A DNA stretch of 64,000 nucleotides from Chloroflexota bacterium (GCA_030611885.1 JAUWOY010000004.1:1-64000); one strand, 5' to 3'. Numbered from the stretch's first letter, positions 1-64,000 are shown. The notes: generated by a model not told the origin, from the letters alone. Numbers and translations: made by a program.

Positions 1-106
1 GCCGGTTGAGTAGACCTTCAGGTCGTATCGAAACCCAGGATGCGAGCGGGTCTACCGACAACCCGCTTGGCCTCGATACGTCGCTACGCTCCTACTCGGC
101 CGGCGC
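1..106. repeat. REP-like palindromic element, family A, copy 1
   Basis: The arms GCCGGTTGAGTAG (1-13) and CTACTCGGCCGGC (92-104) are near-perfect inverted repeats around a spacer with phrases such as TATCGAAACC and GCTTGGCCTCGATACG. The same arms and spacer phrases recur at 23941-24070, and one arm at 59861-59877. This copy supplies the stop codon that ends the protease-like gene on the minus strand, so it looks inserted. The element may start before the window. Confidence 0.75.
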
Positions 107-292
107 TGGATTTGCCCTCCCCCGACTTTTTGAGAAGATACGGTTCTTGGCTACCCGCATGGGGATGGCCGTATAAGTAGCCCCGGTATCCAAGAGCATA
201 TTGACAGTGACGGATCGCCCGGCGACTCGATTGGTCAACTCAACAGCAACGACTACAATAGCCGTCCGGGGCCGGAAATATGCTCTAGGCAT
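92..292 (-). pseudogene. Retropepsin-like aspartic protease, 3' end lost to a REP element
   Basis: A 66-residue product carries the aspartic-protease signature LLDTGATYTAIP near residues 33-44, as in bacterial single-domain retropepsin-like proteins, which are normally around 110-140 residues and act as dimers. The second half, including the usual hydrophobic-hydrophobic-Gly motif, is absent: the frame runs into the REP element and stops at a TAG inside its arm. The start codon overlaps the end of the upstream gene by 8 bp, so the two were cotranscribed and probably translationally coupled. A functional protease is unlikely from this fragment. Confidence 0.6.
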
Positions 293-503
293 AGAAGATC
301 ACCGCCATGTCCTTGAGAATCTCACCAGTGTAGAAGATATAGAACTGTCCCTGCCTCTCGGCTATTTTGCCCCAGAGCGTCTCAGCGTCTTGGCTATGAG
401 CGAGGAGTTGTCCCTCAACAGGCACACCCAGCATGTCTTTCTCCTCTACTGCCAAGAGTATCCATTTATTGGGGTATTGATGCTTCAAGTCTTCGACCTT
501 CAT
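285..503 (-). CDS. Small conserved hypothetical protein paired with the protease-like gene
   Basis: The gene encodes 72 residues beginning MKVEDLKHQYPNKWILLAV, with a predicted beta-rich core (ILLAVEE, VEGQLLAHS, FYIFYTGEI). Small proteins of this appearance are often encoded directly before retropepsin-like or toxin-antitoxin partners, which matches the 8-bp overlap with the gene downstream. A GGAG ribosome-binding site precedes the ATG, and a TTGCGC-N17-TATAAT promoter lies about 110 bp upstream (610-638). No catalytic motif is visible, so I assign no function; a DUF5678-type relationship is possible but not demonstrated. Confidence 0.65.
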   Translation of the reverse strand: MKVEDLKHQYPNKWILLAVEEKDMLGVPVEGQLLAHSQDAETLWGKIAERQGQFYIFYTGEILKDMAVIFYA

Positions 504-609
504 AAGTGCCTCCCCGTCAACTGGCGTCGGGTTTGAAAGTTGTGTTGGCCTGGCACTGCCAGAAGCATACTCTTGCGTCCCATTTTGGCCAGATTACCAG
601 ACATCTACA

Positions 610-638
610 ATTATACATCACCTTGGACGAAAGCGCAA
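610..638 (-). promoter_or_regulatory. Sigma70-type promoter for the 503-92 gene pair
   Basis: Read on the minus strand: TTGCGC (638-633), 17-bp spacer, TATAAT (615-610), with GTGATG abutting the -10. The whole unit closely matches the promoter before the DUF499 operon (13953-13925), including the spacer, so the two appear to be copies of one regulatory module. Confidence 0.7.
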
Positions 639-673
639 CCCCTATTCTGCCTCAGGTTTGATCGGTGTGCTTA

Positions 674-2416
674 TTACCGGCAGATCAACATGGGGCGCCG
701 ACTCGCACGCAATATCTGGTCAACTGCGCTGCCGATCATCACCTCCAACATCGGGCTGAGCCCGTAGCCTCCCATGATGATCAGATCGCTCTCGTGTTCG
801 TCGGCCGTCTTCAGAATCGCCTCGGCGACTGGGCCTGTCTCCTTCACGAACGCGGCCTGCACGCCATGCGCTTCCAGGTAGCTTTGAGCGCGGGCCAGCG
901 TTTCCGACGTGGTGCGGCCCATTTCTATCACGGTTACAACGGTCAGAGGGATACGCCAGCGGCCCGACAGGTAGGTAGCCACGAAGAGCGCTTCGTCGGC
1001 TTTGGGGCTGCCGTCGTAGGCCAGCAGCGCACGGCTCAAGCTAGACGAAGACTCCGGCACCGCCAGCACGGGCCGGGGACAGCGCCGCAGCAAGGTGCTC
1101 AAGCCCGAACCGAGCCTGGCGATGGGTCGGGGTGCAGGGGGATAGGAAAGGCTCAAGACAACCAGATCGTTCCACCGGGCCCGTTCGCAAATCTTGCGCG
1201 GCACTTTCCCAACTTCGAGGGCCAGTCTCCCTGGAATGTCCGCCTCTTCGCAGCGCCGGTTGAACTCGGCCCGCACGGCTTGAGCTGCCTCACTGTCTCT
1301 TTGCGTCTCTGAGGGCGCCACGTGAAGGCCGTGCAGCCGCGCTCCCTCGCGTCGGGCAACTTCCAGCGCTTGCTCCAGGGCATGCCAGCCGCTCTCCTCG
1401 CCGTTGACGGCCACCAGAATATCGGCGAACAAGCGATCATGCTGACGAGCCGCCAATCGTTCTTTTCGCCATTGTCCAGGCGGTGGGCCGGCCTCGATCT
1501 CATCGGGCGTCACGGCATCCAGCAGTTTCTCACTGACGCGGGCGGCCACGCGCTTCGGCCTGGGGCTGAACCGGGTGGCCAGGTCGTCGGCTGCTGCTTC
1601 GGGATCAATCTCCCACCCCAACTCCTGCTCCAGCCCGGCGCGGTGCTCCGAGACCCACAGGTAGAGGTCGGTTTCGGTTCGCCCTGGGAAATCCCGCAGT
1701 ATGCCCCGTTGGCGGATAACTTGCACCACCGGCCAATAGACCTCATCGTACCAGTGGCCGACCGCCTCCTCGTACGGAATCTCGCGTTTCTGCTCCAGCC
1801 CCATGAAGTAGCGATGAACCTCGATGTGCTCTTTGAGTATGCGATACTGGCCGGGGGCGGTCACACTCAGGTCGGCCTGCGGACGGAGCTGGTCCAGGTG
1901 GGTGCGCTCCAAAAAGTCGGCGTACTCGGCCTTCAGAATCAAGTCATCGGGCTGGGTGTCGGGCGAGAGGGGCACTTTGGTGCGCACCTCGGTCACGTAG
2001 GCCTGGATGTGGGTCGCGCCAACTTGCCGGGCAACCGATACGCGGTGATTGCCATCGCGCACAAAATACGCTTCGCCTATCTGGTAGACCTCAATGGGCG
2101 GCAGCCCTCCCAGGCTGGTGACTTTCACCTTGACCCTCGCCCATCGCTCTTTGTCGCTATCCTGCCGGGGCAGGAAGCTGCGGGTAAAGTCGGCGTAGCG
2201 TCCCACACTCCCGACGATGGCGTCCAGTGGGATATCCCTCAATCCCCACGACGCGGCACCTCTGGCCTTTAACTTCTGGCGCACGTCCTCGTAGGAGAGC
2301 AGATCAGCCGACTTGCCGGTCAGGCGGGCCATGATTGCTTGTAGCGCAGCCTTGCGGCGCGCGCGGTGAAAGTCCCGCACTGCCGACGAAAAGCTCAGGA
2401 AACTCTGCTCACTCAT
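674..2416 (-). CDS. ParB/Srx-like domain fused to two universal stress protein domains
   Basis: In this 580-residue protein the N-terminal third contains a ParB/sulfiredoxin-type core (GNHRVSVARQVG preceded by IEVYQIGEAYFVRD, about residues 100-135), followed by a helical connector. Two USP (UspA-like, Rossmann-type ATP-binding) domains follow at about 335-445 and 455-580. The last USP keeps the typical IIMGGYGLSP...GSAVDQILR end, resembling the G-2x-G-9x-G(S/T) nucleotide-binding motif. The first USP is more divergent. The gene starts 15 bp after the metallophosphoesterase, suggesting an operon with it and the Fic gene. The role is probably stress-dependent nucleotide sensing; what the ParB-like part binds cannot be read from sequence. 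No signal peptide or membrane segment is seen, so it is cytosolic. Confidence 0.75.
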   Translation of the reverse strand: MSEQSFLSFSSAVRDFHRARRKAALQAIMARLTGKSADLLSYEDVRQKLKARGAASWGLRDIPLDAIVGSVGRYADFTRSFLPRQDSDKERWARVKVKVTSLGGLPPIEVYQIGEAYFVRDGNHRVSVARQVGATHIQAYVTEVRTKVPLSPDTQPDDLILKAEYADFLERTHLDQLRPQADLSVTAPGQYRILKEHIEVHRYFMGLEQKREIPYEEAVGHWYDEVYWPVVQVIRQRGILRDFPGRTETDLYLWVSEHRAGLEQELGWEIDPEAAADDLATRFSPRPKRVAARVSEKLLDAVTPDEIEAGPPPGQWRKERLAARQHDRLFADILVAVNGEESGWHALEQALEVARREGARLHGLHVAPSETQRDSEAAQAVRAEFNRRCEEADIPGRLALEVGKVPRKICERARWNDLVVLSLSYPPAPRPIARLGSGLSTLLRRCPRPVLAVPESSSSLSRALLAYDGSPKADEALFVATYLSGRWRIPLTVVTVIEMGRTTSETLARAQSYLEAHGVQAAFVKETGPVAEAILKTADEHESDLIIMGGYGLSPMLEVMIGSAVDQILRASRRPMLICR

Positions 2417-2431
2417 GATAATAGCCTCCGG

Positions 2432-3079
2432 TTATACCTCGTTACTTGTCGCCACATCAAAATGAATCACCTGATAGCCGTAGGTGTTCACCACCTGGGT
2501 GTGATGGTAAGTGGTACGAATGGTGGTATGCGGGCTGTAGACGTGCTGGTGGCCGTGGATCAGGTAGCGAGGGCGATAGACGTCCATCAAGCGCAGGAAG
2601 GTCTTGAACCCGGTGTGGCAGAGGTCAGTGCCATCGTGGATGCGGTAGGGCGGGGCGTGGGTAATCAGAATGTCCAGGAACCGGCCATGCCGCAGCCGAT
2701 TCCACCACATCGCCGGCGCCATCCGTAGCGCCTTCCAGCGCATGTCCTGCTCGGTGTACTGGTGGTCGCCCCGACCGCTGTAGCGCATCGAGCCCTCCAG
2801 CCCGCCGATGAGCAGCCCCTTGACTTTCACCACCCGCTCGTCCACGTTGATGCAGCCTGTGGGCGCGTACTTGAACTTGCCATCAGCGGTGTGAATCCCC
2901 TGGTCGTGATTGCCGAACACATAGAGCAGGGGCACGCCGAGCATGGTAACGATGTATTCCAAGTAGTTGGGCGACAAATCGCCGCAGGCCAGCACCAGGT
3001 CCACGTCGCCAAACCGCTGTTTGATGGCCGGGCTGTAGAGGCCCTCCACTACCCGGTCGCTGACTGTCAGGATCTTCAT
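2432..3079 (-). CDS. Calcineurin-like metallophosphoesterase
   Basis: I place the start at the ATG giving MKILTVSDRVVEGLYSP; a longer frame would run back into a repeat and the Fic stop. The 215-residue protein has the metallophosphoesterase blocks in order: the first metal-binding block degenerate (SDRV instead of D-x-H), then DLVLACGDLS (GD), FGNHDQG (GNHD), ITHAPPYRIHDG (H) and YLIHGHQHVY (GHxH). It is therefore a small cytosolic member of the ICC/YfcE-like group hydrolysing an unknown phosphoester. The altered first ligand (R where H is usual) may change metal occupancy. It sits between Fic (40 bp upstream) and ParB-USP (15 bp downstream) in one apparent operon, which hints at nucleotide or AMP chemistry shared with Fic. 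Confidence 0.85.
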   Translation of the reverse strand: MKILTVSDRVVEGLYSPAIKQRFGDVDLVLACGDLSPNYLEYIVTMLGVPLLYVFGNHDQGIHTADGKFKYAPTGCINVDERVVKVKGLLIGGLEGSMRYSGRGDHQYTEQDMRWKALRMAPAMWWNRLRHGRFLDILITHAPPYRIHDGTDLCHTGFKTFLRLMDVYRPRYLIHGHQHVYSPHTTIRTTYHHTQVVNTYGYQVIHFDVATSNEV

Positions 3080-3083
3080 TTTC

Positions 3084-3137
3084 GAAAATCGGGCAACAAT
3101 CGGGCAAAAAAGCGGGCAATCAGGCATCGGATTTTGC
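3084..3137. repeat. 11-bp triplet repeat plus Fic gene 3' end, copy 1
   Basis: On the minus strand this is three direct units of the form TGCCCG(A/C)TT plus spacer, immediately after the Fic stop codon. The block including the last Fic codons (AKSDA-stop) recurs at 4509-4563 as AKPDA-stop, and two of the units recur at 6221-6249. Confidence 0.8.
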
Positions 3138-4175
3138 CAGCCGATACCGCACTGCGCGCCCGGCCCCTTCGATTGCCAGTAGCCCATGCGCCGTCAACTC
3201 ACTCAGGTCATTACTGGCCGTCCGTTTGGAGACCTGGAACAGTTCTTGATATTCGCCGTTGCTGATGCTACCCCCACTCTGGCGCAGGTAGTCGAGCACC
3301 CTGATCTGGCGCGGGTTGAGAGAGATTTGCTCGGCCTCCGCTTCGATGCGATAAAGACCACTCAGTTCCTCCACTCGCCGCTCGACCCATACCATCTCTA
3401 CGGCGATCCCCTGCACAAAGTACTCCAGCCATTCCGTCAGGTCCTGGGTTTGGGGGTCAACGGAGCGGAGAGCCTCATAATAACTGAGCCGGTCCTGGTT
3501 GTAGTACTCGTCCAGGGCGAAGAAGCGCTTGGTGTCAAAGCTTCTCTGAGCCAGGATAAGCGTGGCCAGGGCCCGGGCTGTGCGCCCGTTGCCATCCACA
3601 AAGGGATGGATGCGGACGAACTCGTAGTGGGCGATCCCCGCCTCCAGCACGGACATCAGCTCCGCTGCCTCGGGACTGTTTAGCCAGGCGACCAGATCAG
3701 CCATCAGCCCAGGCATATCCTCCCAATCAGGTGGCTGATAGACGACCTCACCGGTAGACGACACAGCCACCACGACTGGTACACGACGGTACTGACCGGT
3801 CTCAGCGAGTGGCAGGAGGTCTTTCATCACCAGGGCGTGAAGACGCAGAATTGTCTCCTCCGTTACCGGCTGCTCCTGGCCCAGGAAATGGCGATCAACG
3901 TAGCGCAGTACCTCGGCGTAGTTGAGCACCTCCTGACGATGGCGGGGATGAGCCAGCACAGCGCGGCCAGCCAACAGGTCGCTGACCTCCTCCAGCGAGA
4001 GGGGGTTGCCTTCGATGCTGGTGGAGTGGTGAGCGCTGCGCACGAGGGCATCACGGCGCAGTTCGGCTTCCCAACGCGGCACGATAGGAGCGCGTAGGAT
4101 GCGGTCCCGTGCCACCTCAATGCGGGCAATCATCTCGATGAGAAGATCAGTGCGCTGGAAATTGGGTTTGAACAT
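3120..4175 (-). CDS. Fic/DOC family AMPylase-type protein with C-terminal winged helix
   Basis: The 351-residue protein has the Fic core motif HPFVDGNGRTAR at residues 190-201, with the catalytic histidine and the phosphate-binding GNGR. The autoinhibitory motif STSIEG at 51-56 fits the [S/T]xxxE[G/N] consensus with inhibitory Glu55, so this is a self-inhibited class II-like Fic protein. Residues 285-350 form a predicted winged helix (NGEYQELFQVSKRTASNDLSE), as in bacterial Fic proteins that also bind DNA. Expected activity is transfer of AMP (or another NMP) to a hydroxyl of a target protein. It is followed by metallophosphoesterase and USP genes. The upstream gene is a truncated methyltransferase, and a duplicate of the Fic 3' end lies further upstream. 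Confidence 0.9.
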   Translation of the reverse strand: MFKPNFQRTDLLIEMIARIEVARDRILRAPIVPRWEAELRRDALVRSAHHSTSIEGNPLSLEEVSDLLAGRAVLAHPRHRQEVLNYAEVLRYVDRHFLGQEQPVTEETILRLHALVMKDLLPLAETGQYRRVPVVVAVSSTGEVVYQPPDWEDMPGLMADLVAWLNSPEAAELMSVLEAGIAHYEFVRIHPFVDGNGRTARALATLILAQRSFDTKRFFALDEYYNQDRLSYYEALRSVDPQTQDLTEWLEYFVQGIAVEMVWVERRVEELSGLYRIEAEAEQISLNPRQIRVLDYLRQSGGSISNGEYQELFQVSKRTASNDLSELTAHGLLAIEGAGRAVRYRLAKSDA

Positions 4176-4195
4176 CGGATTACTTCACCTTTCTA

Positions 4196-4477
4196 CTATC
4201 GCAGCACCTCTGCCTCCGCTTGCCTGGACGCTCTATCCAGATACGGTTGCGTCCTATCCACCCCCGTCACCTGGAACCCACGACGCGCCAACTCCAGGGA
4301 GTGTCTTCCCACTCCACAACAAAGGTCGAGAATGTGCGCTCCCGGTTCAATCTCAAGAAGGGAGATGACTTGCTCCACCTCTGCCGGCGCATCCGACCAG
4401 CGCCGCTGAGTAAACAATGTAGGAGCCACTGTTTTCCAGAAGGTATTCTGCTCGTGCCAGGGTTTCGGTTCTTGCAT
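4196..4477 (-). pseudogene. SAM-dependent methyltransferase, N-terminal fragment A
   Basis: The 93 residues contain the start of a class I methyltransferase: MQEPKPWHEQNTFWKTVAP, then motif I LDLCCGVGRHSLELARRG and the acidic end of beta-2 (VTGVDRTQPYLDRA). The frame stops just after, where a complete enzyme would have about 150 more residues, and the Fic gene begins 20 bp later. A homologous 5' end (MQEVNPWHEQDAFWETVAP) occurs at 5989-6189. It is a broken copy; the intact relative is not in the window. Confidence 0.75.
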
Positions 4478-5277
4478 TTTAATACCTCCCTATGCTGTCG
4501 CCCAGTCAGAAAATCGGGCAATAATCGGGCAAGAAAGCGGGCAATCAGGCATCGGGTTTTGCCTACCGCGACATCTCCTCCTTCTACACCAGTGTGCTGT
4601 TCACCTTTACGTCGAGGCTGAAGATTCTGTGATACTGAGATTGAGCCCGATGTCCCGCCTGGAAAAATCACACGATCTGCGGGAGCTCTTGGTGTCCGTG
4701 TCCTCGGACTGGGGTCAAAAACAGCAGCAGGATGAGCTTGGATAATCCGGCGGATCGTTCTTTCAACGACATCAACAAATTCGACTGTGCTGATGATATA
4801 CTTATTAGGGTGTTTCTTCGAGAGGTCTTTAGCCTCTGCACTGGTGTTGGTCAGATATACATCATCTGGGAGCGACAACTGATGTGCGAGACTATCTCTG
4901 ACATCAGCCAATTTTGTTGCAATATCATCGTTTGAGAGGTTGGTCACGGGCGCAACCAGCCATGAAGTCTTGTCAACCATCCTAGGTACAAAAGCCCCAA
5001 GCAAGTTTTTGTTCTTTTCAAGAGACGGATTGACTGCTTCGGAAACCGCCAATATCACTGGGAATACTGTTGACATCGCTGCGAATCCCAATTCCTGCTT
5101 TGCACACTCCCTTGCCTCGCGTAAGAAGTGTTCAATGCTTCGCTGCGCATCAGATAGTGTTCTTCTAGTCACTTGATTTCTTCCCTTCAGTTTTACGATA
5201 GATAGATCCAAATATCTCTTCTGTCCAGCCGCGTTGGCCTCAAAAGATTCTTTCAATATGCAAAGATAGATTACCAA
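4267..5277 (-). CDS. HEPN-like protein, 3' end probably lost (frame runs on into remnants)
   Basis: The open frame is 336 residues, but only about residues 1-223 (to around 4608) look native; the remainder reads antisense-like through the duplicated repeat and the methyltransferase remnant in another frame. The native part is largely helical and contains VRDSLAHQ, where R127-x4-H132 fits the catalytic R-x4-6-H motif of HEPN ribonucleases. It overlaps the membrane JAMM gene by 38 bp, implying coupled translation. HEPN proteins are typically toxins in defence or toxin-antitoxin systems. The family assignment rests on this one motif and the helical context, so it is tentative; the C-terminal truncation makes present activity uncertain. 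Confidence 0.45.
   Translation of the reverse strand: MVIYLCILKESFEANAAGQKRYLDLSIVKLKGRNQVTRRTLSDAQRSIEHFLREARECAKQELGFAAMSTVFPVILAVSEAVNPSLEKNKNLLGAFVPRMVDKTSWLVAPVTNLSNDDIATKLADVRDSLAHQLSLPDDVYLTNTSAEAKDLSKKHPNKYIISTVEFVDVVERTIRRIIQAHPAAVFDPSPRTRTPRAPADRVIFPGGTSGSISVSQNLQPRRKGEQHTGVEGGDVAVGKTRCLIARFLARLLPDFLTGRQHREVLKCKNRNPGTSRIPSGKQWLLHCLLSGAGRMRRQRWSKSSPFLRLNRERTFSTFVVEWEDTPWSWRVVGSR
4509..4563. repeat. 11-bp triplet repeat plus Fic 3'-end remnant, copy 2
   Basis: The sequence is nearly identical to 3084-3137, including the codons for A-K-P-D-A-stop that mirror the end of the Fic gene. It lies directly upstream of methyltransferase fragment A on the minus strand, so a duplicated Fic gene end was once here. 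Confidence 0.8.
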
Positions 5278-5941
5278 GTTTTGATTGATCGTTAACCCTG
5301 TTTATAGCCTCTATGAATTCTGCAAGAGGTAGGAAGGCATTTGCTGGTGAACGAGAGTATTCATAGTGTCTTCCTCTTTCGCAGACGAATGAAACCAAAT
5401 TGATTCCTCGTTCGTTGAGGACCGACGAACGAACCCTGGCTGTTTCAATGTCTTGCTCGCTACGTCTAGTGCAATCCAGGTAACCTGGAGCTGGATTAGG
5501 ATGATTGTGAAAACATAGCACTGAAGTCGCGTCTTTTTCCTTTGCCACAACAGCAATCTCTTCTGCCGACAAATACGAGGAAACGCTCTCCCGACTTGGT
5601 CCCTTGTTTACCCAAGCAAGGAAAACCCTCTTGCCCCTTTCAAAGGCGATTATGATCCATTCATGTTTTTTGTATTTCAGGAGACCGGCAGCTAAAGAAG
5701 GAAATTCATACAGACTCTCATTTAGCTGATAAAATACACCGTCAGGGTTCATCTTTCTCTTGAACTCCTTATTAACATTGAACTCTCGACCATCAAATGA
5801 GAAATACATACGAATTTGCTTTTTGCGTCTTTTGTTCGCAAGCAGTCTTACTTCATCCTCTGTAAGTGGGCGTAAGTGGGTAACAATAAAGACCAGCGAA
5901 ACTAGCGCAAGAACGCTGATTACTACTAACAGGAGTTCCAT
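5240..5941 (-). CDS. Membrane-anchored JAMM/MPN (RadC-like) metalloprotease-fold protein
   Basis: This is a 233-residue protein. Residues 3-21 form one membrane helix (ELLLVVISVLALVSLVF). A JAMM-type metal site follows: H145-x-H147-P, then S161-x-x-D164 (HNHPNPAP ... RSEQDIETA). The loop between HxHP and S is a few residues longer than in RadC or deubiquitinase-type JAMM domains. A probable catalytic glutamate lies upstream in the EWIIIAF strand. The predicted role is zinc peptidase or isopeptidase at the membrane. The overlap with the HEPN-like gene suggests a two-gene unit such as toxin plus processing or sensor enzyme. Codon use is more AT-rich than in neighbouring operons, consistent with transfer. 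Confidence 0.7.
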   Translation of the reverse strand: MELLLVVISVLALVSLVFIVTHLRPLTEDEVRLLANKRRKKQIRMYFSFDGREFNVNKEFKRKMNPDGVFYQLNESLYEFPSLAAGLLKYKKHEWIIIAFERGKRVFLAWVNKGPSRESVSSYLSAEEIAVVAKEKDATSVLCFHNHPNPAPGYLDCTRRSEQDIETARVRSSVLNERGINLVSFVCERGRHYEYSRSPANAFLPLAEFIEAINRVNDQSKLGNLSLHIERIF

Positions 5942-5988
5942 AATCCCTTCACCATTCCCTTAGGCCAGAACTGTGCACAGTGCCCTTC

Positions 5989-6189
5989 TCAGAACCGCAT
6001 TTCGGCTATTTGCATCTCAATCAAATGTTGGTGAAGAGCTTGTCTCGTTCGTAGAGTTCTTCGACCAAGGCTTGGTTCGTCTGCCCCCACCTCTGTTAGA
6101 GCATCTGACCAGCGCCTCTGAACAAACAGTACAGGGGCTACTGTTTCCCAAAAGGCATCCTGCTCGTGCCAGGGATTCACTTCTTGCAT
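5989..6189 (-). pseudogene. Chimeric remnant: methyltransferase 5' end joined to a GH57 3'-end fragment
   Basis: The first ~35 codons repeat the start of methyltransferase fragment A (MQEVNPWHEQDAFWETVAP, RRWSDA). The DNA then switches to about 55 bp (6022-6078) matching the end of the GH57 gene (14168-14225, shared GAAGAGCTTGTCTCGTTCG), in another frame. No active protein is expected; it records a deletion or recombination between two loci. Confidence 0.65.
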
Positions 6190-6220
6190 TTTAATACCTC
6201 ACTACGCTGTAGTCCAGCCT

Positions 6221-6249
6221 GAAAATCGGGCAATAATCGGGCAAGAAGC
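6221..6249. repeat. 11-bp repeat, partial copy 3
   Basis: GAAAATCGGGCAATAATCGG and a following GCAAGAA match the repeats at 3084 and 4509, here upstream of the second methyltransferase remnant. The stretch 6250-6380 shows no gene or recognisable element. Confidence 0.75.
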
Positions 6250-6380
6250 TGCACCACAGAATTGGAGTTCAGGGGGATAGTTCCACATTGACTTGGCTTC
6301 AAGCTTCGACACGAGCAAACTGGGCCAGTCGCTTTGTGCCGATGGTCGCACGCAGAAAGCGTGAAGCGTTAGGATCTCCT

Positions 6381-6785
6381 CTATCCTCTCGTTAGATTAA
6401 ACCCCGCCACGAACAAATATGCCTTGGTCCGCTGGCACCGGTTGCCGAACAAGTCTCGCACGTAGAATCTCTTGGGATTCTTCCTTCCCTTCGGCAAGTA
6501 TGCCACCGCTTGGCGGCCAGATTCTTGTAGGTCTGCCCTCATGGGAAACACCACGAGAGGGTTCTGCCGGCTCATGTACTCATTGCGCGCCGCCAGCAGG
6601 TTGCGCATCACCTTCGCCGTCTCGGTGATGTCCTGAGCCTCCTCCAGCACCGCATCGAGCCCCTGCACGCGCAGCGATTGCGGCAGCGGCTCTCTGCGCT
6701 GCACCCGACGCAGGAACTCGATCAGTCCCATCGTCTCCTGGCACCGAAACTCGTCTTTGTCCTGTTCGATCAGATTGTAGCTCAT
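6381..6785 (-). CDS. Small uncharacterised protein at the end of the DUF499/PglZ/DUF1156 operon
   Basis: The 134-residue soluble, basic protein has a helical N-terminal half (MSYNLIEQDKDEFRCQETMG) and a C-terminal half with KGRKNPKRFYVRDLFGNRC. No catalytic motif is recognised. It starts 31 bp after the methylase stop, on the same strand, so it is most simply the last gene of that operon. Its position suggests a small accessory or specificity protein of the defence system. The basic RDLFGNRCQRTKAY stretch could contact nucleic acid (inference). Confidence 0.65.
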   Translation of the reverse strand: MSYNLIEQDKDEFRCQETMGLIEFLRRVQRREPLPQSLRVQGLDAVLEEAQDITETAKVMRNLLAARNEYMSRQNPLVVFPMRADLQESGRQAVAYLPKGRKNPKRFYVRDLFGNRCQRTKAYLFVAGFNLTRG

Positions 6786-6816
6786 CGCTTTCGCCTTCCC
6801 GCAGACTTCCGAAGTC

Positions 6817-9516
6817 TTATTTTCTATGCTGCATCCTCTTCAAGTAATCGGCGATTTCTTGGTACCCCTCGTCGCGCTTGATTTTGGCCAGTTCCTCCAG
6901 GGTGAAGATGATCTGCCGTCGAGCGAAGGGGGCTGCCTCAGCCATCAGATCTCTCTGCTCGCGCACATAGATCATGTAGTGCGCACCGTCAATGGCCAGT
7001 TCCGGGTCGGTGGCGTTGATGCTGTCTCGCCGTGCCGTCGGCAGAACCACCCGAAGCTTGCCGCGCTCGGAGCGGAGCAGGTCGCGGTCGGTGAAGTCCT
7101 CCACGTCGGCGCCACGGCCGCGCAGCAGCTTGTTCAGCGCGTCGTAGGTGATGGAGTCGCGGTTAGCCAGGAACAGCAGATAGAGCGCGGTCAACGTGTC
7201 GGTCTGGCCGACCAGGGCCTGGAAGCGTTCCTCGATGAGTTGCTCGGTGACGATGGTGCTGGTGCGCTTGACCGCTTCTTTCACCTCCACCATTTCTCCC
7301 TCTTCCATCACGTTGGGGTAGTGCTTGGAGTAGAGTTCCAGGCACTTGGCCTGGGCCACCACGCCCATGTCTGGCTCGCTGAGGTAGCGGCCATCGTGGC
7401 GGCGATAGTACTCCACAATCTCGCCCGCCCGGTCGTGGATCTGCTGTGCCAGGCGGTACCAACTGATGCGTTCCCCTTCGCCATCCCGCCGCCGGGCGAC
7501 GATGATGGTGTCGTAGGAGATGTTCTTCTTGTCGTAGATGTGGGTGCTGGTGGACATCTCGGAGTGGATGGGCCAGGCGGCGGTGATGTAAAATCCAGCG
7601 TCCAGCAGCGCCTTCAGCACTGCGCTCCAGGCCTCGTCTTTCTTGTGGTGGTAGGTAAAGACCATCATCCCGTCCTGCTTGAGCACGCGGTAGCACTCGC
7701 GGAAGATATCGGTCAGGATACGCAGGAAATCGGCCTCATCCTTGCCCTGGGCGGTGTTCTTGACTGCCTCCTTGGCCTTGGGTGTCAGTGCAGCGCGGAA
7801 GTAGGGGTAGCGATCCTTGAGCGCCAGCCGCAGCCAGACGTAGAAGAAATCGGCGAGTTCCGAGTACATCACGTTGTCGTAGTAGGGTGGGTCGGTGAGC
7901 ACCAGGTCCACGCAGTTATCGGGCAGGGGCAGGAAGTCTGCGGAGCGGCAAAGGAGCAACGTGTTGCCTTGCTGACCAAGATCGTTAAATGACTTAGCAA
8001 GTCGGCCATCTAGTGCACTAAAGCCATGTTTTTCTCTTAGCTTGTCACCATCCAAATATCTCTCAAATGGCGAACAACAATATTTCTTACCCGATCGGAC
8101 TTTTTCGTATTCCGTTTCGAAACTACCTCGACCATATTTTGTTCCCCAGAGATTGTCTTCGGTTAATGTAAGACCAGGATAGTAGGCATGTCTCGTGTAC
8201 AAGGGTCTTATATGATGTTTGGACATATCATAGGTGCAAAACATGTTATTGCAATCTAGTGTTTTGGATAGTGACAAGAGCATCAATTCGCTAGTATTTT
8301 GATTATCTATTTCCATAATCGCTCGCAACAGCTTCCCCAAACCCAGCAACTGCCGAGCGTTGAATATGTCGCGGAAGTTGTGGTAGCCGTGATTGAGCAG
8401 TTCGCGCGTTTTCTCTCCCGGTGGTACTTCCTGATCCGGCAGGAGCAGGGTGTCGCCAACCTCGGCCAGTTCCCGCTCCGCTGCGCGGTAGAGTGCCCAG
8501 TCTTCCTCGTCGGCAGCCTTGTAGCCCTTCAGGTCGCAGTGGGGGCAGTAATACTCCACGCCGTAGAGTTGCTCGGGCGGCTTGCCTAACTGAGCGATGG
8601 CGTCCACCACCCGATACTTCTGCCGGCAGTCGGGTCGGGGGCAGGTGTAGTACTGGCCACTGGCGTTGCCCTCGGTGGCCTTGAAGGCGTGACCGCAGTG
8701 GTGGCAGCGGTGCTCGGCACGGTAATTCCGGGCCTCGAACATCCCCCCGCAGTTCGGGCAGAGCAGGTGGTAGAATTCACTTTCGTCGAACTCCCAGTCG
8801 CATTCGGGGCAGCGTGGCTCGGCCTCGGTGGGGGCAAAGTCGGCCCCGCACTCGGCGCACAAGACGTGCGGATGGTGCTCCACTCGCACTGAGCGCGACG
8901 AGGCCACGCGGTAGTCTTTGAACAGCGGCACCGGGTGGCCGCAGTTAGTGCAGGCTAACTCCTTGACCCAGAAGTAGTACATCGCGTCGGCCTCTTTGCC
9001 GCAGTCGGGGCAGGTCGTCTTGTAGTACTTGAGGATCTCCAGCGCGACGGTTTCTTTCAAATGCTCGAAAGCGGCGTCCAACTCGTCCAGGTCTACCGGC
9101 TCAATCTCTTTTTTGACCACGAACCAGGCCACGGGGTTGAGGTCGCAGCCGATGACGTCCGCCCCCAGCCGCAGCGACTCCACGATGCTGGTGCCGCCGC
9201 CCATCATCGGATCCAACACCACCTTGCCCTTTCCCACCTGGGCGTCCTTCAGGTAGAGGTCCCAGATGCGCTCCTCCTCGCTTTTCTCGAAGGTCAGCAA
9301 ATCGGCGCCCACCTCGGCCTCGGCCTGCTCCAGCGTCTCTTCGTCGGTGAGGGCATAGAGGGCAATGGTGCGGAAGACGCTGCCCAGCCGTCGCGCCCAC
9401 CATTTGTGCATGGTGTAAACAGGGCGGTAGTAGCGCTTGGCGTGGGCCTCCCGCTCGGCGATGCGGTTCACCTCGCTGATGGGAAATTTGCGTTCGATGG
9501 GTTTTTGGTCGGGCAT
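6817..9516 (-). CDS. DUF1156 adenine-specific DNA methyltransferase with zinc ribbons
   Basis: I prefer the start MPDQKPIERKFPISEVNRI at 9516, which has a GGGGGAATCC site before it; an ATG 24 bp upstream is possible. The 899-residue enzyme opens with the DUF1156 block (RYYRPVYTMHKWWARRLGSV). The SAM site DPMMGGGTSIVESLRLGAD follows, then an insert with at least eight CxxC-type pairs (for example CPDCGKEADA, CAECGADF, CPNCGGMF, CHHCGHAF). The catalytic DPPY lies in LVLTDPPYYDNVMYSEL. This is the known COG1743-type zinc-ribbon adenine methylase, which often accompanies DUF499 ATPases. Presumed role: N6-methylation of host DNA in a BREX/Pgl-like defence system. An antisense RNA candidate lies just upstream of its ribosome-binding site. 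Confidence 0.9.
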   Translation of the reverse strand: MPDQKPIERKFPISEVNRIAEREAHAKRYYRPVYTMHKWWARRLGSVFRTIALYALTDEETLEQAEAEVGADLLTFEKSEEERIWDLYLKDAQVGKGKVVLDPMMGGGTSIVESLRLGADVIGCDLNPVAWFVVKKEIEPVDLDELDAAFEHLKETVALEILKYYKTTCPDCGKEADAMYYFWVKELACTNCGHPVPLFKDYRVASSRSVRVEHHPHVLCAECGADFAPTEAEPRCPECDWEFDESEFYHLLCPNCGGMFEARNYRAEHRCHHCGHAFKATEGNASGQYYTCPRPDCRQKYRVVDAIAQLGKPPEQLYGVEYYCPHCDLKGYKAADEEDWALYRAAERELAEVGDTLLLPDQEVPPGEKTRELLNHGYHNFRDIFNARQLLGLGKLLRAIMEIDNQNTSELMLLSLSKTLDCNNMFCTYDMSKHHIRPLYTRHAYYPGLTLTEDNLWGTKYGRGSFETEYEKVRSGKKYCCSPFERYLDGDKLREKHGFSALDGRLAKSFNDLGQQGNTLLLCRSADFLPLPDNCVDLVLTDPPYYDNVMYSELADFFYVWLRLALKDRYPYFRAALTPKAKEAVKNTAQGKDEADFLRILTDIFRECYRVLKQDGMMVFTYHHKKDEAWSAVLKALLDAGFYITAAWPIHSEMSTSTHIYDKKNISYDTIIVARRRDGEGERISWYRLAQQIHDRAGEIVEYYRRHDGRYLSEPDMGVVAQAKCLELYSKHYPNVMEEGEMVEVKEAVKRTSTIVTEQLIEERFQALVGQTDTLTALYLLFLANRDSITYDALNKLLRGRGADVEDFTDRDLLRSERGKLRVVLPTARRDSINATDPELAIDGAHYMIYVREQRDLMAEAAPFARRQIIFTLEELAKIKRDEGYQEIADYLKRMQHRK

Positions 9517-9526
9517 GGATTCCCCC

Positions 9527-9555
9527 TTGACAAATGTCAAGAAATTTGTTATAAT
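9527..9555 (+). promoter_or_regulatory. Perfect sigma70 promoter, opposite to the operon
   Basis: TTGACA (9527-9532), exactly 17 bp, TATAAT (9550-9555) on the plus strand. It overlaps the translation-initiation region of the minus-strand methylase gene and drives transcription away from it, toward the 3' end of the DUF3800 gene. Confidence 0.85.
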
Positions 9556-9561
9556 GTAAAC

Positions 9562-9622
9562 GAAAGATGGATCGGGAGTGCCCGGTCGCGAGGGGAGAGC
9601 CGCGTAGGCTCTCTCTTTGTTT
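9562..9622 (+). ncRNA. Candidate antisense small RNA inside the defence operon
   Basis: Seven bases after the perfect promoter the predicted transcript starts. It contains a small hairpin (CGGG-AGT-GCCCG region, 9573-9584) and ends in an intrinsic terminator: GAGAGCC (9595-9601), GCGTA loop, GGCTCTC (9607-9613), then TCTTTGTTTTT. The result is about 60 nt with no open frame. It would be perfectly complementary to the intercistronic mRNA between the DUF3800 and methylase genes, ending 45 nt before the methylase start, so it could control methylase translation or mRNA stability. Promoter and terminator are seen directly; expression and function are inference. Confidence 0.6.
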
Positions 9623-10405
9623 TTAGAACTCTCTATCCAGGTGCAAGTAGTGATCGAAAGTGGCCTGCGGAAAGATCTTGACGCCGTATCCTAAGATGCG
9701 ACTTGCCTCTCCTGGCTTGTGACAAATCTTCGCCCGGAGCACATCAAATGAGAGTTGAGCACCCGTCGGATCGAGAATCTTCCGCGCAATTGGATAAGCG
9801 GCCAAATCAGCGATCTGCAGCCCTGCGATGTTCTCTCGCTTTTTCTCTGTCCACAGCGTGGTGATCCCCTCAAAACTCTGATAGTCGGACCCCCCAGCTT
9901 TTAACCGGAAGAACTCCTCCTTCAGCAACTTATCCTCAACTCGACCCCGCGACTCGGCGATGATGTGCCCCTCATTGTTCCCACCGCTGCGACGCATCGT
10001 CAACCCAAAGCGCTCCATCATGAATTCCAAGCTCAAATGATAGGGATGCCTGGCACGGTCTCCGTATTGAGCCAGGTGCTCGCGTTTGAGAATCGCTATC
10101 GCAATGATCGAGAACTCCAACCGTCTCATAAGCTCATTGAGGGCTTCGTAAAATTCCCCTCGCCTATCCCGATCTTTCAGAAAGTAGAAAGCCCCTTGGT
10201 GCTTACGGATATCTTGAGAATGCAAGATGATATTTGTGGAGTTCCAAAACCGAATTTTGAGATTGTCAATCAGCGGTCGTGCCGTGGCGCTGTAGTACTC
10301 CTTCTCGAAAACACATCCGCACAGGCAAAACAAGGGGAAATTATCATCAATATTCTGCAGGTTGTGATCGCCTGATTCATCAACGAACATCACATACTGA
10401 GCCAA
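9623..10405 (-). CDS. DUF3800 family protein (predicted RNase H-fold)
   Basis: The 260 residues begin MAQYVMFVDESGDHNLQ, the defining FxDESGD motif of DUF3800, with the C-terminal signature IAGLQIADLAAYPIARK. The conserved acidic residues (D9, E10, D13 and the D of QIADL) are arranged as in RNase H-like nucleases, but activity of the family is unproven. It is encoded 19 bp after the PglZ gene and before the methylase, so it is probably an effector or nuclease part of the same system. Its stop codon abuts the T-tract of the antisense RNA candidate. Confidence 0.85.
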   Translation of the reverse strand: MAQYVMFVDESGDHNLQNIDDNFPLFCLCGCVFEKEYYSATARPLIDNLKIRFWNSTNIILHSQDIRKHQGAFYFLKDRDRRGEFYEALNELMRRLEFSIIAIAILKREHLAQYGDRARHPYHLSLEFMMERFGLTMRRSGGNNEGHIIAESRGRVEDKLLKEEFFRLKAGGSDYQSFEGITTLWTEKKRENIAGLQIADLAAYPIARKILDPTGAQLSFDVLRAKICHKPGEASRILGYGVKIFPQATFDHYLHLDREF

Positions 10406-10424
10406 GACTTCACCCTTGTGCTTG

Positions 10425-11303
10425 CTAAAACGCGATTCGCAACACTGGCACCAGGCACTCCAGCAGGCTGATCCCTCCGTGCAGCATCACCTTATACTTG
10501 CCCCGCGTAGCCCAGGCGTAGCGATTGCCCACCAGGTAGTGCCCACCGTGTTGGACGATGTACCCTGCCTCAATAAGCTCATCTGCCTTCGTATTGATCT
10601 CGGCGTAACGCGAGGCGCTGAAAATGGCCTGCATGGCTCCTTGCAAACGCCTCGGCAGAGGGAGAAAATGCGTCTCGGTGCTGATGTAGCCGTGATCCGA
10701 GGTCACCAGGAACTCGTTCCCGTATAGTGTCTCACAGATGTTTAACAGCACCTGGCGGGATTTCTTGTAGATGTCGGTCTGTGTCCGCACCTTGACCCGT
10801 CCCTTGATGTCCTCCAGTTCCTTGTCTGGGATGGGACACCAAACCCCCCGTTCGTCACCGTCCAGCGACAGCCGATTGACGTCTTTGATCTCCACCGTCT
10901 TTGCCCGCCAGGGGTAGAAAATCGCCTCTTTGTAGAAGGTCGTCTCCGAGGGCAGGCGGGAGTAGGCGAAGGAGAGCTCACAATCAGCGTCCAGGTCACG
11001 GCAAAGAAGCAGCGCCTCCCGCAGGCTCAGCGCGTCCATCCAGATGATGGGCACCTTTACGGATTCCACATCCAGATTGCAGCGCAAGCAGCAATCGGGC
11101 AGAATCTCCCGATAGAGTTCTGGATAGGCGGTCCCCAGCACCTTCTCCAGGTACATCGTCCGCCGCTCGCCTTGCTTGAAGTAGGTCTCTCCCGACTCTG
11201 CTTCAGGGCGCCACAGGCTCTGTAGATACTTCCATATCACCGGCATCGGATCGTCAGCTTGAATCAGTTGACTCAGCAGGGCGGCAAGTTGTAGGCTATC
11301 CAC
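10425..11303 (-). CDS. Short PglZ-domain (alkaline phosphatase superfamily) protein
   Basis: This 292-residue protein has the PglZ landmarks IIWMDALSLREALLL (metal-binding Asp and adjacent helix), FLVTSDHGYIS (D-H metal ligands) and MLHGGISLLECLVPVL (the terminal HGG-S-E-VP block). PglZ proteins are core parts of BREX and Pgl phage-defence systems. This one is much shorter than typical PglZ (about 600-900 residues) because it lacks N- and C-terminal extensions. It overlaps the DUF499 ATPase gene by 8 bp, indicating stoichiometric coupling. Assignment is by motif reading; metal-dependent nuclease or phosphodiesterase activity is the family expectation. Confidence 0.8.
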   Translation of the reverse strand: MDSLQLAALLSQLIQADDPMPVIWKYLQSLWRPEAESGETYFKQGERRTMYLEKVLGTAYPELYREILPDCCLRCNLDVESVKVPIIWMDALSLREALLLCRDLDADCELSFAYSRLPSETTFYKEAIFYPWRAKTVEIKDVNRLSLDGDERGVWCPIPDKELEDIKGRVKVRTQTDIYKKSRQVLLNICETLYGNEFLVTSDHGYISTETHFLPLPRRLQGAMQAIFSASRYAEINTKADELIEAGYIVQHGGHYLVGNRYAWATRGKYKVMLHGGISLLECLVPVLRIAF

Positions 11304-13716
11304 GATGCACCACCTTTAACTGCAATCGGATGGCTGTCCCCTCAGGCAGGCCGGCTATCAGTTTCTCCAGCATGGCTTTGTCCAGCGGCAACTGGCGTTT
11401 GTCAACCACGATGGCAACCTCGTGCACTGTATCCTGTGGCCCTAACTCTTGTAACCCTAGCGGTGTGTAGCCGACAATCGAGAGAGGCTGCGGAGGAGCT
11501 TCCAGGGTAGAAACCGAAACACCCTCCACGGCCTCGCCCTCCGGGACAAGCGTCTTCTTCTCACCCACCGGTGGGTACATCAGTTCCCCTTCTCGCTCAC
11601 CGGTTCGTTTCTCTTCTCCTCCCTCCACCTCTGGCTCCCACTGTTTGAGAACCTCATAGCGGGCTACGGAGAGCCCCTCGTGAGCAAACAGTGGAAAAGG
11701 GTCACGCCCCGGCAGGTAGTTTTGCTTCAATCCCTTGAAGCCAATTTCCCGGTTGCGATAGAGCTCCTGGAGCGCTTTCTCGACGTCGTCTCGTTCTTTG
11801 ACCATCGGATAGCGGCGAATGCGGAAGAAGTCGTCAATCAGGCGTTTGACCTCAATGAAATCTTGCTCCTCGAGGGTATCCAGTATCTGATCGTAAGCCG
11901 CATCCAGACCGGCCACGGCACGCTGCTTGATCACCTCCACGCCGGGGTCTACGTTGCGTTTGGACAACCTGCCGCTCGTCATCCACTGCACGTAACGACC
12001 GTAGGCCTCCCGCAAATCTTCGACTAACCGAGGCAGGTCCTCTTCATTCTTCGTCGCCAGCAACTCTTCACGCAGCTCCTCGATATCCCGCTGCTCCCCC
12101 GTCAACAGACGCTCTTCGGCCACTACTCGTTTGGCATTCTCCAGATTGTCGCGCCACTCGTAGACGCTCTTCGTACCCAGGAACGCCTTCGGCACCACCA
12201 GCACTGCTCGGTTAGGCCAATTTAGTTTTCCCAGCGCTGCGTTGATCTCGTCGTCATCCATATCGCGCGGAGCCACGACGACTTTTAGCCGTTGATCATC
12301 AATGTCCTCCAATTCGGAGAACAGATAGGCTCCTTTGCCAAACACCTTTTTCTTGATTAGCTCGTCAATCTTGGCTCGCGCCTCCTCAATTTCCACCCGA
12401 CCGGCCTCCGCCCGAACGATGGCATAGATATTCAGTTCCGGGGTGAGTCGGAATCGGCCGTTGCCTTTCAAATGGAACGCCGTCCCATCAAGTTCCTTCA
12501 GCGGCATAGTGATCTCGTTGACGCTTCCCTCTGGCCGTAGCAAACCCTGGACTAATTCCTCCCGGGTTGCCCCCGGCATACTGGGGCGCAGCGAATAGAA
12601 GAAGATCGTTGAGAGCAGAGCCTCGGCGTGCTTGATCTCCCGACAGCGCTCAATGTCCTCTTGAAGGACGGTATGCAGCGTCGAATCAATGGAGAGCAGT
12701 TCGCGGGCGGGCACATCGGACGCTAACAGCAGGTCCCGATTAGTCCACTGAGTAGCCACCAAGTCAGCCAGTGTGCGCAGCGTATCGCGGATGCCTTGCT
12801 GGCCTGGGCGAGCATAAATCTCCTTGAGTGTGTTGAAGAGGCTGGGATGGAAGGGATACAACTGGACCATCGTCTCCACGGACAGATCCTCAGTGGTGTA
12901 GCCACCGTAGCTGGTTAGATATGCTTTCACGATTTTCCGCGCCTTATCCTCATCGCGGTGGGCAAAGAGCCGATGGTGTACGATGGCCCACCGCTCTCCC
13001 ACAGCGACCATATTTTCAGGTACGGCGCCAGTGCGCCGCAGCAGCGCTTTGAGATCAGGATTCTGGTCTAGCAACGAGATGAATAAGAAGAGATTGAACC
13101 CTGGCTCGCTGGCCACCTCGGTCAAATTCTGCAAAAAGCCTCGGTTTCGTCCCCGCCGCACCTCGTCAGCGGCGATGCTGTCATACCAGTCTTCGATCTC
13201 ATCAATGAAAACGGCCAGCGTGCCCTCGCTCACCAATTGCTTGAGCAATGAGATGGTAGGGTAGTCCTTGACCTTTGGCAGCAGATCCTCCCGGTCCGCC
13301 CGGCGAAACAACGGCTCCCATAAATACTCAGGATGATCCTCTTGAGCAGAGATCATAACGGCTCGAGAATCATCCAATGGCAGGGAAGGAAGGCTGTGAT
13401 TCTGAAGCCACTTTTGGCCCAGTCCTGGGTGAGCAAACAGGTGATACAGCGCAATCAATGCGTGAGTCTTGCCGCTGCCCATTCTACCGATCGGTAGGAA
13501 AGCACCCTGAACCCGCTTACCTTCGAGTTTTTGGTACACCAGTTCGATGAAACGCTGCAGGGAAGCGGATGGATAAGTGACGGCGAAGAAGAGTCCCGGG
13601 TCGTTCTCCAGTTTATCGGCCTCAGCTTCGCGGCCGACGCGATAGGCCCTCAGATCACCCTGAAAGTTCCCGGTTAAAACATCAGGTCGCGGTTCAACAA
13701 CATCCTGAATCAGCAT
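11296..13716 (-). CDS. DUF499 P-loop ATPase
   Basis: In this 806-residue protein, Walker A is GRMGSGKT at residues 77-84, and Walker B is LAVFIDEIEDWY near residue 170. A sensor-type stretch LNLFLFISLLDQ-like follows, and the C-terminal end (GTAIRLQLKVVHRG) is typical of DUF499. This is the COG1483-type AAA+ ATPase that co-occurs with DUF1156 methylases and resembles BREX BrxC/PglY in size and role. It leads the operon: a GGAGGGAGAA site precedes the ATG, and a TTGCGG-N17-TATAAT promoter lies about 210 bp upstream. It probably forms a large ATP-driven complex with the PglZ protein. Confidence 0.9.
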   Translation of the reverse strand: MLIQDVVEPRPDVLTGNFQGDLRAYRVGREAEADKLENDPGLFFAVTYPSASLQRFIELVYQKLEGKRVQGAFLPIGRMGSGKTHALIALYHLFAHPGLGQKWLQNHSLPSLPLDDSRAVMISAQEDHPEYLWEPLFRRADREDLLPKVKDYPTISLLKQLVSEGTLAVFIDEIEDWYDSIAADEVRRGRNRGFLQNLTEVASEPGFNLFLFISLLDQNPDLKALLRRTGAVPENMVAVGERWAIVHHRLFAHRDEDKARKIVKAYLTSYGGYTTEDLSVETMVQLYPFHPSLFNTLKEIYARPGQQGIRDTLRTLADLVATQWTNRDLLLASDVPARELLSIDSTLHTVLQEDIERCREIKHAEALLSTIFFYSLRPSMPGATREELVQGLLRPEGSVNEITMPLKELDGTAFHLKGNGRFRLTPELNIYAIVRAEAGRVEIEEARAKIDELIKKKVFGKGAYLFSELEDIDDQRLKVVVAPRDMDDDEINAALGKLNWPNRAVLVVPKAFLGTKSVYEWRDNLENAKRVVAEERLLTGEQRDIEELREELLATKNEEDLPRLVEDLREAYGRYVQWMTSGRLSKRNVDPGVEVIKQRAVAGLDAAYDQILDTLEEQDFIEVKRLIDDFFRIRRYPMVKERDDVEKALQELYRNREIGFKGLKQNYLPGRDPFPLFAHEGLSVARYEVLKQWEPEVEGGEEKRTGEREGELMYPPVGEKKTLVPEGEAVEGVSVSTLEAPPQPLSIVGYTPLGLQELGPQDTVHEVAIVVDKRQLPLDKAMLEKLIAGLPEGTAIRLQLKVVHRG

Positions 13717-13924
13717 TTCTCCCTCCTTCTCCTAGCAACAAAGCGACCGAAGCCACCCAACACGGCTCGACTGAGTCATTGGTTTGAGCTCGGGCCGAAG
13801 GCTCGCCGAAGTCTTATGCATCTGGTAGATAGGCTTCTTGGCGGTGCCTTCTTTCAAGGCTCAATTGTCCAGTGGGCTACGAATCCGTGCCAAATCCCAC
13901 CGGCTGACATGTCTGTTCCCTACT
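13717..13924. other. Untranslated leader of the DUF499 operon
   Basis: About 200 bp lie between the promoter (13953-13925) and the DUF499 start on the minus strand. No ORF with a plausible ribosome-binding site, no strong hairpin and no known riboswitch is recognised. The unusually long leader is worth noting for regulation. Confidence 0.4.
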
Positions 13925-13953
13925 ATTATACATCACGATGGATGAAACCGCAA
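13925..13953 (-). promoter_or_regulatory. Promoter of the DUF499/PglZ/DUF1156 operon
   Basis: On the minus strand: TTGCGG (13953-13948), 17-bp spacer, TATAAT (13930-13925). Spacer and flanks match the promoter at 638-610 closely (TTGCG, TTTC, TCCA, GTGATGTATAAT, GTAG shared), more than two sigma70 promoters would by chance. Confidence 0.75.
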
Positions 13954-14048
13954 TTAGGGAAACCCTGAATTTAGGTAAGGCAAAGGATGAATCAAGTGGT
14001 GGTGGAGGCGCAGTTGCCCCACACCAGATTTCGCCTCATTTGGCAACA

Positions 14049-14090
14049 GCAAAAAAGCCACCTGCGCGGTTAACACAGGTGGCTTTCCTC
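14049..14090 (-). terminator. Intrinsic terminator of the GH57 gene
   Basis: On the minus strand GCCACCTG and CAGGTGGC form an 8-bp GC-rich stem followed by TTTTTT, about 40 bp after the GH57 stop. The same hairpin and flank (GCGCGGTT loop, AAAAAAGCCACCTG on plus) recurs at 36283-36316, so this is a shared terminator repeat. Confidence 0.85.
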
Positions 14091-14131
14091 TCAGAAAGAT
14101 GGGAAATAGGGTTGACGATGTGTACAAAAGT

Positions 14132-15826
14132 TCAGTTGACCCCCTCCCTATCCGCAAACCACCGATAATCAATGTTGGGGAAGAGCTTGTCTCGTTCGTA
14201 GAGTTCTGTGACCAGGGCCGGATCTATCTGCCCGGCCTCGGCGAGTTCGGCCAGGCGGCTGAAGCGCTCCAGGTGCTCGTTGAAGCGTACGATGGCATAC
14301 TCGCGAGCCTGACCTGTTGTTACCAGGAAGGGCCAATCGCTGGACTGCATCAGCAGGAGTTCCCGCGCGGCCTGGTTCAGGACGGCGGCCAGATCGCCCT
14401 GGGCGGCGGGATGCTGGGCCACGAGCTTTTCCATGCGGCGCTCGGCCTCGTGGATGGGCTCCCACATCCAGCGGGTCTCGTGGTTGTCCCAGGTCCAGTG
14501 TCCTCCCCCCATACCCCAGGAGCCCTCCGGCAAGGCCAGCACGTCCTCAGGGGGGTGCTCCTCCAGATAATCACTGGCCGTGGTCAGCTCCACCACCTCG
14601 CTCTGGCTCAGGATCCTCAGCACCTCCCGCATCCAATCAATGCCCTCGAACCACCAGTGTCCGAAGAGCTCGGTATCGTAATTGGAGGCGATGAGGCCGA
14701 ACTCACCGCTTTCCTCGTGCTGCCTGGACAGCAGGTCACCAACCAGCCAGGCGAAGTGGCGTGAGTGTTCCCCCACTTTGTACGCAGCCCAGTCGGGATG
14801 GTAGTAATCCTTCTGCCCCAGATCAACCCGCGCCCCGGTCACTCGCCAGTACCTGAGGCCAGAGGTGCCGTCTTTTTTGTGGAACTCCAGGTAGTCGTAG
14901 TCGCCGGGATACCCCCAGTCGGCCGACCAGACCTGCATCCCGGTGCGGTTGTTGCGCCCCACGACGGCCACGGGCGAATACACGCCCTCGCCTCTGCCCT
15001 CGGCCACGAAGTAGGGCTGGTAGGTGGTTTTCTCCGTAGGCTCCACGTAGTCGGGCAGGGGCACGGCGATGCGCTTGGGCACGTCCCCGTAGCCCACGGC
15101 GTCGCCAGCGGCCTTGCCCACCGGCAGCCCACCCTCAATGGTGTGGGTCTCGCTGAAGAAGACACCGATGTCCAGCTCGGCCAGGAACTCCTCCAAGCCA
15201 GGCTTGTAGTAGCGCTTCCCGTCCGCCTCGGCGTAGAAGGCCGGACGATAGGCGCACTCCGGCAGCCAGATGGCCCGCGGCTTCCGCCCGAAGAGCCTTC
15301 GATAACTCTCCACGCCGGCCTTCAGTTGGCCGTAGATTGACGAATCGCGGGAGAGCAGGGGAAGGTAGCCGTGGGTGGCGGCGGAGGTGATGATCTCCAG
15401 ATAGCCCTCGTCCTGGAGCTTCTTGAAGGCGCCCACGATGTCCCTTCCGAAGCGATCTCGAAAGGTACCCAGGGTGTTGCCATACCAGTCGCGGTAGAAA
15501 GTGGCCAGGTACTCCAGGTGGGACTCGTCGGCCTTCTGGAAGCGTTCGATGTCACTTTTGGCGGCTTCGATGTTCTCCTCCAGATAAAGCTCGAAGTGGT
15601 CCAGCACCAGGGGATCGGCCAACTGCTCGGCCAGGACGGGGGTCAGGCCGATGGTCAGCTTGATGGGGTAGCCGCCCTCCTTCAGGTCGTAGAGGGCGTT
15701 GAGGAGGGGCAGGTAGGTCTCCGAGGCGGCCTCGTGCAGCCACTCCTCGCCGTGGGGCCAGCGCCCCGCCATGCGGCAATAGGGTAGATGGCTGTGCAGT
15801 ACGAAAGTGAAAGCTCCTTTTTTCAT
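14132..15826 (-). CDS. GH57 glycoside hydrolase, 1,4-alpha-glucan branching enzyme type
   Basis: The start MKKGAFTFVLHSHLPYC at 15826 has a GGAGAATCC site; the frame continues 27 codons upstream without support. The 564-residue enzyme carries the GH57 regions in order: HSHLPY (11-16), THGYLPLL, IWLPECAYRP with nucleophile Glu190, and NYDTELFGHWWFEG with general acid Asp384. Near the C-terminus, WGMGGGHWTWDN is typical of the branching-enzyme (TK1436/AmyC) subgroup with the DUF1957 helical domain. It forms alpha-1,6 branches in glycogen-like storage glucan in the cytosol (family knowledge). It is monocistronic: own promoter (15979-15951) and own terminator. A fragment of its 3' end is found at 6022-6078. 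Confidence 0.9.
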   Translation of the reverse strand: MKKGAFTFVLHSHLPYCRMAGRWPHGEEWLHEAASETYLPLLNALYDLKEGGYPIKLTIGLTPVLAEQLADPLVLDHFELYLEENIEAAKSDIERFQKADESHLEYLATFYRDWYGNTLGTFRDRFGRDIVGAFKKLQDEGYLEIITSAATHGYLPLLSRDSSIYGQLKAGVESYRRLFGRKPRAIWLPECAYRPAFYAEADGKRYYKPGLEEFLAELDIGVFFSETHTIEGGLPVGKAAGDAVGYGDVPKRIAVPLPDYVEPTEKTTYQPYFVAEGRGEGVYSPVAVVGRNNRTGMQVWSADWGYPGDYDYLEFHKKDGTSGLRYWRVTGARVDLGQKDYYHPDWAAYKVGEHSRHFAWLVGDLLSRQHEESGEFGLIASNYDTELFGHWWFEGIDWMREVLRILSQSEVVELTTASDYLEEHPPEDVLALPEGSWGMGGGHWTWDNHETRWMWEPIHEAERRMEKLVAQHPAAQGDLAAVLNQAARELLLMQSSDWPFLVTTGQAREYAIVRFNEHLERFSRLAELAEAGQIDPALVTELYERDKLFPNIDYRWFADREGVN

Positions 15827-15898
15827 TGGATTCTCCTTTTGAAACAAGACTACAACGGATTTAGAATCAAACGGATTGGGAGCAAGAAAATCCGTTCC

Positions 15899-15921
15899 CT
15901 TCGACAAGCTCAGGACAAGCC
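15899..15921. repeat. Dispersed REP core CCTTCGACAAGCTCAGGACA, copy 1
   Basis: The motif CCTTCGACAAGCTCAGGACA is found here, in reverse with variation at 43903-43926, and with variation at 51784-51807. When translated it yields LRQAQDK or LSLSKG peptides, which appear in two frames of this window. Confidence 0.75.
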
Positions 15922-15950
15922 TTTCTCAATCCGATGTTGTGTTGCGTTTA

Positions 15951-15979
15951 AGTATACATCAAAAGCAGACATTTATCAA
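15951..15979 (-). promoter_or_regulatory. Promoter of the GH57 gene
   Basis: On the minus strand: TTGATA (15979-15974), 17-bp spacer, TATACT (15956-15951), with TGATG directly before the -10 as in the promoters at 610 and 13925. It is about 125 bp upstream of the GH57 start; the leader contains the REP core. Confidence 0.65.
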
Positions 15980-15989
15980 GCCAATATGG

Positions 15990-16053
15990 AGTTCGTAGTA
16001 GCGACTTCGGTCGCTTTAGCTCCGTTGTGGACGACTGAAGTCGTCACTACGAA
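15990..16053. repeat. REP-like palindrome, family B, copy 1 (intergenic)
   Basis: The arms TTCGTAGTAGCGACTTCGGT and ACTGAAGTCGTCACTACGAA are imperfect inverted repeats around a short loop. The same palindrome family sits inside an ABC transporter gene at 21327-21389. Confidence 0.85.
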
Positions 16054-16128
16054 AAACGCCGGTGTCCAGTATGACTTTCGTCATAGTCCCAGAACTGACC
16101 AATGGCACTTTCGCAAACGGCCGTTTTC

Positions 16129-16137
16129 TGGTACAAT
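16129..16137 (+). promoter_or_regulatory. Extended -10 promoter of the MacA/MacB-like operon
   Basis: TG-G-TACAAT (16129-16137) is an extended -10 element. No good -35 is seen. The transcript would start about 20 nt before the GTG start of the membrane fusion protein, which has an AGGGAGGG ribosome-binding site. Confidence 0.5.
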
Positions 16138-16164
16138 AAGGGCACAACTAAGGGAGGGATACAA

Positions 16165-18140
16165 GTGGAACCTAAGAAGAAAAGCAAGCGTAACCGACGG
16201 ATTGTCTTGGCAGTGGTGGCAGTGGTGGCTGTGGCCGCCGTGGTCTGGGTTGTCAATAATCGCCCCCTGGCGCAATTCCGCCAAAGCCGCGCCCTGGCTG
16301 CCGATACGGGGACTGATCAGATCGTCACCGCCTTCATCGGCGACCTCTCCGCCGGGGCGACGGCCAGCGGACGAGTGCTCCCCCAGCGGGAGGCTCACCT
16401 GGCGCTGGGGATTACGGGCCAGGTGGAAGAGGTCTACGTCGAGGTCGGCGACGAGGTACAGGCCGGCGATGTCCTGATCCGCTTAGAGGCCGGCAGCCTG
16501 GAGCGGGCGGGCCGTTCGTCCGAACAAAGCCTGGCCATCCAGGAGGCAAGCCTGGCCGAACTGCGACAGGGGGCGTCCGACGAGGAGATAACGGCCGCCG
16601 AATCGTCGGTGACGCAGGCCGAGGCGGGCGTGCTGCAAGCAGAGGCATCCATGGCCCAGGCGAAGGCCAACCTGGCCGAACTGCGACAAGGAGCCTCCGA
16701 GGAAGAGATCGCGGCTGCCGAAGCGTCGCTCGACAGCGCCAAAGCGAGTCTGGCCAACGCCCAGGCCGGGCTGGTCAGCGCGCGCAGCGCACTGACCAAG
16801 GCCAGGCTCTCTCGTGACACACTGGCCGACGCCGACGTGACCGCCGAGGCGAACCTCAAGAGCGCACAGGCCGGACTGAACAGCGCGCAGGCGCAGTTGG
16901 ACTCGCTGCTGGAGGGCGCGGATGCCGAGACGATAGAGCAGGCTCGCCTAAACTGGGAGCAGGCCAAGAACAGCCTGTGGAACACCCAGTTGGAACGAGA
17001 TGCGGTGCAGGGCCGGCCAGGGACTCCCGGATACCTTATCACCCAAATGGACATCGCGGTGTCTAACGCCGAGATTGCCGTCCGCGTGGCCGAGATCAGC
17101 TATCAGCAGGCCCAGGAGGGCGCAACGGACGAGGTCGTCGCCGCAGCCAGGGCATCGGTGGCGGCGGCGGAGGCCCAGGTGACCAATGCCCAGGCGCAGT
17201 TTGATGACATTGACGACCAGATCGCCCAGGCCGAGGCAACAATTGTCCAGGCCGAAGCCGCGGTGACGCAGGCCGAAGCGGGCGTGTTGCAGGCCCAGGC
17301 TGCCGTGACCCAGGCAGAGGCCAACCTGGCAACGCTGCTGGCGGGCGCATCGGAAGAGAAGATAGTCGCAGCCGAGGCTCAGGTGGCGCAGGCCGAGGCG
17401 GGCGTGCTGCAAGCCGAGGCCCAGGTGGCGCAGGCGAAGGCCAATCTGGCGTCGTTGCTGGCGGGCGCGTCGGAGGAAAGGCTGGCCATGGCCGAAGCCC
17501 AGGTGGAACAGGCACGAATCTCCCTGGAAGAAGCCCAGGACAATCTGGCCAAAGCCTTCCTGGAGGCTCCTTTTGACGGCGTGGTGACGGAGGTGTATGT
17601 TGAGGCCGGCGAGTGGGCCAGCGGGTTGGCAGTAGACCTGATGGACACGGGTAGCCTGGAAGTGGTGCTGGACGTGGACGAGATAGACATCGGCAGCCTG
17701 GCGGTCGGACAACAGGCCGTCGTCACTCTGGAAACCTGGCCGGATGAGGAACTGAGCGGAGAATTGGTCTCCATCGCTCCCAAAGCCAAGAGCGGAGCCG
17801 AAATCGTGACTTACCAGGTGCGTCTGAGCCTGAACGCTGGTGAGCTACCCATTCGCGCCGGCATGACGGCCAACGCCGAATTGGTCACTGCTAGCCGCGA
17901 AAACGTGCTCCTGGTGCCCAACCGAGCCATCATCGCCGATCGGCAGGCGGGCAAGTACTACGTCAACCTGGTTCAAGGCGACACGGTTACCCAAGTAGAA
18001 GTCACCATAGGCTTGCGCGACAACAAATATACCGAGATCACCAGCGGCCTGGAAGAGGGTGATCAACTGTTCATCGGCGAGGTCAGCAAAGAGTTGGACT
18101 TTACACAGGGGCCGCCGGAAGAGATCAGGAGATTACGCCG

Positions 18141-18144
<4 letters not shown>
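16165..18144 (+). CDS. MacA/HlyD-type membrane fusion protein with extended coiled coil
   Basis: I choose the GTG at 16165 ([14 protein letters not shown]) because of its GGAGGG site; an ATG 63 bp upstream lacks one. In 659 residues there is a basic N-terminus, one membrane helix ([18 protein letters not shown]) and a lipoyl half ([20 protein letters not shown]). A very long alanine-rich coiled coil of about 370 residues is built from repeats of the type [10 protein letters not shown] and [12 protein letters not shown]. The second lipoyl half ([17 protein letters not shown]) and beta-barrel follow. It is the adaptor of a tripartite or monoderm MacB-like transporter encoded next (4-bp overlap). 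The hairpin is far longer than in E. coli MacA, suggesting growth by internal duplication. Confidence 0.9.
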
Positions 18145-18805
<661 letters not shown>

Positions 18806-18830
<25 letters not shown>

Positions 18831-18932
18831 ATTCGTAAACTCGTAAACTCGTACATTCGTTAATTGATCCACGACTCTACGACTCTACGACTCTACGAAT
18901 TTACGAACCTACGAATTTACGACTCTACCAAC
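18806..18932. repeat. Degenerate 9-10-bp tandem repeat block with inverted halves
   Basis: The left half consists of units like AACTCGTAA/ATTCGTAAA and the right half of the complementary units CTCTACGA/TTTACGAA, so the block is both tandem and inverted and can fold into a long imperfect hairpin. It separates the ATPase gene from the permease gene in one operon. The ATPase stop lies inside its left edge. Confidence 0.85.
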
Positions 18933-18948
18933 TTACCGGGAGGATACC

Positions 18949-20172
18949 ATGAACTTGACCGAAAGTTTGTTGACTGCCCTCGACAGCTTGCTGACCAACA
19001 AAATGCGTGCCATGCTGACCATGCTGGGCGTCATCATCGGCGTGGCCGCCGTGATCGCTCTGCTCGCCATCGGCAACGGCGTCAGTGCTTCCATCGAGAG
19101 TGAGATTCAAGCCATTGGCTCAAACCTGATTTCGATCATGACCGATACGGACAACAGCGTCGGCTATCAGGCCTTGAGCGTGAGAGACGCAGAGATGCTG
19201 GCGGACCCGCTCTACGCTCCGGCGGTGAAAGAAGTAGCCGCTCAGATACAAGGCAATCAGCAGGTACTCTATGGCCGCCGTGACACCCGTGTCACCGTCG
19301 CCGGCGTCACCGCCAACTATTTGGATATCCGCAACCTGACCCTGGAATTGGGAGGTGGGCTGACGGAAGACGACCTGGACATCAAAGCCAGGGTAGCCGT
19401 CCTGGGGGCCAACGTCGCCGACGATTTGTTCCCCGACGATGAATTCCCCATCGGCAAGACTGTGAAAATCAGGGGGGTTCAATACGAGGTAGTTGGCGTG
19501 CTGAAGGCCAGGGGCGGGATGGGGTTCATAAGTGATGACGATCAGGTCTTTATCCCCCTCACTACGGCTCAGAGTCGGCTCTATCCCGTTCGCACCCGCA
19601 GCGGCGAGCGAGCGGTGCACGTCATCGTTGCCCAGGCGCAGAGCGAAGAATTGGTGGACGAAGCAACCGCACAGATCAAAGAAACGCTGCGCGAAAGCCA
19701 CGACATCGCTTACCAGGCCGACGACGATTTTACCATCCTCAGCCAGACCGATGTCCTGCAGGCGTTCGACGTCATCATGGGCACCATCACCATCTTCCTG
19801 GGAGCCATCGCCGGCATCTCGCTGGTGGTGGGCGGCATCGGCATCATGAATATCATGCTGGTCAGCGTCACCGAGCGGACGCGGGAGATCGGCATTCGCA
19901 AAGCCGTGGGCGCGCTCAAACGCGACATTCTGGCCCAGTTCCTGATCGAGTCGCTGGTGATGAGCCTGATAGGCGGCGTGCTGGGGATCGCTATCGGGAT
20001 AGTAACTTCTAACCTGATCGGCAATCTGTCCGCTGACCTGACCCCCGTGGTGGACGTCGGCACGGTACTGATGGCCTCTGGCTTTGCCGCCGCCGTCGGA
20101 CTTGTCTTTGGCATCTACCCCGCCTGGCGAGCGGCCAGCCTGCGGCCCATCGAGGCCCTGCGGTATGAGTGA
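18949..20172 (+). CDS. MacB/FtsX-type ABC transporter permease
   Basis: The 407-residue protein starts MNLTESLLTALDSLLTNKMR, followed by the first membrane helix with the MacB_PCD motif (LTMLGVIIGVAAVIALLAIG). An extracellular domain of about 220 residues follows, then the FtsX domain with three helices and the coupling motif TERTREIGIRKAVGALKRDI. A GGGAGG site precedes the ATG just after the repeat block. It is the partner of the preceding ATPase and fusion protein. Confidence 0.92.
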   Translation: MNLTESLLTALDSLLTNKMRAMLTMLGVIIGVAAVIALLAIGNGVSASIESEIQAIGSNLISIMTDTDNSVGYQALSVRDAEMLADPLYAPAVKEVAAQIQGNQQVLYGRRDTRVTVAGVTANYLDIRNLTLELGGGLTEDDLDIKARVAVLGANVADDLFPDDEFPIGKTVKIRGVQYEVVGVLKARGGMGFISDDDQVFIPLTTAQSRLYPVRTRSGERAVHVIVAQAQSEELVDEATAQIKETLRESHDIAYQADDDFTILSQTDVLQAFDVIMGTITIFLGAIAGISLVVGGIGIMNIMLVSVTERTREIGIRKAVGALKRDILAQFLIESLVMSLIGGVLGIAIGIVTSNLIGNLSADLTPVVDVGTVLMASGFAAAVGLVFGIYPAWRAASLRPIEALRYE

Positions 20173-20182
20173 GATGCAATTA

Positions 20183-20280
20183 AGACTTCGGAGGTTTCCG
20201 GCAGTGCCTCTGCTGGCAAAGTCACCTTGATTATCTGGTTGGTTTGCTGGCGAAATCGTGTCTGAAAACCTCCGAAGTCT
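20183..20280. repeat. Inverted-repeat element between two exporter operons
   Basis: AGACTTCGGAGGTTT (20183-20197) and AAACCTCCGAAGTCT (20266-20280) are 15-bp inverted ends of a ~98-bp element lying between the MacB permease stop and the next ABC gene. It is MITE-like in size, with no open frame. A related short palindrome, AGACTTCCGAAGTCT, is at 6803-6817 in the methylase/small-gene junction. Confidence 0.8.
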
Positions 20281-20294
20281 GGACTGGACGGACA

Positions 20295-22091
20295 ATGAAA
20301 TCACTGCGACGTATGATACGCTTCGTCAAACCTTACAAGAAACAAGCCATCCTATCAATGGTGCTGTTGATGGGCGTAGTGGTTGCAGACCTGCTGATCC
20401 CGCGCTTGACCCAACGGATCATTGATCAAGGCATCGCCAGGCAAGACGTGGGGATGATCCTGACCACCTCCCTGCTGATGCTGGGAGCCGCTGCCCTCAG
20501 TGCGCTGTTTTCCATCGGCAACACGCTGCTGTCGGTGCGGGTGGCGCAGAGCACGAGCGCGGACTTGCGCAGCGCGATCGTCCGCCAGGTGCAGACGTTC
20601 TCGTTTGGCAACCTGGATCGGATCCAGACGGGCCAATTGCTGGTGCGCACGACCAGCGACGTGAGCCAGGTGCAGATGATCGTACAGATGTCCCTGCGCA
20701 TGCTGACCCGCGCGCCGCTGTGGATGATCGGCAGCGTGGTCATGCTGATCACGACCAGCACGCAGTTGGCACTGCTGATGCTGTCGCTGCTCCCGGTGAT
20801 CCTGGGTATCATTTGGTTCTTCCTCACCAAAGCGCGCCCACTCTTTTCGTCGGTGCAGGCAAAGCTGGATCGGTTGAACCAGGTCATGCAGGAGAACCTG
20901 GCGGGCGTGCGGGTGGTCAAGGCGTTCGTGCGCGACGAGCACGAAAACGCCCGCTTCGACCGGGTCAACAGCGATTTGACGTCCGAGAATATCAAGGTGA
21001 TGCAACTCGTAGCTATGCTAATTCCCACCATGCTGTTCCTCGTCAACCTGGCGGTCGTGGGCGTCGTCTGGTTTGGTGGGAAGCTGGCCATCGCCGGGGA
21101 TTTCACTGTGGGCGAGATCGTGGCCTCGATCAACTACATGGCCTACTCGCTCTTCCCGATGATGATGCTGGGCGGCATGATCGGGCCGCTCTCCGCCGCC
21201 GATGCCTCCGCCGCGCGCATCTGGGAGGTGTTGGACAGTACTCCCGATGTGCAAAACCGCCCGCAAGCGCGGGACCTGCCCGACGTGACCGGGCGCGTCG
21301 CTTTTGAAAACGTCACTTTCAGTTACAGCCGTAGTAACGACTTCAGTCGTTTCGGTGGCGCAAGAGCGACTAAAGTCGCTACTACGGCTGATGAGCTGGT
21401 GCTGAACGACGTCAACCTGGTGGCCGAGCAAGGCCAGACGGTGGCGATCCTGGGCGCGACTGGTTCGGGTAAATCCAGCCTCATCCACCTGATTCCCCGC
21501 TTCTACGATGTGGAGCAGGGCCGGGTGACGCTGGACGGCGTGGACGTGCGCGACCTCCCGCTGGACGCGCTGCGCACTCAAATAGGCATCACGCTTCAAG
21601 AGACGGTGCTGTTCAGCGGCACCGTCCGCGATAACATCCGCTACGGTCGCCCCGACGCGGCGGACGAGGAGGTCGTCGCCGCGGCCAAAGCTGCCCAGGC
21701 CCACGATTTCATCACCGCTTCCCCCGACGGCTACGACACCTTCGTCGGGCAGCGGGGGGTGAACCTTTCCGGCGGCCAGAAACAGCGGATCGCCATCGCC
21801 CGCGCGCTGCTGGTGCAGCCAAGAGTCCTCATCCTGGACGACAGCACCAGCGCGGTGGATGTGGAGACGGAGGCCAAAATCGAAGCGGCTTTGGAGCAGT
21901 TGATGGCTGATTGCACCACCTTCGTCATCGCGCAGCGCATCAGCACCGTGCTCAACGCCGACAAGATCGTGGTGCTGGATCGGGGACAGATCGCTGCCGA
22001 AGGCACGCACGCGGAATTGATGGTGTCGAGCCCGATCTACCGAGAAATCTATGAATCGCAACTGGGGGACGGGGAGGCTCACCATGGCTAA
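20295..22091 (+). CDS. Heterodimeric ABC exporter subunit with degenerate catalytic site and an inserted palindrome
   Basis: The start MKSLRRMIRFVKPYKKQAIL gives 598 residues with six membrane helices and a C-terminal nucleotide-binding domain: Walker A GATGSGKSS, signature LSGGQKQR, Walker B LILDDSTSAVD. The residue after Walker B is Asp, not the catalytic Glu, marking the degenerate half of a heterodimeric exporter (compare BmrC, TM287). The next gene supplies the canonical site. Between the A-loop (FENVTFSYS) and Walker A, about 21 residues are encoded by a REP palindrome (21327-21389) that keeps the frame. Function: export of drugs, lipids or peptides. Confidence 0.92.
   Translation: MKSLRRMIRFVKPYKKQAILSMVLLMGVVVADLLIPRLTQRIIDQGIARQDVGMILTTSLLMLGAAALSALFSIGNTLLSVRVAQSTSADLRSAIVRQVQTFSFGNLDRIQTGQLLVRTTSDVSQVQMIVQMSLRMLTRAPLWMIGSVVMLITTSTQLALLMLSLLPVILGIIWFFLTKARPLFSSVQAKLDRLNQVMQENLAGVRVVKAFVRDEHENARFDRVNSDLTSENIKVMQLVAMLIPTMLFLVNLAVVGVVWFGGKLAIAGDFTVGEIVASINYMAYSLFPMMMLGGMIGPLSAADASAARIWEVLDSTPDVQNRPQARDLPDVTGRVAFENVTFSYSRSNDFSRFGGARATKVATTADELVLNDVNLVAEQGQTVAILGATGSGKSSLIHLIPRFYDVEQGRVTLDGVDVRDLPLDALRTQIGITLQETVLFSGTVRDNIRYGRPDAADEEVVAAAKAAQAHDFITASPDGYDTFVGQRGVNLSGGQKQRIAIARALLVQPRVLILDDSTSAVDVETEAKIEAALEQLMADCTTFVIAQRISTVLNADKIVVLDRGQIAAEGTHAELMVSSPIYREIYESQLGDGEAHHG
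21327..21389. repeat. REP-like palindrome, family B, copy 2, inside a CDS
   Basis: AGCCGTAGTAACGACTTCAG and its near-complement CTAAAGTCGCTACTACGGCT bound a 63-bp palindrome (arms of 23 nt with two mismatches). Its length, 63 bp, is a multiple of three and it is read through without a stop, adding SRSNDFSRFGGARATKVATT-like residues to the ABC domain. Confidence 0.9.
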
Positions 22092-23901
22092 GCAACAGAC
22101 ACGACCCGCCACCGGCATGCCCGGCCCTGGTGGAAGGCGCAGGGGCGCGAAAATCGAAAAGGCCCGCGATGCGCGCGCCACTTTGCGCCGTCTGCTCGCC
22201 ACCTTGCGGCCCTACAAGTGGGTGCTGGTGGGCGTGTTCGTCCTGGTGGTGGTGAACACGCTCCTGGGCTTGGCCGTGCCTTTCCTGATGGGCCTCGCCA
22301 TTGACAAGTCCATCGCTACTGGCGACCTGGCAGGACTACTGCGCATCGTCTTGCTGATGTTGGGTGCGTATCTGGGCGCGTGGCTGGCGAAGGTCGGCCA
22401 GAACGTGATCATGGCGCGGGTCTCCCAAAAAGCGCTGCGCAGCCTGCGGCGTAATCTCTTTGAGCACTTGCAGACGCTCTCGCTCAGCTTCTTCGACCGG
22501 CACCCGCACGGCGAATTGATGAGCCGCCTGACCAACGACCTGGACGCCATCAGCCGCGTGCTGGCCCAGAACGTGACCGAGTTGTTCACCGGGGCGCTCA
22601 CGTTGGTTGGCATCCTGGTGATGATGTTTGCCATTAACTTCTGGCTGGCGTTAGGCTCGATGATCGTCTTCCCGCTGATGATGGGGCTGGTGGGCTTTGT
22701 GGGCAAACGCACCCGCCGAGGCTTCCGCGAGTACCAGATGCGGATCGGCCAGTTGAACGGCAAGCTGGAGGAGATGTTCAGTGGACAGCGGATCATCGTG
22801 GCCTTTGGGCAGGAGGCCAGCACACTGGCGGATTTTGACGCCGCCAACGAGATAGTGCGCCAGGTCGGCATCCACGCGCAGACGTACGCGATGCTGGTCC
22901 CGCCGCTGATGGGCATTCTGAGCAACGCCAACATCGCCGTGCTCGCCGGGCTGGGCGGCTGGATGGTGCTCCAGGGCTGGGCTACGGTCGGCACCATCGC
23001 CGCCTTCTACAACTATTCGCGCAAGTTCGCCGCGCCGCTGCGCCATCTGGGCAACCTCTACAACCAGATCCAGGCCGCGTTGGCCGGGGCCGAACGGGTC
23101 TTCGAAGTGATTGACGAGCAGCCGGAGCTCACCGACTCGCCCGATGCCGTCGCGCTCGACGGCGTTGCTGGTGAGGTGGCCTTCGACCACGTCAACTTCA
23201 GCTATGTGCCCGGCGTGCCCGTCATCAAGGACATGAGCCTGACGGCGCAACCAGGACGGGCCATCGCCCTGGTCGGCCCGACGGGCGCGGGCAAGACGAC
23301 GATGGTGAACCTGCTCACACGCTTCTACGACATCCAGGATGGCGCTATCACCATTGATGGACGGGACATCCGCCAGGTGCAGAAGGATTCCCTGCGCCGC
23401 CAACTGGGCATCGTGCTGCAAGACACCTTTCTGTTCTCCGAGTCGGTCATGGAGAACATCCGCTACGGGCGGCTCGATGCCAGCGATGAGGAGTGTATCG
23501 CGGCTGCGAAACTGGCCCACGCCGACCAGTTCATCCGCCGTCTGCCCCAGGGATACGACACCGAGCTTTCGGAGCGCGGCAGCAACCTCAGCCAGGGGCA
23601 GCGACAGTTGCTCGCCATCGCCCGCGCTCTCCTGGCCGATCCGGGCGTCCTCATCCTCGACGAGGCCACCAGCAGCGTTGACACTCGCACCGAGGTCAAC
23701 ATCCAGAAGGCATTGCTCCAGTTGATGGAAGGCCGCACCAGCTTTGTCATCGCCCATCGGCTCAGCACCATCCGCGACGCCGACAGGATCCTCGTCATCA
23801 ACGACGGTCACATCATTGAGCGCGGCACCCACGACGAGCTGCTGGCACAGCGGGGATTCTATCACAATTTGTACATGAGCCAGTTCAAGGGCTTGTCCTG
23901 A
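22084..23901 (+). CDS. Heterodimeric ABC exporter subunit with canonical catalytic site
   Basis: The start MAKQQTRPATGMPGPGG at 22084 (GGGGAGG site, 8-bp overlap with the upstream gene) gives 605 residues. A Gly/Arg-rich N-terminal tail precedes six membrane helices (starting around WVLVGVFVLVVVNTLLG), then Walker A GPTGAGKTT, signature LSQGQRQ, Walker B VLILDEATSSVD and switch His (IAHRLS). It provides the consensus ATPase site for the heterodimer with the preceding subunit. Confidence 0.95.
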   Translation: MAKQQTRPATGMPGPGGRRRGAKIEKARDARATLRRLLATLRPYKWVLVGVFVLVVVNTLLGLAVPFLMGLAIDKSIATGDLAGLLRIVLLMLGAYLGAWLAKVGQNVIMARVSQKALRSLRRNLFEHLQTLSLSFFDRHPHGELMSRLTNDLDAISRVLAQNVTELFTGALTLVGILVMMFAINFWLALGSMIVFPLMMGLVGFVGKRTRRGFREYQMRIGQLNGKLEEMFSGQRIIVAFGQEASTLADFDAANEIVRQVGIHAQTYAMLVPPLMGILSNANIAVLAGLGGWMVLQGWATVGTIAAFYNYSRKFAAPLRHLGNLYNQIQAALAGAERVFEVIDEQPELTDSPDAVALDGVAGEVAFDHVNFSYVPGVPVIKDMSLTAQPGRAIALVGPTGAGKTTMVNLLTRFYDIQDGAITIDGRDIRQVQKDSLRRQLGIVLQDTFLFSESVMENIRYGRLDASDEECIAAAKLAHADQFIRRLPQGYDTELSERGSNLSQGQRQLLAIARALLADPGVLILDEATSSVDTRTEVNIQKALLQLMEGRTSFVIAHRLSTIRDADRILVINDGHIIERGTHDELLAQRGFYHNLYMSQFKGLS

Positions 23902-23940
23902 GCGGGGCGGGGACGCCATGCGCATCAAGCTAAGTCCAGC

Positions 23941-24070
23941 GACCGCCGGTTGAGTAGCTCGTAGCACAGCGAAGAGCGTATCGAAACCAAGGGAGCGGGT
24001 CTCGCAAAGCCGCTTGGCTTCGATACGGGCCTTCCACTGCGTTCCAGGCCCTACTCAGCCGGCGCTTCCG
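23941..24070. repeat. REP-like palindromic element, family A, copy 2
   Basis: GCCGGTTGAGTAG at the left and CTACTCAGCCGGCGCTTCC at the right enclose phrases shared with 1-106 (GTATCGAAACCAAGGGAGCGG, GCTTGGCTTCGATACG, split here for length). It occupies most of the gap between the ABC exporter and the histidine kinase. Confidence 0.85.
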
Positions 24071-24152
24071 CCCAATTCTACCCTTAACTTGATGCCTATG
24101 GGCAGGGACGCCCCTTTGTAGCAATAATGGGGAGGCCGAAGGGAACGGAAGC

Positions 24153-25427
24153 GTGAGACGAAATACTGTTGCTATGAATCAACCGCTAGCTTTGCGTGAG
24201 GCGCTGCGTATCTTTCGCCTGACACTGATCGTCAAGATCGTCTTTTTAGGCCTGAGCTTCCTGGCGATACTGGGGTTGGGAAGCTCAGCCCGGTTGGGAC
24301 TCCTGCTGCGCGTGGCACCCACGCTACTGCTGGCCCTGCTGGTGCTGCCTCCCTGGCTGGAGCGGGCTCTGGGCCGGCGATTCCTGGCTCTGGCTCTGGG
24401 CCTGGACATACTCTTTGAGAGCCTGCAATCAGCCCCCTTCTTTTTCGAGCGGCGAGCTTTCTGGGCTGAACAGTTGGGCCTGTCAGGGCCAGTGGGCCGC
24501 CACCTGATGGAAACACCGCTGACGGAGCCCTTCTTCTTCTTGCTCATCCCCTTGATATTGCTGGCCTGGGGCTATGGCCGGCGGGGCGTTGTGTGGGGAA
24601 GCACCTGGGCGACGATTCTACACCTGGGTACCGGCTACTGGGCATTGCACAAGGACGTGCTCACTCGAACCTTTTTCGAGGGGGCGTTGCTCCGCATTGC
24701 CTTGCTGTACCTGGTGCCACTCCTCGTCAGTGTCCTGGCCCAGCGAGAGCGGAAGCAGCACTCCGAGCTGGAAGCCGCCCACCAACGCCTGCGCCGCCAC
24801 GCCGCCACCGTGGAGCAGTTGGCCGTCAGCCGTGAGCGCAACCGCCTGGCCCGCGACCTGCACGACACGCTGGCCCACTCCCTGGCCGCGCTCTCCGTGC
24901 AACTGGAAGCCCTCCGCACCCTGCTAACCCACGATCCCGCCGCGGCCCAGAACGCCCTGAACGGTGTCACAACCCTGGCCCGAAACGGGTTGGAGGAGTC
25001 ACGGCAAGCAATCCAGGCCCTGCGCACCGATCCCTTGAAGACGCTGGGCCTGGTCGGCGCGCTGCGGGGCATGCTCCAGAATTTCCAGGCGCGGACCGGC
25101 GTCCAGGCCGACCTGAGCGTAGCCGGCCACGAGCCTGACCTGACGGACGAAGAAGCCCAGGCCCTGTTCCGCATCGCCGACGAGGCGCTGACCAACGTGG
25201 AGCGCCATGCTGCTGCCCAGCAGGTGACGGTGCGCCTGGCCTTTGGCAGCGACCGCATTGACCTGGTGATCCAAGACGATGGCGTAGGCTTCGATCCCGC
25301 CGCCGTGGACCCCGACCGCTACGGCCTGACCGGGATACAAGAGCGGGCGGCGATGATCGGGGCGACGCTTAAGGTAAGAAGCCGTCCGGGTAGTGGAACT
25401 AGGATTTGGTGTTCGTTGGAGAGGTGA
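24153..25427 (+). CDS. NarL-family sensor histidine kinase
   Basis: The 424-residue protein has four to five membrane helices in residues 20-200 with little extracellular loop, a short coiled coil, and HisKA_3 with the phospho-accepting His237 in RDLHDTLAHSLAALS. HATPase_c follows (DEALTNVERHAAAQ N-box, DDGVGFDP G1 box, GLTGIQERA G2). The start may be GTG 24153 or ATG 24174. It lacks an obvious extracytoplasmic ligand domain, so it likely senses membrane state, perhaps for the ABC exporters upstream. Its cognate regulator is probably the NarL-type gene at 31666, now about 6.2 kb away. Confidence 0.92.
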   Translation: MRRNTVAMNQPLALREALRIFRLTLIVKIVFLGLSFLAILGLGSSARLGLLLRVAPTLLLALLVLPPWLERALGRRFLALALGLDILFESLQSAPFFFERRAFWAEQLGLSGPVGRHLMETPLTEPFFFLLIPLILLAWGYGRRGVVWGSTWATILHLGTGYWALHKDVLTRTFFEGALLRIALLYLVPLLVSVLAQRERKQHSELEAAHQRLRRHAATVEQLAVSRERNRLARDLHDTLAHSLAALSVQLEALRTLLTHDPAAAQNALNGVTTLARNGLEESRQAIQALRTDPLKTLGLVGALRGMLQNFQARTGVQADLSVAGHEPDLTDEEAQALFRIADEALTNVERHAAAQQVTVRLAFGSDRIDLVIQDDGVGFDPAAVDPDRYGLTGIQERAAMIGATLKVRSRPGSGTRIWCSLER

Positions 25428-25440
25428 CGCAAAATGGGTC

Positions 25441-25529
25441 AAGCGGGAGGTCTAAAACTCTTCCCGCTTTTGCTTTTCGCGCGGGGCATCGCACTTGTGG
25501 TTGACTTGCAGGGGCTTCTGCTGTATAAT
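25441..25529 (+). promoter_or_regulatory. Terminator-plus-promoter repeat (TP unit), copy 1
   Basis: The hairpin AAGCGGGAGG / CTTCCCGCTT followed by TTGCTTTT is an intrinsic terminator. It is joined to a strong promoter: TTGACT (25501-25506), 17 bp, TATAAT (25524-25529). The block recurs at 26322-26414 and 27400-27497. This copy ends histidine-kinase transcription and starts the VapBC-like pair. Confidence 0.9.
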
Positions 25530-25611
25530 AAGAGTTGCCGCCGCAGTTGCTTCACAATTGTCACGATGCAGAATGGCGAAGCGACCGATCAAAACGTAGG
25601 AGGTGATATCT

Positions 25612-25893
25612 ATGGAGGCAGTTCGAGTTCAACAAGTTGTTGCAAAGGATGGTGAGATCTTAGTCAGAGGGATACCTTACAAGAAGGGTCAACTTGTTGA
25701 AATCATCGTGTTGCCTCAACCTCTGAAAACCACGCCACGTTCGCACTTAACTGTGCGTCAGTTGCGGCAGTCGGGGCTGATTGGCCTGTGGAAAGACCGC
25801 GACGACATTCGAGACAGTGCGGCCTATGCTCGTCGCTTGAGGGAACAAGCTCAACGGCGCGGAGACATCAACTATGATTTTGTTAGACAGTGA
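25612..25893 (+). CDS. VapB-like antitoxin
   Basis: I take the ATG after GGAGGTGATATCT, giving 93 residues (MEAVRVQQVVAKDGEIL...). The N-terminal 40 residues form a beta-rich swapped-hairpin-like segment, and the C-terminal half is helical and charged, as in antitoxins that wrap their toxin. It overlaps the PIN toxin gene by 20 bp. It would bind and neutralise VapC and repress the TP-unit promoter (family knowledge). The exact DNA-binding fold is not identified. Confidence 0.75.
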   Translation: MEAVRVQQVVAKDGEILVRGIPYKKGQLVEIIVLPQPLKTTPRSHLTVRQLRQSGLIGLWKDRDDIRDSAAYARRLREQAQRRGDINYDFVRQ

Positions 25894-26266
25894 CGTGATG
25901 ATTGACCTGTTGCGCCAGTATTCCCCAGCGACGAGGTGGTTCGACGCTCTAGACGACGAAGAAGAGCTGCTCTTACCTGGATACGTCGTGATGGAACTGA
26001 TTCAAGGTTGCAGAAACAAGGTGGAGCAAGAGAGATTGAGGCGCGAGTTGGCGACTTACGGCGTAGTGTGGCCCGCGCCTGCGGATTGTGATGAGGCGCT
26101 CGACGTTTTCACAGAGTATCATCTCAGTCACAATGCTGGGCTACTCGATGTGCTCATCGGTCAACTAGCGGTGGCATTGAGAGTACCGTTGTACACGTTC
26201 AACCAGAAGCACTATCGCTTTGTTCCAGGATTGCAGACCATCCAGCCTTATGACAAGACTACTTAA
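25874..26266 (+). CDS. VapC-like PIN-domain toxin RNase
   Basis: This 130-residue PIN domain begins MILLDSDVMIDLL, with acidic active-site residues Asp5, Glu41 (VVMELIQG) and Asp92 (AGLLDVLIGQ) and the C-terminal FNQKHYRFVPGL block. PIN toxins cut tRNA or rRNA using Mg2+ ions. It is directly overlapped by the antitoxin gene, so the pair is a complete type II module. Confidence 0.92.
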   Translation: MILLDSDVMIDLLRQYSPATRWFDALDDEEELLLPGYVVMELIQGCRNKVEQERLRRELATYGVVWPAPADCDEALDVFTEYHLSHNAGLLDVLIGQLAVALRVPLYTFNQKHYRFVPGLQTIQPYDKTT

Positions 26267-26321
26267 CGTGAGATGGTGGCCCACTCAGCCCACTGCATAA
26301 ACGGTAACTGTATACTTGTCT

Positions 26322-26414
26322 AAAAGCAAAAGCGGGAGGTGTGAATCGCCTCCCGCTCTTGCTTTTCGGGCCATCGTGCTGGTGGTTGACTTGGAAGGGT
26401 TTCTGCTGTATAAT
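26322..26414 (+). promoter_or_regulatory. Terminator-plus-promoter repeat (TP unit), copy 2
   Basis: AGCGGGAGG / CCTCCCGCT hairpin with CTTGCTTTT, then TTGACT (26386-26391), 17 bp, TATAAT (26409-26414). It is highly similar to copies 1 and 3. It lies downstream of the toxin and upstream of the 26456-27241 genes. Confidence 0.9.
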
Positions 26415-26455
26415 AGGACTTAGGCGGCTTACGCATAGTTTTGAGGGTGGTTGCA

Positions 26456-26560
26456 TTGAGAGGTGGCAGCTCCAAAGAGCAACGTTTCGTTATTGTGACC
26501 AACTACGATCTACCGGTAGCAGATTTCTACTCAAACATGGTGGGGACTTTGAGGAAGTAA
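26456..26560 (+). CDS. Possible 34-residue leader protein or gene remnant
   Basis: A TTG-initiated frame encodes a peptide containing KEQRFVIVTNYDLPVADF and ending 3 bp before the DUF5674 gene, with a GAGGGTGG stretch upstream. The composition (strand VIVTNYD then acidic helix) looks protein-like rather than random. It may be a small antitoxin-like gene or the stub of a longer one. Confidence 0.35.
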   Translation: MRGGSSKEQRFVIVTNYDLPVADFYSNMVGTLRK

Positions 26561-26563
26561 TCA

Positions 26564-26902
26564 ATGATATTGATTATTCGTGAAACCGCGACGCCAGAGC
26601 AAATTGAGCAAATGACTGAACAGTTTGGTAGTAACTTCATCAAACTGGCTGTGGATGTCAACCGTGAGATTCTAGCTGGTGGTGGAGAACTTCATGCCGA
26701 TTGTGAACAGGCTTTGCTAGAGGATAATAGCCAACAAGTTGATATTTGGGGCGCAGATTGGCATCCCGCAACCAAAACCGTCACCTTCGAGTCAATCATT
26801 AATCTCCGTCCACGGCAGCAGAATTTCAGTATGGAGGTCCAAGATCGCGTCTTGCGTAACCGCATAGAAAAGATTGCCCGTAGATTATTGGAGGTAGCCT
26901 AA
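26564..26902 (+). CDS. DUF5674 family protein
   Basis: The 112 residues start MILIIRETATPEQIEQM, with the recognisable core GGGELHADCEQALLEDNSQQ followed by DIWGADWHPAT and FESIINLRP. I recognise this as DUF5674, a small family of unknown function, frequent in cyanobacteria, Chloroflexi and candidate phyla and often near toxin-antitoxin genes. The conserved E-H-D-C-E set could bind metal (inference). The next gene starts at the base after its stop. Confidence 0.65.
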   Translation: MILIIRETATPEQIEQMTEQFGSNFIKLAVDVNREILAGGGELHADCEQALLEDNSQQVDIWGADWHPATKTVTFESIINLRPRQQNFSMEVQDRVLRNRIEKIARRLLEVA

Positions 26903-27241
26903 ATGGAGAATTCATTAAGAGCACGCTACATCAAAATGAACTGGCAACAACAACTAGGCAATATGGCCTCGACTTTGGCCCGTATCGCGAACAACGCCAC
27001 TGTTTCAGACCATGATGGAGTCGTGAGTATGTGTCTTCGTGAAGCCGCCTGTTTGATTGAGTGGAGCGCCCCCGTAGTTCCATCTGAATTTCTGTTAGAA
27101 CTGGCGGCTATGCAGCGAGAACTTCTGACTTGGCAACGGATTTGGCCCGTTGAAACCGTGCGTTCTCTCCTGGCTTTACATGCCCGTAACCAGTCCGACC
27201 GCATCTTACAAATAGCCGGATTCTATAACCTGGGGGATTAG
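26903..27241 (+). CDS. Hypothetical helical protein following DUF5674
   Basis: The 112-residue, almost all-helical protein begins MENSLRARYIKMNWQQQLGN and continues TLARIANNATVSDHDGVVSMC, and it contains two further amphipathic helices. It follows the DUF5674 stop with no gap, so the two are co-translated and probably interact. The size and helical form resemble antitoxin or HEPN/MNT-associated antitoxin-like partners, but no Rx4-6H motif is seen. No function is assigned. Confidence 0.55.
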   Translation: MENSLRARYIKMNWQQQLGNMASTLARIANNATVSDHDGVVSMCLREAACLIEWSAPVVPSEFLLELAAMQRELLTWQRIWPVETVRSLLALHARNQSDRILQIAGFYNLGD

Positions 27242-27245
27242 TCAC

Positions 27246-27596
27246 TTGTTACAGTCCAAGAAGGAAATCTTTCCCTTCGAGTCAGGCAAAACCTATTACC
27301 TGCCCACGCCTTACAACTCTTATGGCGCGGCCGCGATCCTGGCCGAGGCTATGGCCGCCTATCAAAGAGGAAAGCAATTGAACATGACCGAGAAAGCATC
27401 TAAAAGCAAAGCGGGAGGTCTAAAACGCCTCCCGCTTTTGCTTTTCGGGCTGGGCATCGTGCTGGTGGTTGACTTGCAAGGGTTTCCGCTGTATAATATC
27501 GAGCAACAAGGGATGGCCCACTTCTGTCCTGTCGTGGCAAGTTTGCTAGACGGACGAGATTTCTGCATAGTACACCCTAGCAGCCTGTCGGAGTAA
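27246..27596 (+). CDS. Doubtful frame running into TP unit copy 3
   Basis: It starts at a TTG 4 bp after the previous stop. The first ~50 residues (FPFESGKTYYLPTPYNSYGA, then AAILAEAMAAYQ) look like a real truncated protein with a PTPYNSYGAAAILAEAM turn-helix. From about 27400 the frame reads through the terminator-promoter repeat, so the last 65 residues are not native. It is best viewed as a gene cut short by repeat insertion. Confidence 0.4.
   Translation: MLQSKKEIFPFESGKTYYLPTPYNSYGAAAILAEAMAAYQRGKQLNMTEKASKSKAGGLKRLPLLLFGLGIVLVVDLQGFPLYNIEQQGMAHFCPVVASLLDGRDFCIVHPSSLSE
27400..27497 (+). promoter_or_regulatory. Terminator-plus-promoter repeat (TP unit), copy 3
   Basis: AAAGCGGGAGG / CCTCCCGCTTT hairpin with TGCTTTT, then TTGACT (27469-27474), 17 bp, TATAAT (27492-27497). 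No gene follows directly; the MITE and the M23 cassette come next. Confidence 0.9.
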
Positions 27597-27703
27597 TCGA
27601 ATTATGGACAACCTGCGTGTTGTAAACAGATGGTTTTCCATTGTTTCAACTAGTTTATGGTAGGCAGTTTTGTCGGAGAGCGTTCTCTCCGACAGGCTGC
27701 TAG
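27577..27703. mobile_element. MITE with 17-bp perfect terminal inverted repeats
   Basis: CTAGCAGCCTGTCGGAG (27577-27593) and its exact complement CTCCGACAGGCTGCTAG (27687-27703) bound a 127-bp non-coding element. An inner palindrome GTCGGAGAGCGTTCTCTCCGAC lies at its right end (two halves of GTCGGAGA and TCTCCGAC). It resembles a transposase-less derivative of an insertion sequence; CTAG ends may include the target duplication. Confidence 0.85.
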
Positions 27704-27723
27704 AGGGGCAGCTATACGTAAGA

Positions 27724-27815
27724 ATGTCTGCCTAGTATGCCAAACGGCGATCTCAGTGGACATCTGTCCACCTAGTATCCCAAATCGGGTGACTGAATGG
27801 ACGGATGTCCAGATA
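27724..27815. repeat. Imperfect ~40-bp direct repeats upstream of the M23 gene
   Basis: Two and a half units share TGTC(T/C)(G/A)CCTAGTAT(G/C)CCAAA and TGTCCA(C/G)-TAGTA phrases. Each carries a TGGAC-N4-GTCCA-type palindrome (TGGACATCTGTCCA, TGGACGGATGTCCA). It could be an operator array for the following gene or part of a decayed recombination site. Confidence 0.55.
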
Positions 27816-27822
27816 GTAAGAG

Positions 27823-29612
27823 TTAGGCGCGCCCATGCACCACGCAATGAAGGAGGGTAGCATGACTCAACAGAAATCAAGTTGGATTGTCACAGTCTTT
27901 GTCATCACCGCTTGTATTATCGGTGTCTCTGGTCACTCAGCACAAGCTAATCAGCTTCTTCCTGGCAGACAGACAGCTGCAAGCACTGAAACCACGAATA
28001 TTGCTCTCGGGAAGCATGTTACGGTAGTAACCAATGGTGCCAACGATACTCGCGAAAGTCCAGGCCTTTATCCTTCCGACATCACTGATGGAAGCCTCGA
28101 TTACATACACTCCTCTTTCGCTCAAGAGGATGGCACTATTGGATACGTCAACGATGACTATGGTCAACTCATGGTAATTACAGTCACAATTGATCTAAAC
28201 GGCCTATATGATGTTTCTCGCATACGCTACAACATGGGAAACGTGTGGTATGCCAATACTTGGAATGCTGACTCAATGACCACCCCCTTTGGAACTACGA
28301 GCACCAACCCTGGTGGTTACTATAGTGGTGCCTGGACTGAGCATACCGGCAACGCCACCTTATCGAATGTAACGGTCACCCTAAAGAAAACACGAACGAC
28401 ATATTACACTGACTGGCTCTTTATTGGAGAAATCGAAGTATACGGCACACCGGTTAGCGGTCGGCCCGTATTCGATCTGCCTATCAATTATCCAGGGAGA
28501 GGAGATTTTACAGAACAGCAATTCATCACAGCATGGCAGGGATGCACGACATCTTTCTTTGATCATCGTTACCCCCTTGAGAATGCCACAAATGGCAAAG
28601 GGGATGGTGACTTAGTTCCATTCTGGGGCGAAGTGATTCCTGTTGGATACACACTTTTCGTAAACAGCTATGACGGTCATGAGGGATATGACTTTGATGA
28701 CTTATCTCGTTGTGGAGGAACATCCGTATTTCCGGTTGCAGGTGGCACTATTGTGAGCGCCTTTTGTGATCGGTTGCCCTCACCACCGTATAACTACCGA
28801 TACTATGGTTGCCAAGTGCGCATTAGGCATGGAGATACTGGATATGAGAGTCTATACGGACATTTACAGGAAGATAACACTTTTTCCAATACCGAAAGTC
28901 GCGTGGGGAGCACAGTCGAAGCGAGTGAGCAAATAGGCACAATTGGATGTACAGGCAATTGCTTCGGCTCACATCTGCACTTGAGCGTTTACTTTGAAGG
29001 AAAACTCGTTGATCCTAGTGGCTGGGAAGGCAGCTATAATGATCCATACGTCGAAAACCGTAGTGGGCCAACATCTTATCGTTTGTGGCTGCACTCTCCA
29101 AGACGGAGTACTCTTGTAAATCGCATGGAGGGAATGAATCTTGTGAGCCCTTCGAGTAATACGGTAGTGTCTATTCCATCAAATGCATACGTCGAAGACT
29201 TTGAGATCACTATTACAGAGCTCGCCCCCATATTGCTGCCAAATCAACTTGCGAGTGCCGGCCATGGATTTGTTCTAGAAGCGCGAGGACTTGGAGGGGA
29301 AACTATTGGACAGCTCAATCAAGATGCAACTATCGAGATCCGCTTCAGCGGAAGCGATATTGAGGGCATCCGAGCCAATACTCTGTCGCTGTACGCTTGG
29401 AATGTAGCTCTAAACGAGTGGGCGCCCTTGCCTACTACTGTTAACCTGCCCTCAGCAACAGCAAGTGCGAACACACAAAGCCTCGGAACAGCAATCACTG
29501 TTATACGAGACATGGGGTATATAGCATTGCTTGGTGAGCCATATCTTGTGTACCTCCCTATTGTTCTAAGGTGACAGGACTTCGCACTTGGCATTAGTGC
29601 TGCGCGCCTAAC
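27823..29612 (+). mobile_element. Integron-like gene cassette A (M23 peptidase)
   Basis: The 5' boundary GTTAGGCGCGC (27822-27832) fits the attC core GTTRRRY. The 3' boundary GCGCGCCTAAC (29602-29612) is its exact complement and fits RYYYAAC. In integron cassettes the first bases of a cassette and the start of its own attC are complementary in exactly this way. The attC after this cassette is interrupted by a group II intron remnant. No integrase gene is in the window. Confidence 0.6.
27862..29574 (+). CDS. Secreted discoidin-like plus M23 peptidase protein
   Basis: The start after AAGGAGGGTAGC gives 570 residues. They comprise a signal peptide (SSWIVTVFVITACIIGVSG), an F5/8-type C (discoidin-like) domain at about 45-205 (NIALGKHVTV... 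TDWLFIGEIEVYG), and an M23/lysostaphin-type peptidase at about 270-400 with zinc ligands HEGYD and HLHL (GSHLHLSVYF). C-terminal beta domains follow, and the end is YLVYLPIVLR. The terminal YLPxVxR tail is common in secreted Chloroflexota proteins and may be a sorting tag (inference). M23 enzymes cut peptidoglycan cross-bridges; the discoidin-like domain would anchor it to glycans. Its base composition is AT-richer than the flanking operons, consistent with an acquired cassette. Confidence 0.85.
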   Translation: MTQQKSSWIVTVFVITACIIGVSGHSAQANQLLPGRQTAASTETTNIALGKHVTVVTNGANDTRESPGLYPSDITDGSLDYIHSSFAQEDGTIGYVNDDYGQLMVITVTIDLNGLYDVSRIRYNMGNVWYANTWNADSMTTPFGTTSTNPGGYYSGAWTEHTGNATLSNVTVTLKKTRTTYYTDWLFIGEIEVYGTPVSGRPVFDLPINYPGRGDFTEQQFITAWQGCTTSFFDHRYPLENATNGKGDGDLVPFWGEVIPVGYTLFVNSYDGHEGYDFDDLSRCGGTSVFPVAGGTIVSAFCDRLPSPPYNYRYYGCQVRIRHGDTGYESLYGHLQEDNTFSNTESRVGSTVEASEQIGTIGCTGNCFGSHLHLSVYFEGKLVDPSGWEGSYNDPYVENRSGPTSYRLWLHSPRRSTLVNRMEGMNLVSPSSNTVVSIPSNAYVEDFEITITELAPILLPNQLASAGHGFVLEARGLGGETIGQLNQDATIEIRFSGSDIEGIRANTLSLYAWNVALNEWAPLPTTVNLPSATASANTQSLGTAITVIRDMGYIALLGEPYLVYLPIVLR

Positions 29613-29621
29613 AAGCGCATG

Positions 29622-29789
29622 GTGTGTCCTGAAGCTGTCAACGGCTAGCTGGTGGGAGTCCAATCGTGGTAACCGCCAGGAGGCCACGTAGCAGGCAGCC
29701 AGTGCTTCGGGCTGAAGAGCCCGGTGCGAGAAAACCGCACGCCGGGATCTGTGCGGGGGCTGTCGGGTGACTGGCAGTCCTACCGCGAT
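29622..29789 (+). ncRNA. Miniature group II intron remnant (domain I start joined to domains V-VI)
   Basis: It begins GTGTG (group II 5' consensus GUGYG). A typical domain V lies at 29717-29749: GAGCCCGG ... CCGGGATC arms with the GTGCGAGAAAACCGCAC inner stem and a GAAA-type loop. A domain VI-like stem (GGGGCTGTC ... GGCAGTCCT) and the end CTACCGCGAT follow. The first ~90 nt match the fragment at 31278. There is no maturase gene. It sits right after the attC-type start of cassette A, where group IIC-attC introns are known to insert. Splicing competence is doubtful. Confidence 0.6.
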
Positions 29790-29973
29790 GGCCGCTCATC
29801 CGGCTAATCTTCGATCCCCCCAGGCATCGTTTTGGGATGAGAACCTTGATAACTTGCCAAACCCCACCTGTCTGGGACGAACTCTCTCCATCTGCCCCAC
29901 GTATGCCCGGTTCCCTGCATAGGCTTTTTGCCTCAAATTCCAAATACAAGTACAATATATAGCACCCGGCTTA
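29790..29973. other. Unassigned spacer between intron remnant and attC-like site
   Basis: No ORF with a plausible start, no strong terminator and no repeat shared with other parts of the window was found here. It may be a decayed small cassette, since it ends at an attC-like site whose R'' box (GTTCAAC) does not match either neighbouring cassette. Confidence 0.3.
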
Positions 29974-30028
29974 GTTCAACACGGATTATGTGGCGGCTTC
30001 GCGTCACATGAATCCTTATACGTTAGCC
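29974..30028 (+). other. attC-like recombination site
   Basis: The order of parts is as in attC: R'' GTTCAAC (29974-29980, RYYYAAC), L'' GGATTATGTG, a GC-rich apical loop around GCTTCG, L' CACATGAATCC, R' GTTAGCC (30022-30028, near GTTRRRY). L'' and L' pair fully except for one extra G (CACAT-G-AATCC), which corresponds to the extrahelical base of attC sites. At 55 bp it is at the short end for attC. Confidence 0.6.
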
Positions 30029-31269
30029 TGCCCAGCATTACTCAGAGATTAGACTGTCCCGTAAGGAGATACATAATTAGGAGATGATGATGTGGGAAAA
30101 CGCCCTTTGGTTTATCCTTGGCGTCCTTGCACAATGGTTTATTGGAGTATCTTTTTGGGATACTAAGTTTGTACGAGCTTGGCGGTCAAGGAGACAACAA
30201 GAAAAACTGAACGAGGTTCTTAGCAAGAGCCGATCAAGCTTGACTGTAGGCACGCTTCAAATCAATCAGATGATGCCTCAGATATTCGAGCCACCGCTAA
30301 CTTCCAGTGACGTAAAGTGTCGTTTCGAACCGCGGGCGCGCTCATTACCCCCTGACCTACAAGAATTGGAGTTCAGCTATCTTCCAAAGCAGGTAAGTCA
30401 ACTGAGATCACAAGGAAGGGCTGTCGATTTTAATGATCTTTATGGTCTGAAATCGATAAGAATCGAACGTCCCCAACAACAAGGAAGAAGGCGTAACCGT
30501 CCAGAGTTGGTCTTTGAGCCAACCAATTTTAAGTATTACTTAATGACCAACGAGTGCCTGGATATCCCATTGCTCCCGGAGCTAACAGGAGACCCTGTTT
30601 CAATCCGCCAGCGTTACGAACTCGATCTCTCAGATTTTCAATGGTCTGATGTAGATAGAATTCCTATTCATCAATGGTTTGCGACTGTCACAGGTGTTGT
30701 CACAAGCGATAACCAATTAGTTGTCTCTATTCGAAGTAGTATGCAGGTTATACGCGAACTGACAGGCGGAGCCGCATGGCATAGAGCAAGTTTGTCCTGC
30801 GCTGAGGGAATGTTGAGACCAGTCGATTCAACCACACCTCCTCCTGTAGAAACGCCGTCCCCCTTTGCTACAGCGTTCCGCGCTCTCGATGACGAATTAG
30901 GTCTTAAGCACGGTGAGCACTACGTGGAATCACAGGTTAAGCTTCTTGGTATTGGCTACGATAAGAAACGTTGTCAACCAGTAGGTGTTTTCTATCTCGA
31001 ATTGGAAAACCTGGGGTTCCTTGACGTGTACAACTGTTGGGAAAAAGCCAAAGATAGACATGAGAACATGACCCTGATACCAGTTGCCGCTGAGCCCAAG
31101 TCGGTGGCAGAACTGCTACTAGGTAAACTAACCTACAAGGAGAGACCAGTACGTCTTTTCTCAAATCACCAGCAGTTAGGGGTTCTTTTGGTGGCCTTCT
31201 ACCGGTTAGGAGTGAAACCAATTGCAGATGCCTTAGCATGACTCGCTGCAAATCGAAGGGCAGGCTAAC
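30023..31269 (+). mobile_element. Integron-like gene cassette B
   Basis: The 5' end GTTAGCCTGCCC (30022-30033) and 3' end GGGCAGGCTAAC (31258-31269) are exact 12-bp complements specific to this cassette and different from cassette A. Both deviate from the consensus at the same paired position, which preserves pairing. The attC beyond the 3' end is interrupted by a second intron fragment. Confidence 0.6.
30084..31241 (+). CDS. Membrane-anchored protein with a Nudix-box-like motif
   Basis: In this 385-residue protein, residues 5-25 form one membrane helix (ALWFILGVLAQWFIGVSFW), so the rest is cytosolic by the positive-inside rule (RAWRSRRQQEK follows). The C-terminal half contains ATAFRALDDELGLKHGEHY, which resembles the REUXEEXGU part of a Nudix box, embedded in a predicted alpha/beta fold with VGVFYLELENLGF. 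Membrane-tethered Nudix-like proteins occur in defence islands, but nothing here proves the substrate. A GGAGATG site precedes the start. It is carried as the only gene of cassette B. Confidence 0.6.
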   Translation: MMMWENALWFILGVLAQWFIGVSFWDTKFVRAWRSRRQQEKLNEVLSKSRSSLTVGTLQINQMMPQIFEPPLTSSDVKCRFEPRARSLPPDLQELEFSYLPKQVSQLRSQGRAVDFNDLYGLKSIRIERPQQQGRRRNRPELVFEPTNFKYYLMTNECLDIPLLPELTGDPVSIRQRYELDLSDFQWSDVDRIPIHQWFATVTGVVTSDNQLVVSIRSSMQVIRELTGGAAWHRASLSCAEGMLRPVDSTTPPPVETPSPFATAFRALDDELGLKHGEHYVESQVKLLGIGYDKKRCQPVGVFYLELENLGFLDVYNCWEKAKDRHENMTLIPVAAEPKSVAELLLGKLTYKERPVRLFSNHQQLGVLLVAFYRLGVKPIADALA

Positions 31270-31277
31270 ACCCGCTG

Positions 31278-31440
31278 GTGTGTCCTAAAAGCTGTCGTCT
31301 GCTAGTTGGTGCGAGTCCAATCGTGGTAACTGTCAGGAGGCCACGTAGCAGGCAATCAGTGCTACCGGGTGACCGGATGTGCTGAAGCGATGTAACCTCC
31401 TGGGAAAGGGGTGCAAGACCTAGGACAGTTGAGGAGAGGC
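31278..31440 (+). ncRNA. Group II intron 5' fragment
   Basis: GTGTGTCC at 31278 and the next ~95 nt (GAGTCCAATCGTGGTAAC, GGAGGCCACGTAGCAGGCA, AGTGCT) match the start of the intron remnant at 29622. Further domain I-like sequence continues to about 31440, and there is no domain V. Like the first copy it follows directly after an attC-type R'' box (GGCTAAC). Confidence 0.55.
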
Positions 31441-31486
31441 GTGCGATTGATGTAGAGGGAGATATCGAACATTAGACAAGCAGTGG

Positions 31487-31548
31487 AAAAGGGAGCGCGG
31501 CTTAAGTCCGTGCTCCCTTTTGACGCGCTCCGTTCCGGGTGGTATAAT
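31487..31548 (+). promoter_or_regulatory. Terminator fused to promoter of the response regulator
   Basis: AAAAGGGAGC (31487-31496) pairs with GCTCCCTTTT (31512-31521), giving a terminator whose T-tail overlaps the -35: TTGACG (31520-31525), 17 bp, TATAAT (31543-31548). It is the same architecture as the TP units but of unrelated sequence. Confidence 0.85.
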
Positions 31549-31665
31549 TTGCACAGGATTTTCTTAAGTCACCCTTGCGAAGGCTGTGAATGGTGGGCGA
31601 TAGACAGCTTTCGGTGGACGGAGGCGCTTTCGGCTTCGCAAGGGTTCTCGCTGGAAAGGTGACGT

Positions 31666-32361
31666 GTGGTGAGTTCGATCCGGGTTCTGCTGGTGGACGA
31701 CCAGGAGATCGTCCGCCAGGGGTTGACCACGATCCTCAAGTACGCGCCGGGGATAGAGGTGGTGGGTCAGGCCGGCGATGGAAAAGAGGCGGTGGCCCTG
31801 GCCCGCGCTCTCCGGCCCGATGTGGTGCTCATGGACCTGAAGATGCCTCGGCTGGGGGGTATCCCGGCCACGCGGCGCATCTGCGCGGAATTGCCCGACA
31901 CCCAGGTGATCATTCTCACCACGTATGATACCGATGATCTGGTCTTTGAAGGGATCAAAGCTGGGGCCAGGGGTTACCTGCTCAAGGATGCTACCAGCGA
32001 GACACTGGTAGAGGCTATCCGGGGCGTGGTGCGGGGAGAATCGCGGATTGATCACGGCGTGGCGCGCAAAGTGCTGAACGAGTTCCAGCGATTGGCCACC
32101 CAGGCGCCAGCTCGTCCTGTCCCCCGGCCCGCGCAGGACGAGCCTATCATCGAGCCCCTCACCCCCCGCGAGGAGGATGTGCTCCACCTGCTGGTTGAGG
32201 GGTTATCGAACAAGGAGATCGGCGCCCGGTTGCACCTGACCGAGGGGACGGTCAAGAACTACGTCAGCGCCGTCATCGCCAAGCTCCAGGCCAACGACCG
32301 CACGCACGCCGTGGTCACTGCTCTGCGGCGCGGTCTGGTGGATCTCAGACCGGGATCGTGA
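31666..32361 (+). CDS. NarL/FixJ-type response regulator
   Basis: The 231-residue protein has a receiver domain at 5-120 with phospho-acceptor Asp57 (VVLMDLKMP), the acidic pair Asp11-Asp12 and Lys at TSETL-preceding LLKDA. A short Pro-rich linker and a LuxR-type helix-turn-helix follow (LTPREEDVLHLLVEGLSNKE, GARLHLTEGTVKNYVS). It starts at GTG with GGAAAGG upstream. The receiver and kinase types match the orphan histidine kinase at 24153. It converges with and overlaps the M24 gene by 17 bp at their 3' ends. Confidence 0.93.
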   Translation: MVSSIRVLLVDDQEIVRQGLTTILKYAPGIEVVGQAGDGKEAVALARALRPDVVLMDLKMPRLGGIPATRRICAELPDTQVIILTTYDTDDLVFEGIKAGARGYLLKDATSETLVEAIRGVVRGESRIDHGVARKVLNEFQRLATQAPARPVPRPAQDEPIIEPLTPREEDVLHLLVEGLSNKEIGARLHLTEGTVKNYVSAVIAKLQANDRTHAVVTALRRGLVDLRPGS

Positions 32362-33538
32362 GGCTCTCCAGGTCGCGCGGATAGTAGGTGATCAATTCCA
32401 GGCCGTCCTCAGCGATGACGACCGTGTCGGAGTGACGGAAGCCGCCCAGCCCGGTGACGTAGAGGCCCGGCTCGACGGTGAGGACCATGCCCGGTTGCAG
32501 CACGGTGTGATCGCCGCTGTCGAGGAACGGCCCCTCGTGATAGCGCAGGCCGATGCCGTGGCCGCTGTGGTGCTTCCAGTAGGGCATCAAGTCGTGCGCT
32601 TCGTAATAGTGCCGCACGGCTCGGTCCACCTCGCTGCATTTGGTCCCCGGTCTCAGGGCCTCGAAGGCGACTTCCTGGGCAGCCTTCATGTGTTCGAAGA
32701 AACGCCGCTGCTCGTCGTTGGGCGGGCCGATGATCATGGTGCGTTCCAGTTCCGAATGATAGCCCCACATCGCTGCGCCCGCGCCAGTGACCAGCACGTC
32801 GCCGGTCATGAAAGTGACGTTCATGGCCAGGGCGTGGGGAATGGCTGCGTGCCGCCCGATCTGGCCACGATAGCCCGCCTCTGCGCCCTGGGAGAACATG
32901 CTCCGTGCGCGGTAGAGCGACCCCAGCGTGTCCACCAACGCCAGCGTCGCCTCCTGGCTGGCGCGCAGGCTCACCTCCGTCTCCGTCGCGCCGACCCGCG
33001 TGTAGCGTTGCAGCAGCCGGTGGGCCAGATTGCCCCACTTTGCGCTCTCGCGGATGAGGGCCAGCTCGGCGGGGCTCTTGACCGCCATCTGCGCTTCCAC
33101 AAAACTGCTGATCCGGACCACTTCAGCGCCGGTCAACTCCGAGAGGGTCGGTCCCTGGTAGCCCAGGATCCAGGGGTAGCCGTCGGTGTCGGCGCCGACG
33201 CGGCCAGCGATCCCCATGTCCTCCAGAACGCCCTTGAGAACGACCATCGGGTGCGGATCGTCGGGATACTCAGGGTAGTGATCCACGCGATCCACCACCG
33301 CCTCGGCCTGAGCGTGTTCGAGCTCCAGGCGCGGCACAAAGAGCGCGCGCGCGCCCTGCGCGTTGACGGCCAGCGCCATGGGGCGTTCCGTGGGGATGAA
33401 GGCAAAGTCAGTGAAATAGGTTACGTAGTAGTTGTCGAACAGGACCGCGCCCGACAACCCCTCTGCGCTGAGATACTCGACCAGCCGTCGCGCACGCGCC
33501 TCGAATTCTGCTTTGGGAATTTGAATAGACGGGTACAT
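32345..33538 (-). CDS. M24 (creatinase/aminopeptidase P-fold) protein with altered metal ligands
   Basis: The start MYPSIQIPKAEFEARARRL has a perfect GGAGGAAAA site. The 397-residue protein has the N-terminal creatinase domain and the pita-bread domain. HHSGHGIGLRYHEGP and LTVEPGLYV are retained. However, the two aspartates of the DxG...SDxTRT block are replaced (VLVTGAGAAMWGYHSELERT), and the last ED motif reads FRHSDTVV. Of five metal ligands, apparently only His and one Glu remain. It may act without metal like creatinase, on a non-peptide amide, so Xaa-Pro peptidase should not be assumed. The neighbouring gene encodes a nucleoside phosphorylase. Confidence 0.85.
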   Translation of the reverse strand: MYPSIQIPKAEFEARARRLVEYLSAEGLSGAVLFDNYYVTYFTDFAFIPTERPMALAVNAQGARALFVPRLELEHAQAEAVVDRVDHYPEYPDDPHPMVVLKGVLEDMGIAGRVGADTDGYPWILGYQGPTLSELTGAEVVRISSFVEAQMAVKSPAELALIRESAKWGNLAHRLLQRYTRVGATETEVSLRASQEATLALVDTLGSLYRARSMFSQGAEAGYRGQIGRHAAIPHALAMNVTFMTGDVLVTGAGAAMWGYHSELERTMIIGPPNDEQRRFFEHMKAAQEVAFEALRPGTKCSEVDRAVRHYYEAHDLMPYWKHHSGHGIGLRYHEGPFLDSGDHTVLQPGMVLTVEPGLYVTGLGGFRHSDTVVIAEDGLELITYYPRDLESLTIPV

Positions 33539-33636
33539 TTTTCCTCCTCTCAAAAATCTCGTGTCAACTGGCACACCAGGCTCGGTTGGCCGCGCCGGGG
33601 TCGCGTTGGGGCGGCCCATCCCTCGGCGTGGATTCC

Positions 33637-34395
33637 CTAACTATGAGACTCGCCTGCAATCGCGGTCAAGGTCTCCAATATGAGGTCTTGGAGATTACTC
33701 ATGGCTTGTTTAATGCGCGCAAATCCTTCGTCCCACTCCTGGCCTTCAACACAATCTGAAACTACACAAGCGTATACAGCCGATATGCCTACCACTCTGC
33801 TGACAGCGTAGAAATGCGACGTGTCCATGTTGACGACTTCCGCTCCAACTTCGCGCCATTCTGCGACCTTATCAGGATACTCTCGATATATTGCGTCAGT
33901 GGTCCAAACCTTGACTCCACGAATTGATACGCCGGTCTTGGCAGCGCACTCACGAAGATGGTAAGCTAGCTCGCTATCGGGATATACGAATTCGGCGTCC
34001 GGGAGGTATTCGCGCGAAGTCCCGTCGGAAACAACTGCGGCATCCGCAAGAACTATCTGACCAATAGGAGTGGTTCGAGTTAATGAGCCAGCGTATCCAT
34101 ATCCGACAATCTTCTTGATTCCGTAGTGGGCCAGTTCTTCTAGCACAGTGGCTGACAGGGGACCGCCGTACAGACAATCCAGAGCAAGGATTTTGCTGCC
34201 CGCAACTTGCCCAACGAACTGGTGCGACCTATCCAGGTGGGAAAAGAGGGGCTCTGATAGCGGTTCAACTGAAAGCTTGTGCTTCATATTGTAGAACCGG
34301 CAGAATCCGACAACCGCCAGTGAGCAGCCTTCCACCTCTGGCGGTAGAGAGTCACGTCTGAGGAACTTTCCAGGCGTTATGATAGGCTGTGACAA
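33637..34395 (-). CDS. Nucleoside phosphorylase superfamily enzyme
   Basis: I choose the TTG at 34395 (LSQPIITPGKFLRR) because of its GGAGGAAGATAC site; upstream codons overlap the DUF456 gene in another frame. The 252 residues contain VGYGYAGSLTRTTPIGQIVL (phosphate/ribose loop), DAAVVSDGTSREYLP, and VVNMDTSHFYAVSRVVGIS, corresponding to the MEs nucleoside-binding block, here with Asp. Expected reaction: phosphorolysis of a purine nucleoside or uridine to base and ribose-1-phosphate. It lies between the DUF456 and M24 genes on the same strand. Confidence 0.85.
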   Translation of the reverse strand: MSQPIITPGKFLRRDSLPPEVEGCSLAVVGFCRFYNMKHKLSVEPLSEPLFSHLDRSHQFVGQVAGSKILALDCLYGGPLSATVLEELAHYGIKKIVGYGYAGSLTRTTPIGQIVLADAAVVSDGTSREYLPDAEFVYPDSELAYHLRECAAKTGVSIRGVKVWTTDAIYREYPDKVAEWREVGAEVVNMDTSHFYAVSRVVGISAVYACVVSDCVEGQEWDEGFARIKQAMSNLQDLILETLTAIAGESHS

Positions 34396-34418
34396 AGTAT
34401 CTTCCTCCTTTTGGCGTC

Positions 34419-34913
34419 TCACGCCCAGGCCCAGATCGCCCACAGCGCGATCATCATCAACCCTACCCCAAACCGCAACACGAAAGCCCAGCCCCAGCCA
34501 ATGGCCATGCCTTTGGTGACCGCCAGCGCCTTTCCGTGATCTCTGCTGGAGATAAATTCGGCCAAGAAGAGCGCGCCCAGCGCGGCAGCGATCCCGCCCA
34601 GGGGACTGAAGACGATGCTGCCCACTATCCCCGCGATGAAGGCGACGGCGATAGAAAGCCACCTGGCGCCCTTTTGGCGAGCCTTCCTGCTCATCAGCAG
34701 GTTGTCGGAAATCTCACCCAGGATGGCCAACACGGTGATGATGATGAACAGCACCGCGCCCAGCGTCCCGAAACCGCTGATAATCCCGTAGATCAGGGCC
34801 AGCAGCCAGATGACAATGAGCCCAGGGAAAACGGGGACGATGAGCCCGCAGAGGGTCACCAGCATCCCCAGGAGTATTAGCAGGTTGAGTAGAAGCTCTA
34901 ATCCGGGGTCCAT
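34419..34913 (-). CDS. DUF456 membrane protein
   Basis: The 164 residues form about five membrane helices, starting MDPGLELLLNLLILLGML. The Gly-rich stretches (AFIAGIVGSIVFSPLGGIAA, LGALFLAEFIS) typical of DUF456 are present. It starts one base after the stop of the truncated helicase with a GAGGAAA site. The function of the family is unknown; Gly-zipper content suggests an oligomeric membrane protein. Confidence 0.85.
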   Translation of the reverse strand: MDPGLELLLNLLILLGMLVTLCGLIVPVFPGLIVIWLLALIYGIISGFGTLGAVLFIIITVLAILGEISDNLLMSRKARQKGARWLSIAVAFIAGIVGSIVFSPLGGIAAALGALFLAEFISSRDHGKALAVTKGMAIGWGWAFVLRFGVGLMMIALWAIWAWA

Positions 34914-34914
34914 G

Positions 34915-36204
34915 TTATTTCCTCGTCCAGCGCATCAATCTGCGCATGTCCTCCACAGCCTCAAAGTCCAGGCTCCGCTCGTGCACTCGGTGCCCATCTT
35001 GTGCGCTTTGCAGCAGTTCCTGCAGCCGATTCTTACGTCGCTCCAGGGAGCGGAGGAGGGCGTAGGTGCTGGAGGCCAGCCGTCGCTGGAGGATGACCAG
35101 AGCGAAGGCCACGTTGCGCCGCTTATCTCGGGTCAGGGCCCTGTTGTACTGCTCCTTGACGTAGCGGGAGAGGTCGTTGTACAAGTCCTTCTCCCGGGGC
35201 GACTCGGTGCCTAGATTGAAAGGCATGGTCTCCATGTAGCGGGGCAAGAAGAGCGGCCTGCCCTCAAAGTCCTTCAGGTCTTCCTTGACGCGGCGGATGA
35301 AGAGGGGATTGTCCTTGTTGCGGATGGACGCCGCCAGCAGCTCGCTGGTGGCGAAGAAACCGGGCTCCAGCAAGTCCAGAAAGAGGCGGAAGTTCTCTGG
35401 ATCGCCCTTGTGGGGTGTGGCGGTCAGAAAGAGCAGATGAGTGGTGCTGCGCGAGAGGACTTGCCCCAACCGGTAGCGGCCCGTCCTTTCCAGCTTGTTG
35501 CCGTAGAGGTACGCGCTCATCTTGTGCGCCTCGTCCACGATGACCAGGTCGAAGTGCACCGAAGCCAGGGAGGGAAGGAGGTCATCCTGCTTGGCAAAGT
35601 CCATCGAGGTGATGATCTGCATCTCGCGCTGCCAGACGTTCTCGCCGTACAGGGCGTCAATCACCCCCCGGTCAATGACCACGAAGGTCTCCTCGAATCG
35701 CTCCTTCATCTCGCGCCGCCATTGGTCCTTGAGGTGACCTGGCACCACGGTGAGGATGCGGCGGGCCAGGTGGCGGAGTTTCAGTTCCTTGAGGACCAGG
35801 CCGGCCATGATCGTCTTGCCTGCGCCAGGGTCATCGGCGATGAGGAAGCGAATGCGGGGCAGGCTGAGCACGTAGCCGTAGACCGCCTCGATCTGGTGGG
35901 GGAGCGGGTCAATCTTGGAGGTGTTCATCGCCAGCAGGGGATCGTAGAGGGAGGCAAAGCGGTAGCGGCGGGCTTCCAGGCCCAGGAAAACCTCGCGGGG
36001 CGGCGCGGCAAAGTCGGCCTCCACCAGCGCGATCTGCAACTGGGCCAATTCCTCGCGGGGGATCAGTTGGTCCACGTGCTCACCGGAGCCGGTAGTAGCA
36101 CCGACCAGGTGGACATAGTCACCCACGTCCTCCACCAACTTGACCTCCACCGGCTCGGGCCAGCGGGGGCTTTGGATGATGTGGCCGGCTTGGATTTCGG
36201 GCAT
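34915..36204 (-). pseudogene. SNF2-type helicase, C-terminal half missing
   Basis: The start MPEIQAGHIIQSPRWPEPV has a GGAGGAAAA site; the frame upstream is promoter and terminator. In 429 residues there is an N-terminal SH3-like segment, DPLPHQIEAVYGYVL (Q motif), Walker A LIADDPGAGKTIMAG, DEAH-type IVDEAHKMSA and motif III LFLTATPHKGD. The frame ends in MRRLMRWTRK, shortly after RecA-like domain 1. Motifs IV-VI (RecA-like domain 2) needed for activity are absent; complete relatives such as DISARM-type helicases are about 900-1000 residues. It is a relic of a defence helicase or a dominant regulator; no partner methylase is adjacent. Confidence 0.8.
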
Positions 36205-36249
36205 TTTTCCTCCTTCGCCTTCTGCTCCCTCTATCTGGTTACTGAGCAT

Positions 36250-36278
36250 AGTATACCAGGTTTCGGCTCCTTTGGCAA
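36250..36278 (-). promoter_or_regulatory. Promoter before the truncated helicase
   Basis: On the minus strand: TTGCCA (36278-36273), 17 bp, TATACT (36255-36250), giving a transcript that starts about 40 nt before the helicase start. It directly follows the terminator at 36283-36316. Confidence 0.65.
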
Positions 36279-36282
36279 TACC

Positions 36283-36316
36283 AAAAAAGCCACCTGCGCG
36301 GTTGACGCAAGTGGCT
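36283..36316 (-). terminator. Terminator repeat, second copy (end of SdpI gene)
   Basis: The hairpin GCCACTTG / CAGGTGGC with TTTTTT on the minus strand is about 70 bp after the SdpI stop. Loop and flanks (AAAAAAGCCACCTGCGCGGT on plus, and TTTGGCAA beyond) match the GH57 terminator at 14049-14090, a dispersed terminator repeat. Confidence 0.8.
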
Positions 36317-36385
36317 TCTGGCTTCGGCGGATAGCTTTGTGCTTCGTGAGCTAATCCATCCAGGCCCAAACGCTGAGCTGAGCCG

Positions 36386-37027
36386 CTACTTCATTTCCTT
36401 CTTGTATTCAAAATAGGAATAGACGACCGTATAAGCAGCAACTAGAATCGCTGGAACGAGGACGAAGTAGACAGCATAGCTCTGGAAGAATATCCCCACA
36501 ATGGCAATCACTCCAGAGATCTTGAACAGCTTCCCACCCATTCTATGGGTTTTGTCCCACACCTTGTCACTGCTTAACGTCCAGGGAGTCCTGATTCCAA
36601 TAAACCAGTTTTGTTTCGTATTCTCGACAAGGATACCGGCCCCGATAAACATGATCCCCGCCGCGATGGGAAGAAATACATTAGGGCTCAGCTTGATTCC
36701 AATATTCCACAGAATCGTTTGGAAGTAGACGAAAATCATGAAAATCATAAACAGAATCACGAATCCATCGTAATACTTTCTGAACTTCTCAATGTTCTCC
36801 CGTAATGGATCCATTCTGGGAACGGCCATGAAAAGCAAGGCCAGTCCAACAAGGGTAATAGGTATCAAGAACAACCCCCAGAATTTCGAAAGATAGTCAT
36901 CCACTTGTCCCTTAGCGTTCCAATGTGAGGCCATCTGCTCCGGCATCTGAGGGTAATAATAGACGCCGATGGCAAAGGAGAGCAATGCTATCCCAACGAT
37001 GAGGATCTCACTTTTTCTCACGCTCAT
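36386..37027 (-). CDS. sdpI-like: SdpI/DUF1648-type membrane protein
   Basis: The start MSVRKSEILIVGIALLSF with a GGAGG site gives 213 residues and six membrane helices. The DUF1648 signature PEQMASHWNAKGQVDDYLSK is near residue 30-48, and the SdpI block (NWFIGIRTPWTLSSDKVWDK) with TH-R and the terminal YSYFEYKKE follow. In Bacillus, SdpI gives immunity to the SdpC toxin and sequesters the repressor SdpR. No SdpR-like gene is adjacent here, so this is a family assignment only. Confidence 0.9.
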   Translation of the reverse strand: MSVRKSEILIVGIALLSFAIGVYYYPQMPEQMASHWNAKGQVDDYLSKFWGLFLIPITLVGLALLFMAVPRMDPLRENIEKFRKYYDGFVILFMIFMIFVYFQTILWNIGIKLSPNVFLPIAAGIMFIGAGILVENTKQNWFIGIRTPWTLSSDKVWDKTHRMGGKLFKISGVIAIVGIFFQSYAVYFVLVPAILVAAYTVVYSYFEYKKEMK

Positions 37028-37177
37028 GTCTCTAACCTCCGTGTTTGTTTTGTATGTGAAGCTGTGGCGAATTCCTCCACCGGGCAGACACGCAGAACCT
37101 GGGCGTCTTGACAAGGCGGCGCCCCAGCCATGCTGCCTTGGAATCCCCCACCACTATATGAGACCAAAATCGGGCGG

Positions 37178-37205
37178 CCTCTACAAAAAGACCGCCCGAA
37201 CGGAA
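37178..37205 (-). terminator. Hairpin after the dodecin gene
   Basis: GGGCGG and CCGCCC form a stem 7-35 bp after the dodecin stop, followed on the minus strand by a weak T-run (GATTTTGG). It may act as a terminator or as an mRNA stabiliser. Confidence 0.5.
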
Positions 37206-37211
37206 TCCGGC

Positions 37212-37427
37212 TCAGTCGTCAACCCGATACTTGAAGGAGACCTTCACCTTCGCACGGTAAGCACGAACCTCTCCGTCCTCAAGCTGCATGTCCAGCTCGA
37301 CGACCTCGGCGATGCGAAGATCATGCAAGCTCTTCGCCGCCGTCTCCACGGCCGCCGCCGCAGCCTTCTCCCACGACTCGGTGCTGGTTCCAACCAGCTC
37401 GATCACTTTGTACACACTTTCTGCCAT
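37212..37427 (-). CDS. Dodecin flavin-binding protein
   Basis: The 71 residues MAESVYKVIELVGTSTESW ... VSFKYRVDD match dodecin almost along the whole length (ELVGTS, SWEKAA, AAKSLHDLRIAEVVELD, YRAKVKVSFKY). Dodecins form hollow 12-mers that store FMN/riboflavin or related flavins and quench their reactivity. A GGAGAGG-type site precedes the start. Confidence 0.95.
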   Translation of the reverse strand: MAESVYKVIELVGTSTESWEKAAAAAVETAAKSLHDLRIAEVVELDMQLEDGEVRAYRAKVKVSFKYRVDD

Positions 37428-37484
37428 TTTCCTCTCCTTTCTCTTGAGCGGACCCGATGAGCCCGCTTGTTAGAATAAGCTATT

Positions 37485-37748
37485 TCAAGCCAAACAGCTT
37501 TTGGAACGAAAAAGCTCCCCGTCAGCCAACGAGTAGATGTCTTCCTCAGGATCACTCAGCAAAGCGAAGGCCGGATTACGGGCCGCTGCCTGCAACCACT
37601 CAGTTTCATCCCATTCATCGCTGCGAGGGTACAAGACAATTATGCGTACACGCATTGGGCCAGGAATAGGAAGTAAACTGTCCAGTTGAAGTTGATGATG
37701 CTCGTCAATTACTCCTGTCGTTTCTATGGCCGTCATTGCTACTTCCAT
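37485..37748 (-). CDS. Small antitoxin-like protein, apparently without a toxin
   Basis: The 87 residues have an N-terminal beta pattern (AIETTGVIDEHHQLQLDSLL, then MRVRIIVLYP) seen in a frequent cyanobacterial/Chloroflexi antitoxin-like family, and a C-terminal SDPEEDIYSLADGE segment that normally continues into a toxin gene. Nothing coding for a PIN or RelE-like toxin follows before the dodecin gene. It is probably an orphan remnant of a module. Confidence 0.6.
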   Translation of the reverse strand: MEVAMTAIETTGVIDEHHQLQLDSLLPIPGPMRVRIIVLYPRSDEWDETEWLQAAARNPAFALLSDPEEDIYSLADGELFRSKSCLA

Positions 37749-37867
37749 TACTCACCACCTCTCTTGATCAAACCAGAATGAGGCCTGGTGGGATAGATAG
37801 CCAACGAAGCTATTCTACCAAACGAGAAGCCAATTGTAAAGAAATCTGTAGCCACGCCAGAGGCTGA

Positions 37868-38506
37868 TCAGTGCTCGACGGTTACTTCCACTTCACAGGG
37901 CTCCGGGTAGTTGCCTGATTTGTCCACCACGACCAGGCGGAAGGTGTAAGCGCCGGCGGGAAGGGGCGAGGTGTCCCAAATACCCAGGATGCCATCAACC
38001 ACCGTGTGCTCGAAGCTCTGCACGTGCGACCACTCGATTGCCCCCTCGTGACGAAACTCGAACTTGTAGTAGTCAAAGAAGTCAATTTGCGCTGAGCCCC
38101 TGATTTCCACAACCCCTTTCAGAACGGCGTTCACCGTAGGATAAGTGAGCTTGGCCTGAGGATTGGGGCAGTCGGGCAGGACAACAGGTCCGGGCGTCAG
38201 AGTGGAAGTAACCACAGGTGTCTGCGTGAGACTGGGAGTGGGCGTGAGTAAAGCTGGGCTTGGCGTCCCAGTAGGATTAAGCGTGGATGCGGGTGGAGTA
38301 TAAGTTGGATAAGGGGTATAGGTAGGATAAGGAGTGTACGTAGGCAGGGGTGGCAGGGGTGGCTGGGTCACCAGTACCGTGATTTCAACAGGCTTTGGAG
38401 GTGGTTGGGTTACAATCACTGTGACCTCGACGATTTCCGGCGTTGGTGTAGCCTGACAAGCAGTCAGCAGTACGATGAGCACTACGAGTAATGTGGCTTT
38501 CTTCAT
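37868..38506 (-). CDS. PT-rich lipoprotein with a beta domain
   Basis: The 212 residues start with lipoprotein signal MKKATLLVVLIVLLTAC (lipobox LTAC). A Pro/Thr/Tyr-rich spacer with TYTPYP repeats and a ~90-residue beta-sandwich follow (KLTYPTVNAVLKGVVEIRGS ... PAGAYTFRLVVVDKSGNY), similar to Ig-like/FlgD-type folds. It would be anchored outside the membrane and hold the beta domain away from the cell. The ligand is unknown. Confidence 0.85.
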   Translation of the reverse strand: MKKATLLVVLIVLLTACQATPTPEIVEVTVIVTQPPPKPVEITVLVTQPPLPPLPTYTPYPTYTPYPTYTPPASTLNPTGTPSPALLTPTPSLTQTPVVTSTLTPGPVVLPDCPNPQAKLTYPTVNAVLKGVVEIRGSAQIDFFDYYKFEFRHEGAIEWSHVQSFEHTVVDGILGIWDTSPLPAGAYTFRLVVVDKSGNYPEPCEVEVTVEH

Positions 38507-38541
38507 TGTTGTCTCCTTCGTGTTAGACGCATAATAATAGG

Positions 38542-38615
38542 CACCCCTGGAGGGATTCGAACCCCCGGCCCACTGCTTAGAAGGCAGTTGCTCTCATCCA
38601 CTGAGCTACAGGGGC
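38542..38615 (-). tRNA. tRNA-Arg (anticodon UCU)
   Basis: The minus strand folds as a cloverleaf: acceptor GCCCCTG/CAGGGGT, D arm AGCTC, anticodon stem ACTGC/GCAGT with loop CTTCTAA giving anticodon TCT, and TPsiC arm with GGTTCGAATC. The 3' CCA is not encoded. It reads AGA codons. Confidence 0.93.
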
Positions 38616-38643
38616 ACGTACTCTAAACTACAAAGTTCAAAGC

Positions 38644-39072
38644 TCAAAGTTCAAACAGTTTCTCCAACTCCCCCTCGGCTACGAAAGATTCAAAGGCCGC
38701 CAGCGATGGGAAAACTCGCGTCGAGAGGAACCTAACCACCCAGTTCTCGGCCAGAGGCGAAATGGTGAGGACCGGCTTGCCGGCCCGGTAGGCCTGCCAC
38801 ATCTCGACGGCGGTGCCCATGCTGGCCTCAGGAAGGTAGGCGATGAGCACGTCGGCCTGCGCAGCCTCCGCCGCCATTTCCAGCAGGGTCCGCTTGGCCT
38901 CCTCAGGCCCGTAATTCAGGCCACCATCCGGGTGCAACTCCATGGGATCAACGATCTCGGCCTCGGTGAAGCGAGCCTTGATGGCCGCCCCGATGGCCGC
39001 ACGATAACTTTGGTCGTGGATGCCTACCTCGGCGAGAGAACCCTGCATGATGCCGGCGATGAAGAACCTCAA
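38644..39072 (-). CDS. Nucleoside 2-deoxyribosyltransferase-like protein
   Basis: The 142 residues start MRFFIAGIMQGS. The segment QADVLIAYLPEASMGTAVEM with the Glu of GTAVEM, followed by GKPVLTIS, matches the active-site region of nucleoside 2-deoxyribosyltransferase-fold enzymes, in which the Glu is the nucleophile. The same fold is used by NAD-cleaving TIR-related enzymes. It starts 3 bp after the E1-like gene and so belongs to the 41962-38644 operon. Confidence 0.75.
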   Translation of the reverse strand: MRFFIAGIMQGSLAEVGIHDQSYRAAIGAAIKARFTEAEIVDPMELHPDGGLNYGPEEAKRTLLEMAAEAAQADVLIAYLPEASMGTAVEMWQAYRAGKPVLTISPLAENWVVRFLSTRVFPSLAAFESFVAEGELEKLFEL

Positions 39073-39075
39073 CCT

Positions 39076-39918
39076 CTAGCCCCCGATCTCCAGAACTTCG
39101 ACGGTGCCTGCCTCGGCATCCATGAACAGCATTTTATGTCGCAAGAGCTGGCCCCGACCCAGGAGGATTTTCAACACCTCTTGCACTTGCCAGGCCGCTA
39201 CCATCATGGGCGTGGCAGCGGGACAACCTAACTGCACCTCGATGCCCTGCTGGGGCACACTGCCCCCGCCGTAGAGGGCCCGCAATCCCTCATCCCCCGG
39301 GAAAATGGTCATCACCTGACCCACATAGCCGGCGATGGCTCCATGCACCATGGGAATGCCCAGCTCCTGAGCCGCCTCCTGTAACGTGAGGCGGGTGGGC
39401 AAACGATCGAGGGCATCAACGACCACCTCAGCGCCATCCAACAGCCGGGGCAAGTTCTCCCTGGTGGCCTCCTCAGGATGGACGACGACTTCCACCGCCG
39501 CGTTGATCTGGGCTACCTTGGCTCGAGTCACTTCGGCTTTCAAAAGACCCAGATCAGCTTCGGCGCTCAGAACTTGGCGATTAAGGTTGTGGTCTAAGAA
39601 CACGTCGCCGTCCACGACGATTAGCCGGCCCACCCCCATGCGGGCCAGCCCCTCGACCACGCTTCCCCCCAATCCGCCCAGGCCCACCACCGCCACCGTG
39701 GAGCGCAGCAGCCTGATCTGCCCTTCCCACCCCACTGTGCCCAAGCTGCGCAGATAGCGACGGGGCAGGACGCGGGCCTCCAGAGCTGCTAGCTCTACCG
39801 CCCTGGACGAAACGCCGAATTCCCTGGCCACGGCCCGAACCCGATCCAAGCCAATGGCTTCGATGCCCTCCGTGGCTTCGGCCGACTCCCGAATCCGCGC
39901 CTGCAGCGAGCGGTCCAT
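39076..39918 (-). CDS. E1-like (ThiF/MoeB/HesA) adenylating enzyme
   Basis: The start MDRSLQARIRESAEATEGIE gives 280 residues. The nucleotide-binding VAVVGLGGLGGSVVEGLARM lies at about 70-90, with the E1 block VVDGDVFLDHNLNRQVL and the downstream VQLGCPAATPMMVAAWQVQE. There is no CxxC zinc pair of the MoeB type, resembling ThiF-like variants. Such enzymes activate the C-terminal Gly of a ubiquitin-like protein or modify a peptide. No ThiS/MoaD-like gene lies nearby, and the two upstream genes are unknown, so its partner is open. Confidence 0.85.
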   Translation of the reverse strand: MDRSLQARIRESAEATEGIEAIGLDRVRAVAREFGVSSRAVELAALEARVLPRRYLRSLGTVGWEGQIRLLRSTVAVVGLGGLGGSVVEGLARMGVGRLIVVDGDVFLDHNLNRQVLSAEADLGLLKAEVTRAKVAQINAAVEVVVHPEEATRENLPRLLDGAEVVVDALDRLPTRLTLQEAAQELGIPMVHGAIAGYVGQVMTIFPGDEGLRALYGGGSVPQQGIEVQLGCPAATPMMVAAWQVQEVLKILLGRGQLLRHKMLFMDAEAGTVEVLEIGG

Positions 39919-39926
39919 GCCCAACC

Positions 39927-40349
39927 TCACTTCAACACGGGCCGGATGCCCTTGTAAACCCTTCGGCCACCCAGGGTGCGCAGGATAGTCTTCGGAGTGC
40001 GCCTGCCCAGTATCTCGTGGAGCTCGGTCGCGGATAGCGGCTTGTTGCCATTGGCCAGAAAGACGCGAAAGACAGCGTCCGTCAAGGGAGTGTTCTCGGT
40101 GATAAAATCTGGCCTTTGGCTGCAGTGAGTGCGCAAGGACTGCCAAAGGGCATCTACCCGCGTCACCTCGGCCGTGTCGGGATCAATCCAATCAACCTCC
40201 GCGCTTCCACGGTGGTTGGTGTATATCACCCTGCACTCAGAGCACAGGTGGCTCTGCAGGTAGACGCGCAGGTCGCGACCTTCCCTCTTCCACCAATCGA
40301 AGTCAATGTGAAACTTGGTTTCCAGATCCGGTTTAATCCATCTAACCAT
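39927..40349 (-). CDS. Small protein with CSEC motif and C-terminal winged helix
   Basis: The 140 residues begin MVRWIKPDLETKFHIDFDWW and have HLCSECRVIYTN with one CxxC pair, possibly half a zinc site. A C-terminal helix-turn-helix-like segment follows (PLSATELHEILGRRTPKTIL, then RTLGGRRVYKGIRPV). It lies 8 bp before the E1-like gene. It may be the specificity or regulator subunit of this operon; the family is not recognised. Confidence 0.65.
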   Translation of the reverse strand: MVRWIKPDLETKFHIDFDWWKREGRDLRVYLQSHLCSECRVIYTNHRGSAEVDWIDPDTAEVTRVDALWQSLRTHCSQRPDFITENTPLTDAVFRVFLANGNKPLSATELHEILGRRTPKTILRTLGGRRVYKGIRPVLK

Positions 40350-40378
40350 AGTTTTAGACCTGTCCTATAAACCCCGAG

Positions 40379-41962
40379 TTAGCGAGCTTCCCGATCGTAG
40401 ATCCAGTATCCATCGCCCACTGCCAGGAAGCTGTCCACGCGGGCCAACTCCGCGAGGATCGGCCCTGGCGGGCAGCGTTTCTCCACGTTGATAGCACTGT
40501 AGAGAGTCTTGGCATGGACAGTGCCCTGGGGATTGAGCTTGGCCAGCTCGGGGAAGACCTGGCGCACTACCTCAGAGACAGACTTGCCATTCTGCTCACT
40601 TCGCATCCACAGGAAGTCAATCTCGGCCGGGTCATCCTCGCCCAGCACCATCAACTCGTCGTACTCGCAGCCGATGGCCCTCATCTGCATAGCGAACGAC
40701 AACCTTCCCCCCTCAACCGTAGCCACTCGGATCCATTCGCGTTTCTTACGTTGGGGGAGATAATCTACGACAACGGTCAGAGGGTCATCGGTTCTCTCCA
40801 GCTTAATGTAAGCCCCCACCGGTATATCGTTCTTGTCATACCACTCTTTGAGACCGTAGACATACTTGTGTTGGCGAATAACCCAGCCCAGCATCTGCTT
40901 GCCCGTCCGGCCATCTACGAGAGTGACCATCATACGCTCGGTATCCCCCCTCGGGAAAAGACCCTCTGTCTTGCTCGTCAAAGGGATGCTGCCTACCCGG
41001 CGGTGGGGATAGTTGAGGACGATGGTTACGCTGGAAATCTCCTCTTCCGCACCAGGGGCAGCCGGCTCCGTGATCTCATCGTCAATCTCCCTCTCCCAGC
41101 GCAGCAACTCCTCACCAAGGATCGCTCTATCGTATAACACCGGCGCGTAGTGCAAGCGCGGCGGCAGATGAACGATCTCAGGCGGCTCCAAACGTCGCAG
41201 GAACCAAAGGCTCTGATCATCGTTGCCCACGTCGTCGAAACGCCCGTCCTGGGCCAGGGCGTAGTTGAGGGAGAAAACCTGAGCCGACGGAGCGATCTCG
41301 GCCGGCAGATCCAGCTCTCGGAGCAATTCTCGAGCGGGAAGCGGCATACCCTTCAAGTCAAGCATGGCCTCGGCGATGTTCAGGTGTCCCTCATGGATCT
41401 CGGCCAACAAGCCTTTCAGGAACCATTCGCCACGGAAGCTCGCGAAATCACCGCTGAGTCGTAAACGCTCTAGCAGTTTCCGCTGGACATCCGCACCATA
41501 TTGATCGTAGAGATCAACGGGAGACGCCAGATCCTCGGCTTCCAGCAACTCTCCCTCCTCACGATTCAGCTTGTGAAGGTAGTCGAGCTTCGAGGCGAAC
41601 TCCCTCGTCTCGTCCTGGCCTTCGAAACGCACCTGGATGACCTCGAAATCGCCATATTTCGGGTTGTGGCCCGGCCGCACACCAATGACAGAGGCCAAAG
41701 CATAACCGAAAGCAGGGAAGACAACCTGCTCTCCCACCTCGTAGCTATCCTTCGGTTGAAAGGGAGTCCCTCTAGCCAGCTCCCTTTTGATGAGAGCTTC
41801 CTCCTTTTCACAGCTACTTCTAATCAGGGCCAAAGTAAGATCGTCACTGGTACGAGGCCTGTTGTCGTCCTCCAAGAACAATTCATACAGGTAATCGAGA
41901 TCCCGATCATCAACGACGAATTCCTGCCAATACGCCGCTGTCTGGGTCTCTCTTGCAATCAT
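40379..41962 (-). CDS. Large uncharacterised operon-leading protein
   Basis: This 527-residue soluble protein has a region YEVGEQVVFPAFGYALASVI at about 72-91 that resembles an SH3/CarD-like barrel. It has several helical regions and ends in a winged-helix-like domain (TLYSAINVEKRCPPGPILAE ... LAVGDGYWIYDRE) reminiscent of HARE-HTH domains. No catalytic motif is evident. It leads a four-gene operon (this, CSEC protein, E1-like, deoxyribosyltransferase-like). Proteins of this look occur in Chloroflexota and other thermophile-rich groups, but I cannot name a family. Confidence 0.65.
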   Translation of the reverse strand: MIARETQTAAYWQEFVVDDRDLDYLYELFLEDDNRPRTSDDLTLALIRSSCEKEEALIKRELARGTPFQPKDSYEVGEQVVFPAFGYALASVIGVRPGHNPKYGDFEVIQVRFEGQDETREFASKLDYLHKLNREEGELLEAEDLASPVDLYDQYGADVQRKLLERLRLSGDFASFRGEWFLKGLLAEIHEGHLNIAEAMLDLKGMPLPARELLRELDLPAEIAPSAQVFSLNYALAQDGRFDDVGNDDQSLWFLRRLEPPEIVHLPPRLHYAPVLYDRAILGEELLRWEREIDDEITEPAAPGAEEEISSVTIVLNYPHRRVGSIPLTSKTEGLFPRGDTERMMVTLVDGRTGKQMLGWVIRQHKYVYGLKEWYDKNDIPVGAYIKLERTDDPLTVVVDYLPQRKKREWIRVATVEGGRLSFAMQMRAIGCEYDELMVLGEDDPAEIDFLWMRSEQNGKSVSEVVRQVFPELAKLNPQGTVHAKTLYSAINVEKRCPPGPILAELARVDSFLAVGDGYWIYDREAR

Positions 41963-42036
41963 TAAAAGGTCCTCCTGGGTTCTATGATGTCAAGGCTAAT
42001 TATACCAGTTTTTCCCGGCCTTGACAAATAGCTTTT

Positions 42037-42076
42037 CGTGAAACGTGAAGACGTGAAACGTGAAATGTGAAATGTG
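42037..42076. repeat. Short tandem repeat, unit near ACGTGAA
   Basis: Units CGTGAAACGTGAAGACGTGA followed by further GTGAAAT copies fill about 40 bp between divergent genes. It is one of several unrelated simple-repeat blocks in intergenic positions of this window. Confidence 0.8.
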
Positions 42077-42091
42077 GCGCGAAACCCCTTG

Positions 42092-42120
42092 TTGACTAAT
42101 TCGGCAGATTGTGGCATACT
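42092..42120 (+). promoter_or_regulatory. Promoter of the DUF2007/serine hydrolase unit
   Basis: TTGACT (42092-42097), 17 bp, CATACT (42115-42120) on the plus strand, about 20 nt before the AGAGGAGG site of the DUF2007 gene. Confidence 0.65.
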
Positions 42121-42148
42121 TCTGGTACAGGTCGAGAGGAGGAACGTA

Positions 42149-42415
42149 ATGCCAAGTCACAAAAAGGTGAACAGGCCAGGGCTGACCACGGTCTACACCG
42201 CCTTCGGGCAACTGGAAGCTCATGTCATTAAGACCAAGCTGGAAAGCGCGGGCATACCCGCCCTGCTGGACTACGAGAGCGCGGGCGTCGTCCTGGGCCT
42301 CACCGTGGACGGCCTGGGCGAGGTGCGGGTGATGATCCCAGAAGCCCTGGCCCAGGAGGCCGAAGAGCTTCTGAGCCAGCCACCGGATTGGCCGCCAGAA
42401 GAAGAGCCAAACTAG
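42149..42415 (+). CDS. DUF2007 small protein
   Basis: The start MPSHKKVNRPG with GAGAGGAGG gives 88 residues. The DUF2007 ferredoxin-like fold is recognisable: TVYTAFGQLEAHVIKTKLES, AGIPALLDYESAG, VRVMIPEALAQEAEELL. Family members are thought to be PII-like or signal-related small proteins. It is followed 9 bp later by the beta-lactamase-fold gene. Confidence 0.8.
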   Translation: MPSHKKVNRPGLTTVYTAFGQLEAHVIKTKLESAGIPALLDYESAGVVLGLTVDGLGEVRVMIPEALAQEAEELLSQPPDWPPEEEPN

Positions 42416-42424
42416 GAGGACATT

Positions 42425-43837
42425 TTGCGAACATCGAGATTTACGATTCTCGTGATCTTGATAGTTGTCATGCTCGTTTTCCTCTATAAACTGAACGACT
42501 ACCGAGCCTATCGAAATCAGATTCCACAGGGAGTTTCGCTAGCAGGCATCCCTATGGGGGGAAAATGGGAAGCCGAAGCGATGGAACTTCTGGCAGAAGC
42601 CGTCTCACAGCCAGTGAAACTGAACTATCTAAACCAGAGCCTTCTCCTTTATCCCCAGGATGTTGGCTTTCAATTGAAGGCCGACGAGATGCTGGAGGAA
42701 GTGAATAGACTAAAGGCAGAGACCAGCTTTTGGCCGGGCTTCGCCGATTACCTCACGAGCGACGAGCCGCAGCCAGTGGACATCCCCCTCCAGGCCAGCT
42801 ACGACGAACAGCAGTTGAAGGACTTCCTGGTCAGCATCGCCGAGGAGCACGACCATCCGCTGCAAGAGCCTAATGCCAATGCCGCTACCCTGGCCTTCGT
42901 ACCGGGCCGGCCCGATCAGCGGCTCGACATCGAGGCTTCCCTACCGCTGGTCGCCGGCGCGCTGAACTCGGCCGTCGTCCGCGAGGTGGATCTGGTGGTG
43001 AACCTGGGGCCGCCCCCGCGCGTGCCTGGCCTGTGGATGATGGGGCAGATGATCGAGGGCATCCTGGCGGACTTTCCTGGTTTTTACAGCATCTACATCA
43101 AGGATCTGGCTACCGGCGAGGAGTTCGCCGACGACGCAGACGTGGCCTACGCCGGCATGAGCATCCTCAAGATCGCCATCATGATGGAAGCCTACCGCCA
43201 CCTGGACGGCCCACCCGATGTGGACACCACCAAGATCCTGACCGAGACCATGACCCTCAGCGGGAACTTCACCGCCAACCTTTTGCTGCGCGACACCATC
43301 GGCGACAGCGACGCCTACCAGGGCGTGCGACGGCTCAACCAAACGATGAAGCTCATCGGCCTGGTCAACACTTTCATGGCCACCCCCTACGACGAGGACG
43401 TTCTGCCGCAGCACATCAGCACCCCGGCCAACCAGCGCACCGACGTGAGCACCAACCCCGACCCCTTCATGCAGACCACGCCGCAGGACATGGGCCGCCT
43501 GCTGGAGATGATCTATCAGTGCGCGGACGGTGGCGGCACGCTAATAGCCGCCTATCCCGACGAGCTGACCCCCGACGAGTGCCAGGCCATGCTCGAGATC
43601 ATGTCCGAGAACCGCATCGGCGAGCTCATCGAAGCCGGCGTGCCGGAGGGGACGCCAGTGGCCCACAAACACGGCTGGGTGGGGGACTCCCACGGCGACG
43701 CCGGGATCGTCTTCACGCCGGGCGGCGACTACGTGCTGTGCGTCTACCTGTACCACACGGGCTGGCTGGAGTGGGAAGTCAGCTCCCCACTCATGGCCCG
43801 CATCTCCGAGGCGACCTACAAATACTTCAACCGGTGA
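42425..43837 (+). CDS. Class A beta-lactamase-fold serine hydrolase, membrane-anchored
   Basis: It starts at TTG with AGGAGGACAT. The 470 residues comprise an N-terminal membrane helix ([17 protein letters not shown]), a peptidoglycan-binding-like region (PG_binding_4/VanW-type, about 40-195), then the serine hydrolase. SxxK is at Ser246-Lys249 ([10 protein letters not shown]), SGN is in [11 protein letters not shown], and KHG is in [14 protein letters not shown]. It is probably a D-Ala carboxypeptidase or cell-wall-linked esterase. A close relative of its catalytic domain is fused within the 46627 gene. Confidence 0.88.
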
Positions 43838-43841
43838 CATT

Positions 43842-46622
43842 ATGACGAGTAATCGCTTTGCAAGTATCTGTGATCGCCGAAGGTCTCCCGACCGAGGCGG
43901 TGTCCTGAGTTTATCGAAGGGCGAAAAGGGCTCAGTCAGGAGACCTTCGCCCATCATAAACAATCGCTTTTTTCACAGCGGGGCTCAGAAACCAGGTTTT
44001 TGGCCAGAGGCTTGGCTATCTCATACGGCAGAGAGCCCCAAAAGTAACGAACTGTCCGCTCAGGCAAGGAAAAACCTGGTTTCTCCAACAGGGATCTTCA
44101 TCGCCCTGGCCTTGACTGTGGCCCTCATCTCCGGCTGCGCTGTGGCGACGCCGTCACCGACGCAGACGCCGACACCCACCCGCGCTGCTACTGCAACACC
44201 CACGGTCACGCCCACTCGTACCGCAACCCCAACCCCATGCCCGACGGCGACACTCACGCCCACCCGTACCGCGACGCCAACCCCGACCCCGACGGCGACA
44301 CCCACTCCCACCGACACCGCCACCTTGACGCCCACGCCCACCCACACCGCCACCTCGACCGCAACTCCGACCCCGACGGCCACACCCACTCCGACCCCTA
44401 CGCCCACTCCCACGCCACTGACCATCGGCCAATCGGTCGAGGGTCGCGCCATTGAGGCCCACCGCTTCGGCGAGGGGCGCTACAAGGTGGTGCTGGTGGG
44501 CGACATCCACGGCGGCTGGGAGGCCAACACCCACGAGCTGGCGCAAGAGCTGCTGGCCCATTTTGAGACCCATCCTGAGGAAGTGCCCGACGAGGTCAGC
44601 CTGTGGATCATCCCCACCCTGAATCCCGACGGTCTGGCCGCCGACACGCGGTTCAACGCCCATGGGGTGGACCTCAACCGCAACGCCGACACCGACCTGG
44701 ACGGTTGCGTCGGCAACGATTGGAGTCCGACCAGCTACACCAGCGATGGCCCGCAGCCCGGCGCCGGCGGCGCGTATCCCTTCTCCGAACCGGAGGCGCG
44801 AGCGGCGCGCGATTTCCTGGCCGACGCCCACCTCGTGGTTTTCTATCACAGCAGCGCGGGCGCGGTATTCGCCGGCGGCTGTCGGGATAACGCCTCATCG
44901 CTGCGACTGGCGACGACGCTGGCAACGGGCACGGGCTACGATTTCCCGGAGGAGGGCTGGACGGGCTATCCCATCACCGGCGGGTTCAACGACTACCTGG
45001 CCGACCTGGGCATCGCCGTCGCCGAGGTGGAGCTTACCAACCACGAGGACACCGAGTTCGAGCGCAACCTGGAGGGCGTGCAGGCCGTGCTGGCGGCGGT
45101 GGAGGACATCGTCACCGCCCGGGACGATGGCGCGCCGGGCCAGGCGCACTGGCTCGACGAGGACAACGTGACCGCCTACCGCTACCCAGTCGGGACCTTC
45201 CCCCACCCCGTGAGCCTGGCTGTGGATGGAGATACGCTGTACATGGTGGACAGCGGACGGCTGCTGCGCCTGAACGTGGGAGAGGCAGAACCGCCGGTGG
45301 TGATGGCTGCACCCGGCGATACGGTAGCCGGTCTGCCAGTTCAGGAGCTAACTGATTTGGCGCTGTCGCCGGACGGGTCGCTCCTGGTTCTGGACCGCTC
45401 TGGCGAGGTGCTCCGTTACGACACGGCGGACGAGGCCTGGCATCGTTCGGATTGGGAGACCGTGGCCGGCACTGGCGGCACTTATGTCACCGCTGTCGCC
45501 GCCGACGCAGACACAACGTACTTCCTCGACACCAACCGTGGGCAGGTGTGGCGCGTGTCCGGTAACCGGGCTGTGGTGGTGGCCGAGGTGTCGAGCAGCC
45601 GGGGGGTTGACCTGGCGGTGGACAGTGAGAACGTGTACGTCCTCCTCCGCGAGTGGCCCGGCTGGCGGCCTGAGGTGATCAGCTACCGTGCCCCGGGCTG
45701 GGAAAAAGTCTGGACCGTGTCGAGCGGTCTGGACTACCCGTCGGCTCTGTGCGCCGTCGCCGACGGGCTGCTGTACGTCTTGGACAGCAACGACCGCCGC
45801 GTGCTGGCCCTGGACGCCGAGACGGGCGAGACGCGCGCGGTGTACACCTTCATTGACCGCGATGTGACCCTGCGCGGCTGCTGGCCGGCGGAAGACGGTT
45901 TACTCCTGATTGGGCCAGATGTGGTGTACCACCAGAAACCAGGTTTTTCGCCCAATGAGACGCCTTCTTCCCCCCCAGAAGAGTCCAAAAGCAATGATAC
46001 ACCCGCTAAGACAGGCAAAAACCTGGTTTCTCCGCCGCCGGTATCCGAACCCGATCTGGATCGCCTGCGCGGGCTGACGATGCCCATCGCTGGAATGAGC
46101 CTGGCGCAGCGGCTGAACCTGCTGCCCGGCGCGCCACGCCACTACCGTTACGGGGTGCATCAAGGAACAGATTTCTACATCTGGCCCGACGGCACCACAG
46201 TCACCACCAGCACTGAGGTGCTGGCTGCGCGCGACGGCGTCGTCATCCGCGCCGATGGGGACTACGAGAATCCTACCCAGGCGCAGATGGACGAGTGGCT
46301 GGCCACCTGTCGCCAGGAGGGCTACACCCCTGAGGACGTGCTGGACGGCCTCCGTGGGCGGCAGGTGTGGCTGGACCACGGCGACGGGCTCATCACCCGT
46401 TACGCCCACCTGGCCGCAGTCGCCGACGGGCTGGAGGTCGGCAGCGACGTGGCCCAGGGCCAGGTCATCGGCACAGTGGGCAACTCTGGCACGCCCAGGT
46501 CGCTGTACGACGCCGAGGGGGGATTACACCTGCACTTCGAGATCTGGCTGGATGACCGCTACGTGGGGCAATACCTGGCCACCGTCGAGATACGGCGGCT
46601 GTTGTCAAAGATATTGAGGTGA
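43842..46622 (+). CDS. Lipoprotein with M14 carboxypeptidase, beta-propeller and M23 peptidase domains
   Basis: The frame is 926 residues, but the native N-terminus is uncertain: residues 1-85 read through two palindromic repeats. The lipoprotein signal is [19 protein letters not shown]-rich spacer follows. The M14 domain has zinc ligands in [12 protein letters not shown] (HxxE) and FYHSSAG (H), with [10 protein letters not shown] and catalytic Glu in [11 protein letters not shown] six-bladed-type propeller is next (about 455-690), then a linker coded by a second copy of the repeat. The M23 domain has [10 protein letters not shown] (HxxxD) and GLHLHFEIW. Two peptidoglycan-targeting peptidases in one lipoprotein suggest wall remodelling. 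Confidence 0.85.
43877..43952. repeat. Palindromic element around a REP core
   Basis: CGAAGGTCTCCCGAC and GTCAGGAGACCTTCG are inverted ends enclosing the dispersed REP core (GTGTCCTGAGTTTATCGAAG). It is translated as [13 protein letters not shown] in the annotated frame of the M14/M23 gene. Confidence 0.8.
43987..44086. repeat. MITE-like palindrome, family C, copy 1 (in frame)
   Basis: AGAAACCAGGTTTTT and AAAAACCTGGTTTCT enclose about 70 bp. It is read in frame as [10 protein letters not shown] ... ARKNLVSP. A second copy lies in the same gene at 45940-46036, also in frame and in the same orientation. Confidence 0.9.
45940..46036. repeat. MITE-like palindrome, family C, copy 2 (in frame)
   Basis: The same arms as copy 1 (CAGAAACCAGGTTTTT and AAAAACCTGGTTTCT) are read as [10 protein letters not shown] ... 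KTGKNLVSP. It forms the linker between the beta-propeller and the M23 domain. Confidence 0.9.
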
Positions 46623-46626
46623 GAAA

Positions 46627-49600
46627 ATGTCAGTCGGAGAATCTGCAAAGATACCCAAAGAAACTCCAACATCACACGCGCGCCGCCTGTGGTGGCTGAT
46701 CCCCGTGGCAGCGCTCATCGCGGTACTCATCGCTGGCTTGCTGTTTGTCAACCACCGCCGGCAGGTCTACCAGGACTACATGGCTCGTATCCGGCCTGGG
46801 GTGACCATCACTGGCCTGGACGTGGGCGGGATGACGCCCGACGAGGCCCAGGCCCTGGTGCGCCCAAAATGGGCAGAGCCGCTGGCCCAACCCATCGAGC
46901 TTCGCTACCTCGACCTCAGCGAGGTGCTCGCCCCGTCCGCCGTAGGCTTCACCGTGCTTGCGGAGGCGATGGTGGACGAGGCCGCCGCCATCGGCGCGGA
47001 CGCTCGTTTCAACGATTTCCTCTTCCGAGCCCCGCCGCCTTTCGACGTGGACGTGCCCTTGCAGACCCAGTTCGACCAAGCGCTGCTGGCCGCCTTCGTG
47101 GATGATCTCGCGGCAGGCGCTGATCGTCCGCTGCGGGAGCACCGTCTCAGTGCAGAAGACCTGGCCTTCTATCCCGGCCAGGAGGGGCTCGAGCTTGACC
47201 GCCATGAGGCTATGGACAGAATCGCCGCAGCTCTGCCCGACCGGGAGGTGCGCACCATCACGCTGCCCGCTGCCGTCCTCGAGGTCACGCCGCTGGACGA
47301 GGCCAAACTGCGTTCCGAGCTGGAGGTTATCGCCGCTGGCGTTGATGTCCCGGCGCAGGAGCATCACCTCAGTGCGGAAGACCTGGCCTTCTATCCCGGC
47401 CAAATGGGGCTCCAGCTTGACCGCGATGAAGCTGTGGAGATGATCGCCGCCGCCCTGGCCGACGGAGAGACGCGGCCCGTCGAGCTGCCAGTCACCGTCC
47501 TCGAGGCTCCGCCCCTCAGCGAGGCCGACCTGCGTTCCGAGTTGGAGGAGATTGCAGCAGGCGTTGATCGCCCGGTGCAGGAGCATCGCCTCAGCGCGGA
47601 AGACCTGGCCTTCTACCCCGGCCAGGCGGGGGTCGAGCTTGACCGCGATGAAGCTGTGGCGAGGATCACCGCAGCCCTGGCCAACGGAGAGACGCGGCCG
47701 GTCGAGCTGCCAGTGGCCGTCGTCGAGGTTACGCCGCTGGACGAGTCCGACCTGCGTTCTGAGCTGGAGGCCATCGCCGCTGTCCACAACATCCCACCAA
47801 AGCCAGCCCGGGCGATGAGCACCACCCTGGAAGACGACCCACGCTGGCCCGAGTCGTGGACGCCAGCCGATGCCGACCTGACCATCTACGATTTCGAGCC
47901 GGAGCGGATGGGCCACGCGCTGGACGTGGAAGCCTCACTGACGGCCATCGCTAACGCCCTGGCCTCCGATGCAAGTGGGGCTGTCTCCCTGGTCATCGCC
48001 GACGTAGCCCCGGCGCCGCTCACCCTGTCCGACCTCAAGCCGCTGCTGCTCGACATCAGCAGTGACTTCAGCGGCACGACCGGGCTGTACGTCCAGGACC
48101 TCTCCAGCGGCGAGGAGCTCACCCACAATATCCACGTCGTGTACGCCGGCACGAGCCTGCTCAAGGCTGGCATCCTGGTCACCGCCTACCGCACCTGGGA
48201 CGGCGATCTGCCCGATGATATTCAGCTCAGCGTCTCCTACATGATCTCCGAGAGCATCAACGCCGCCGCCAACCTGGTGCTGATGGGCATCGGCGGGGGC
48301 GACGCGACCGAGGGGGTGAAGCTGGTCAACGAGACCTTCCGCGACCTGGGTATGGCTCGCACCTTCATGCGCCAGCCCTATTATGTCGAGGGCGGGACGC
48401 ACTGGCCGCCCATCCCCAAACCCGACCTGCCAGAGGTGGAGGTGCCCGCCGCCGAGGCCGCGATTGACACCCACCCCGATCCCATGATGCAGACCCGACT
48501 AGCCGACCTGGCCGTGCTGTGGGAGGCGATTTACCGGGGCTGCCAGGGTGAAGGCGAGCTGCTGGCGGCTTATGACAACCTGACCGCCGAGGATTGCTGC
48601 GAGATGCTCGATTGGCTGAAGATCAATCCCGTGCGCAGCGTCATCGGAGCCAGCGTCCCGCCGGAGGTGCCCATCGCCCACAAACACGGCTGGGTAGGCG
48701 ATACCCGCTCCGACATCGGCGTCGTCTTCACTCCGCAGGGCGATTATTTGTTCGGGCTGCTCCTGTGGGAGGACACCGACTGGATCAACTGGGATCGCTG
48801 CTTCCCCATCTTCCGCCGCCTGTCGGCAACGGTCTACAACTACTTCACCCATCCCACTCCCACCCCATCTCCAATATCCAATATCCAATATCCCCCTTCC
48901 CCCACGCCAACACCCCTGACACCGCGCATCCTGATCATCGAGCACGCCGCAGAGCGGGCCGCCGGGGTCGCCGACTACCTGATCCGCCTGGGGCTGCCTT
49001 TCGACCGCCTTGAGATATACGCCGGCGACTCCCTGCCGCCGCCTGACCGGGGGCAGATCATCATCCTGTCGGGCGGCCCCATGTCGCCCCACGATTTAGA
49101 CACCTATCCCTTCCTGCGCGCCGAGGGCGATTTCCTGCGCCAGGCCCTGAAACTCAAGCTGCCCATCCTGGGCCTCTGCCTGGGCCACCAATTGCTGGCC
49201 GATGTGCTGGGTGGTGAGGTGGACGTCGGCCAGCAGGAAGTAGGCTGGCTCCCCGTGCAGCTCAGCGAGGCCGGGGCAAAGGATCCCCTCTTTGACGGAG
49301 TGCCGCAGGAGTTCGTCCCCTTCCACTACCACATTGAGCAGGTGGCGACTCTCCCGCCGGAGGCCACAGTGCTGGCCTCGTCGCCCCTCTGCCCGGTGCA
49401 GGCTTTCCGCTACGGCCAGGCCCCCGTGTGGGGCGTGCAGTTTCATCCTGAGATCAATCCACAGCGGGGGGAGAGCATCCTGCGCTCCAGCTCCCGCCTC
49501 TCCCTGCCTGCCGATGAGGTCGCTCCCATGATCGAGCGCGGCTATGATGTTTACAGCGACGCCAGCGGACGCATCCTCTACAACTTCTTCCGCGCCGCCT

Positions 49601-51633
49601 TTGCCTATTACCAGGCCGACGCCGATTTCCCGCCCCCTCCCCTGCGCCCTCTGGCCCTCAACGAGGGCTGGAGCTTTCAGACCTGGGGCACGGTCACCGA
49701 CCTGGCTGTGGCCGACTTGAATGGGGATGACCGCGCCGAGGTGTTGATAGCCTCGCTGGACAGACACACCTACGCCGCCGACGCCGCAGGCCAACTGCTC
49801 TGGAAACACGTCACCCAGGCCAGCGTCTACGCCCTGCACGTGACTGAACTGGACGGCCAACCGACCGTCCTCGTCGGCTCCGACGACAATTGCCTCCATG
49901 CCCTGGACAGCACAGGCCGTCAGCGCTGGCAATACTGCACCGACAGCCGCATCACCGCGCTCGCCTCTTCCCCCACTAAAATCCTGGCCGCCTCCTGGGA
50001 CGGTTATGTCCACCAGGTGAATCCCGACGGCACTCTGTACCGACGTTACCTGGTGGGTGAGGCGGGCGTGGAATACCCCTCAGCTCTGGACAGCGGCCCC
50101 GATGGGACGGTAGCCATAGCCACCAACAAAGGCGCGCTGTACCTCCTGTCCCCGACCGGTGACCTGCACCCCCTGCCGTCCCTGGGCGGATACGTGCGGC
50201 GGGTGCGCCTGACCGACCTGAATGACGACGGGCAACCGGAGCTCATCGCTGGTTCCAGCAGTGGAGACATGTCCATCCCCTCCACCGCCCTCCCCAACTG
50301 CTCCGTCACCGACCTGGCCTCTGCCGATCTGGATGGTGATGGGACGCGGGAGATACTCGTCGCCTGCGGAGACCCGAAGCCGGGCATCTACGCCTTATCC
50401 ACTGACGGTACCCAACACTGGCGCTACGAAGCCCCCGCTGGAGTGTGGGCCGTGGCAGTGGCGGACTTGGACGGCGACGGGTGGCCAGATGCAGTCATCG
50501 GCGGCGACGACGGCACGGTGCGGGTGCTCGACCGCTGGGGCCGGCCCCGGGGCGGCATCGCCCTGGGCAGACTGGTGCACGGCCTGCGCGTGCACGACCT
50601 GGACGGCGATGGGCAGCCAGAGATCCTGGCTCGCGCCGGCTGGCAGGTGCACGCCCTGACAGCAACTCCAGCCTGGGAGTTCTCTCTGCCATCTCCCAAT
50701 ATCCAATACCCAATATCCAATACCCCACTACCTCCCGTCGGCGACGACGAGATCCAGTTGGTGGCCACGGGCGACATCATGCTGGCGCGCACGGTGGAGG
50801 AGCGCATGAACCAGTACGGCTCCCTCTACCCGTTCCAGGCTGTCCACCATCTGCTGCAAGCCGCCGACATCGCGGTGGGCAATCTGGAGACCCCTTTCAC
50901 CGTGCACGGCAGCCCCGCCGACAAACGGTTCATCTTCCGCGCCCACCCTGAGCACGCCCCAGCCCTGCGCACGGTGGGCTTCGACGTCCTCTCCCTGGCC
51001 AACAACCATATCCTCGATTTCCCTCCAGACAGCATGGACGACACCCTGACCGCTCTGGAGGATTTGGGCATCGCCACTGTCGGCGCGGGACGTGGGGAAG
51101 CCGCCGCTCATCGCCCAGTGGTACTGGAGGTCAAGGGTGTCAAGGTAGCGTTCCTGGCCTTCGCCGCCCCTCGCTGGCGAGGCTCCTCTGAAGTGCCCAC
51201 CGCCACCGACGTGGCCTGGGCCGAGCCGGAGCCGGTACGCACTGCGGTGGCCCAGGCCCGGCAGGAGGCTGACCTGGTGATCGTCATCTTGCATACGGGT
51301 ACCGAGTACGAGGCCCAGGCCAACCAGCAGCAATGGGCCGTGGCCCACGCCGCCGTAGAAGCCGGAGCCGCCCTGGTCATCGGCCACCACCCCCACGTGC
51401 TGCAGGACGTGGAGATCTATCAGGGAGTGCCCATTGTCTACAGTCTGGGGAACTTCGTCTTCGACATGGACGTCATTGAGCGGACGCGGGACTCCGCCAT
51501 CCTGCGGGCGGTGCTGGCCCAGGATGGGGTGCGCAGCCTGGACCTCTACCTGGCCCGCATCATGGATGACGCCCAGCCGCGCCTGCGCATTGCTGAGGAT
51601 GGCTCTCCCCTGGTGCAGCACGTCTATCCTTGA
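46627..51633 (+). CDS. 1668-residue fusion: serine hydrolase, GATase, beta-propeller and CapA domains
   Basis: Domains in order: membrane helix ([20 protein letters not shown], ~21-42); VanW/PG_binding_4-type repeats including three near-identical 74-residue units (~168-390); class A beta-lactamase fold with SLLK ([10 protein letters not shown]), [10 protein letters not shown] and HKHGWVGD; and a class I glutamine amidotransferase-like domain with Cys in [11 protein letters not shown] and HPE in VQFHPEIN. An FG-GAP/PQQ-like propeller (DLDGDG-type repeats) and a CapA/PgsA-type metallophosphatase follow ([33 protein letters not shown]). A GTGAGA site precedes the ATG. It is extracytoplasmic. 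The GATase and CapA domains hint at a link to glutamate- or gamma-glutamyl-bearing wall or capsule polymers (inference). Confidence 0.85.
47140..47805 (+). repeat. Three 222-bp direct repeats within the fusion gene
   Basis: Units start at 47140, 47362 and 47584, each opening with the codons for [14 protein letters not shown]-like residues, with a constant 222-bp (74-codon) period and high identity at DNA level. The amplification is recent; the third unit is incomplete at its end. Confidence 0.85.
48868..48905. repeat. In-frame minisatellite, junction 1 of the fusion gene
   Basis: CCAATATCCAATATCCAATA units, translated PISNIQYP, lie exactly between the serine hydrolase and the GATase domain. 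Confidence 0.9.
50692..50728. repeat. In-frame minisatellite, junction 2 of the fusion gene
   Basis: CCCAATATCCAATACCCAAT units, translated PNIQYPISN, lie exactly between the beta-propeller and the CapA domain. Confidence 0.9.
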
Positions 51634-54509
51634 GATTGGAGATTGGAGATTGGAGATTAGAGATTGGAGATTGGAGATTGGAGATTGGAGGTTGGAAGTT
51701 GGAGATTGGACATTGGAGATTGGATATTGGAAGTTGGAAGCTGGCCGGCATCCTCAGTGGATCCGATTTTGCTCGGCCTGGATTCCTTCGGCAGACTCAG
51801 GACAGGCTGCCAGATCCAGGCCAAAAGCGGGGATTTGGCAATCCCCTTAGAGCAATTTTAGATCCACTGGTCCTGGCGGTTGGGGTGGTAATCCTGTTGT
51901 TATCTCTGACCAGCACCCGTTGCACCCCGCCCCCCTCTCCCACCGCCACCCCTTCCCCTTCCGCCACTCCATCTCCAACGCCCTCTGTCACACCCTCCCT
52001 CACTCCCTCTGCCACTCCTACCCCCAGTTCCACTCCCACCCTCACTCCATCTCCGTCTCCCACCCCCAGCCCCTCTCTCACTCCCTCTCCGACTCCCACC
52101 CCTTCCCCCACTCCCCGTCCCACTACCACCCCGTCTTCCACCCCCACTCCATCTCCAATATCCAATATCCAATATCCCCCTCCCCCCGTCACCCCCTCTC
52201 CGTGTCCCTATGTGGTGGCCTTCGTCTCCCCCCGCACTGGCGACGACGACATCTACCTGCTGGATCCCCCCACCGGCCAGATCGCCAACCTCACCGCCCA
52301 TCCCGCCGAGGACCGCGACCCGGCCTGGTCGCCCGACGGCACGCGCCTGGCCTTCGCCTCCCACCGAGACGGCAACTGGGAGCTGTACCTGTGGTCGGCT
52401 GCCGATGGGTCTGTAACTCGCCTGACCACCGATCTCACCTACGATGGCGCGCCGACCTGGTCGCCCGACGGCACCCGCCTGGCCTTCGAAAGTTACCGCG
52501 ACGGCAACCTGGAGATCTACCTGCTGGACCTGGCTGCTGGCAACACCCCCGTCCGCCTGACAAAAAACAAGGCCGGGGACTACGCCCCAACCTGGTCACC
52601 CGATGGCCGTTATGTCGCTTTCACCTCCTGGCGCGATGGAGACAAGGAAATCTACCTGGCCGATCTGGAAGGCGGCATTGTGCGCAACCTGACCAACCAT
52701 CCCGCTGCCGACGACGAGGCCCCGGCCTGGTCGCCCGACGGCACGACCATCGCCTTCGTCTCCTGGCGCGATGGCGACGCCGAAGTCTGCGTCGCGGAGA
52801 CCCTTGGGGTTTCTAAAACCCCAAGGGTCTGGGCTCTCACCGCCAACGACGTGTACGACGGCGCGCCGGCCTGGCCGCCCGACGGCCAGCACATTTTCTA
52901 CACAGGCTACCAGGAGGGAGAGCCCTTCGAGGTCTATGACCCCTATCGCCCCGGCACTTTCGGCCTCTTCTCCGTCCCCGTAGACGGCCGCCTCCACAGC
53001 CGCAGGACAGACCTATTTGAGCAAACGTTCCCCGCCGACGCCACCGCCCCGACCGTGGCCAGCTCGTTGCCCTGGGCCGAGCTCACCCAGCATTTGCCTT
53101 CCCCGCCGCCACCCACGCCTATCCCTACTCCGCCCCCCGGCGAGCTCCACCCCTTGGTCTCCCTGGAGGACATAGCAGTCGCGGATCCGCGCCTGAACGA
53201 CGCCGTCGTTGAGAGCTACCGGGCCTGGCGGGAGGAGGTACGCGAGAAAACCGGCTGGGACTACCTGGGCCAGCTCTCCGACGTCCTTCGCGACCCCGGT
53301 TATGTCAGCCGCAAGCCCTACGGCTACCTCACCTGGCACAAGACTGGCCGGGCGGTGGATCTGCGCTTCGAGCTGCCCGATCCCGACGATGAAGGCCGCG
53401 ACCAACTGCTGATCGTCCGCCAAGACGTCGGCCAGCGGACCTACTGGCGGCTATTCATCCGCTGCCGGGCCCAGGACGGCAGCCAGGGCCGCCCCCTCAC
53501 CGAGCGACCCTGGGTGTTCTGGTTCCTGCTGGACGAGGAGAAAGAGCCCGAAGCCTACGAAGCTGGCGGTCGCCCCACCTCCATCCCGCCGGGCTACTAC
53601 GAGGACTTTGCAACCATCGCCCGGCGACATGGCTGGCACGGCATCCCCGCCTTCGAGGAAGAGGACTACGACTGGCGGTGGGACAGCCTGGGGCGGGAAT
53701 TCTGGCACTACCAGAAGCCCGATGGTCTCACCTGGTACCAGGCCATGCAGCAGATTTACCCAGAGGAAACCCTGCAGGAGCTCTTCAACTGGGAACTCTG
53801 CCTGGAGCGGGGGCAGACAGAGGCCGTGCTGCGAGCCAAGGGCGTACCCACCCCCAGCCCGACACCCACAGGCACACCGACGCCGACCTTCCCAGCGGAA
53901 GCCAGCGTCACCAACATCTCAGGACGGCCTCAGGCATTGCCGCTGGATTGCGAATCGCGTTCGGCCGTGGACTGGGCCGCCTACTTTGAGGTAGCGATTG
54001 ATGAGTTAGAGTTTTTCTATAGCCTGCCGCAGTCCGATAATCCAGACAAAGGTTTCGTCGGCGATGTGCGTGGATCGTGGGGGCAAATCCCGCCCCATCC
54101 CTACGGCGTGCACGCCGAACCAGTGGCCGCACTCTTGCGAACTTACGGACTCGACGCCCAGGCGGTGCGAAACTTCCCCCTGGATACCCTGCGCTGGGAA
54201 ATTGCGTCAGGCCGGCCAGTCATCGCCTGGGTCGCTGGGCATGTTAGCTCAGGGACACCGGTTCATTACGCCGCTCCCGACGGAAATAGCACCATCGTTG
54301 CCCGTTATCAACACACGGTCATGGTCATCGGCTACAACAGTCGCGAAGTGAGAATCCTGGACGGTGCGCAGGTGTACACTCGCCGGTGGAGCGATTTTGA
54401 GCGCTCGTGGGCCGTTTTGGGGAACATGGCCGTTATCATGCGCTCATCATCAGAGGAGAGCGCGCCCTCACACGATGTCCAACCAACGCAGCTTCCTCTC
54501 ATCGAATAG
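51630..54509 (+). CDS. TolB-like propeller fused to M15 and C39-like peptidase domains
   Basis: The frame is 959 residues starting at a TTG that overlaps the preceding stop (TTGA). Residues 1-40 are minisatellite-encoded, then REP-derived LRQTQDRL. A membrane segment ([16 protein letters not shown]) and PT-rich stalk follow. The PD40/TolB-like propeller ([20 protein letters not shown] type, about five blades) is next. The M15 D-Ala-D-Ala carboxypeptidase-type domain has [12 protein letters not shown] and REFWHYQ. The C39_2-like peptidase has Cys in [13 protein letters not shown], His in [11 protein letters not shown] and Asp in RILDG. It is anchored and extracytoplasmic. The true start could be internal, but no good ribosome-binding site was found. 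Confidence 0.8.
51633..51745. repeat. GAGATTG minisatellite between two large genes
   Basis: About 14 units of 7 bp (GAGATTG with variants GATATTG, GAAGTTG) run from the stop of the fusion gene. It is the reverse-strand form of the CCAATATC units found inside the coding sequences at 48868, 50692 and 52147. It encodes the start of the next frame as repeating RLEIGDW residues. Confidence 0.92.
52147..52182. repeat. In-frame minisatellite at stalk/propeller junction
   Basis: CCAATATCCAATATCCAATA units, translated PISNIQYP, join the PT-rich stalk to the TolB-like propeller, matching the two junctions in the upstream gene. Confidence 0.9.
52799..52831. repeat. Perfect palindrome inside the propeller coding region
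   Basis: AGACCCTTGGGGTTT and AAACCCCAAGGGTCT-type arms (14-15 bp) around a short loop are read in frame as [13 protein letters not shown] in a surface loop of one propeller blade. It is another small palindromic insertion that keeps the frame. Confidence 0.85.
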
Positions 54510-54548
54510 GGCAATGGTCCGGAACCCCGTCTGGCGCGCCAGCGGCAG

Positions 54549-54577
54549 TTGACAATTCGAGCCGAATGGTCTATAAT
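54549..54577 (+). promoter_or_regulatory. Perfect sigma70 promoter upstream of rpsU
   Basis: TTGACA (54549-54554), exactly 17 bp, TATAAT (54572-54577). Transcription would start near 54584, almost 490 nt before rpsU. Confidence 0.88.
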
Positions 54578-54583
54578 ATATGG

Positions 54584-55015
54584 GTACAAGCTTCATATGC
54601 TACATGCGCTGTCCAAGCAAGCATCCGGGTGAGTGAGCTTTGGAGTTTACATAGCTTCTCAGCTACGCCAGAATTAAGACAGCAGCGAAATATATGTCCC
54701 GCCTCAATGAGGAACCAAAAATATACAATGGAGGTAATGGAAAGGGTCTAGTGACCGATTGTTAGCCATTGGCATGGACCCAGCAAATGTAGGCAACCCA
54801 ATGAGTTCCCAGTCCGAACCTTATCCCTACAGCTTTCGTTCGGAGGTCAGTGAGCTCTAGAGTGCCTTGATTATGTCACGCATAGAAGTGACGCTAGTCA
54901 ATTTTGCGCCATAACGCGAAATATCCAGATTTGCACATCTGGGGCAAGCGCTTTGAAAATCTCTGTTGTTATCCTCACAGGTGTTCTGAGAGGAGAGAAC
55001 AGAGATTTTTGTTTC
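54584..55015 (+). ncRNA. Candidate structured leader or small RNA ahead of rpsU
   Basis: From the promoter the sequence runs about 430 nt without a convincing gene. It contains the hairpin CCAGAT-TTGCAC-ATCTGG (54924-54941) and ends in a terminator (54956-55013). It does not show tmRNA, RNase P, SRP or clear 6S features. It could be an independent RNA or an attenuated leader of the rpsU-rpmJ-sigA operon. Confidence 0.5.
54956..55013 (+). terminator. Terminator or attenuator before rpsU
   Basis: AAATCTCTGTT and AACAGAGATTT form an 11-bp stem with a long inner loop, followed by TTGTTT. Placed 50 bp before rpsU, it can end the leader RNA or attenuate entry to the operon. Confidence 0.75.
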
Positions 55016-55067
55016 CCCAGCCAGGATGCGCAGAAAGGGGCGAAAAGGAGGAGGTGAGAAATGACAA

Positions 55068-55277
55068 ATGACAACCGTTAAGCTAAGGCGAGGTGAATCT
55101 CAGGAGAGCTTGCTCAAGCGCTTCCGCAAGGACGTGGGCAAGGCTCGTATCCTGAGCGCCGTGCGCAAGAAAAAATGGTTTGTATCCAGAAGTGAGTTGC
55201 GTCGCAAAGCAAAAAGGCAAGGCATCCGAAAAGCTAAGCGAAAGCTCGCACGAAAGAGAAAGAGACAGCGATGGTAA
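55068..55277 (+). CDS. rpsU: Ribosomal protein bS21
   Basis: The 69 residues begin MTTVKLRRGESQESLLKRFR and have a basic helical tail, as in bS21 (usually 58-70 residues). It binds the 30S subunit near the mRNA exit and helps initiation. The GGAGGAGGTG site is better spaced for an ATG 7 bp upstream (55061), which opens a six-codon frame MTNDNR-stop overlapping the rpsU start. bL36 and the sigma factor follow. Confidence 0.93.
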   Translation: MTTVKLRRGESQESLLKRFRKDVGKARILSAVRKKKWFVSRSELRRKAKRQGIRKAKRKLARKRKRQRW

Positions 55278-55319
55278 GGATCAGGACTTTGGATGACACA
55301 AGTGAGGGAGGTGATGGCC

Positions 55320-55433
55320 ATGAAAGTGAAAGCGTCGGTCAAGCGCCGTTGCTCGAAGTGTAAGATTGTCAAGCGCAAGGGCGTGATATACGTGATTTGC
55401 AAGAACCCTAAGCACAAACAAAGACAGGGGTAG
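55320..55433 (+). CDS. rpmJ: Ribosomal protein bL36
   Basis: The 37 residues begin [20 protein letters not shown] and end [10 protein letters not shown], a full-length bL36 with its zinc site (Cys, Cys, Cys, His pattern: CSKC, C, H). A GGGAGGTG site precedes it. It is unusual to find it here with bS21 and the sigma factor rather than in the spc/alpha operon. Confidence 0.93.
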
Positions 55434-55539
55434 CTTTGTCCGAACACGCCTGTGGCCGCGCAAGATGGTGCCGGGTCTCGGCCGCAGGCGCGGGATGAGG
55501 GAGAAGCAGTGCGTAGCCAGGGGATAGAGATTCACTCAG

Positions 55540-56712
55540 ATGGAAGAATTCAAATCACCGGGACAACCGAATAGGATTCAAGGACTGCTGGATAAGGCAG
55601 CCCAGCAGGGATATGTCACCCTCGACGAGATAATGGAGATCTTCCCCAAAGTGGAGGAAGACCTGACTCAGCTACAGAAGCTCTTTACCTGCCTCTATGA
55701 CCAAGGTATCGAGGTTTACGACGGCGAAGAGGAAAGGGCCAAGGCGAAAGAGGAGCCAGGCGGGGACGACGGAGATCGCAATGGTGATTTCGACTTGAGC
55801 GACATCCCCGCCGATGACACCGTTAGCTTGTATTTCAAGGAGATGAGCCGCGTACCTCTCCTGACACGCGAGGAGGAGGTGAAATTGGCCAAACGGCTGA
55901 AGCGAGGGCGGGAATCACGACGCCAGTTGGCCCGAGATAGTCATGGCCCCCAAGAGAAAGCAAGGCTGAAACGTTTAATCAAAGTGGGGGAAGAGGCCCG
56001 CCGGCACCTCATCAAGGCCAACACCCGTCTCGTGGTAAGCATCGCTAAGAGATACAAAGGGCATGGGGTGCCTTTCTTGGATCTCATCCAGGAGGGCAAC
56101 CTGGGTTTGATTAAGGCCGTAGAGAAGTTCGACCACCGCCGGGGCAATAGGCTTAGCACCTATGCCACCTGGTGGATCAGACAATCTATCAGCCGCGCCC
56201 TGGGCGAGCAGGGACGCAACATCCGCATCCCTGTCCACATGAACGACCGCATCAGGAAACTCTACAAGACGGCAGAACGGCTGGAGCGGGAGCAGGGACG
56301 TAGACCCACCCCGGAGGAGATCGCCGAGGAGATGAACATTGAACCACGCAAAGTGCAGTGGATGATGAGGGCCTCGCGTCGCCCTTTCTCCCTGGAGCGG
56401 ACAGTGGGCAACGAGGGGGAAACCGAGTTAGCGCATTTCATCGAGGATAAGGAGACCCCCGCACCCCCAGACGTCGCCGCCCAGCACTTGTTGGCGGAGA
56501 AGATAGAAGACGTCCTCTTCACTTTGACTCCGCGCCAGGCTCGCATCCTGCGCCTCCGCTTCGGCCTGCAGGACGGCTATAATTACACCTTGCAAGAGGT
56601 GGCGGAGAGATTTGGCCTGACCCGGGAGCGCATCCGCCAGATACAGTCTGAAGCCCTCAAGAAACTACGTCATCCCCGCCGCAGCCGCAAACTGCGAAAT
56701 CACCTAAGTTAA
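55540..56712 (+). CDS. sigA: Primary RNA polymerase sigma factor (sigma70/SigA)
   Basis: The 390 residues show region 1.1-like acidic N-terminus, region 1.2 (DTVSLYFKEMSRVPLLTREE), 2.1-2.4 (ANTRLVVSIAKRYKGHG, FLDLIQEGNLGLIKAVEKFD, YATWWIRQSISRAL), and 3.0-3.1 (RIPVHMNDRIRKL). Region 4.2 is RLRFGLQDGYNYTLQEVAER ... LTRERIRQIQSEALKKLRHP. The complete set of regions and the invariant region 2.4/4.2 residues indicate a group 1 or close group 2 factor recognising TTGACA/TATAAT, the consensus seen repeatedly in this window. It lies downstream of bS21 and bL36. Confidence 0.93.
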   Translation: MEEFKSPGQPNRIQGLLDKAAQQGYVTLDEIMEIFPKVEEDLTQLQKLFTCLYDQGIEVYDGEEERAKAKEEPGGDDGDRNGDFDLSDIPADDTVSLYFKEMSRVPLLTREEEVKLAKRLKRGRESRRQLARDSHGPQEKARLKRLIKVGEEARRHLIKANTRLVVSIAKRYKGHGVPFLDLIQEGNLGLIKAVEKFDHRRGNRLSTYATWWIRQSISRALGEQGRNIRIPVHMNDRIRKLYKTAERLEREQGRRPTPEEIAEEMNIEPRKVQWMMRASRRPFSLERTVGNEGETELAHFIEDKETPAPPDVAAQHLLAEKIEDVLFTLTPRQARILRLRFGLQDGYNYTLQEVAERFGLTRERIRQIQSEALKKLRHPRRSRKLRNHLS

Positions 56713-56751
56713 CAGATTCGCAAATCAAGTAGGAGGAAAGAAGCAAGAGCA

Positions 56752-57342
56752 ATGTTTTCAGTTGGCGACGAAGTAGTACACCGCGTTCATGGCGCAGGCA
56801 TTATCACTGGGAAGAAGGAAAGGCAACTCACCGAGACATCGAATCGCTACTTTGTGATCGAGATACCTGGATTCGATTCAACCCTGATGGTGCCCACCGA
56901 CAAGGCTGGGCAGTGCCTACGGCCCGTCTCTAAAATGGCGACCCTGCGTCGTCTTTTAACGGACATATTGACAGGACAGCCAAACAAGTTACACAAGGAC
57001 TACAAAGAGCGGGAGAAGCAAATCGGGAGCAAGCTGAAATCAGGAGAGCCAAAGAAGTGGATCGAGGTCGTCAGAGATCTGACCCACCGGCAAGAGCAAG
57101 GTTGGAAATCCAAAGTAGATCAGCGGTTGTTAGACAGAACCATGCACCTTTTAGCCGGAGAGTTTGCCCTGGCACAGGGGATTGATCCGGAGAAGGCCGA
57201 GAGTCGTCTTGCGTTCATTGTCGAACATCCGCACGAGTTCAAGGACCAGCAAGCCAGCACGGGATGGTTGCGAACACTGGTACAAAGGATAATGAGGCCA
57301 TTCACAGAGAGCGAGACTCAAGCGACGGCAGATGCCAGGTAG
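56752..57342 (+). CDS. CarD/CdnL-type RNA polymerase-binding regulator
   Basis: The 196 residues have an N-terminal RNAP-interaction (TRCF-RID) barrel starting MFSVGDEVVHRVHGAGIITG and a helical C-terminal domain (LRRLLTDILTG, WIEVVRDLTHRQEQG, LLDRTMHLLAGEFALAQGID). CarD/CdnL stabilises open promoter complexes, especially at rRNA promoters. It is encoded right after the primary sigma factor, which fits its role as a general initiation factor. Confidence 0.88.
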   Translation: MFSVGDEVVHRVHGAGIITGKKERQLTETSNRYFVIEIPGFDSTLMVPTDKAGQCLRPVSKMATLRRLLTDILTGQPNKLHKDYKEREKQIGSKLKSGEPKKWIEVVRDLTHRQEQGWKSKVDQRLLDRTMHLLAGEFALAQGIDPEKAESRLAFIVEHPHEFKDQQASTGWLRTLVQRIMRPFTESETQATADAR

Positions 57343-57372
57343 GATTTTGATCAAAGAGAGGAGTACTAGATT

Positions 57373-57573
57373 ATGCCCAAGATCAAGACACACAAGGCAA
57401 CGGCAAAACGTTTCAAGATCACTGGCAGCGGAAAGCTGCGGCGGCGGAAACAGCGGCGCGGCCACCTGCGCCGCAAGAAATCAAAACGAGCTCTTCGGGC
57501 TCTAAATAAAGACCAACCGGTGGCCAAGGCAGACCGCAAGCGGATACGGAGACTTCTGGGATTGCGGCAGTAG
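57373..57573 (+). CDS. rpmI: Ribosomal protein bL35
   Basis: The 66 residues begin MPKIKTHKATAKRFKITGSG and continue RRRKQRRGHLRRKKSK, the full bL35 pattern. Here it is not followed by rplT (bL20), its usual partner, but by a cold-shock protein gene. Confidence 0.95.
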   Translation: MPKIKTHKATAKRFKITGSGKLRRRKQRRGHLRRKKSKRALRALNKDQPVAKADRKRIRRLLGLRQ

Positions 57574-57594
57574 TGTATTCGGGAGAGATGTCCA

Positions 57595-57948
57595 ATGTCA
57601 ACCCAGCACCAAGCTGCTGTATGTCAGCGATGCGGACGCGGTTTTATACTCACCACCACTTACCGTGACCTTTTACGCCGGCGAGGGGCTAAGGTGGTCA
57701 CACCGGTGCTGTGCACGACCTGTTTCTTAAAGGGCGGGCCACTACCCAAGCAGCGAGGCAGGGTAAAATGGTTCAGCCCGCACAAGCACTACGGCTTCAT
57801 TGTCACCGGGAAAGGCGAGGAGGTTTTTTCCCACCAGCATCAGCTTCTTGGGGGCAACGAGGTACGTGAGGGACAGACGGCCTGGTTTCATGTACGCTAT
57901 TCTGTGAAAGGGCCAGAGGCGTTGAACGTGGAACTGCTTGAGGAATGA
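57595..57948 (+). CDS. Zinc-ribbon plus cold-shock domain protein
   Basis: The 117 residues comprise an N-terminal zinc-ribbon (VCQRCGRGFILTT ... PVLCTTCFLKG, four Cys) and a C-terminal cold-shock domain (RGRVKWFSPHKHYGFIVTG, EEVFSHQHQLLG). RNP1-like K-W-F and Y-G-F-I are kept. It is an RNA/ssDNA-binding protein and probably an RNA chaperone or translation factor, given its place between bL35 and a ribosomal mini-protein. Confidence 0.88.
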   Translation: MSTQHQAAVCQRCGRGFILTTTYRDLLRRRGAKVVTPVLCTTCFLKGGPLPKQRGRVKWFSPHKHYGFIVTGKGEEVFSHQHQLLGGNEVREGQTAWFHVRYSVKGPEALNVELLEE

Positions 57949-57978
57949 CCATTTTCATTCAAAGAAAGGGAGTAGACT

Positions 57979-58077
57979 ATGGGCAGTGTCAAAAAGTGGC
58001 GCAAGAAGAAGATCGCGAAACACAAACATCGAAAGAGATTAAAGCGTAATCGGTGGAAGCGCCGCCATAAAAAGTAG
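57979..58077 (+). CDS. bS22/mS38-like (AURKAIP1/COX24) ribosomal mini-protein
   Basis: The 32 residues begin MGSVKKWRKKKIAKHKHR and end in RRHKK, matching the pattern of the AURKAIP1/COX24 domain (MGSV-K-RRK-M-KHKHRK-L-R-R-RR-K) known as bS22 in actinobacteria and mS38 in mitochondria. A GGGAGTAGACT site precedes the ATG. Its neighbours (bL35, cold-shock protein) support a ribosomal role. Identification is from the pattern of a very short sequence. Confidence 0.7.
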   Translation: MGSVKKWRKKKIAKHKHRKRLKRNRWKRRHKK

Positions 58078-58121
58078 GGACGAAGACTCGATCGCGCAAG
58101 CCGAAAGATTGGAGGTTTAGA

Positions 58122-58565
58122 ATGAGTGTAATCCTATGTGCCATTCGAGGAGGACCAGAGTACCAACCCGCTATTGCCCAGGCCATCAGCCTGGCACAGG
58201 AAACTGGCTTCCCGGTACATTTATTGTATATTGTCAATCGCGATTTACTGTCAAGCACAAATGGCGCCCAGGCTCGTGCCATATCGGGACAGATCCGCCA
58301 GATGGGCAGATCTGTTCTCCGTACAGCACTAGCCTGGGCCAGCACGGAAGATGTCACGGCCCAGGGAGTGATACGCCAGGGCAACGTTGGAGACGAGATC
58401 GCTAGTCTGTGCCGTGACCTTGGCGCCGATTATTTCATCCTCGGCAAACCCCAGGTCCAGGAGGAGAAAAACATCTTCTCCGATGCTCTGCTCGCGCAGT
58501 TCATCGAACAGATCGAAAAGCAGACTGGGACCAGAGTGGTTTCGCTACATGGAAATGCCACATGA
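58122..58565 (+). CDS. Universal stress protein (UspA-like)
   Basis: The 147 residues have the USP alpha/beta fold: MSVILCAIRGGPEYQPAIAQ, VHLLYIVNRD, the IRQGNVGDEIASLCRDLGAD core and YFILGKPQ. The C-terminal nucleotide-binding G-x2-G-x9-G(S/T) motif is not conserved, so it may not bind ATP. It overlaps the glycosyltransferase gene by 4 bp. Confidence 0.8.
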   Translation: MSVILCAIRGGPEYQPAIAQAISLAQETGFPVHLLYIVNRDLLSSTNGAQARAISGQIRQMGRSVLRTALAWASTEDVTAQGVIRQGNVGDEIASLCRDLGADYFILGKPQVQEEKNIFSDALLAQFIEQIEKQTGTRVVSLHGNAT

Positions 58566-59833
58566 AGGAAGCACTAGCAGCACACAATACAGCTATCTTA
58601 CACTACACCGCTCCGCCCATCGTTGGTGGGGTGGAGGCTGTGATCCAAGCTCACGCAGAAGTGTTTGTCGAGGCCGGATACCCGGTGACTGTCGTCGCCG
58701 GCCGGGGTGAGGGGGCAACTCTTCCGTCGGGTACAAACTTTGTCCTGATCCCAGAGATGGATTCGCAGCACCCTCAGGTACTGCAAGTGTGTTCGATACT
58801 GGAACAAGGTGAGGTACCACCTGATTTCGATGACATGGTCCATCGGCTGACAGAAACACTGACACCGCTCCTGAGCCAATTCGACAACGTAATCGTCCAC
58901 AATGTGCTGACCATGCACTTCAACCTGCCCCTCACGGCATCACTCCACTCCCTAGTGGATTCAGGCACCATTCAACACTGCATCGCCTGGTGCCACGACT
59001 TCACATGGACTGACCCACGCACTCGTTCGAAAGTTCAGCCGGGCTACCCGTGGGACCTGCTGCGCACTTATCGCCCGGACATGACCTATGTCGTGGTCTC
59101 GCGAGACAGGCAATGCACATTGGCCGCGCTCCTCGACTGTCCGTTGGAACAGATCCACGTGGTCTATAACGGAGTGGATCCCAAAGTGCTGCTGGGATTG
59201 TCTGCCGAGGGGCAGTCGTTAGTGAGCCGATTGAATCTGCTGGAGAGCGACCTGGTCTTGCTGATGCCGGTGCGCGTCACCAAGGCCAAGAACATCGAGT
59301 ACGCGCTGCGCGTGGTGGCGGCGTTGAAGGCGCGTGGCTACCGCCCGAGACTGATCGTGACCGGCCCACCTGACCCCCACGACGAGGAGAGCATGGTCTA
59401 TTTCCGGTCATTGCAGGAGCTGCGCAAACGATTGGACGTCGAAGAGGAAATGCGCTTCGTCTTTGAATCTGGCCCAGACCCAGGCAAACAGTTCACCATT
59501 GACGCGCAAGTGGTGGGAGATCTGCTCCGCGTGAGCGACGTCATGTTCATGCCCAGCCACACGGAGGGTTTTGGCATGCCGGTACTGGAAGCGGGTCTGG
59601 TCGGTGTGCCGGTTGTCTGTACAGACATACCGGCGGCTGAGGAAATCGGCGGCGAGGGCGTAATCCTTTTCGACGCTGATAAGGATCCAGTGCATGTGGC
59701 CAAACTTATCTTAGCCTGGATCGAACGGAGTCCGGCGCATCGTCTGCGGCGCCGTACCCGCCAAAACTACACCTGGCAAACGATCTTTCACCGGGATGTT
59801 GAGCCTTTGCTCACGCGTAAGGGAGAGGTGTGA
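58562..59833 (+). CDS. GT4-family glycosyltransferase
   Basis: This 423-residue GT-B protein has an N-terminal Gly-rich loop (PPIVGGVEAVIQAHAEVFVE), mid-section VVYNGVDPKVL-type, LMPVRVTKAKNIEYALRVV, and the donor-site motif MPSHTEGFGMPVLEAGLVG with the E-x7-E pair. The SEC-type nucleotide-sugar transfer to a lipid or carbohydrate acceptor is retained-anomer in this family; substrate is unknown. Its overlap with a USP gene is unusual. Confidence 0.88.
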   Translation: MKEALAAHNTAILHYTAPPIVGGVEAVIQAHAEVFVEAGYPVTVVAGRGEGATLPSGTNFVLIPEMDSQHPQVLQVCSILEQGEVPPDFDDMVHRLTETLTPLLSQFDNVIVHNVLTMHFNLPLTASLHSLVDSGTIQHCIAWCHDFTWTDPRTRSKVQPGYPWDLLRTYRPDMTYVVVSRDRQCTLAALLDCPLEQIHVVYNGVDPKVLLGLSAEGQSLVSRLNLLESDLVLLMPVRVTKAKNIEYALRVVAALKARGYRPRLIVTGPPDPHDEESMVYFRSLQELRKRLDVEEEMRFVFESGPDPGKQFTIDAQVVGDLLRVSDVMFMPSHTEGFGMPVLEAGLVGVPVVCTDIPAAEEIGGEGVILFDADKDPVHVAKLILAWIERSPAHRLRRRTRQNYTWQTIFHRDVEPLLTRKGEV

Positions 59834-59860
59834 TGCTGTGCAGAGCTTTTTAATTATCCC

Positions 59861-59877
59861 GGAAGCGCCGGCTGAGT
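59861..59877. repeat. REP family A, single-arm fragment
   Basis: GGAAGCGCCGGCTGAGT is the complement of the right arm of the element at 23941-24070, without the rest. It lies in the 50-bp gap between convergent genes. Confidence 0.65.
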
Positions 59878-59886
59878 GATGAACTG

Positions 59887-60156
59887 TTAGCTATTCTCTA
59901 TTCCCCCAAAGGGAAGTATCAAACGTCCTAATTCCACATTGACCGGACTGTGGGCAGCCAGGTATTCCTCCAGCGCTTCGCGAAGGATGGTGGGCACATC
60001 ATAGATGGGATGCAGCTCCCAGTCGGAGTCTGTGTATCCCCAGACGGTCTCAAATTCAAAGTCGCTGCCGGCCACCCGGTACTCGCGCTCCGGCTCGACT
60101 GGTTGATCACCTACCAGCAGACGACCATCGCGCACGACTGCGCCACTGAGGTGCAT
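59887..60156 (-). pseudogene. 5'-nucleotidase C-terminal domain fragment
   Basis: The 89 residues contain VEPEREYRVAGSDFEFETVW and a short end ELGRLILPF, resembling the last part of 5'-nucleotidase/UDP-sugar hydrolase C-terminal domains. The metallophosphatase domain is absent. It starts on the stop codon of the methyltransferase gene, so it is a broken gene placed behind it. Confidence 0.45.
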
Positions 60157-60914
60157 CAGGCCCCGGGCCTTGCCTTGGAGGCGACAACCATCACCTCCAT
60201 CTCATCAAGATGAATCCTACGCCGCCCCCAGTTCCCCGCGGTGCCACCCCAGATGTGTTCCACTTCGAACCCTGCCTGGCGAAAAAGCATGACCAGCTCT
60301 GTGGGCACGTAACTGCGCCCTCTCACCAGCAGGCTCTTCTTGCCCTGCGGTGTATCCCACTCGACGGTGAAGACTTCGATCATCGTGAGCGGATCAAACC
60401 GGCCTTTTTCCACGTCCTCCTGGGTAGCTTGGCGAATCATCCTGCATGCGTTGGGGGCGGTCAAAATGAACCCGGCCCCTGGCTTGAGGGCAGCGTGTAT
60501 GTTGCGGAGAATGGCCAGATCGTGCTCGATGGGGTCATCCTCGCTGCCCAACAACGAGAAGGCTCCCTCGCACAGACATAAGGCCGCATCGAACAGCTTG
60601 CCTGACGTGAACCGCGTCGCGTCAGCGTGAATCAACTCGACCTCAACATCGGCTTCCCTGGCCGCCTTCTCCGCCTCAGCCAGCATCCCGGAAGAGATGT
60701 CCACCCCCGTGACCTGATACCCGCGCCTGGCAAGCTCAACAGCGTGGCGCCCGGTCCCACAGCCCACGTCCAGAATACGGCTACCCGCTGGAAGCCTCAG
60801 CTCCTCAAGCACAAAGTCAACTTCTTCCACCGTGTTTTTGGTGAAGGAGTTGTCCATGTAAACTGGCGCGTGGCCGTCGAAGAACTCCTCCCACTCGTTT
60901 CTCCTCGTCATCAC
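60156..60914 (-). CDS. SAM-dependent methyltransferase, class I
   Basis: The 252-residue complete enzyme has motif I ILDVGCGTGRHAVELARRG, an acidic beta-2 end (VTGVDISSGM), a motif IV-like LFDAALCLCEGAFSLLG and C-terminal strands. It resembles the Ubie/methyltransf_25 group acting on small molecules. It is a paralogue of the two fragments at 4196 and 5989 only at the level of motif I. It stands in a minus-strand run after the helicase. Confidence 0.88.
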   Translation of the reverse strand: MMTRRNEWEEFFDGHAPVYMDNSFTKNTVEEVDFVLEELRLPAGSRILDVGCGTGRHAVELARRGYQVTGVDISSGMLAEAEKAAREADVEVELIHADATRFTSGKLFDAALCLCEGAFSLLGSEDDPIEHDLAILRNIHAALKPGAGFILTAPNACRMIRQATQEDVEKGRFDPLTMIEVFTVEWDTPQGKKSLLVRGRSYVPTELVMLFRQAGFEVEHIWGGTAGNWGRRRIHLDEMEVMVVASKARPGA

Positions 60915-61422
60915 TCATTCCCTCTTCACACCATGCACGTACAGAAAAATGGCCGCGTGATCCCGCCACCTTTGCAGCCAGGGATGCTTTTCGCACATCT
61001 CCTGGGATGGTCGGGGCTCTTGTATTCGTTTCAAGACGAATCCTGCCTCGATCAAAGCGTTGAGGTAGTCGGAGAGCGTCCTGGGAAACCTGGGCACGGC
61101 AAAGGGCTCAACGTTCTCTGAGCCTGGAGCCTTTGAGAACCTCCAACGCTCCACCCAGGATTCGCGAGCAAAATAGTCGGACACCGTGATCTTGACGTCA
61201 TCTCCATGCTCATCAGGAATCCATCCGTATCCTTTGGTCAGGAAACAGGGGTGAATTATGCTGAACATCAACTCGCCACCTGGCCGAAGCACTCTGAAGA
61301 TCTCTTTGGCGGCGACCTCGAAATCAGGACCATCCATCTTGGCGGACATGATTGGCCCATAAATTGGCGTTGTCGTCCCAGTATCGGGCGACTTCTTGCT
61401 CGGGTATTTCTGAAGGGTTCAC
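60915..61422 (-). pseudogene. Methyltransferase with its SAM-binding core deleted
   Basis: From GTG 61422 the first ~25 codons read VNPSEIPEQEVARYWDDNAN, a typical methyltransferase N-terminus. In a different frame, 61349-60915 encodes the C-terminal part (IFRVLRPGGELMFSIIHPC ... AAIFLYVHGVKRE). The segment with motifs I-III is missing and the two parts are out of frame, so an internal deletion inactivated the gene. Confidence 0.7.
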
Positions 61423-61435
61423 ATTGCAGTCCCTT

Positions 61436-64000
61436 TCAAACAAAGGCTTCGCTGCATACGATCTTCGGAACCTCTTCCTCGGCCGCAAGCCGGGTGCGTG
61501 CTGGCACGTCCTTCAGGTTGTGTTGGAAGTAGATGCGCTTCAACTCTTTCAACAAATCCTCGCCTGTCACCCCGTTTCGTCGCAGCAGGTTCAATTCTTT
61601 CGTCACCGCTGTTGTCAGAGCACCACGAAAGGCTTCCTCCAGCAGTGTCATGTCGCCGCGCAGGTCGTCGTCCTTGGTGGCGTTGAACAACACTCGGAGC
61701 TCACGCAACACGTAGCGCTGGCCCCGGGTCAGCGATCTCACGTGCTCACGTTGAGCTTTGCGTTGTCTCACCTCGTCGTCAAACCGCTGCTTGGCCCGCA
61801 TCAACGCGGCGTTGTACCCTTCGGGCAGCGGCTGGGCCGGGTCGTCCTCTCCACAGACAATGGCCCGTAGCGCATCCGACAGATCACCCGAAACAACGTC
61901 GCCCTCTCCGTCCAGAAGCAGCAGTTGTTGGTAGCGCCCCGCCGCGAAGAAAGCGAAAATGCCTTTGTCTGCCGATGCCCGTCCGCTTCGAATGCCATTG
62001 CGCAAGTCGGCGATCCGCTCGAACTCGGCCGGGTTCTCCCGCCGCATCAGGCGCAGGAGTTCCTCCGCCTCGTTCAGGTCCATCGGCGCCTCTTCTTCTT
62101 CCTCGAACAGGTCCAGCGCCTTTCCCTTCCTCTCGTAAATGGCATACATGGCCTCTTGGTTCAGGTGCTCGCTGGGATCAAGGATGGCGGCGTCCTCGCC
62201 GATGGTCTCGTGGATTTCCCGAATGCGCGCGCTCAGTTTTTTCCGCAGATCCAACTGTCGTTCGATCCCCGTCTCAGGCAGGAAGTTGAAGGCGAAGATG
62301 CGATCGTGCTCTGAACCGATGCGATCAATCCGCCCCAGGCGTTGAATCAGGCGCACCGGGTTCCAGTGCAGATCGTAGTTGATGACCTTGTCACAGTCTT
62401 GCAGGTTCAACCCTTCGGCCAACATATCGGTGGCGATTACGGTGTTCAATTCCACCTCGTCTTTGCGGAAGCGATACCAGGGGTTGGCACGCGGCGCGAG
62501 TCGCCCGACGACGCGCTCACGGCTCTTGTCACCGCGGTAGATAACCTCGATGTCGTCGCGCACGTCGTTGGGGTTGAGATTCTCGTAGAGATACTGGGCG
62601 GTGTCGGCATATTGGGTAAAGATGAGCCGCTTGCCTTCAGAGAGTACAGGCTTGTTCAGCCACGCCTTGAGGGTTTGCAATTTGGCGTCCTGGTCGGCCG
62701 TGATGGGCTCCACCAATCGCAGCATTTGGTCGAGAATTCGGATGTCCTGCTCGATGTGTCGCTTGAGCAGGTCAACGTGGAAGTCGGCGATGTCGTAGCG
62801 GCCGCTGACCTGGCGCAGCGCGTCTAAGAGTTGAATCTCCTCCATCTGGTCTGATTCGTACAAGATGTCTCGGGCTTCTTCGCCTGCCGGGACGATGCCC
62901 TCATCCAGGGCTTTCAGGAAACCTTGATGAGTGCGCAGCAGCCGCCGCAGCGTCTCGCGGAAAGCGTGCACGCTGGATTCAAACCGCTTGAAGAGCATCA
63001 CCCGCATCAGTCCCCGCAGGTTCGCCCCCGCCTGGTGGAGTTCCGCATAGCGGCGTTCCTTACGCTTTTCCCGTCTGGCGTAGTGCCAAAGCCCGTAGCG
63101 GGCATAGGTCAGCTCATCCGGGGATGGGGACAATTGATCCTGGCGTGGGCGTCCCAGGTAGTGACGCAGTTGGGCGTAGAGACCTCGATAGGTCTCTTCG
63201 ATGCTGTAGGTGATGGTGTCCAGTTCGCGCCGGGGGAAGAACTGGTGACTGCCACCTACGATGACGTAGGCACGTCGCTTACCATCTCGATACTCTTGAA
63301 AGCGGGCTGGATTCACCTTCTCGTGCGTCTCAGCATCGTAGCCGTACCAGCGCAGGACGTGGCTGCGGGTGCGGCGGATCAGGATGTGCACCAGCACGTC
63401 CCGCAATCGCTTGTCGCCAATCTCGACGCCCCGAAAGAACTCTCGCAAGTTTGGAGGGGCGATGGGGAGGTCAGTCCGGTCATCATGGTGGAAGAGCTTG
63501 ATTTGGTAGTACACGTCCCACGCGCTCTTGTTGCGCGGGGTGGCGGTCAAGAACAGGCACTTTCGTCCGGTAGCCAGAAAGCCTTGCAGCAGTCGGTACC
63601 GTTGGCGGTCCGAATAGCGGAAGTTGTGGCTTTCGTCCACCAGCACGAAGTCGCGGTCGCGGTATTTCACATCCTCCAGCAGGAAGTTGCGGCCATCGTC
63701 CCGCTCTCGCAAGAGGCCCATGGAAAGCACGCGGGCATTGAGTCGGTAGACCTCGTTGTAGCGCTCCCACATGTCCACCAGTGATCTGGGGCAAATAATC
63801 AGGGGGCGGGCGTGCTCGGTGCGCTCGAAATGCTTGACCACCGCCGCGCCGATGTACGACTTGCCCAGGCCCACCACATCGGCAGCGAAGCAGCCGCCAT
63901 AGTCCCGCACCATCTGCACGGCCTGGCGCACGGCGACCTTCTGGAAGTCGGCCAGGTCGCGGGTGATGTCGTCTTCCCACAGGATCTCGCGCCGTTCGGC
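61436..64000 (-). CDS. SNF2/DEAD-type helicase, N-terminus beyond the window
   Basis: The visible part is 854 residues. It has Walker A FAADVVGLGKSYIGA, DESH-box VLVDESHNFRYSD, motif III CLFLTATPRNKSA, and then a long insert. The helicase C-domain motif V is TDMLAEGLNLQDCDKVINYD and motif VI LIQRLGRIDRIGSEHD. C-terminal helical regions follow. The family is the large SNF2-like helicases seen in defence islands next to DUF1156/DUF499 genes. The frame is open at the window edge; an upstream nuclease (PLD-type) or other N-terminal domain is likely but not visible. Confidence 0.88.
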   Translation of the reverse strand, partial: AERREILWEDDITRDLADFQKVAVRQAVQMVRDYGGCFAADVVGLGKSYIGAAVVKHFERTEHARPLIICPRSLVDMWERYNEVYRLNARVLSMGLLRERDDGRNFLLEDVKYRDRDFVLVDESHNFRYSDRQRYRLLQGFLATGRKCLFLTATPRNKSAWDVYYQIKLFHHDDRTDLPIAPPNLREFFRGVEIGDKRLRDVLVHILIRRTRSHVLRWYGYDAETHEKVNPARFQEYRDGKRRAYVIVGGSHQFFPRRELDTITYSIEETYRGLYAQLRHYLGRPRQDQLSPSPDELTYARYGLWHYARREKRKERRYAELHQAGANLRGLMRVMLFKRFESSVHAFRETLRRLLRTHQGFLKALDEGIVPAGEEARDILYESDQMEEIQLLDALRQVSGRYDIADFHVDLLKRHIEQDIRILDQMLRLVEPITADQDAKLQTLKAWLNKPVLSEGKRLIFTQYADTAQYLYENLNPNDVRDDIEVIYRGDKSRERVVGRLAPRANPWYRFRKDEVELNTVIATDMLAEGLNLQDCDKVINYDLHWNPVRLIQRLGRIDRIGSEHDRIFAFNFLPETGIERQLDLRKKLSARIREIHETIGEDAAILDPSEHLNQEAMYAIYERKGKALDLFEEEEEAPMDLNEAEELLRLMRRENPAEFERIADLRNGIRSGRASADKGIFAFFAAGRYQQLLLLDGEGDVVSGDLSDALRAIVCGEDDPAQPLPEGYNAALMRAKQRFDDEVRQRKAQREHVRSLTRGQRYVLRELRVLFNATKDDDLRGDMTLLEEAFRGALTTAVTKELNLLRRNGVTGEDLLKELKRIYFQHNLKDVPARTRLAAEEEVPKIVCSEAFV

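Follow-up and report, generated by a model that had tools for sequence, protein, structure and literature searches.

A probable chromosomal-integron remnant of Chloroflexota with sense-oriented group II introns in its cassette attC sites

Introduction

Integrons have previously been reported in Chloroflexota (PMC9668308). Group II introns are known from integron cassette arrays, where the group IIC-attC introns (S.ma.I2, for example) occupy the attC of several cassettes, lying on the bottom strand, opposite to the cassette genes, at TTGT/T in the R'' box, and having a CGC triad (PMC7923331). Non-IIC introns, truncated copies among them, have also been found in cassette arrays, as with the IIB intron UHB.I2 and H.ha.F1/F2 in arrays of halophiles; UHB.I2, from a soda-lake array, is oriented like the genes, lies after an attC and has the ends UUGCG..GU (PMC7923331).

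Here we analyse 64,000 nucleotides from a Chloroflexota bacterium (GCA_030611885.1 JAUWOY010000004.1:1-64000; hereafter the window), and put at roughly 85% the probability that its 27.7–31.5 kb region is a chromosomal-integron remnant whose cassette attCs took in ORF-less group II introns in sense orientation. The region is like chromosomal integrons and CALINs in its cassette-specific ends, its attI-like site, and the canonical attCs and integrase remnants of the same genome, but has no integrase beside the array, and each cassette attC is interrupted by an intron. The introns resemble the group IIC-attC elements in residing in the attC of several cassettes, yet they lie on the sense strand at the L'' edge (CGCTG|CAGGCGAC, rather than bottom-strand TTGT/T), have an AGC triad and contain no reading frame. 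Unlike UHB.I2, they lie inside the attC, have the ends GTGTG..AY and recur in many cassettes. They fit neither pattern. No report of a sense-strand insertion inside attC was found in the literature searched, a body of text mostly outside subscription journals that includes PMC7923331 and PMC4424553.

Results

Two cassettes, A (27822–29612) and B (30022–31269), are bounded by perfect inverted ends of 11 and 12 bp, respectively. Cassette A starts with GTTAGGCGCGC (27822–27832, plus strand), the exact reverse complement of its right end GCGCGCCTAAC on the R'' side (29602–29612), and cassette B starts with GTTAGCCTGCCC (30022–30033, plus strand), the exact reverse complement of its R''-side right end GGGCAGGCTAAC (31258–31269). 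Each start is complementary to the R'' side of its own cassette, as in an integron gene cassette. The preliminary description, made from the sequence of the window, had pointed to this complementarity within but not between the cassettes, and it recurs in relatives and is abolished by swapping. In the swap control, 300 permutations exchanged the ends between loci across 32 copies that have an AAC core. An upstream perfect inverted partner of at least 12 bp is present at 6 of the 32 sites, against a mean of 0.09 with swapped ends, and one of at least 10 bp at 9, against 0.8 (0.3 for at least 11 bp); the comparison is conservative, because the exchanged ends have the R'' consensus in common. The partners measure 15 bp in L135, 13 bp in L149, L140 and L136, 12 bp in window cassette B and L139, 11 bp in window cassette A, and 10 bp in L138 and in C24, a further cassette of the window's own genome; in about two-thirds of the junction copies described below, the start partner is undetectable. 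The cassette-specific ends of the window are not a product of chance.

Each pair of inverted ends encloses a single gene. A gene between perfect inverted ends resembles a small transposon, and the ends could be read as terminal inverted repeats with the group II pieces as bystanders, one of the outcomes that the preliminary description had named together as its refutation. However, each cassette has its own ends, which match only each other, there is no transposase inside, and the left neighbours are attI-like or, as immediately left of the cassette start in L136 and L135, a complete canonical attC. We consider a transposon hardly credible.

The gene of cassette A (27862–29574, plus strand) encodes an M23-family peptidase (Pfam PF01551, 53.2 bits, with matches to M23 peptidases in the PDB). 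Its reading frame is open from 27835, the ATG at 27862 has a good ribosome-binding site, and the protein is probably exported; of the discoidin–M23 architecture proposed earlier, the peptidase part stands, and the discoidin part finds no support in family searches. The gene of cassette B (30084–31241, plus strand) encodes 385 amino acids with an N-terminal hydrophobic stretch. Family searches assigned the protein to no family and lend no support to an earlier Nudix-like reading, and its single-sequence structure model (pLDDT 38.8) is too poor for a fold to be read.

What the preliminary description had missed is that a group II intron remnant divides each cassette's own attC, which begins right at the 3' end of the cassette. 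The left half of the cassette A attC, GCGCGCCTAAC followed by AAGCGCATG (29602–29621, plus strand), leads through a junction common to about 35 copies into intron remnant A (29622–29789, plus strand), which is internally deleted, a piece of domain I (to 29715) being joined to domains V–VI; the latter match Rfam RF00029 at 29715–29789 with 42.2 bits, above the curated threshold. Likewise, the left half of the cassette B attC, GGGCAGGCTAAC followed by ACCCGCTG (31258–31277, plus strand), the latter also found 3' of R'' in the intact attC of L100, is followed by remnant B (31278–31460, plus strand). This comprises domains I–IV, its 3' part being lost, and matches RF02003 at 31303–31460 (53.0 bits, above the curated threshold). 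An 84-nt repeat of 86% identity lies directly behind both right ends (29632–29715 and 31289–31372). Both remnants start right after the R'' side in sense orientation, on the same strand as the window genes. Within the window, neither cassette 3' end has a complete attC with R'', L'', L' and R': a search for an L''/L' stem behind intron A found none (66 of 300 shuffles were as good), and no L''/L'/R' is recognisable behind intron B.

The window carries parts of a group II intron, and the complete copy is found in a relative, L149 (JAUWJD010000025.1), where a cassette with 13-bp inverted ends has an ORF-less intron of 285 nt behind its R'' side. This intron starts with GTGTG and ends with CCCTAC, folds with a z-score of -4.3, has a domain V (GAGCCGTATG..CACGTACGGTTC) with an AGC triad, and shows a bulged A in domain VI, placed seven bases before the 3' end; domains I to VI, the GUGYG start, the AY bulge of domain V and the AY end of a group II intron are all present. 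Rfam group II matches are above threshold in L149 and likewise in L147, L151, L152 and L153, the last with a second sort of intron, which resembles that of window A and ends in AGTCCTACCGCGAT.

The joined exons of L149, GACCTAACAATGCGCTG|CAGGCGACGCCG..., align with an intron-free attC of the window's own genome (C40:16314-16441) at 110 of 126 aligned bases, with no gap at the junction, and on this sequence match C40:16314-16441 is identified as the empty site of the intron. Because one attC is available both with and without the intron, in relatives and in the genome itself, the insertion point is fixed to the base. Downstream of the intron in L149, L147 and L139, the 3' exon restores an L''/L' stem with a single bulge (2, 0 and 0 of 300 shuffles, respectively, were as good).

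The junction R''-nnnCGCTG|GTGTG occurs in 11 of the 249 genomes searched, that of the window included. A profile yields about 35 junction copies, nearly all reading R''-nnnCGCTG|GTGTGYCC, a number that refers to copies within the retrieved stretches, which were picked by hits. Within the window's own genome, similar 5' pieces are found on C24, C28, C38 (two), C40, C64, C69 and C84, and in their alignment conservation runs from an R''-like box YYYAAC through a few variable bases and CGCTG into GTGTG. A pattern scan of 84,980 species located the junction in 10 contigs, several of them apparently shared with the 11-genome set, and all are Chloroflexota MAGs (Anaerolineae, Ardenticatenales, Anaerolineales), in agreement with the host group proposed earlier; no exact copy of the junction is present in viral contigs.

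That copies are alike within a genome, with conservation beginning at the R'' box, might suggest that an intron entered one attC a single time and then spread with the cassettes by recombination or homogenisation, like the repeats of large arrays. The surviving right halves, however, vary in L'' and loop (CAGGCGACGCCG, CACCCGACGCGG, GAGCGGACCCGG, GCACGCCGACGC) as unrelated attCs do, and filled and empty versions of one attC stand side by side in the lineage, so that we find a single entry unlikely. As L'' differs from copy to copy, the insertions were probably separate.

Integron attC is targeted by these introns and by the group IIC-attC lineage alike, and exon pairing in IIC is short, so one may ask whether we are looking at that known lineage from the other side. 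This seems to us quite improbable, less likely still than a single entry, as the orientation is sense, the insertion point is CGCTG|CAGSCGAC and not TTGT/T in R'', and the triad of domain V is AGC and not CGC (PMC7923331). From its sequence, the conserved CAGTGC of domain I may form an EBS1–IBS1 pairing with (G)CGCTG in the 5' exon.

No reverse transcriptase was found with introns of this junction. The GIIM domain occurs in 1 of 10 element-bearing genomes, on a contig other than that of the element, and matches to TIGR04416 lie on contigs other than those of the elements, except for a weak partial match (40.7 bits) at C40:18188-18613, which lies about 3 kb past the element of that contig. The reverse transcriptase of C22 was considered as the introns' protein and rejected: it is part of a different kind of intron, and a tblastn search detected no relative of it near the elements. 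At that locus (C22:260-2240), near the contig end, a protein-coding gene is broken up by this other, reverse transcriptase-bearing group II intron.

The sequence to the left of cassette A resembles what precedes cassette starts in L149 (at two positions), L132 and C40. From these five sites a profile was built with integrase-adjacent sequence left out. It matches the C97 stretch between a truncated intI and the first attC (E 1.6e-5) and, in L079, the site next to the integrase (E 5.7e-5), where the match ends exactly at the cassette boundary; on L064 the match is weak (E 1.8) and in the right place. Because a profile built without integrase-adjacent DNA finds such DNA, we term 27712–27822 (plus strand), the left edge of the array, attI-like. 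It adjoins the first cassette, as attI does in an integron.

Neither an integrase nor an integrase remnant was found within the 64-kb window, and hence none beside the array. The genome, a draft of 108 contigs for which genome-wide statements rest on searches and on stretches chosen by hits, has two truncated integrase genes, covering model positions 1–148 of 315 (C97:25373-25816) and 1–42 of 315 (C107:40613-40738); the remaining matches of the integrase model are weak and to other tyrosine recombinases. The genome also has canonical attCs at C97 and C40. A search for an integrase and for more cassettes elsewhere in the genome had been proposed earlier, and it turned up the truncated integrase genes and, on C24, a further cassette. 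Across the 120 genomes searched, this one included, 37 have an integron integrase (32 above the curated cut-off). The earlier designation of the array as CALIN-type is right in that it lacks an integrase, and falls short in that the left edge is an attI-like site, which makes the array (27.7–31.5 kb) an integrase-less integron remnant and more than a CALIN; the earlier integron reading mostly holds.

Several further features of these regions may be recorded. The C97 locus (C97:24102-24226, 25373-25816) is a decayed integron with an integrase cut after residue 148, attI-like DNA and a 125-nt canonical attC, with a CPBP-like protease gene between them. L149 has two attI-like sites on one contig (1137–1255 and 2785–2904), of which the second follows immediately on the first cassette's intron-split attC and precedes another GTTGGGC start; the pair recalls the attI-type cassettes described in PMC12901181. 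The minus strand of C24 (locus L044, 940–1760) carries three copies of CGTATAAGCATTG, all at cassette-like boundaries; in one case the sequence encloses about 58 bp, a possible mini-cassette. Left of the attI-like site of the window (25603–27241), where an integrase gene would be expected, there are a gene for a VapC-like PIN toxin, preceded by a small gene, as well as a DUF5674 gene and a small gene of no known kind. Near-identical units at 26322–26415 and 27408–27498 consist of a strong terminator-like hairpin and then a TTGACT–TATAAT promoter-like pair, and a similar arrangement is present at 31487–31550.

Between the two cassettes lies an attC-like boundary hairpin (29974–30028, plus strand), which runs from R'' GTTCAAC to R' GTTAGCC and ends at the variable start of cassette B. 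It had been proposed as an attC between the cassettes, with all four boxes and one extrahelical base. The hairpin and the R''/L''/L'/R' layout are there, as is the boundary, but the site is not the plain attC of cassette A. Its arms are paired with one unpaired G, which in the plus strand lies on L', whereas the canonical attCs of the lineage have their extrahelical base on the opposite arm, the L'' arm of the top strand (L158 has no unpaired base); R' misses the consensus GTTRRRY at one position; and the folding energy is unremarkable by itself (z -1.4 and -1.7). The hairpin belongs to a module (29905–30028) found in 18 of the 249 genomes searched, including this one, in which R'' GTTCAAC is constant, the arms are paired and the loop varies in length. 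A promoter-like pair TTGCCT-17-TACAAT, read from the sequence at 29928–29956 (plus strand), precedes the hairpin and is kept in L158, L159, L161 and L162. Copies read whole have the right edge CGTTR with unrelated DNA beyond, and an inverted partner of the sequence that starts at GTT lies further downstream, 13 bp long in L160, 9 bp in L164 and 12 bp in the window, which together mark the module as a recombination boundary. The gene in front of the module in L159 is an ordinary chromosomal one, acyl-CoA dehydrogenase-like as judged from the reading frame.

On this evidence, 29974–30028 is a conserved cassette-boundary site that is attC-like and not canonical. The module could represent either a promoter cassette's attC or a dispersed landing site; its copies (window 29905–30028; L157–L168) have the look of a dispersed landing site that carries a promoter and receives single cassettes. 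An attI was considered as well, but the module is not called one, as a profile search of a set of loci that included integrase loci found it only in the window, L138 and L125/L140.

Discussion

The history that we propose for the region begins with an integrase, since lost, that would have placed cassettes A and B beside the attI-like site. Each cassette-terminal attC would then have been invaded by a small group II intron lacking an ORF, which inserted in sense orientation into the plus strand where the R'' side meets the L'' box (CGCTG|CAGSCGAC). Entry would have been by retrohoming, that is, by insertion of intron RNA into attC DNA, with the protein probably supplied in trans. Decay would have followed: both introns have lost parts, and the right halves of the two attCs in the window can no longer be recognised. 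With R'' and L'' apart, the attC hairpin should be unable to form properly, so recombination would have been lost through the splitting of the attC, and the split attCs and the truncated integrases of the genome together would leave the cassettes locked in place. An intact intron could splice out of RNA and leave the genes untouched.

In more general terms, we lean towards the view that ORF-less, non-IIC introns of Chloroflexota home to the sense strand of attC, with a reverse transcriptase acting in trans, and both ride with the cassettes and jam them. In this view, exon-binding sequences would be provided by the R'' box together with the beginning of L''.

The finding adds a second mode in which group II introns exploit integron recombination sites, on the other strand, at another position and apparently with another ribozyme class. 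It makes it possible to test whether an intron inside an attC locks its cassette or is tolerated. It also suggests that attC search models miss cassettes whose attC is split, and that the integrons of Chloroflexota may be undercounted.
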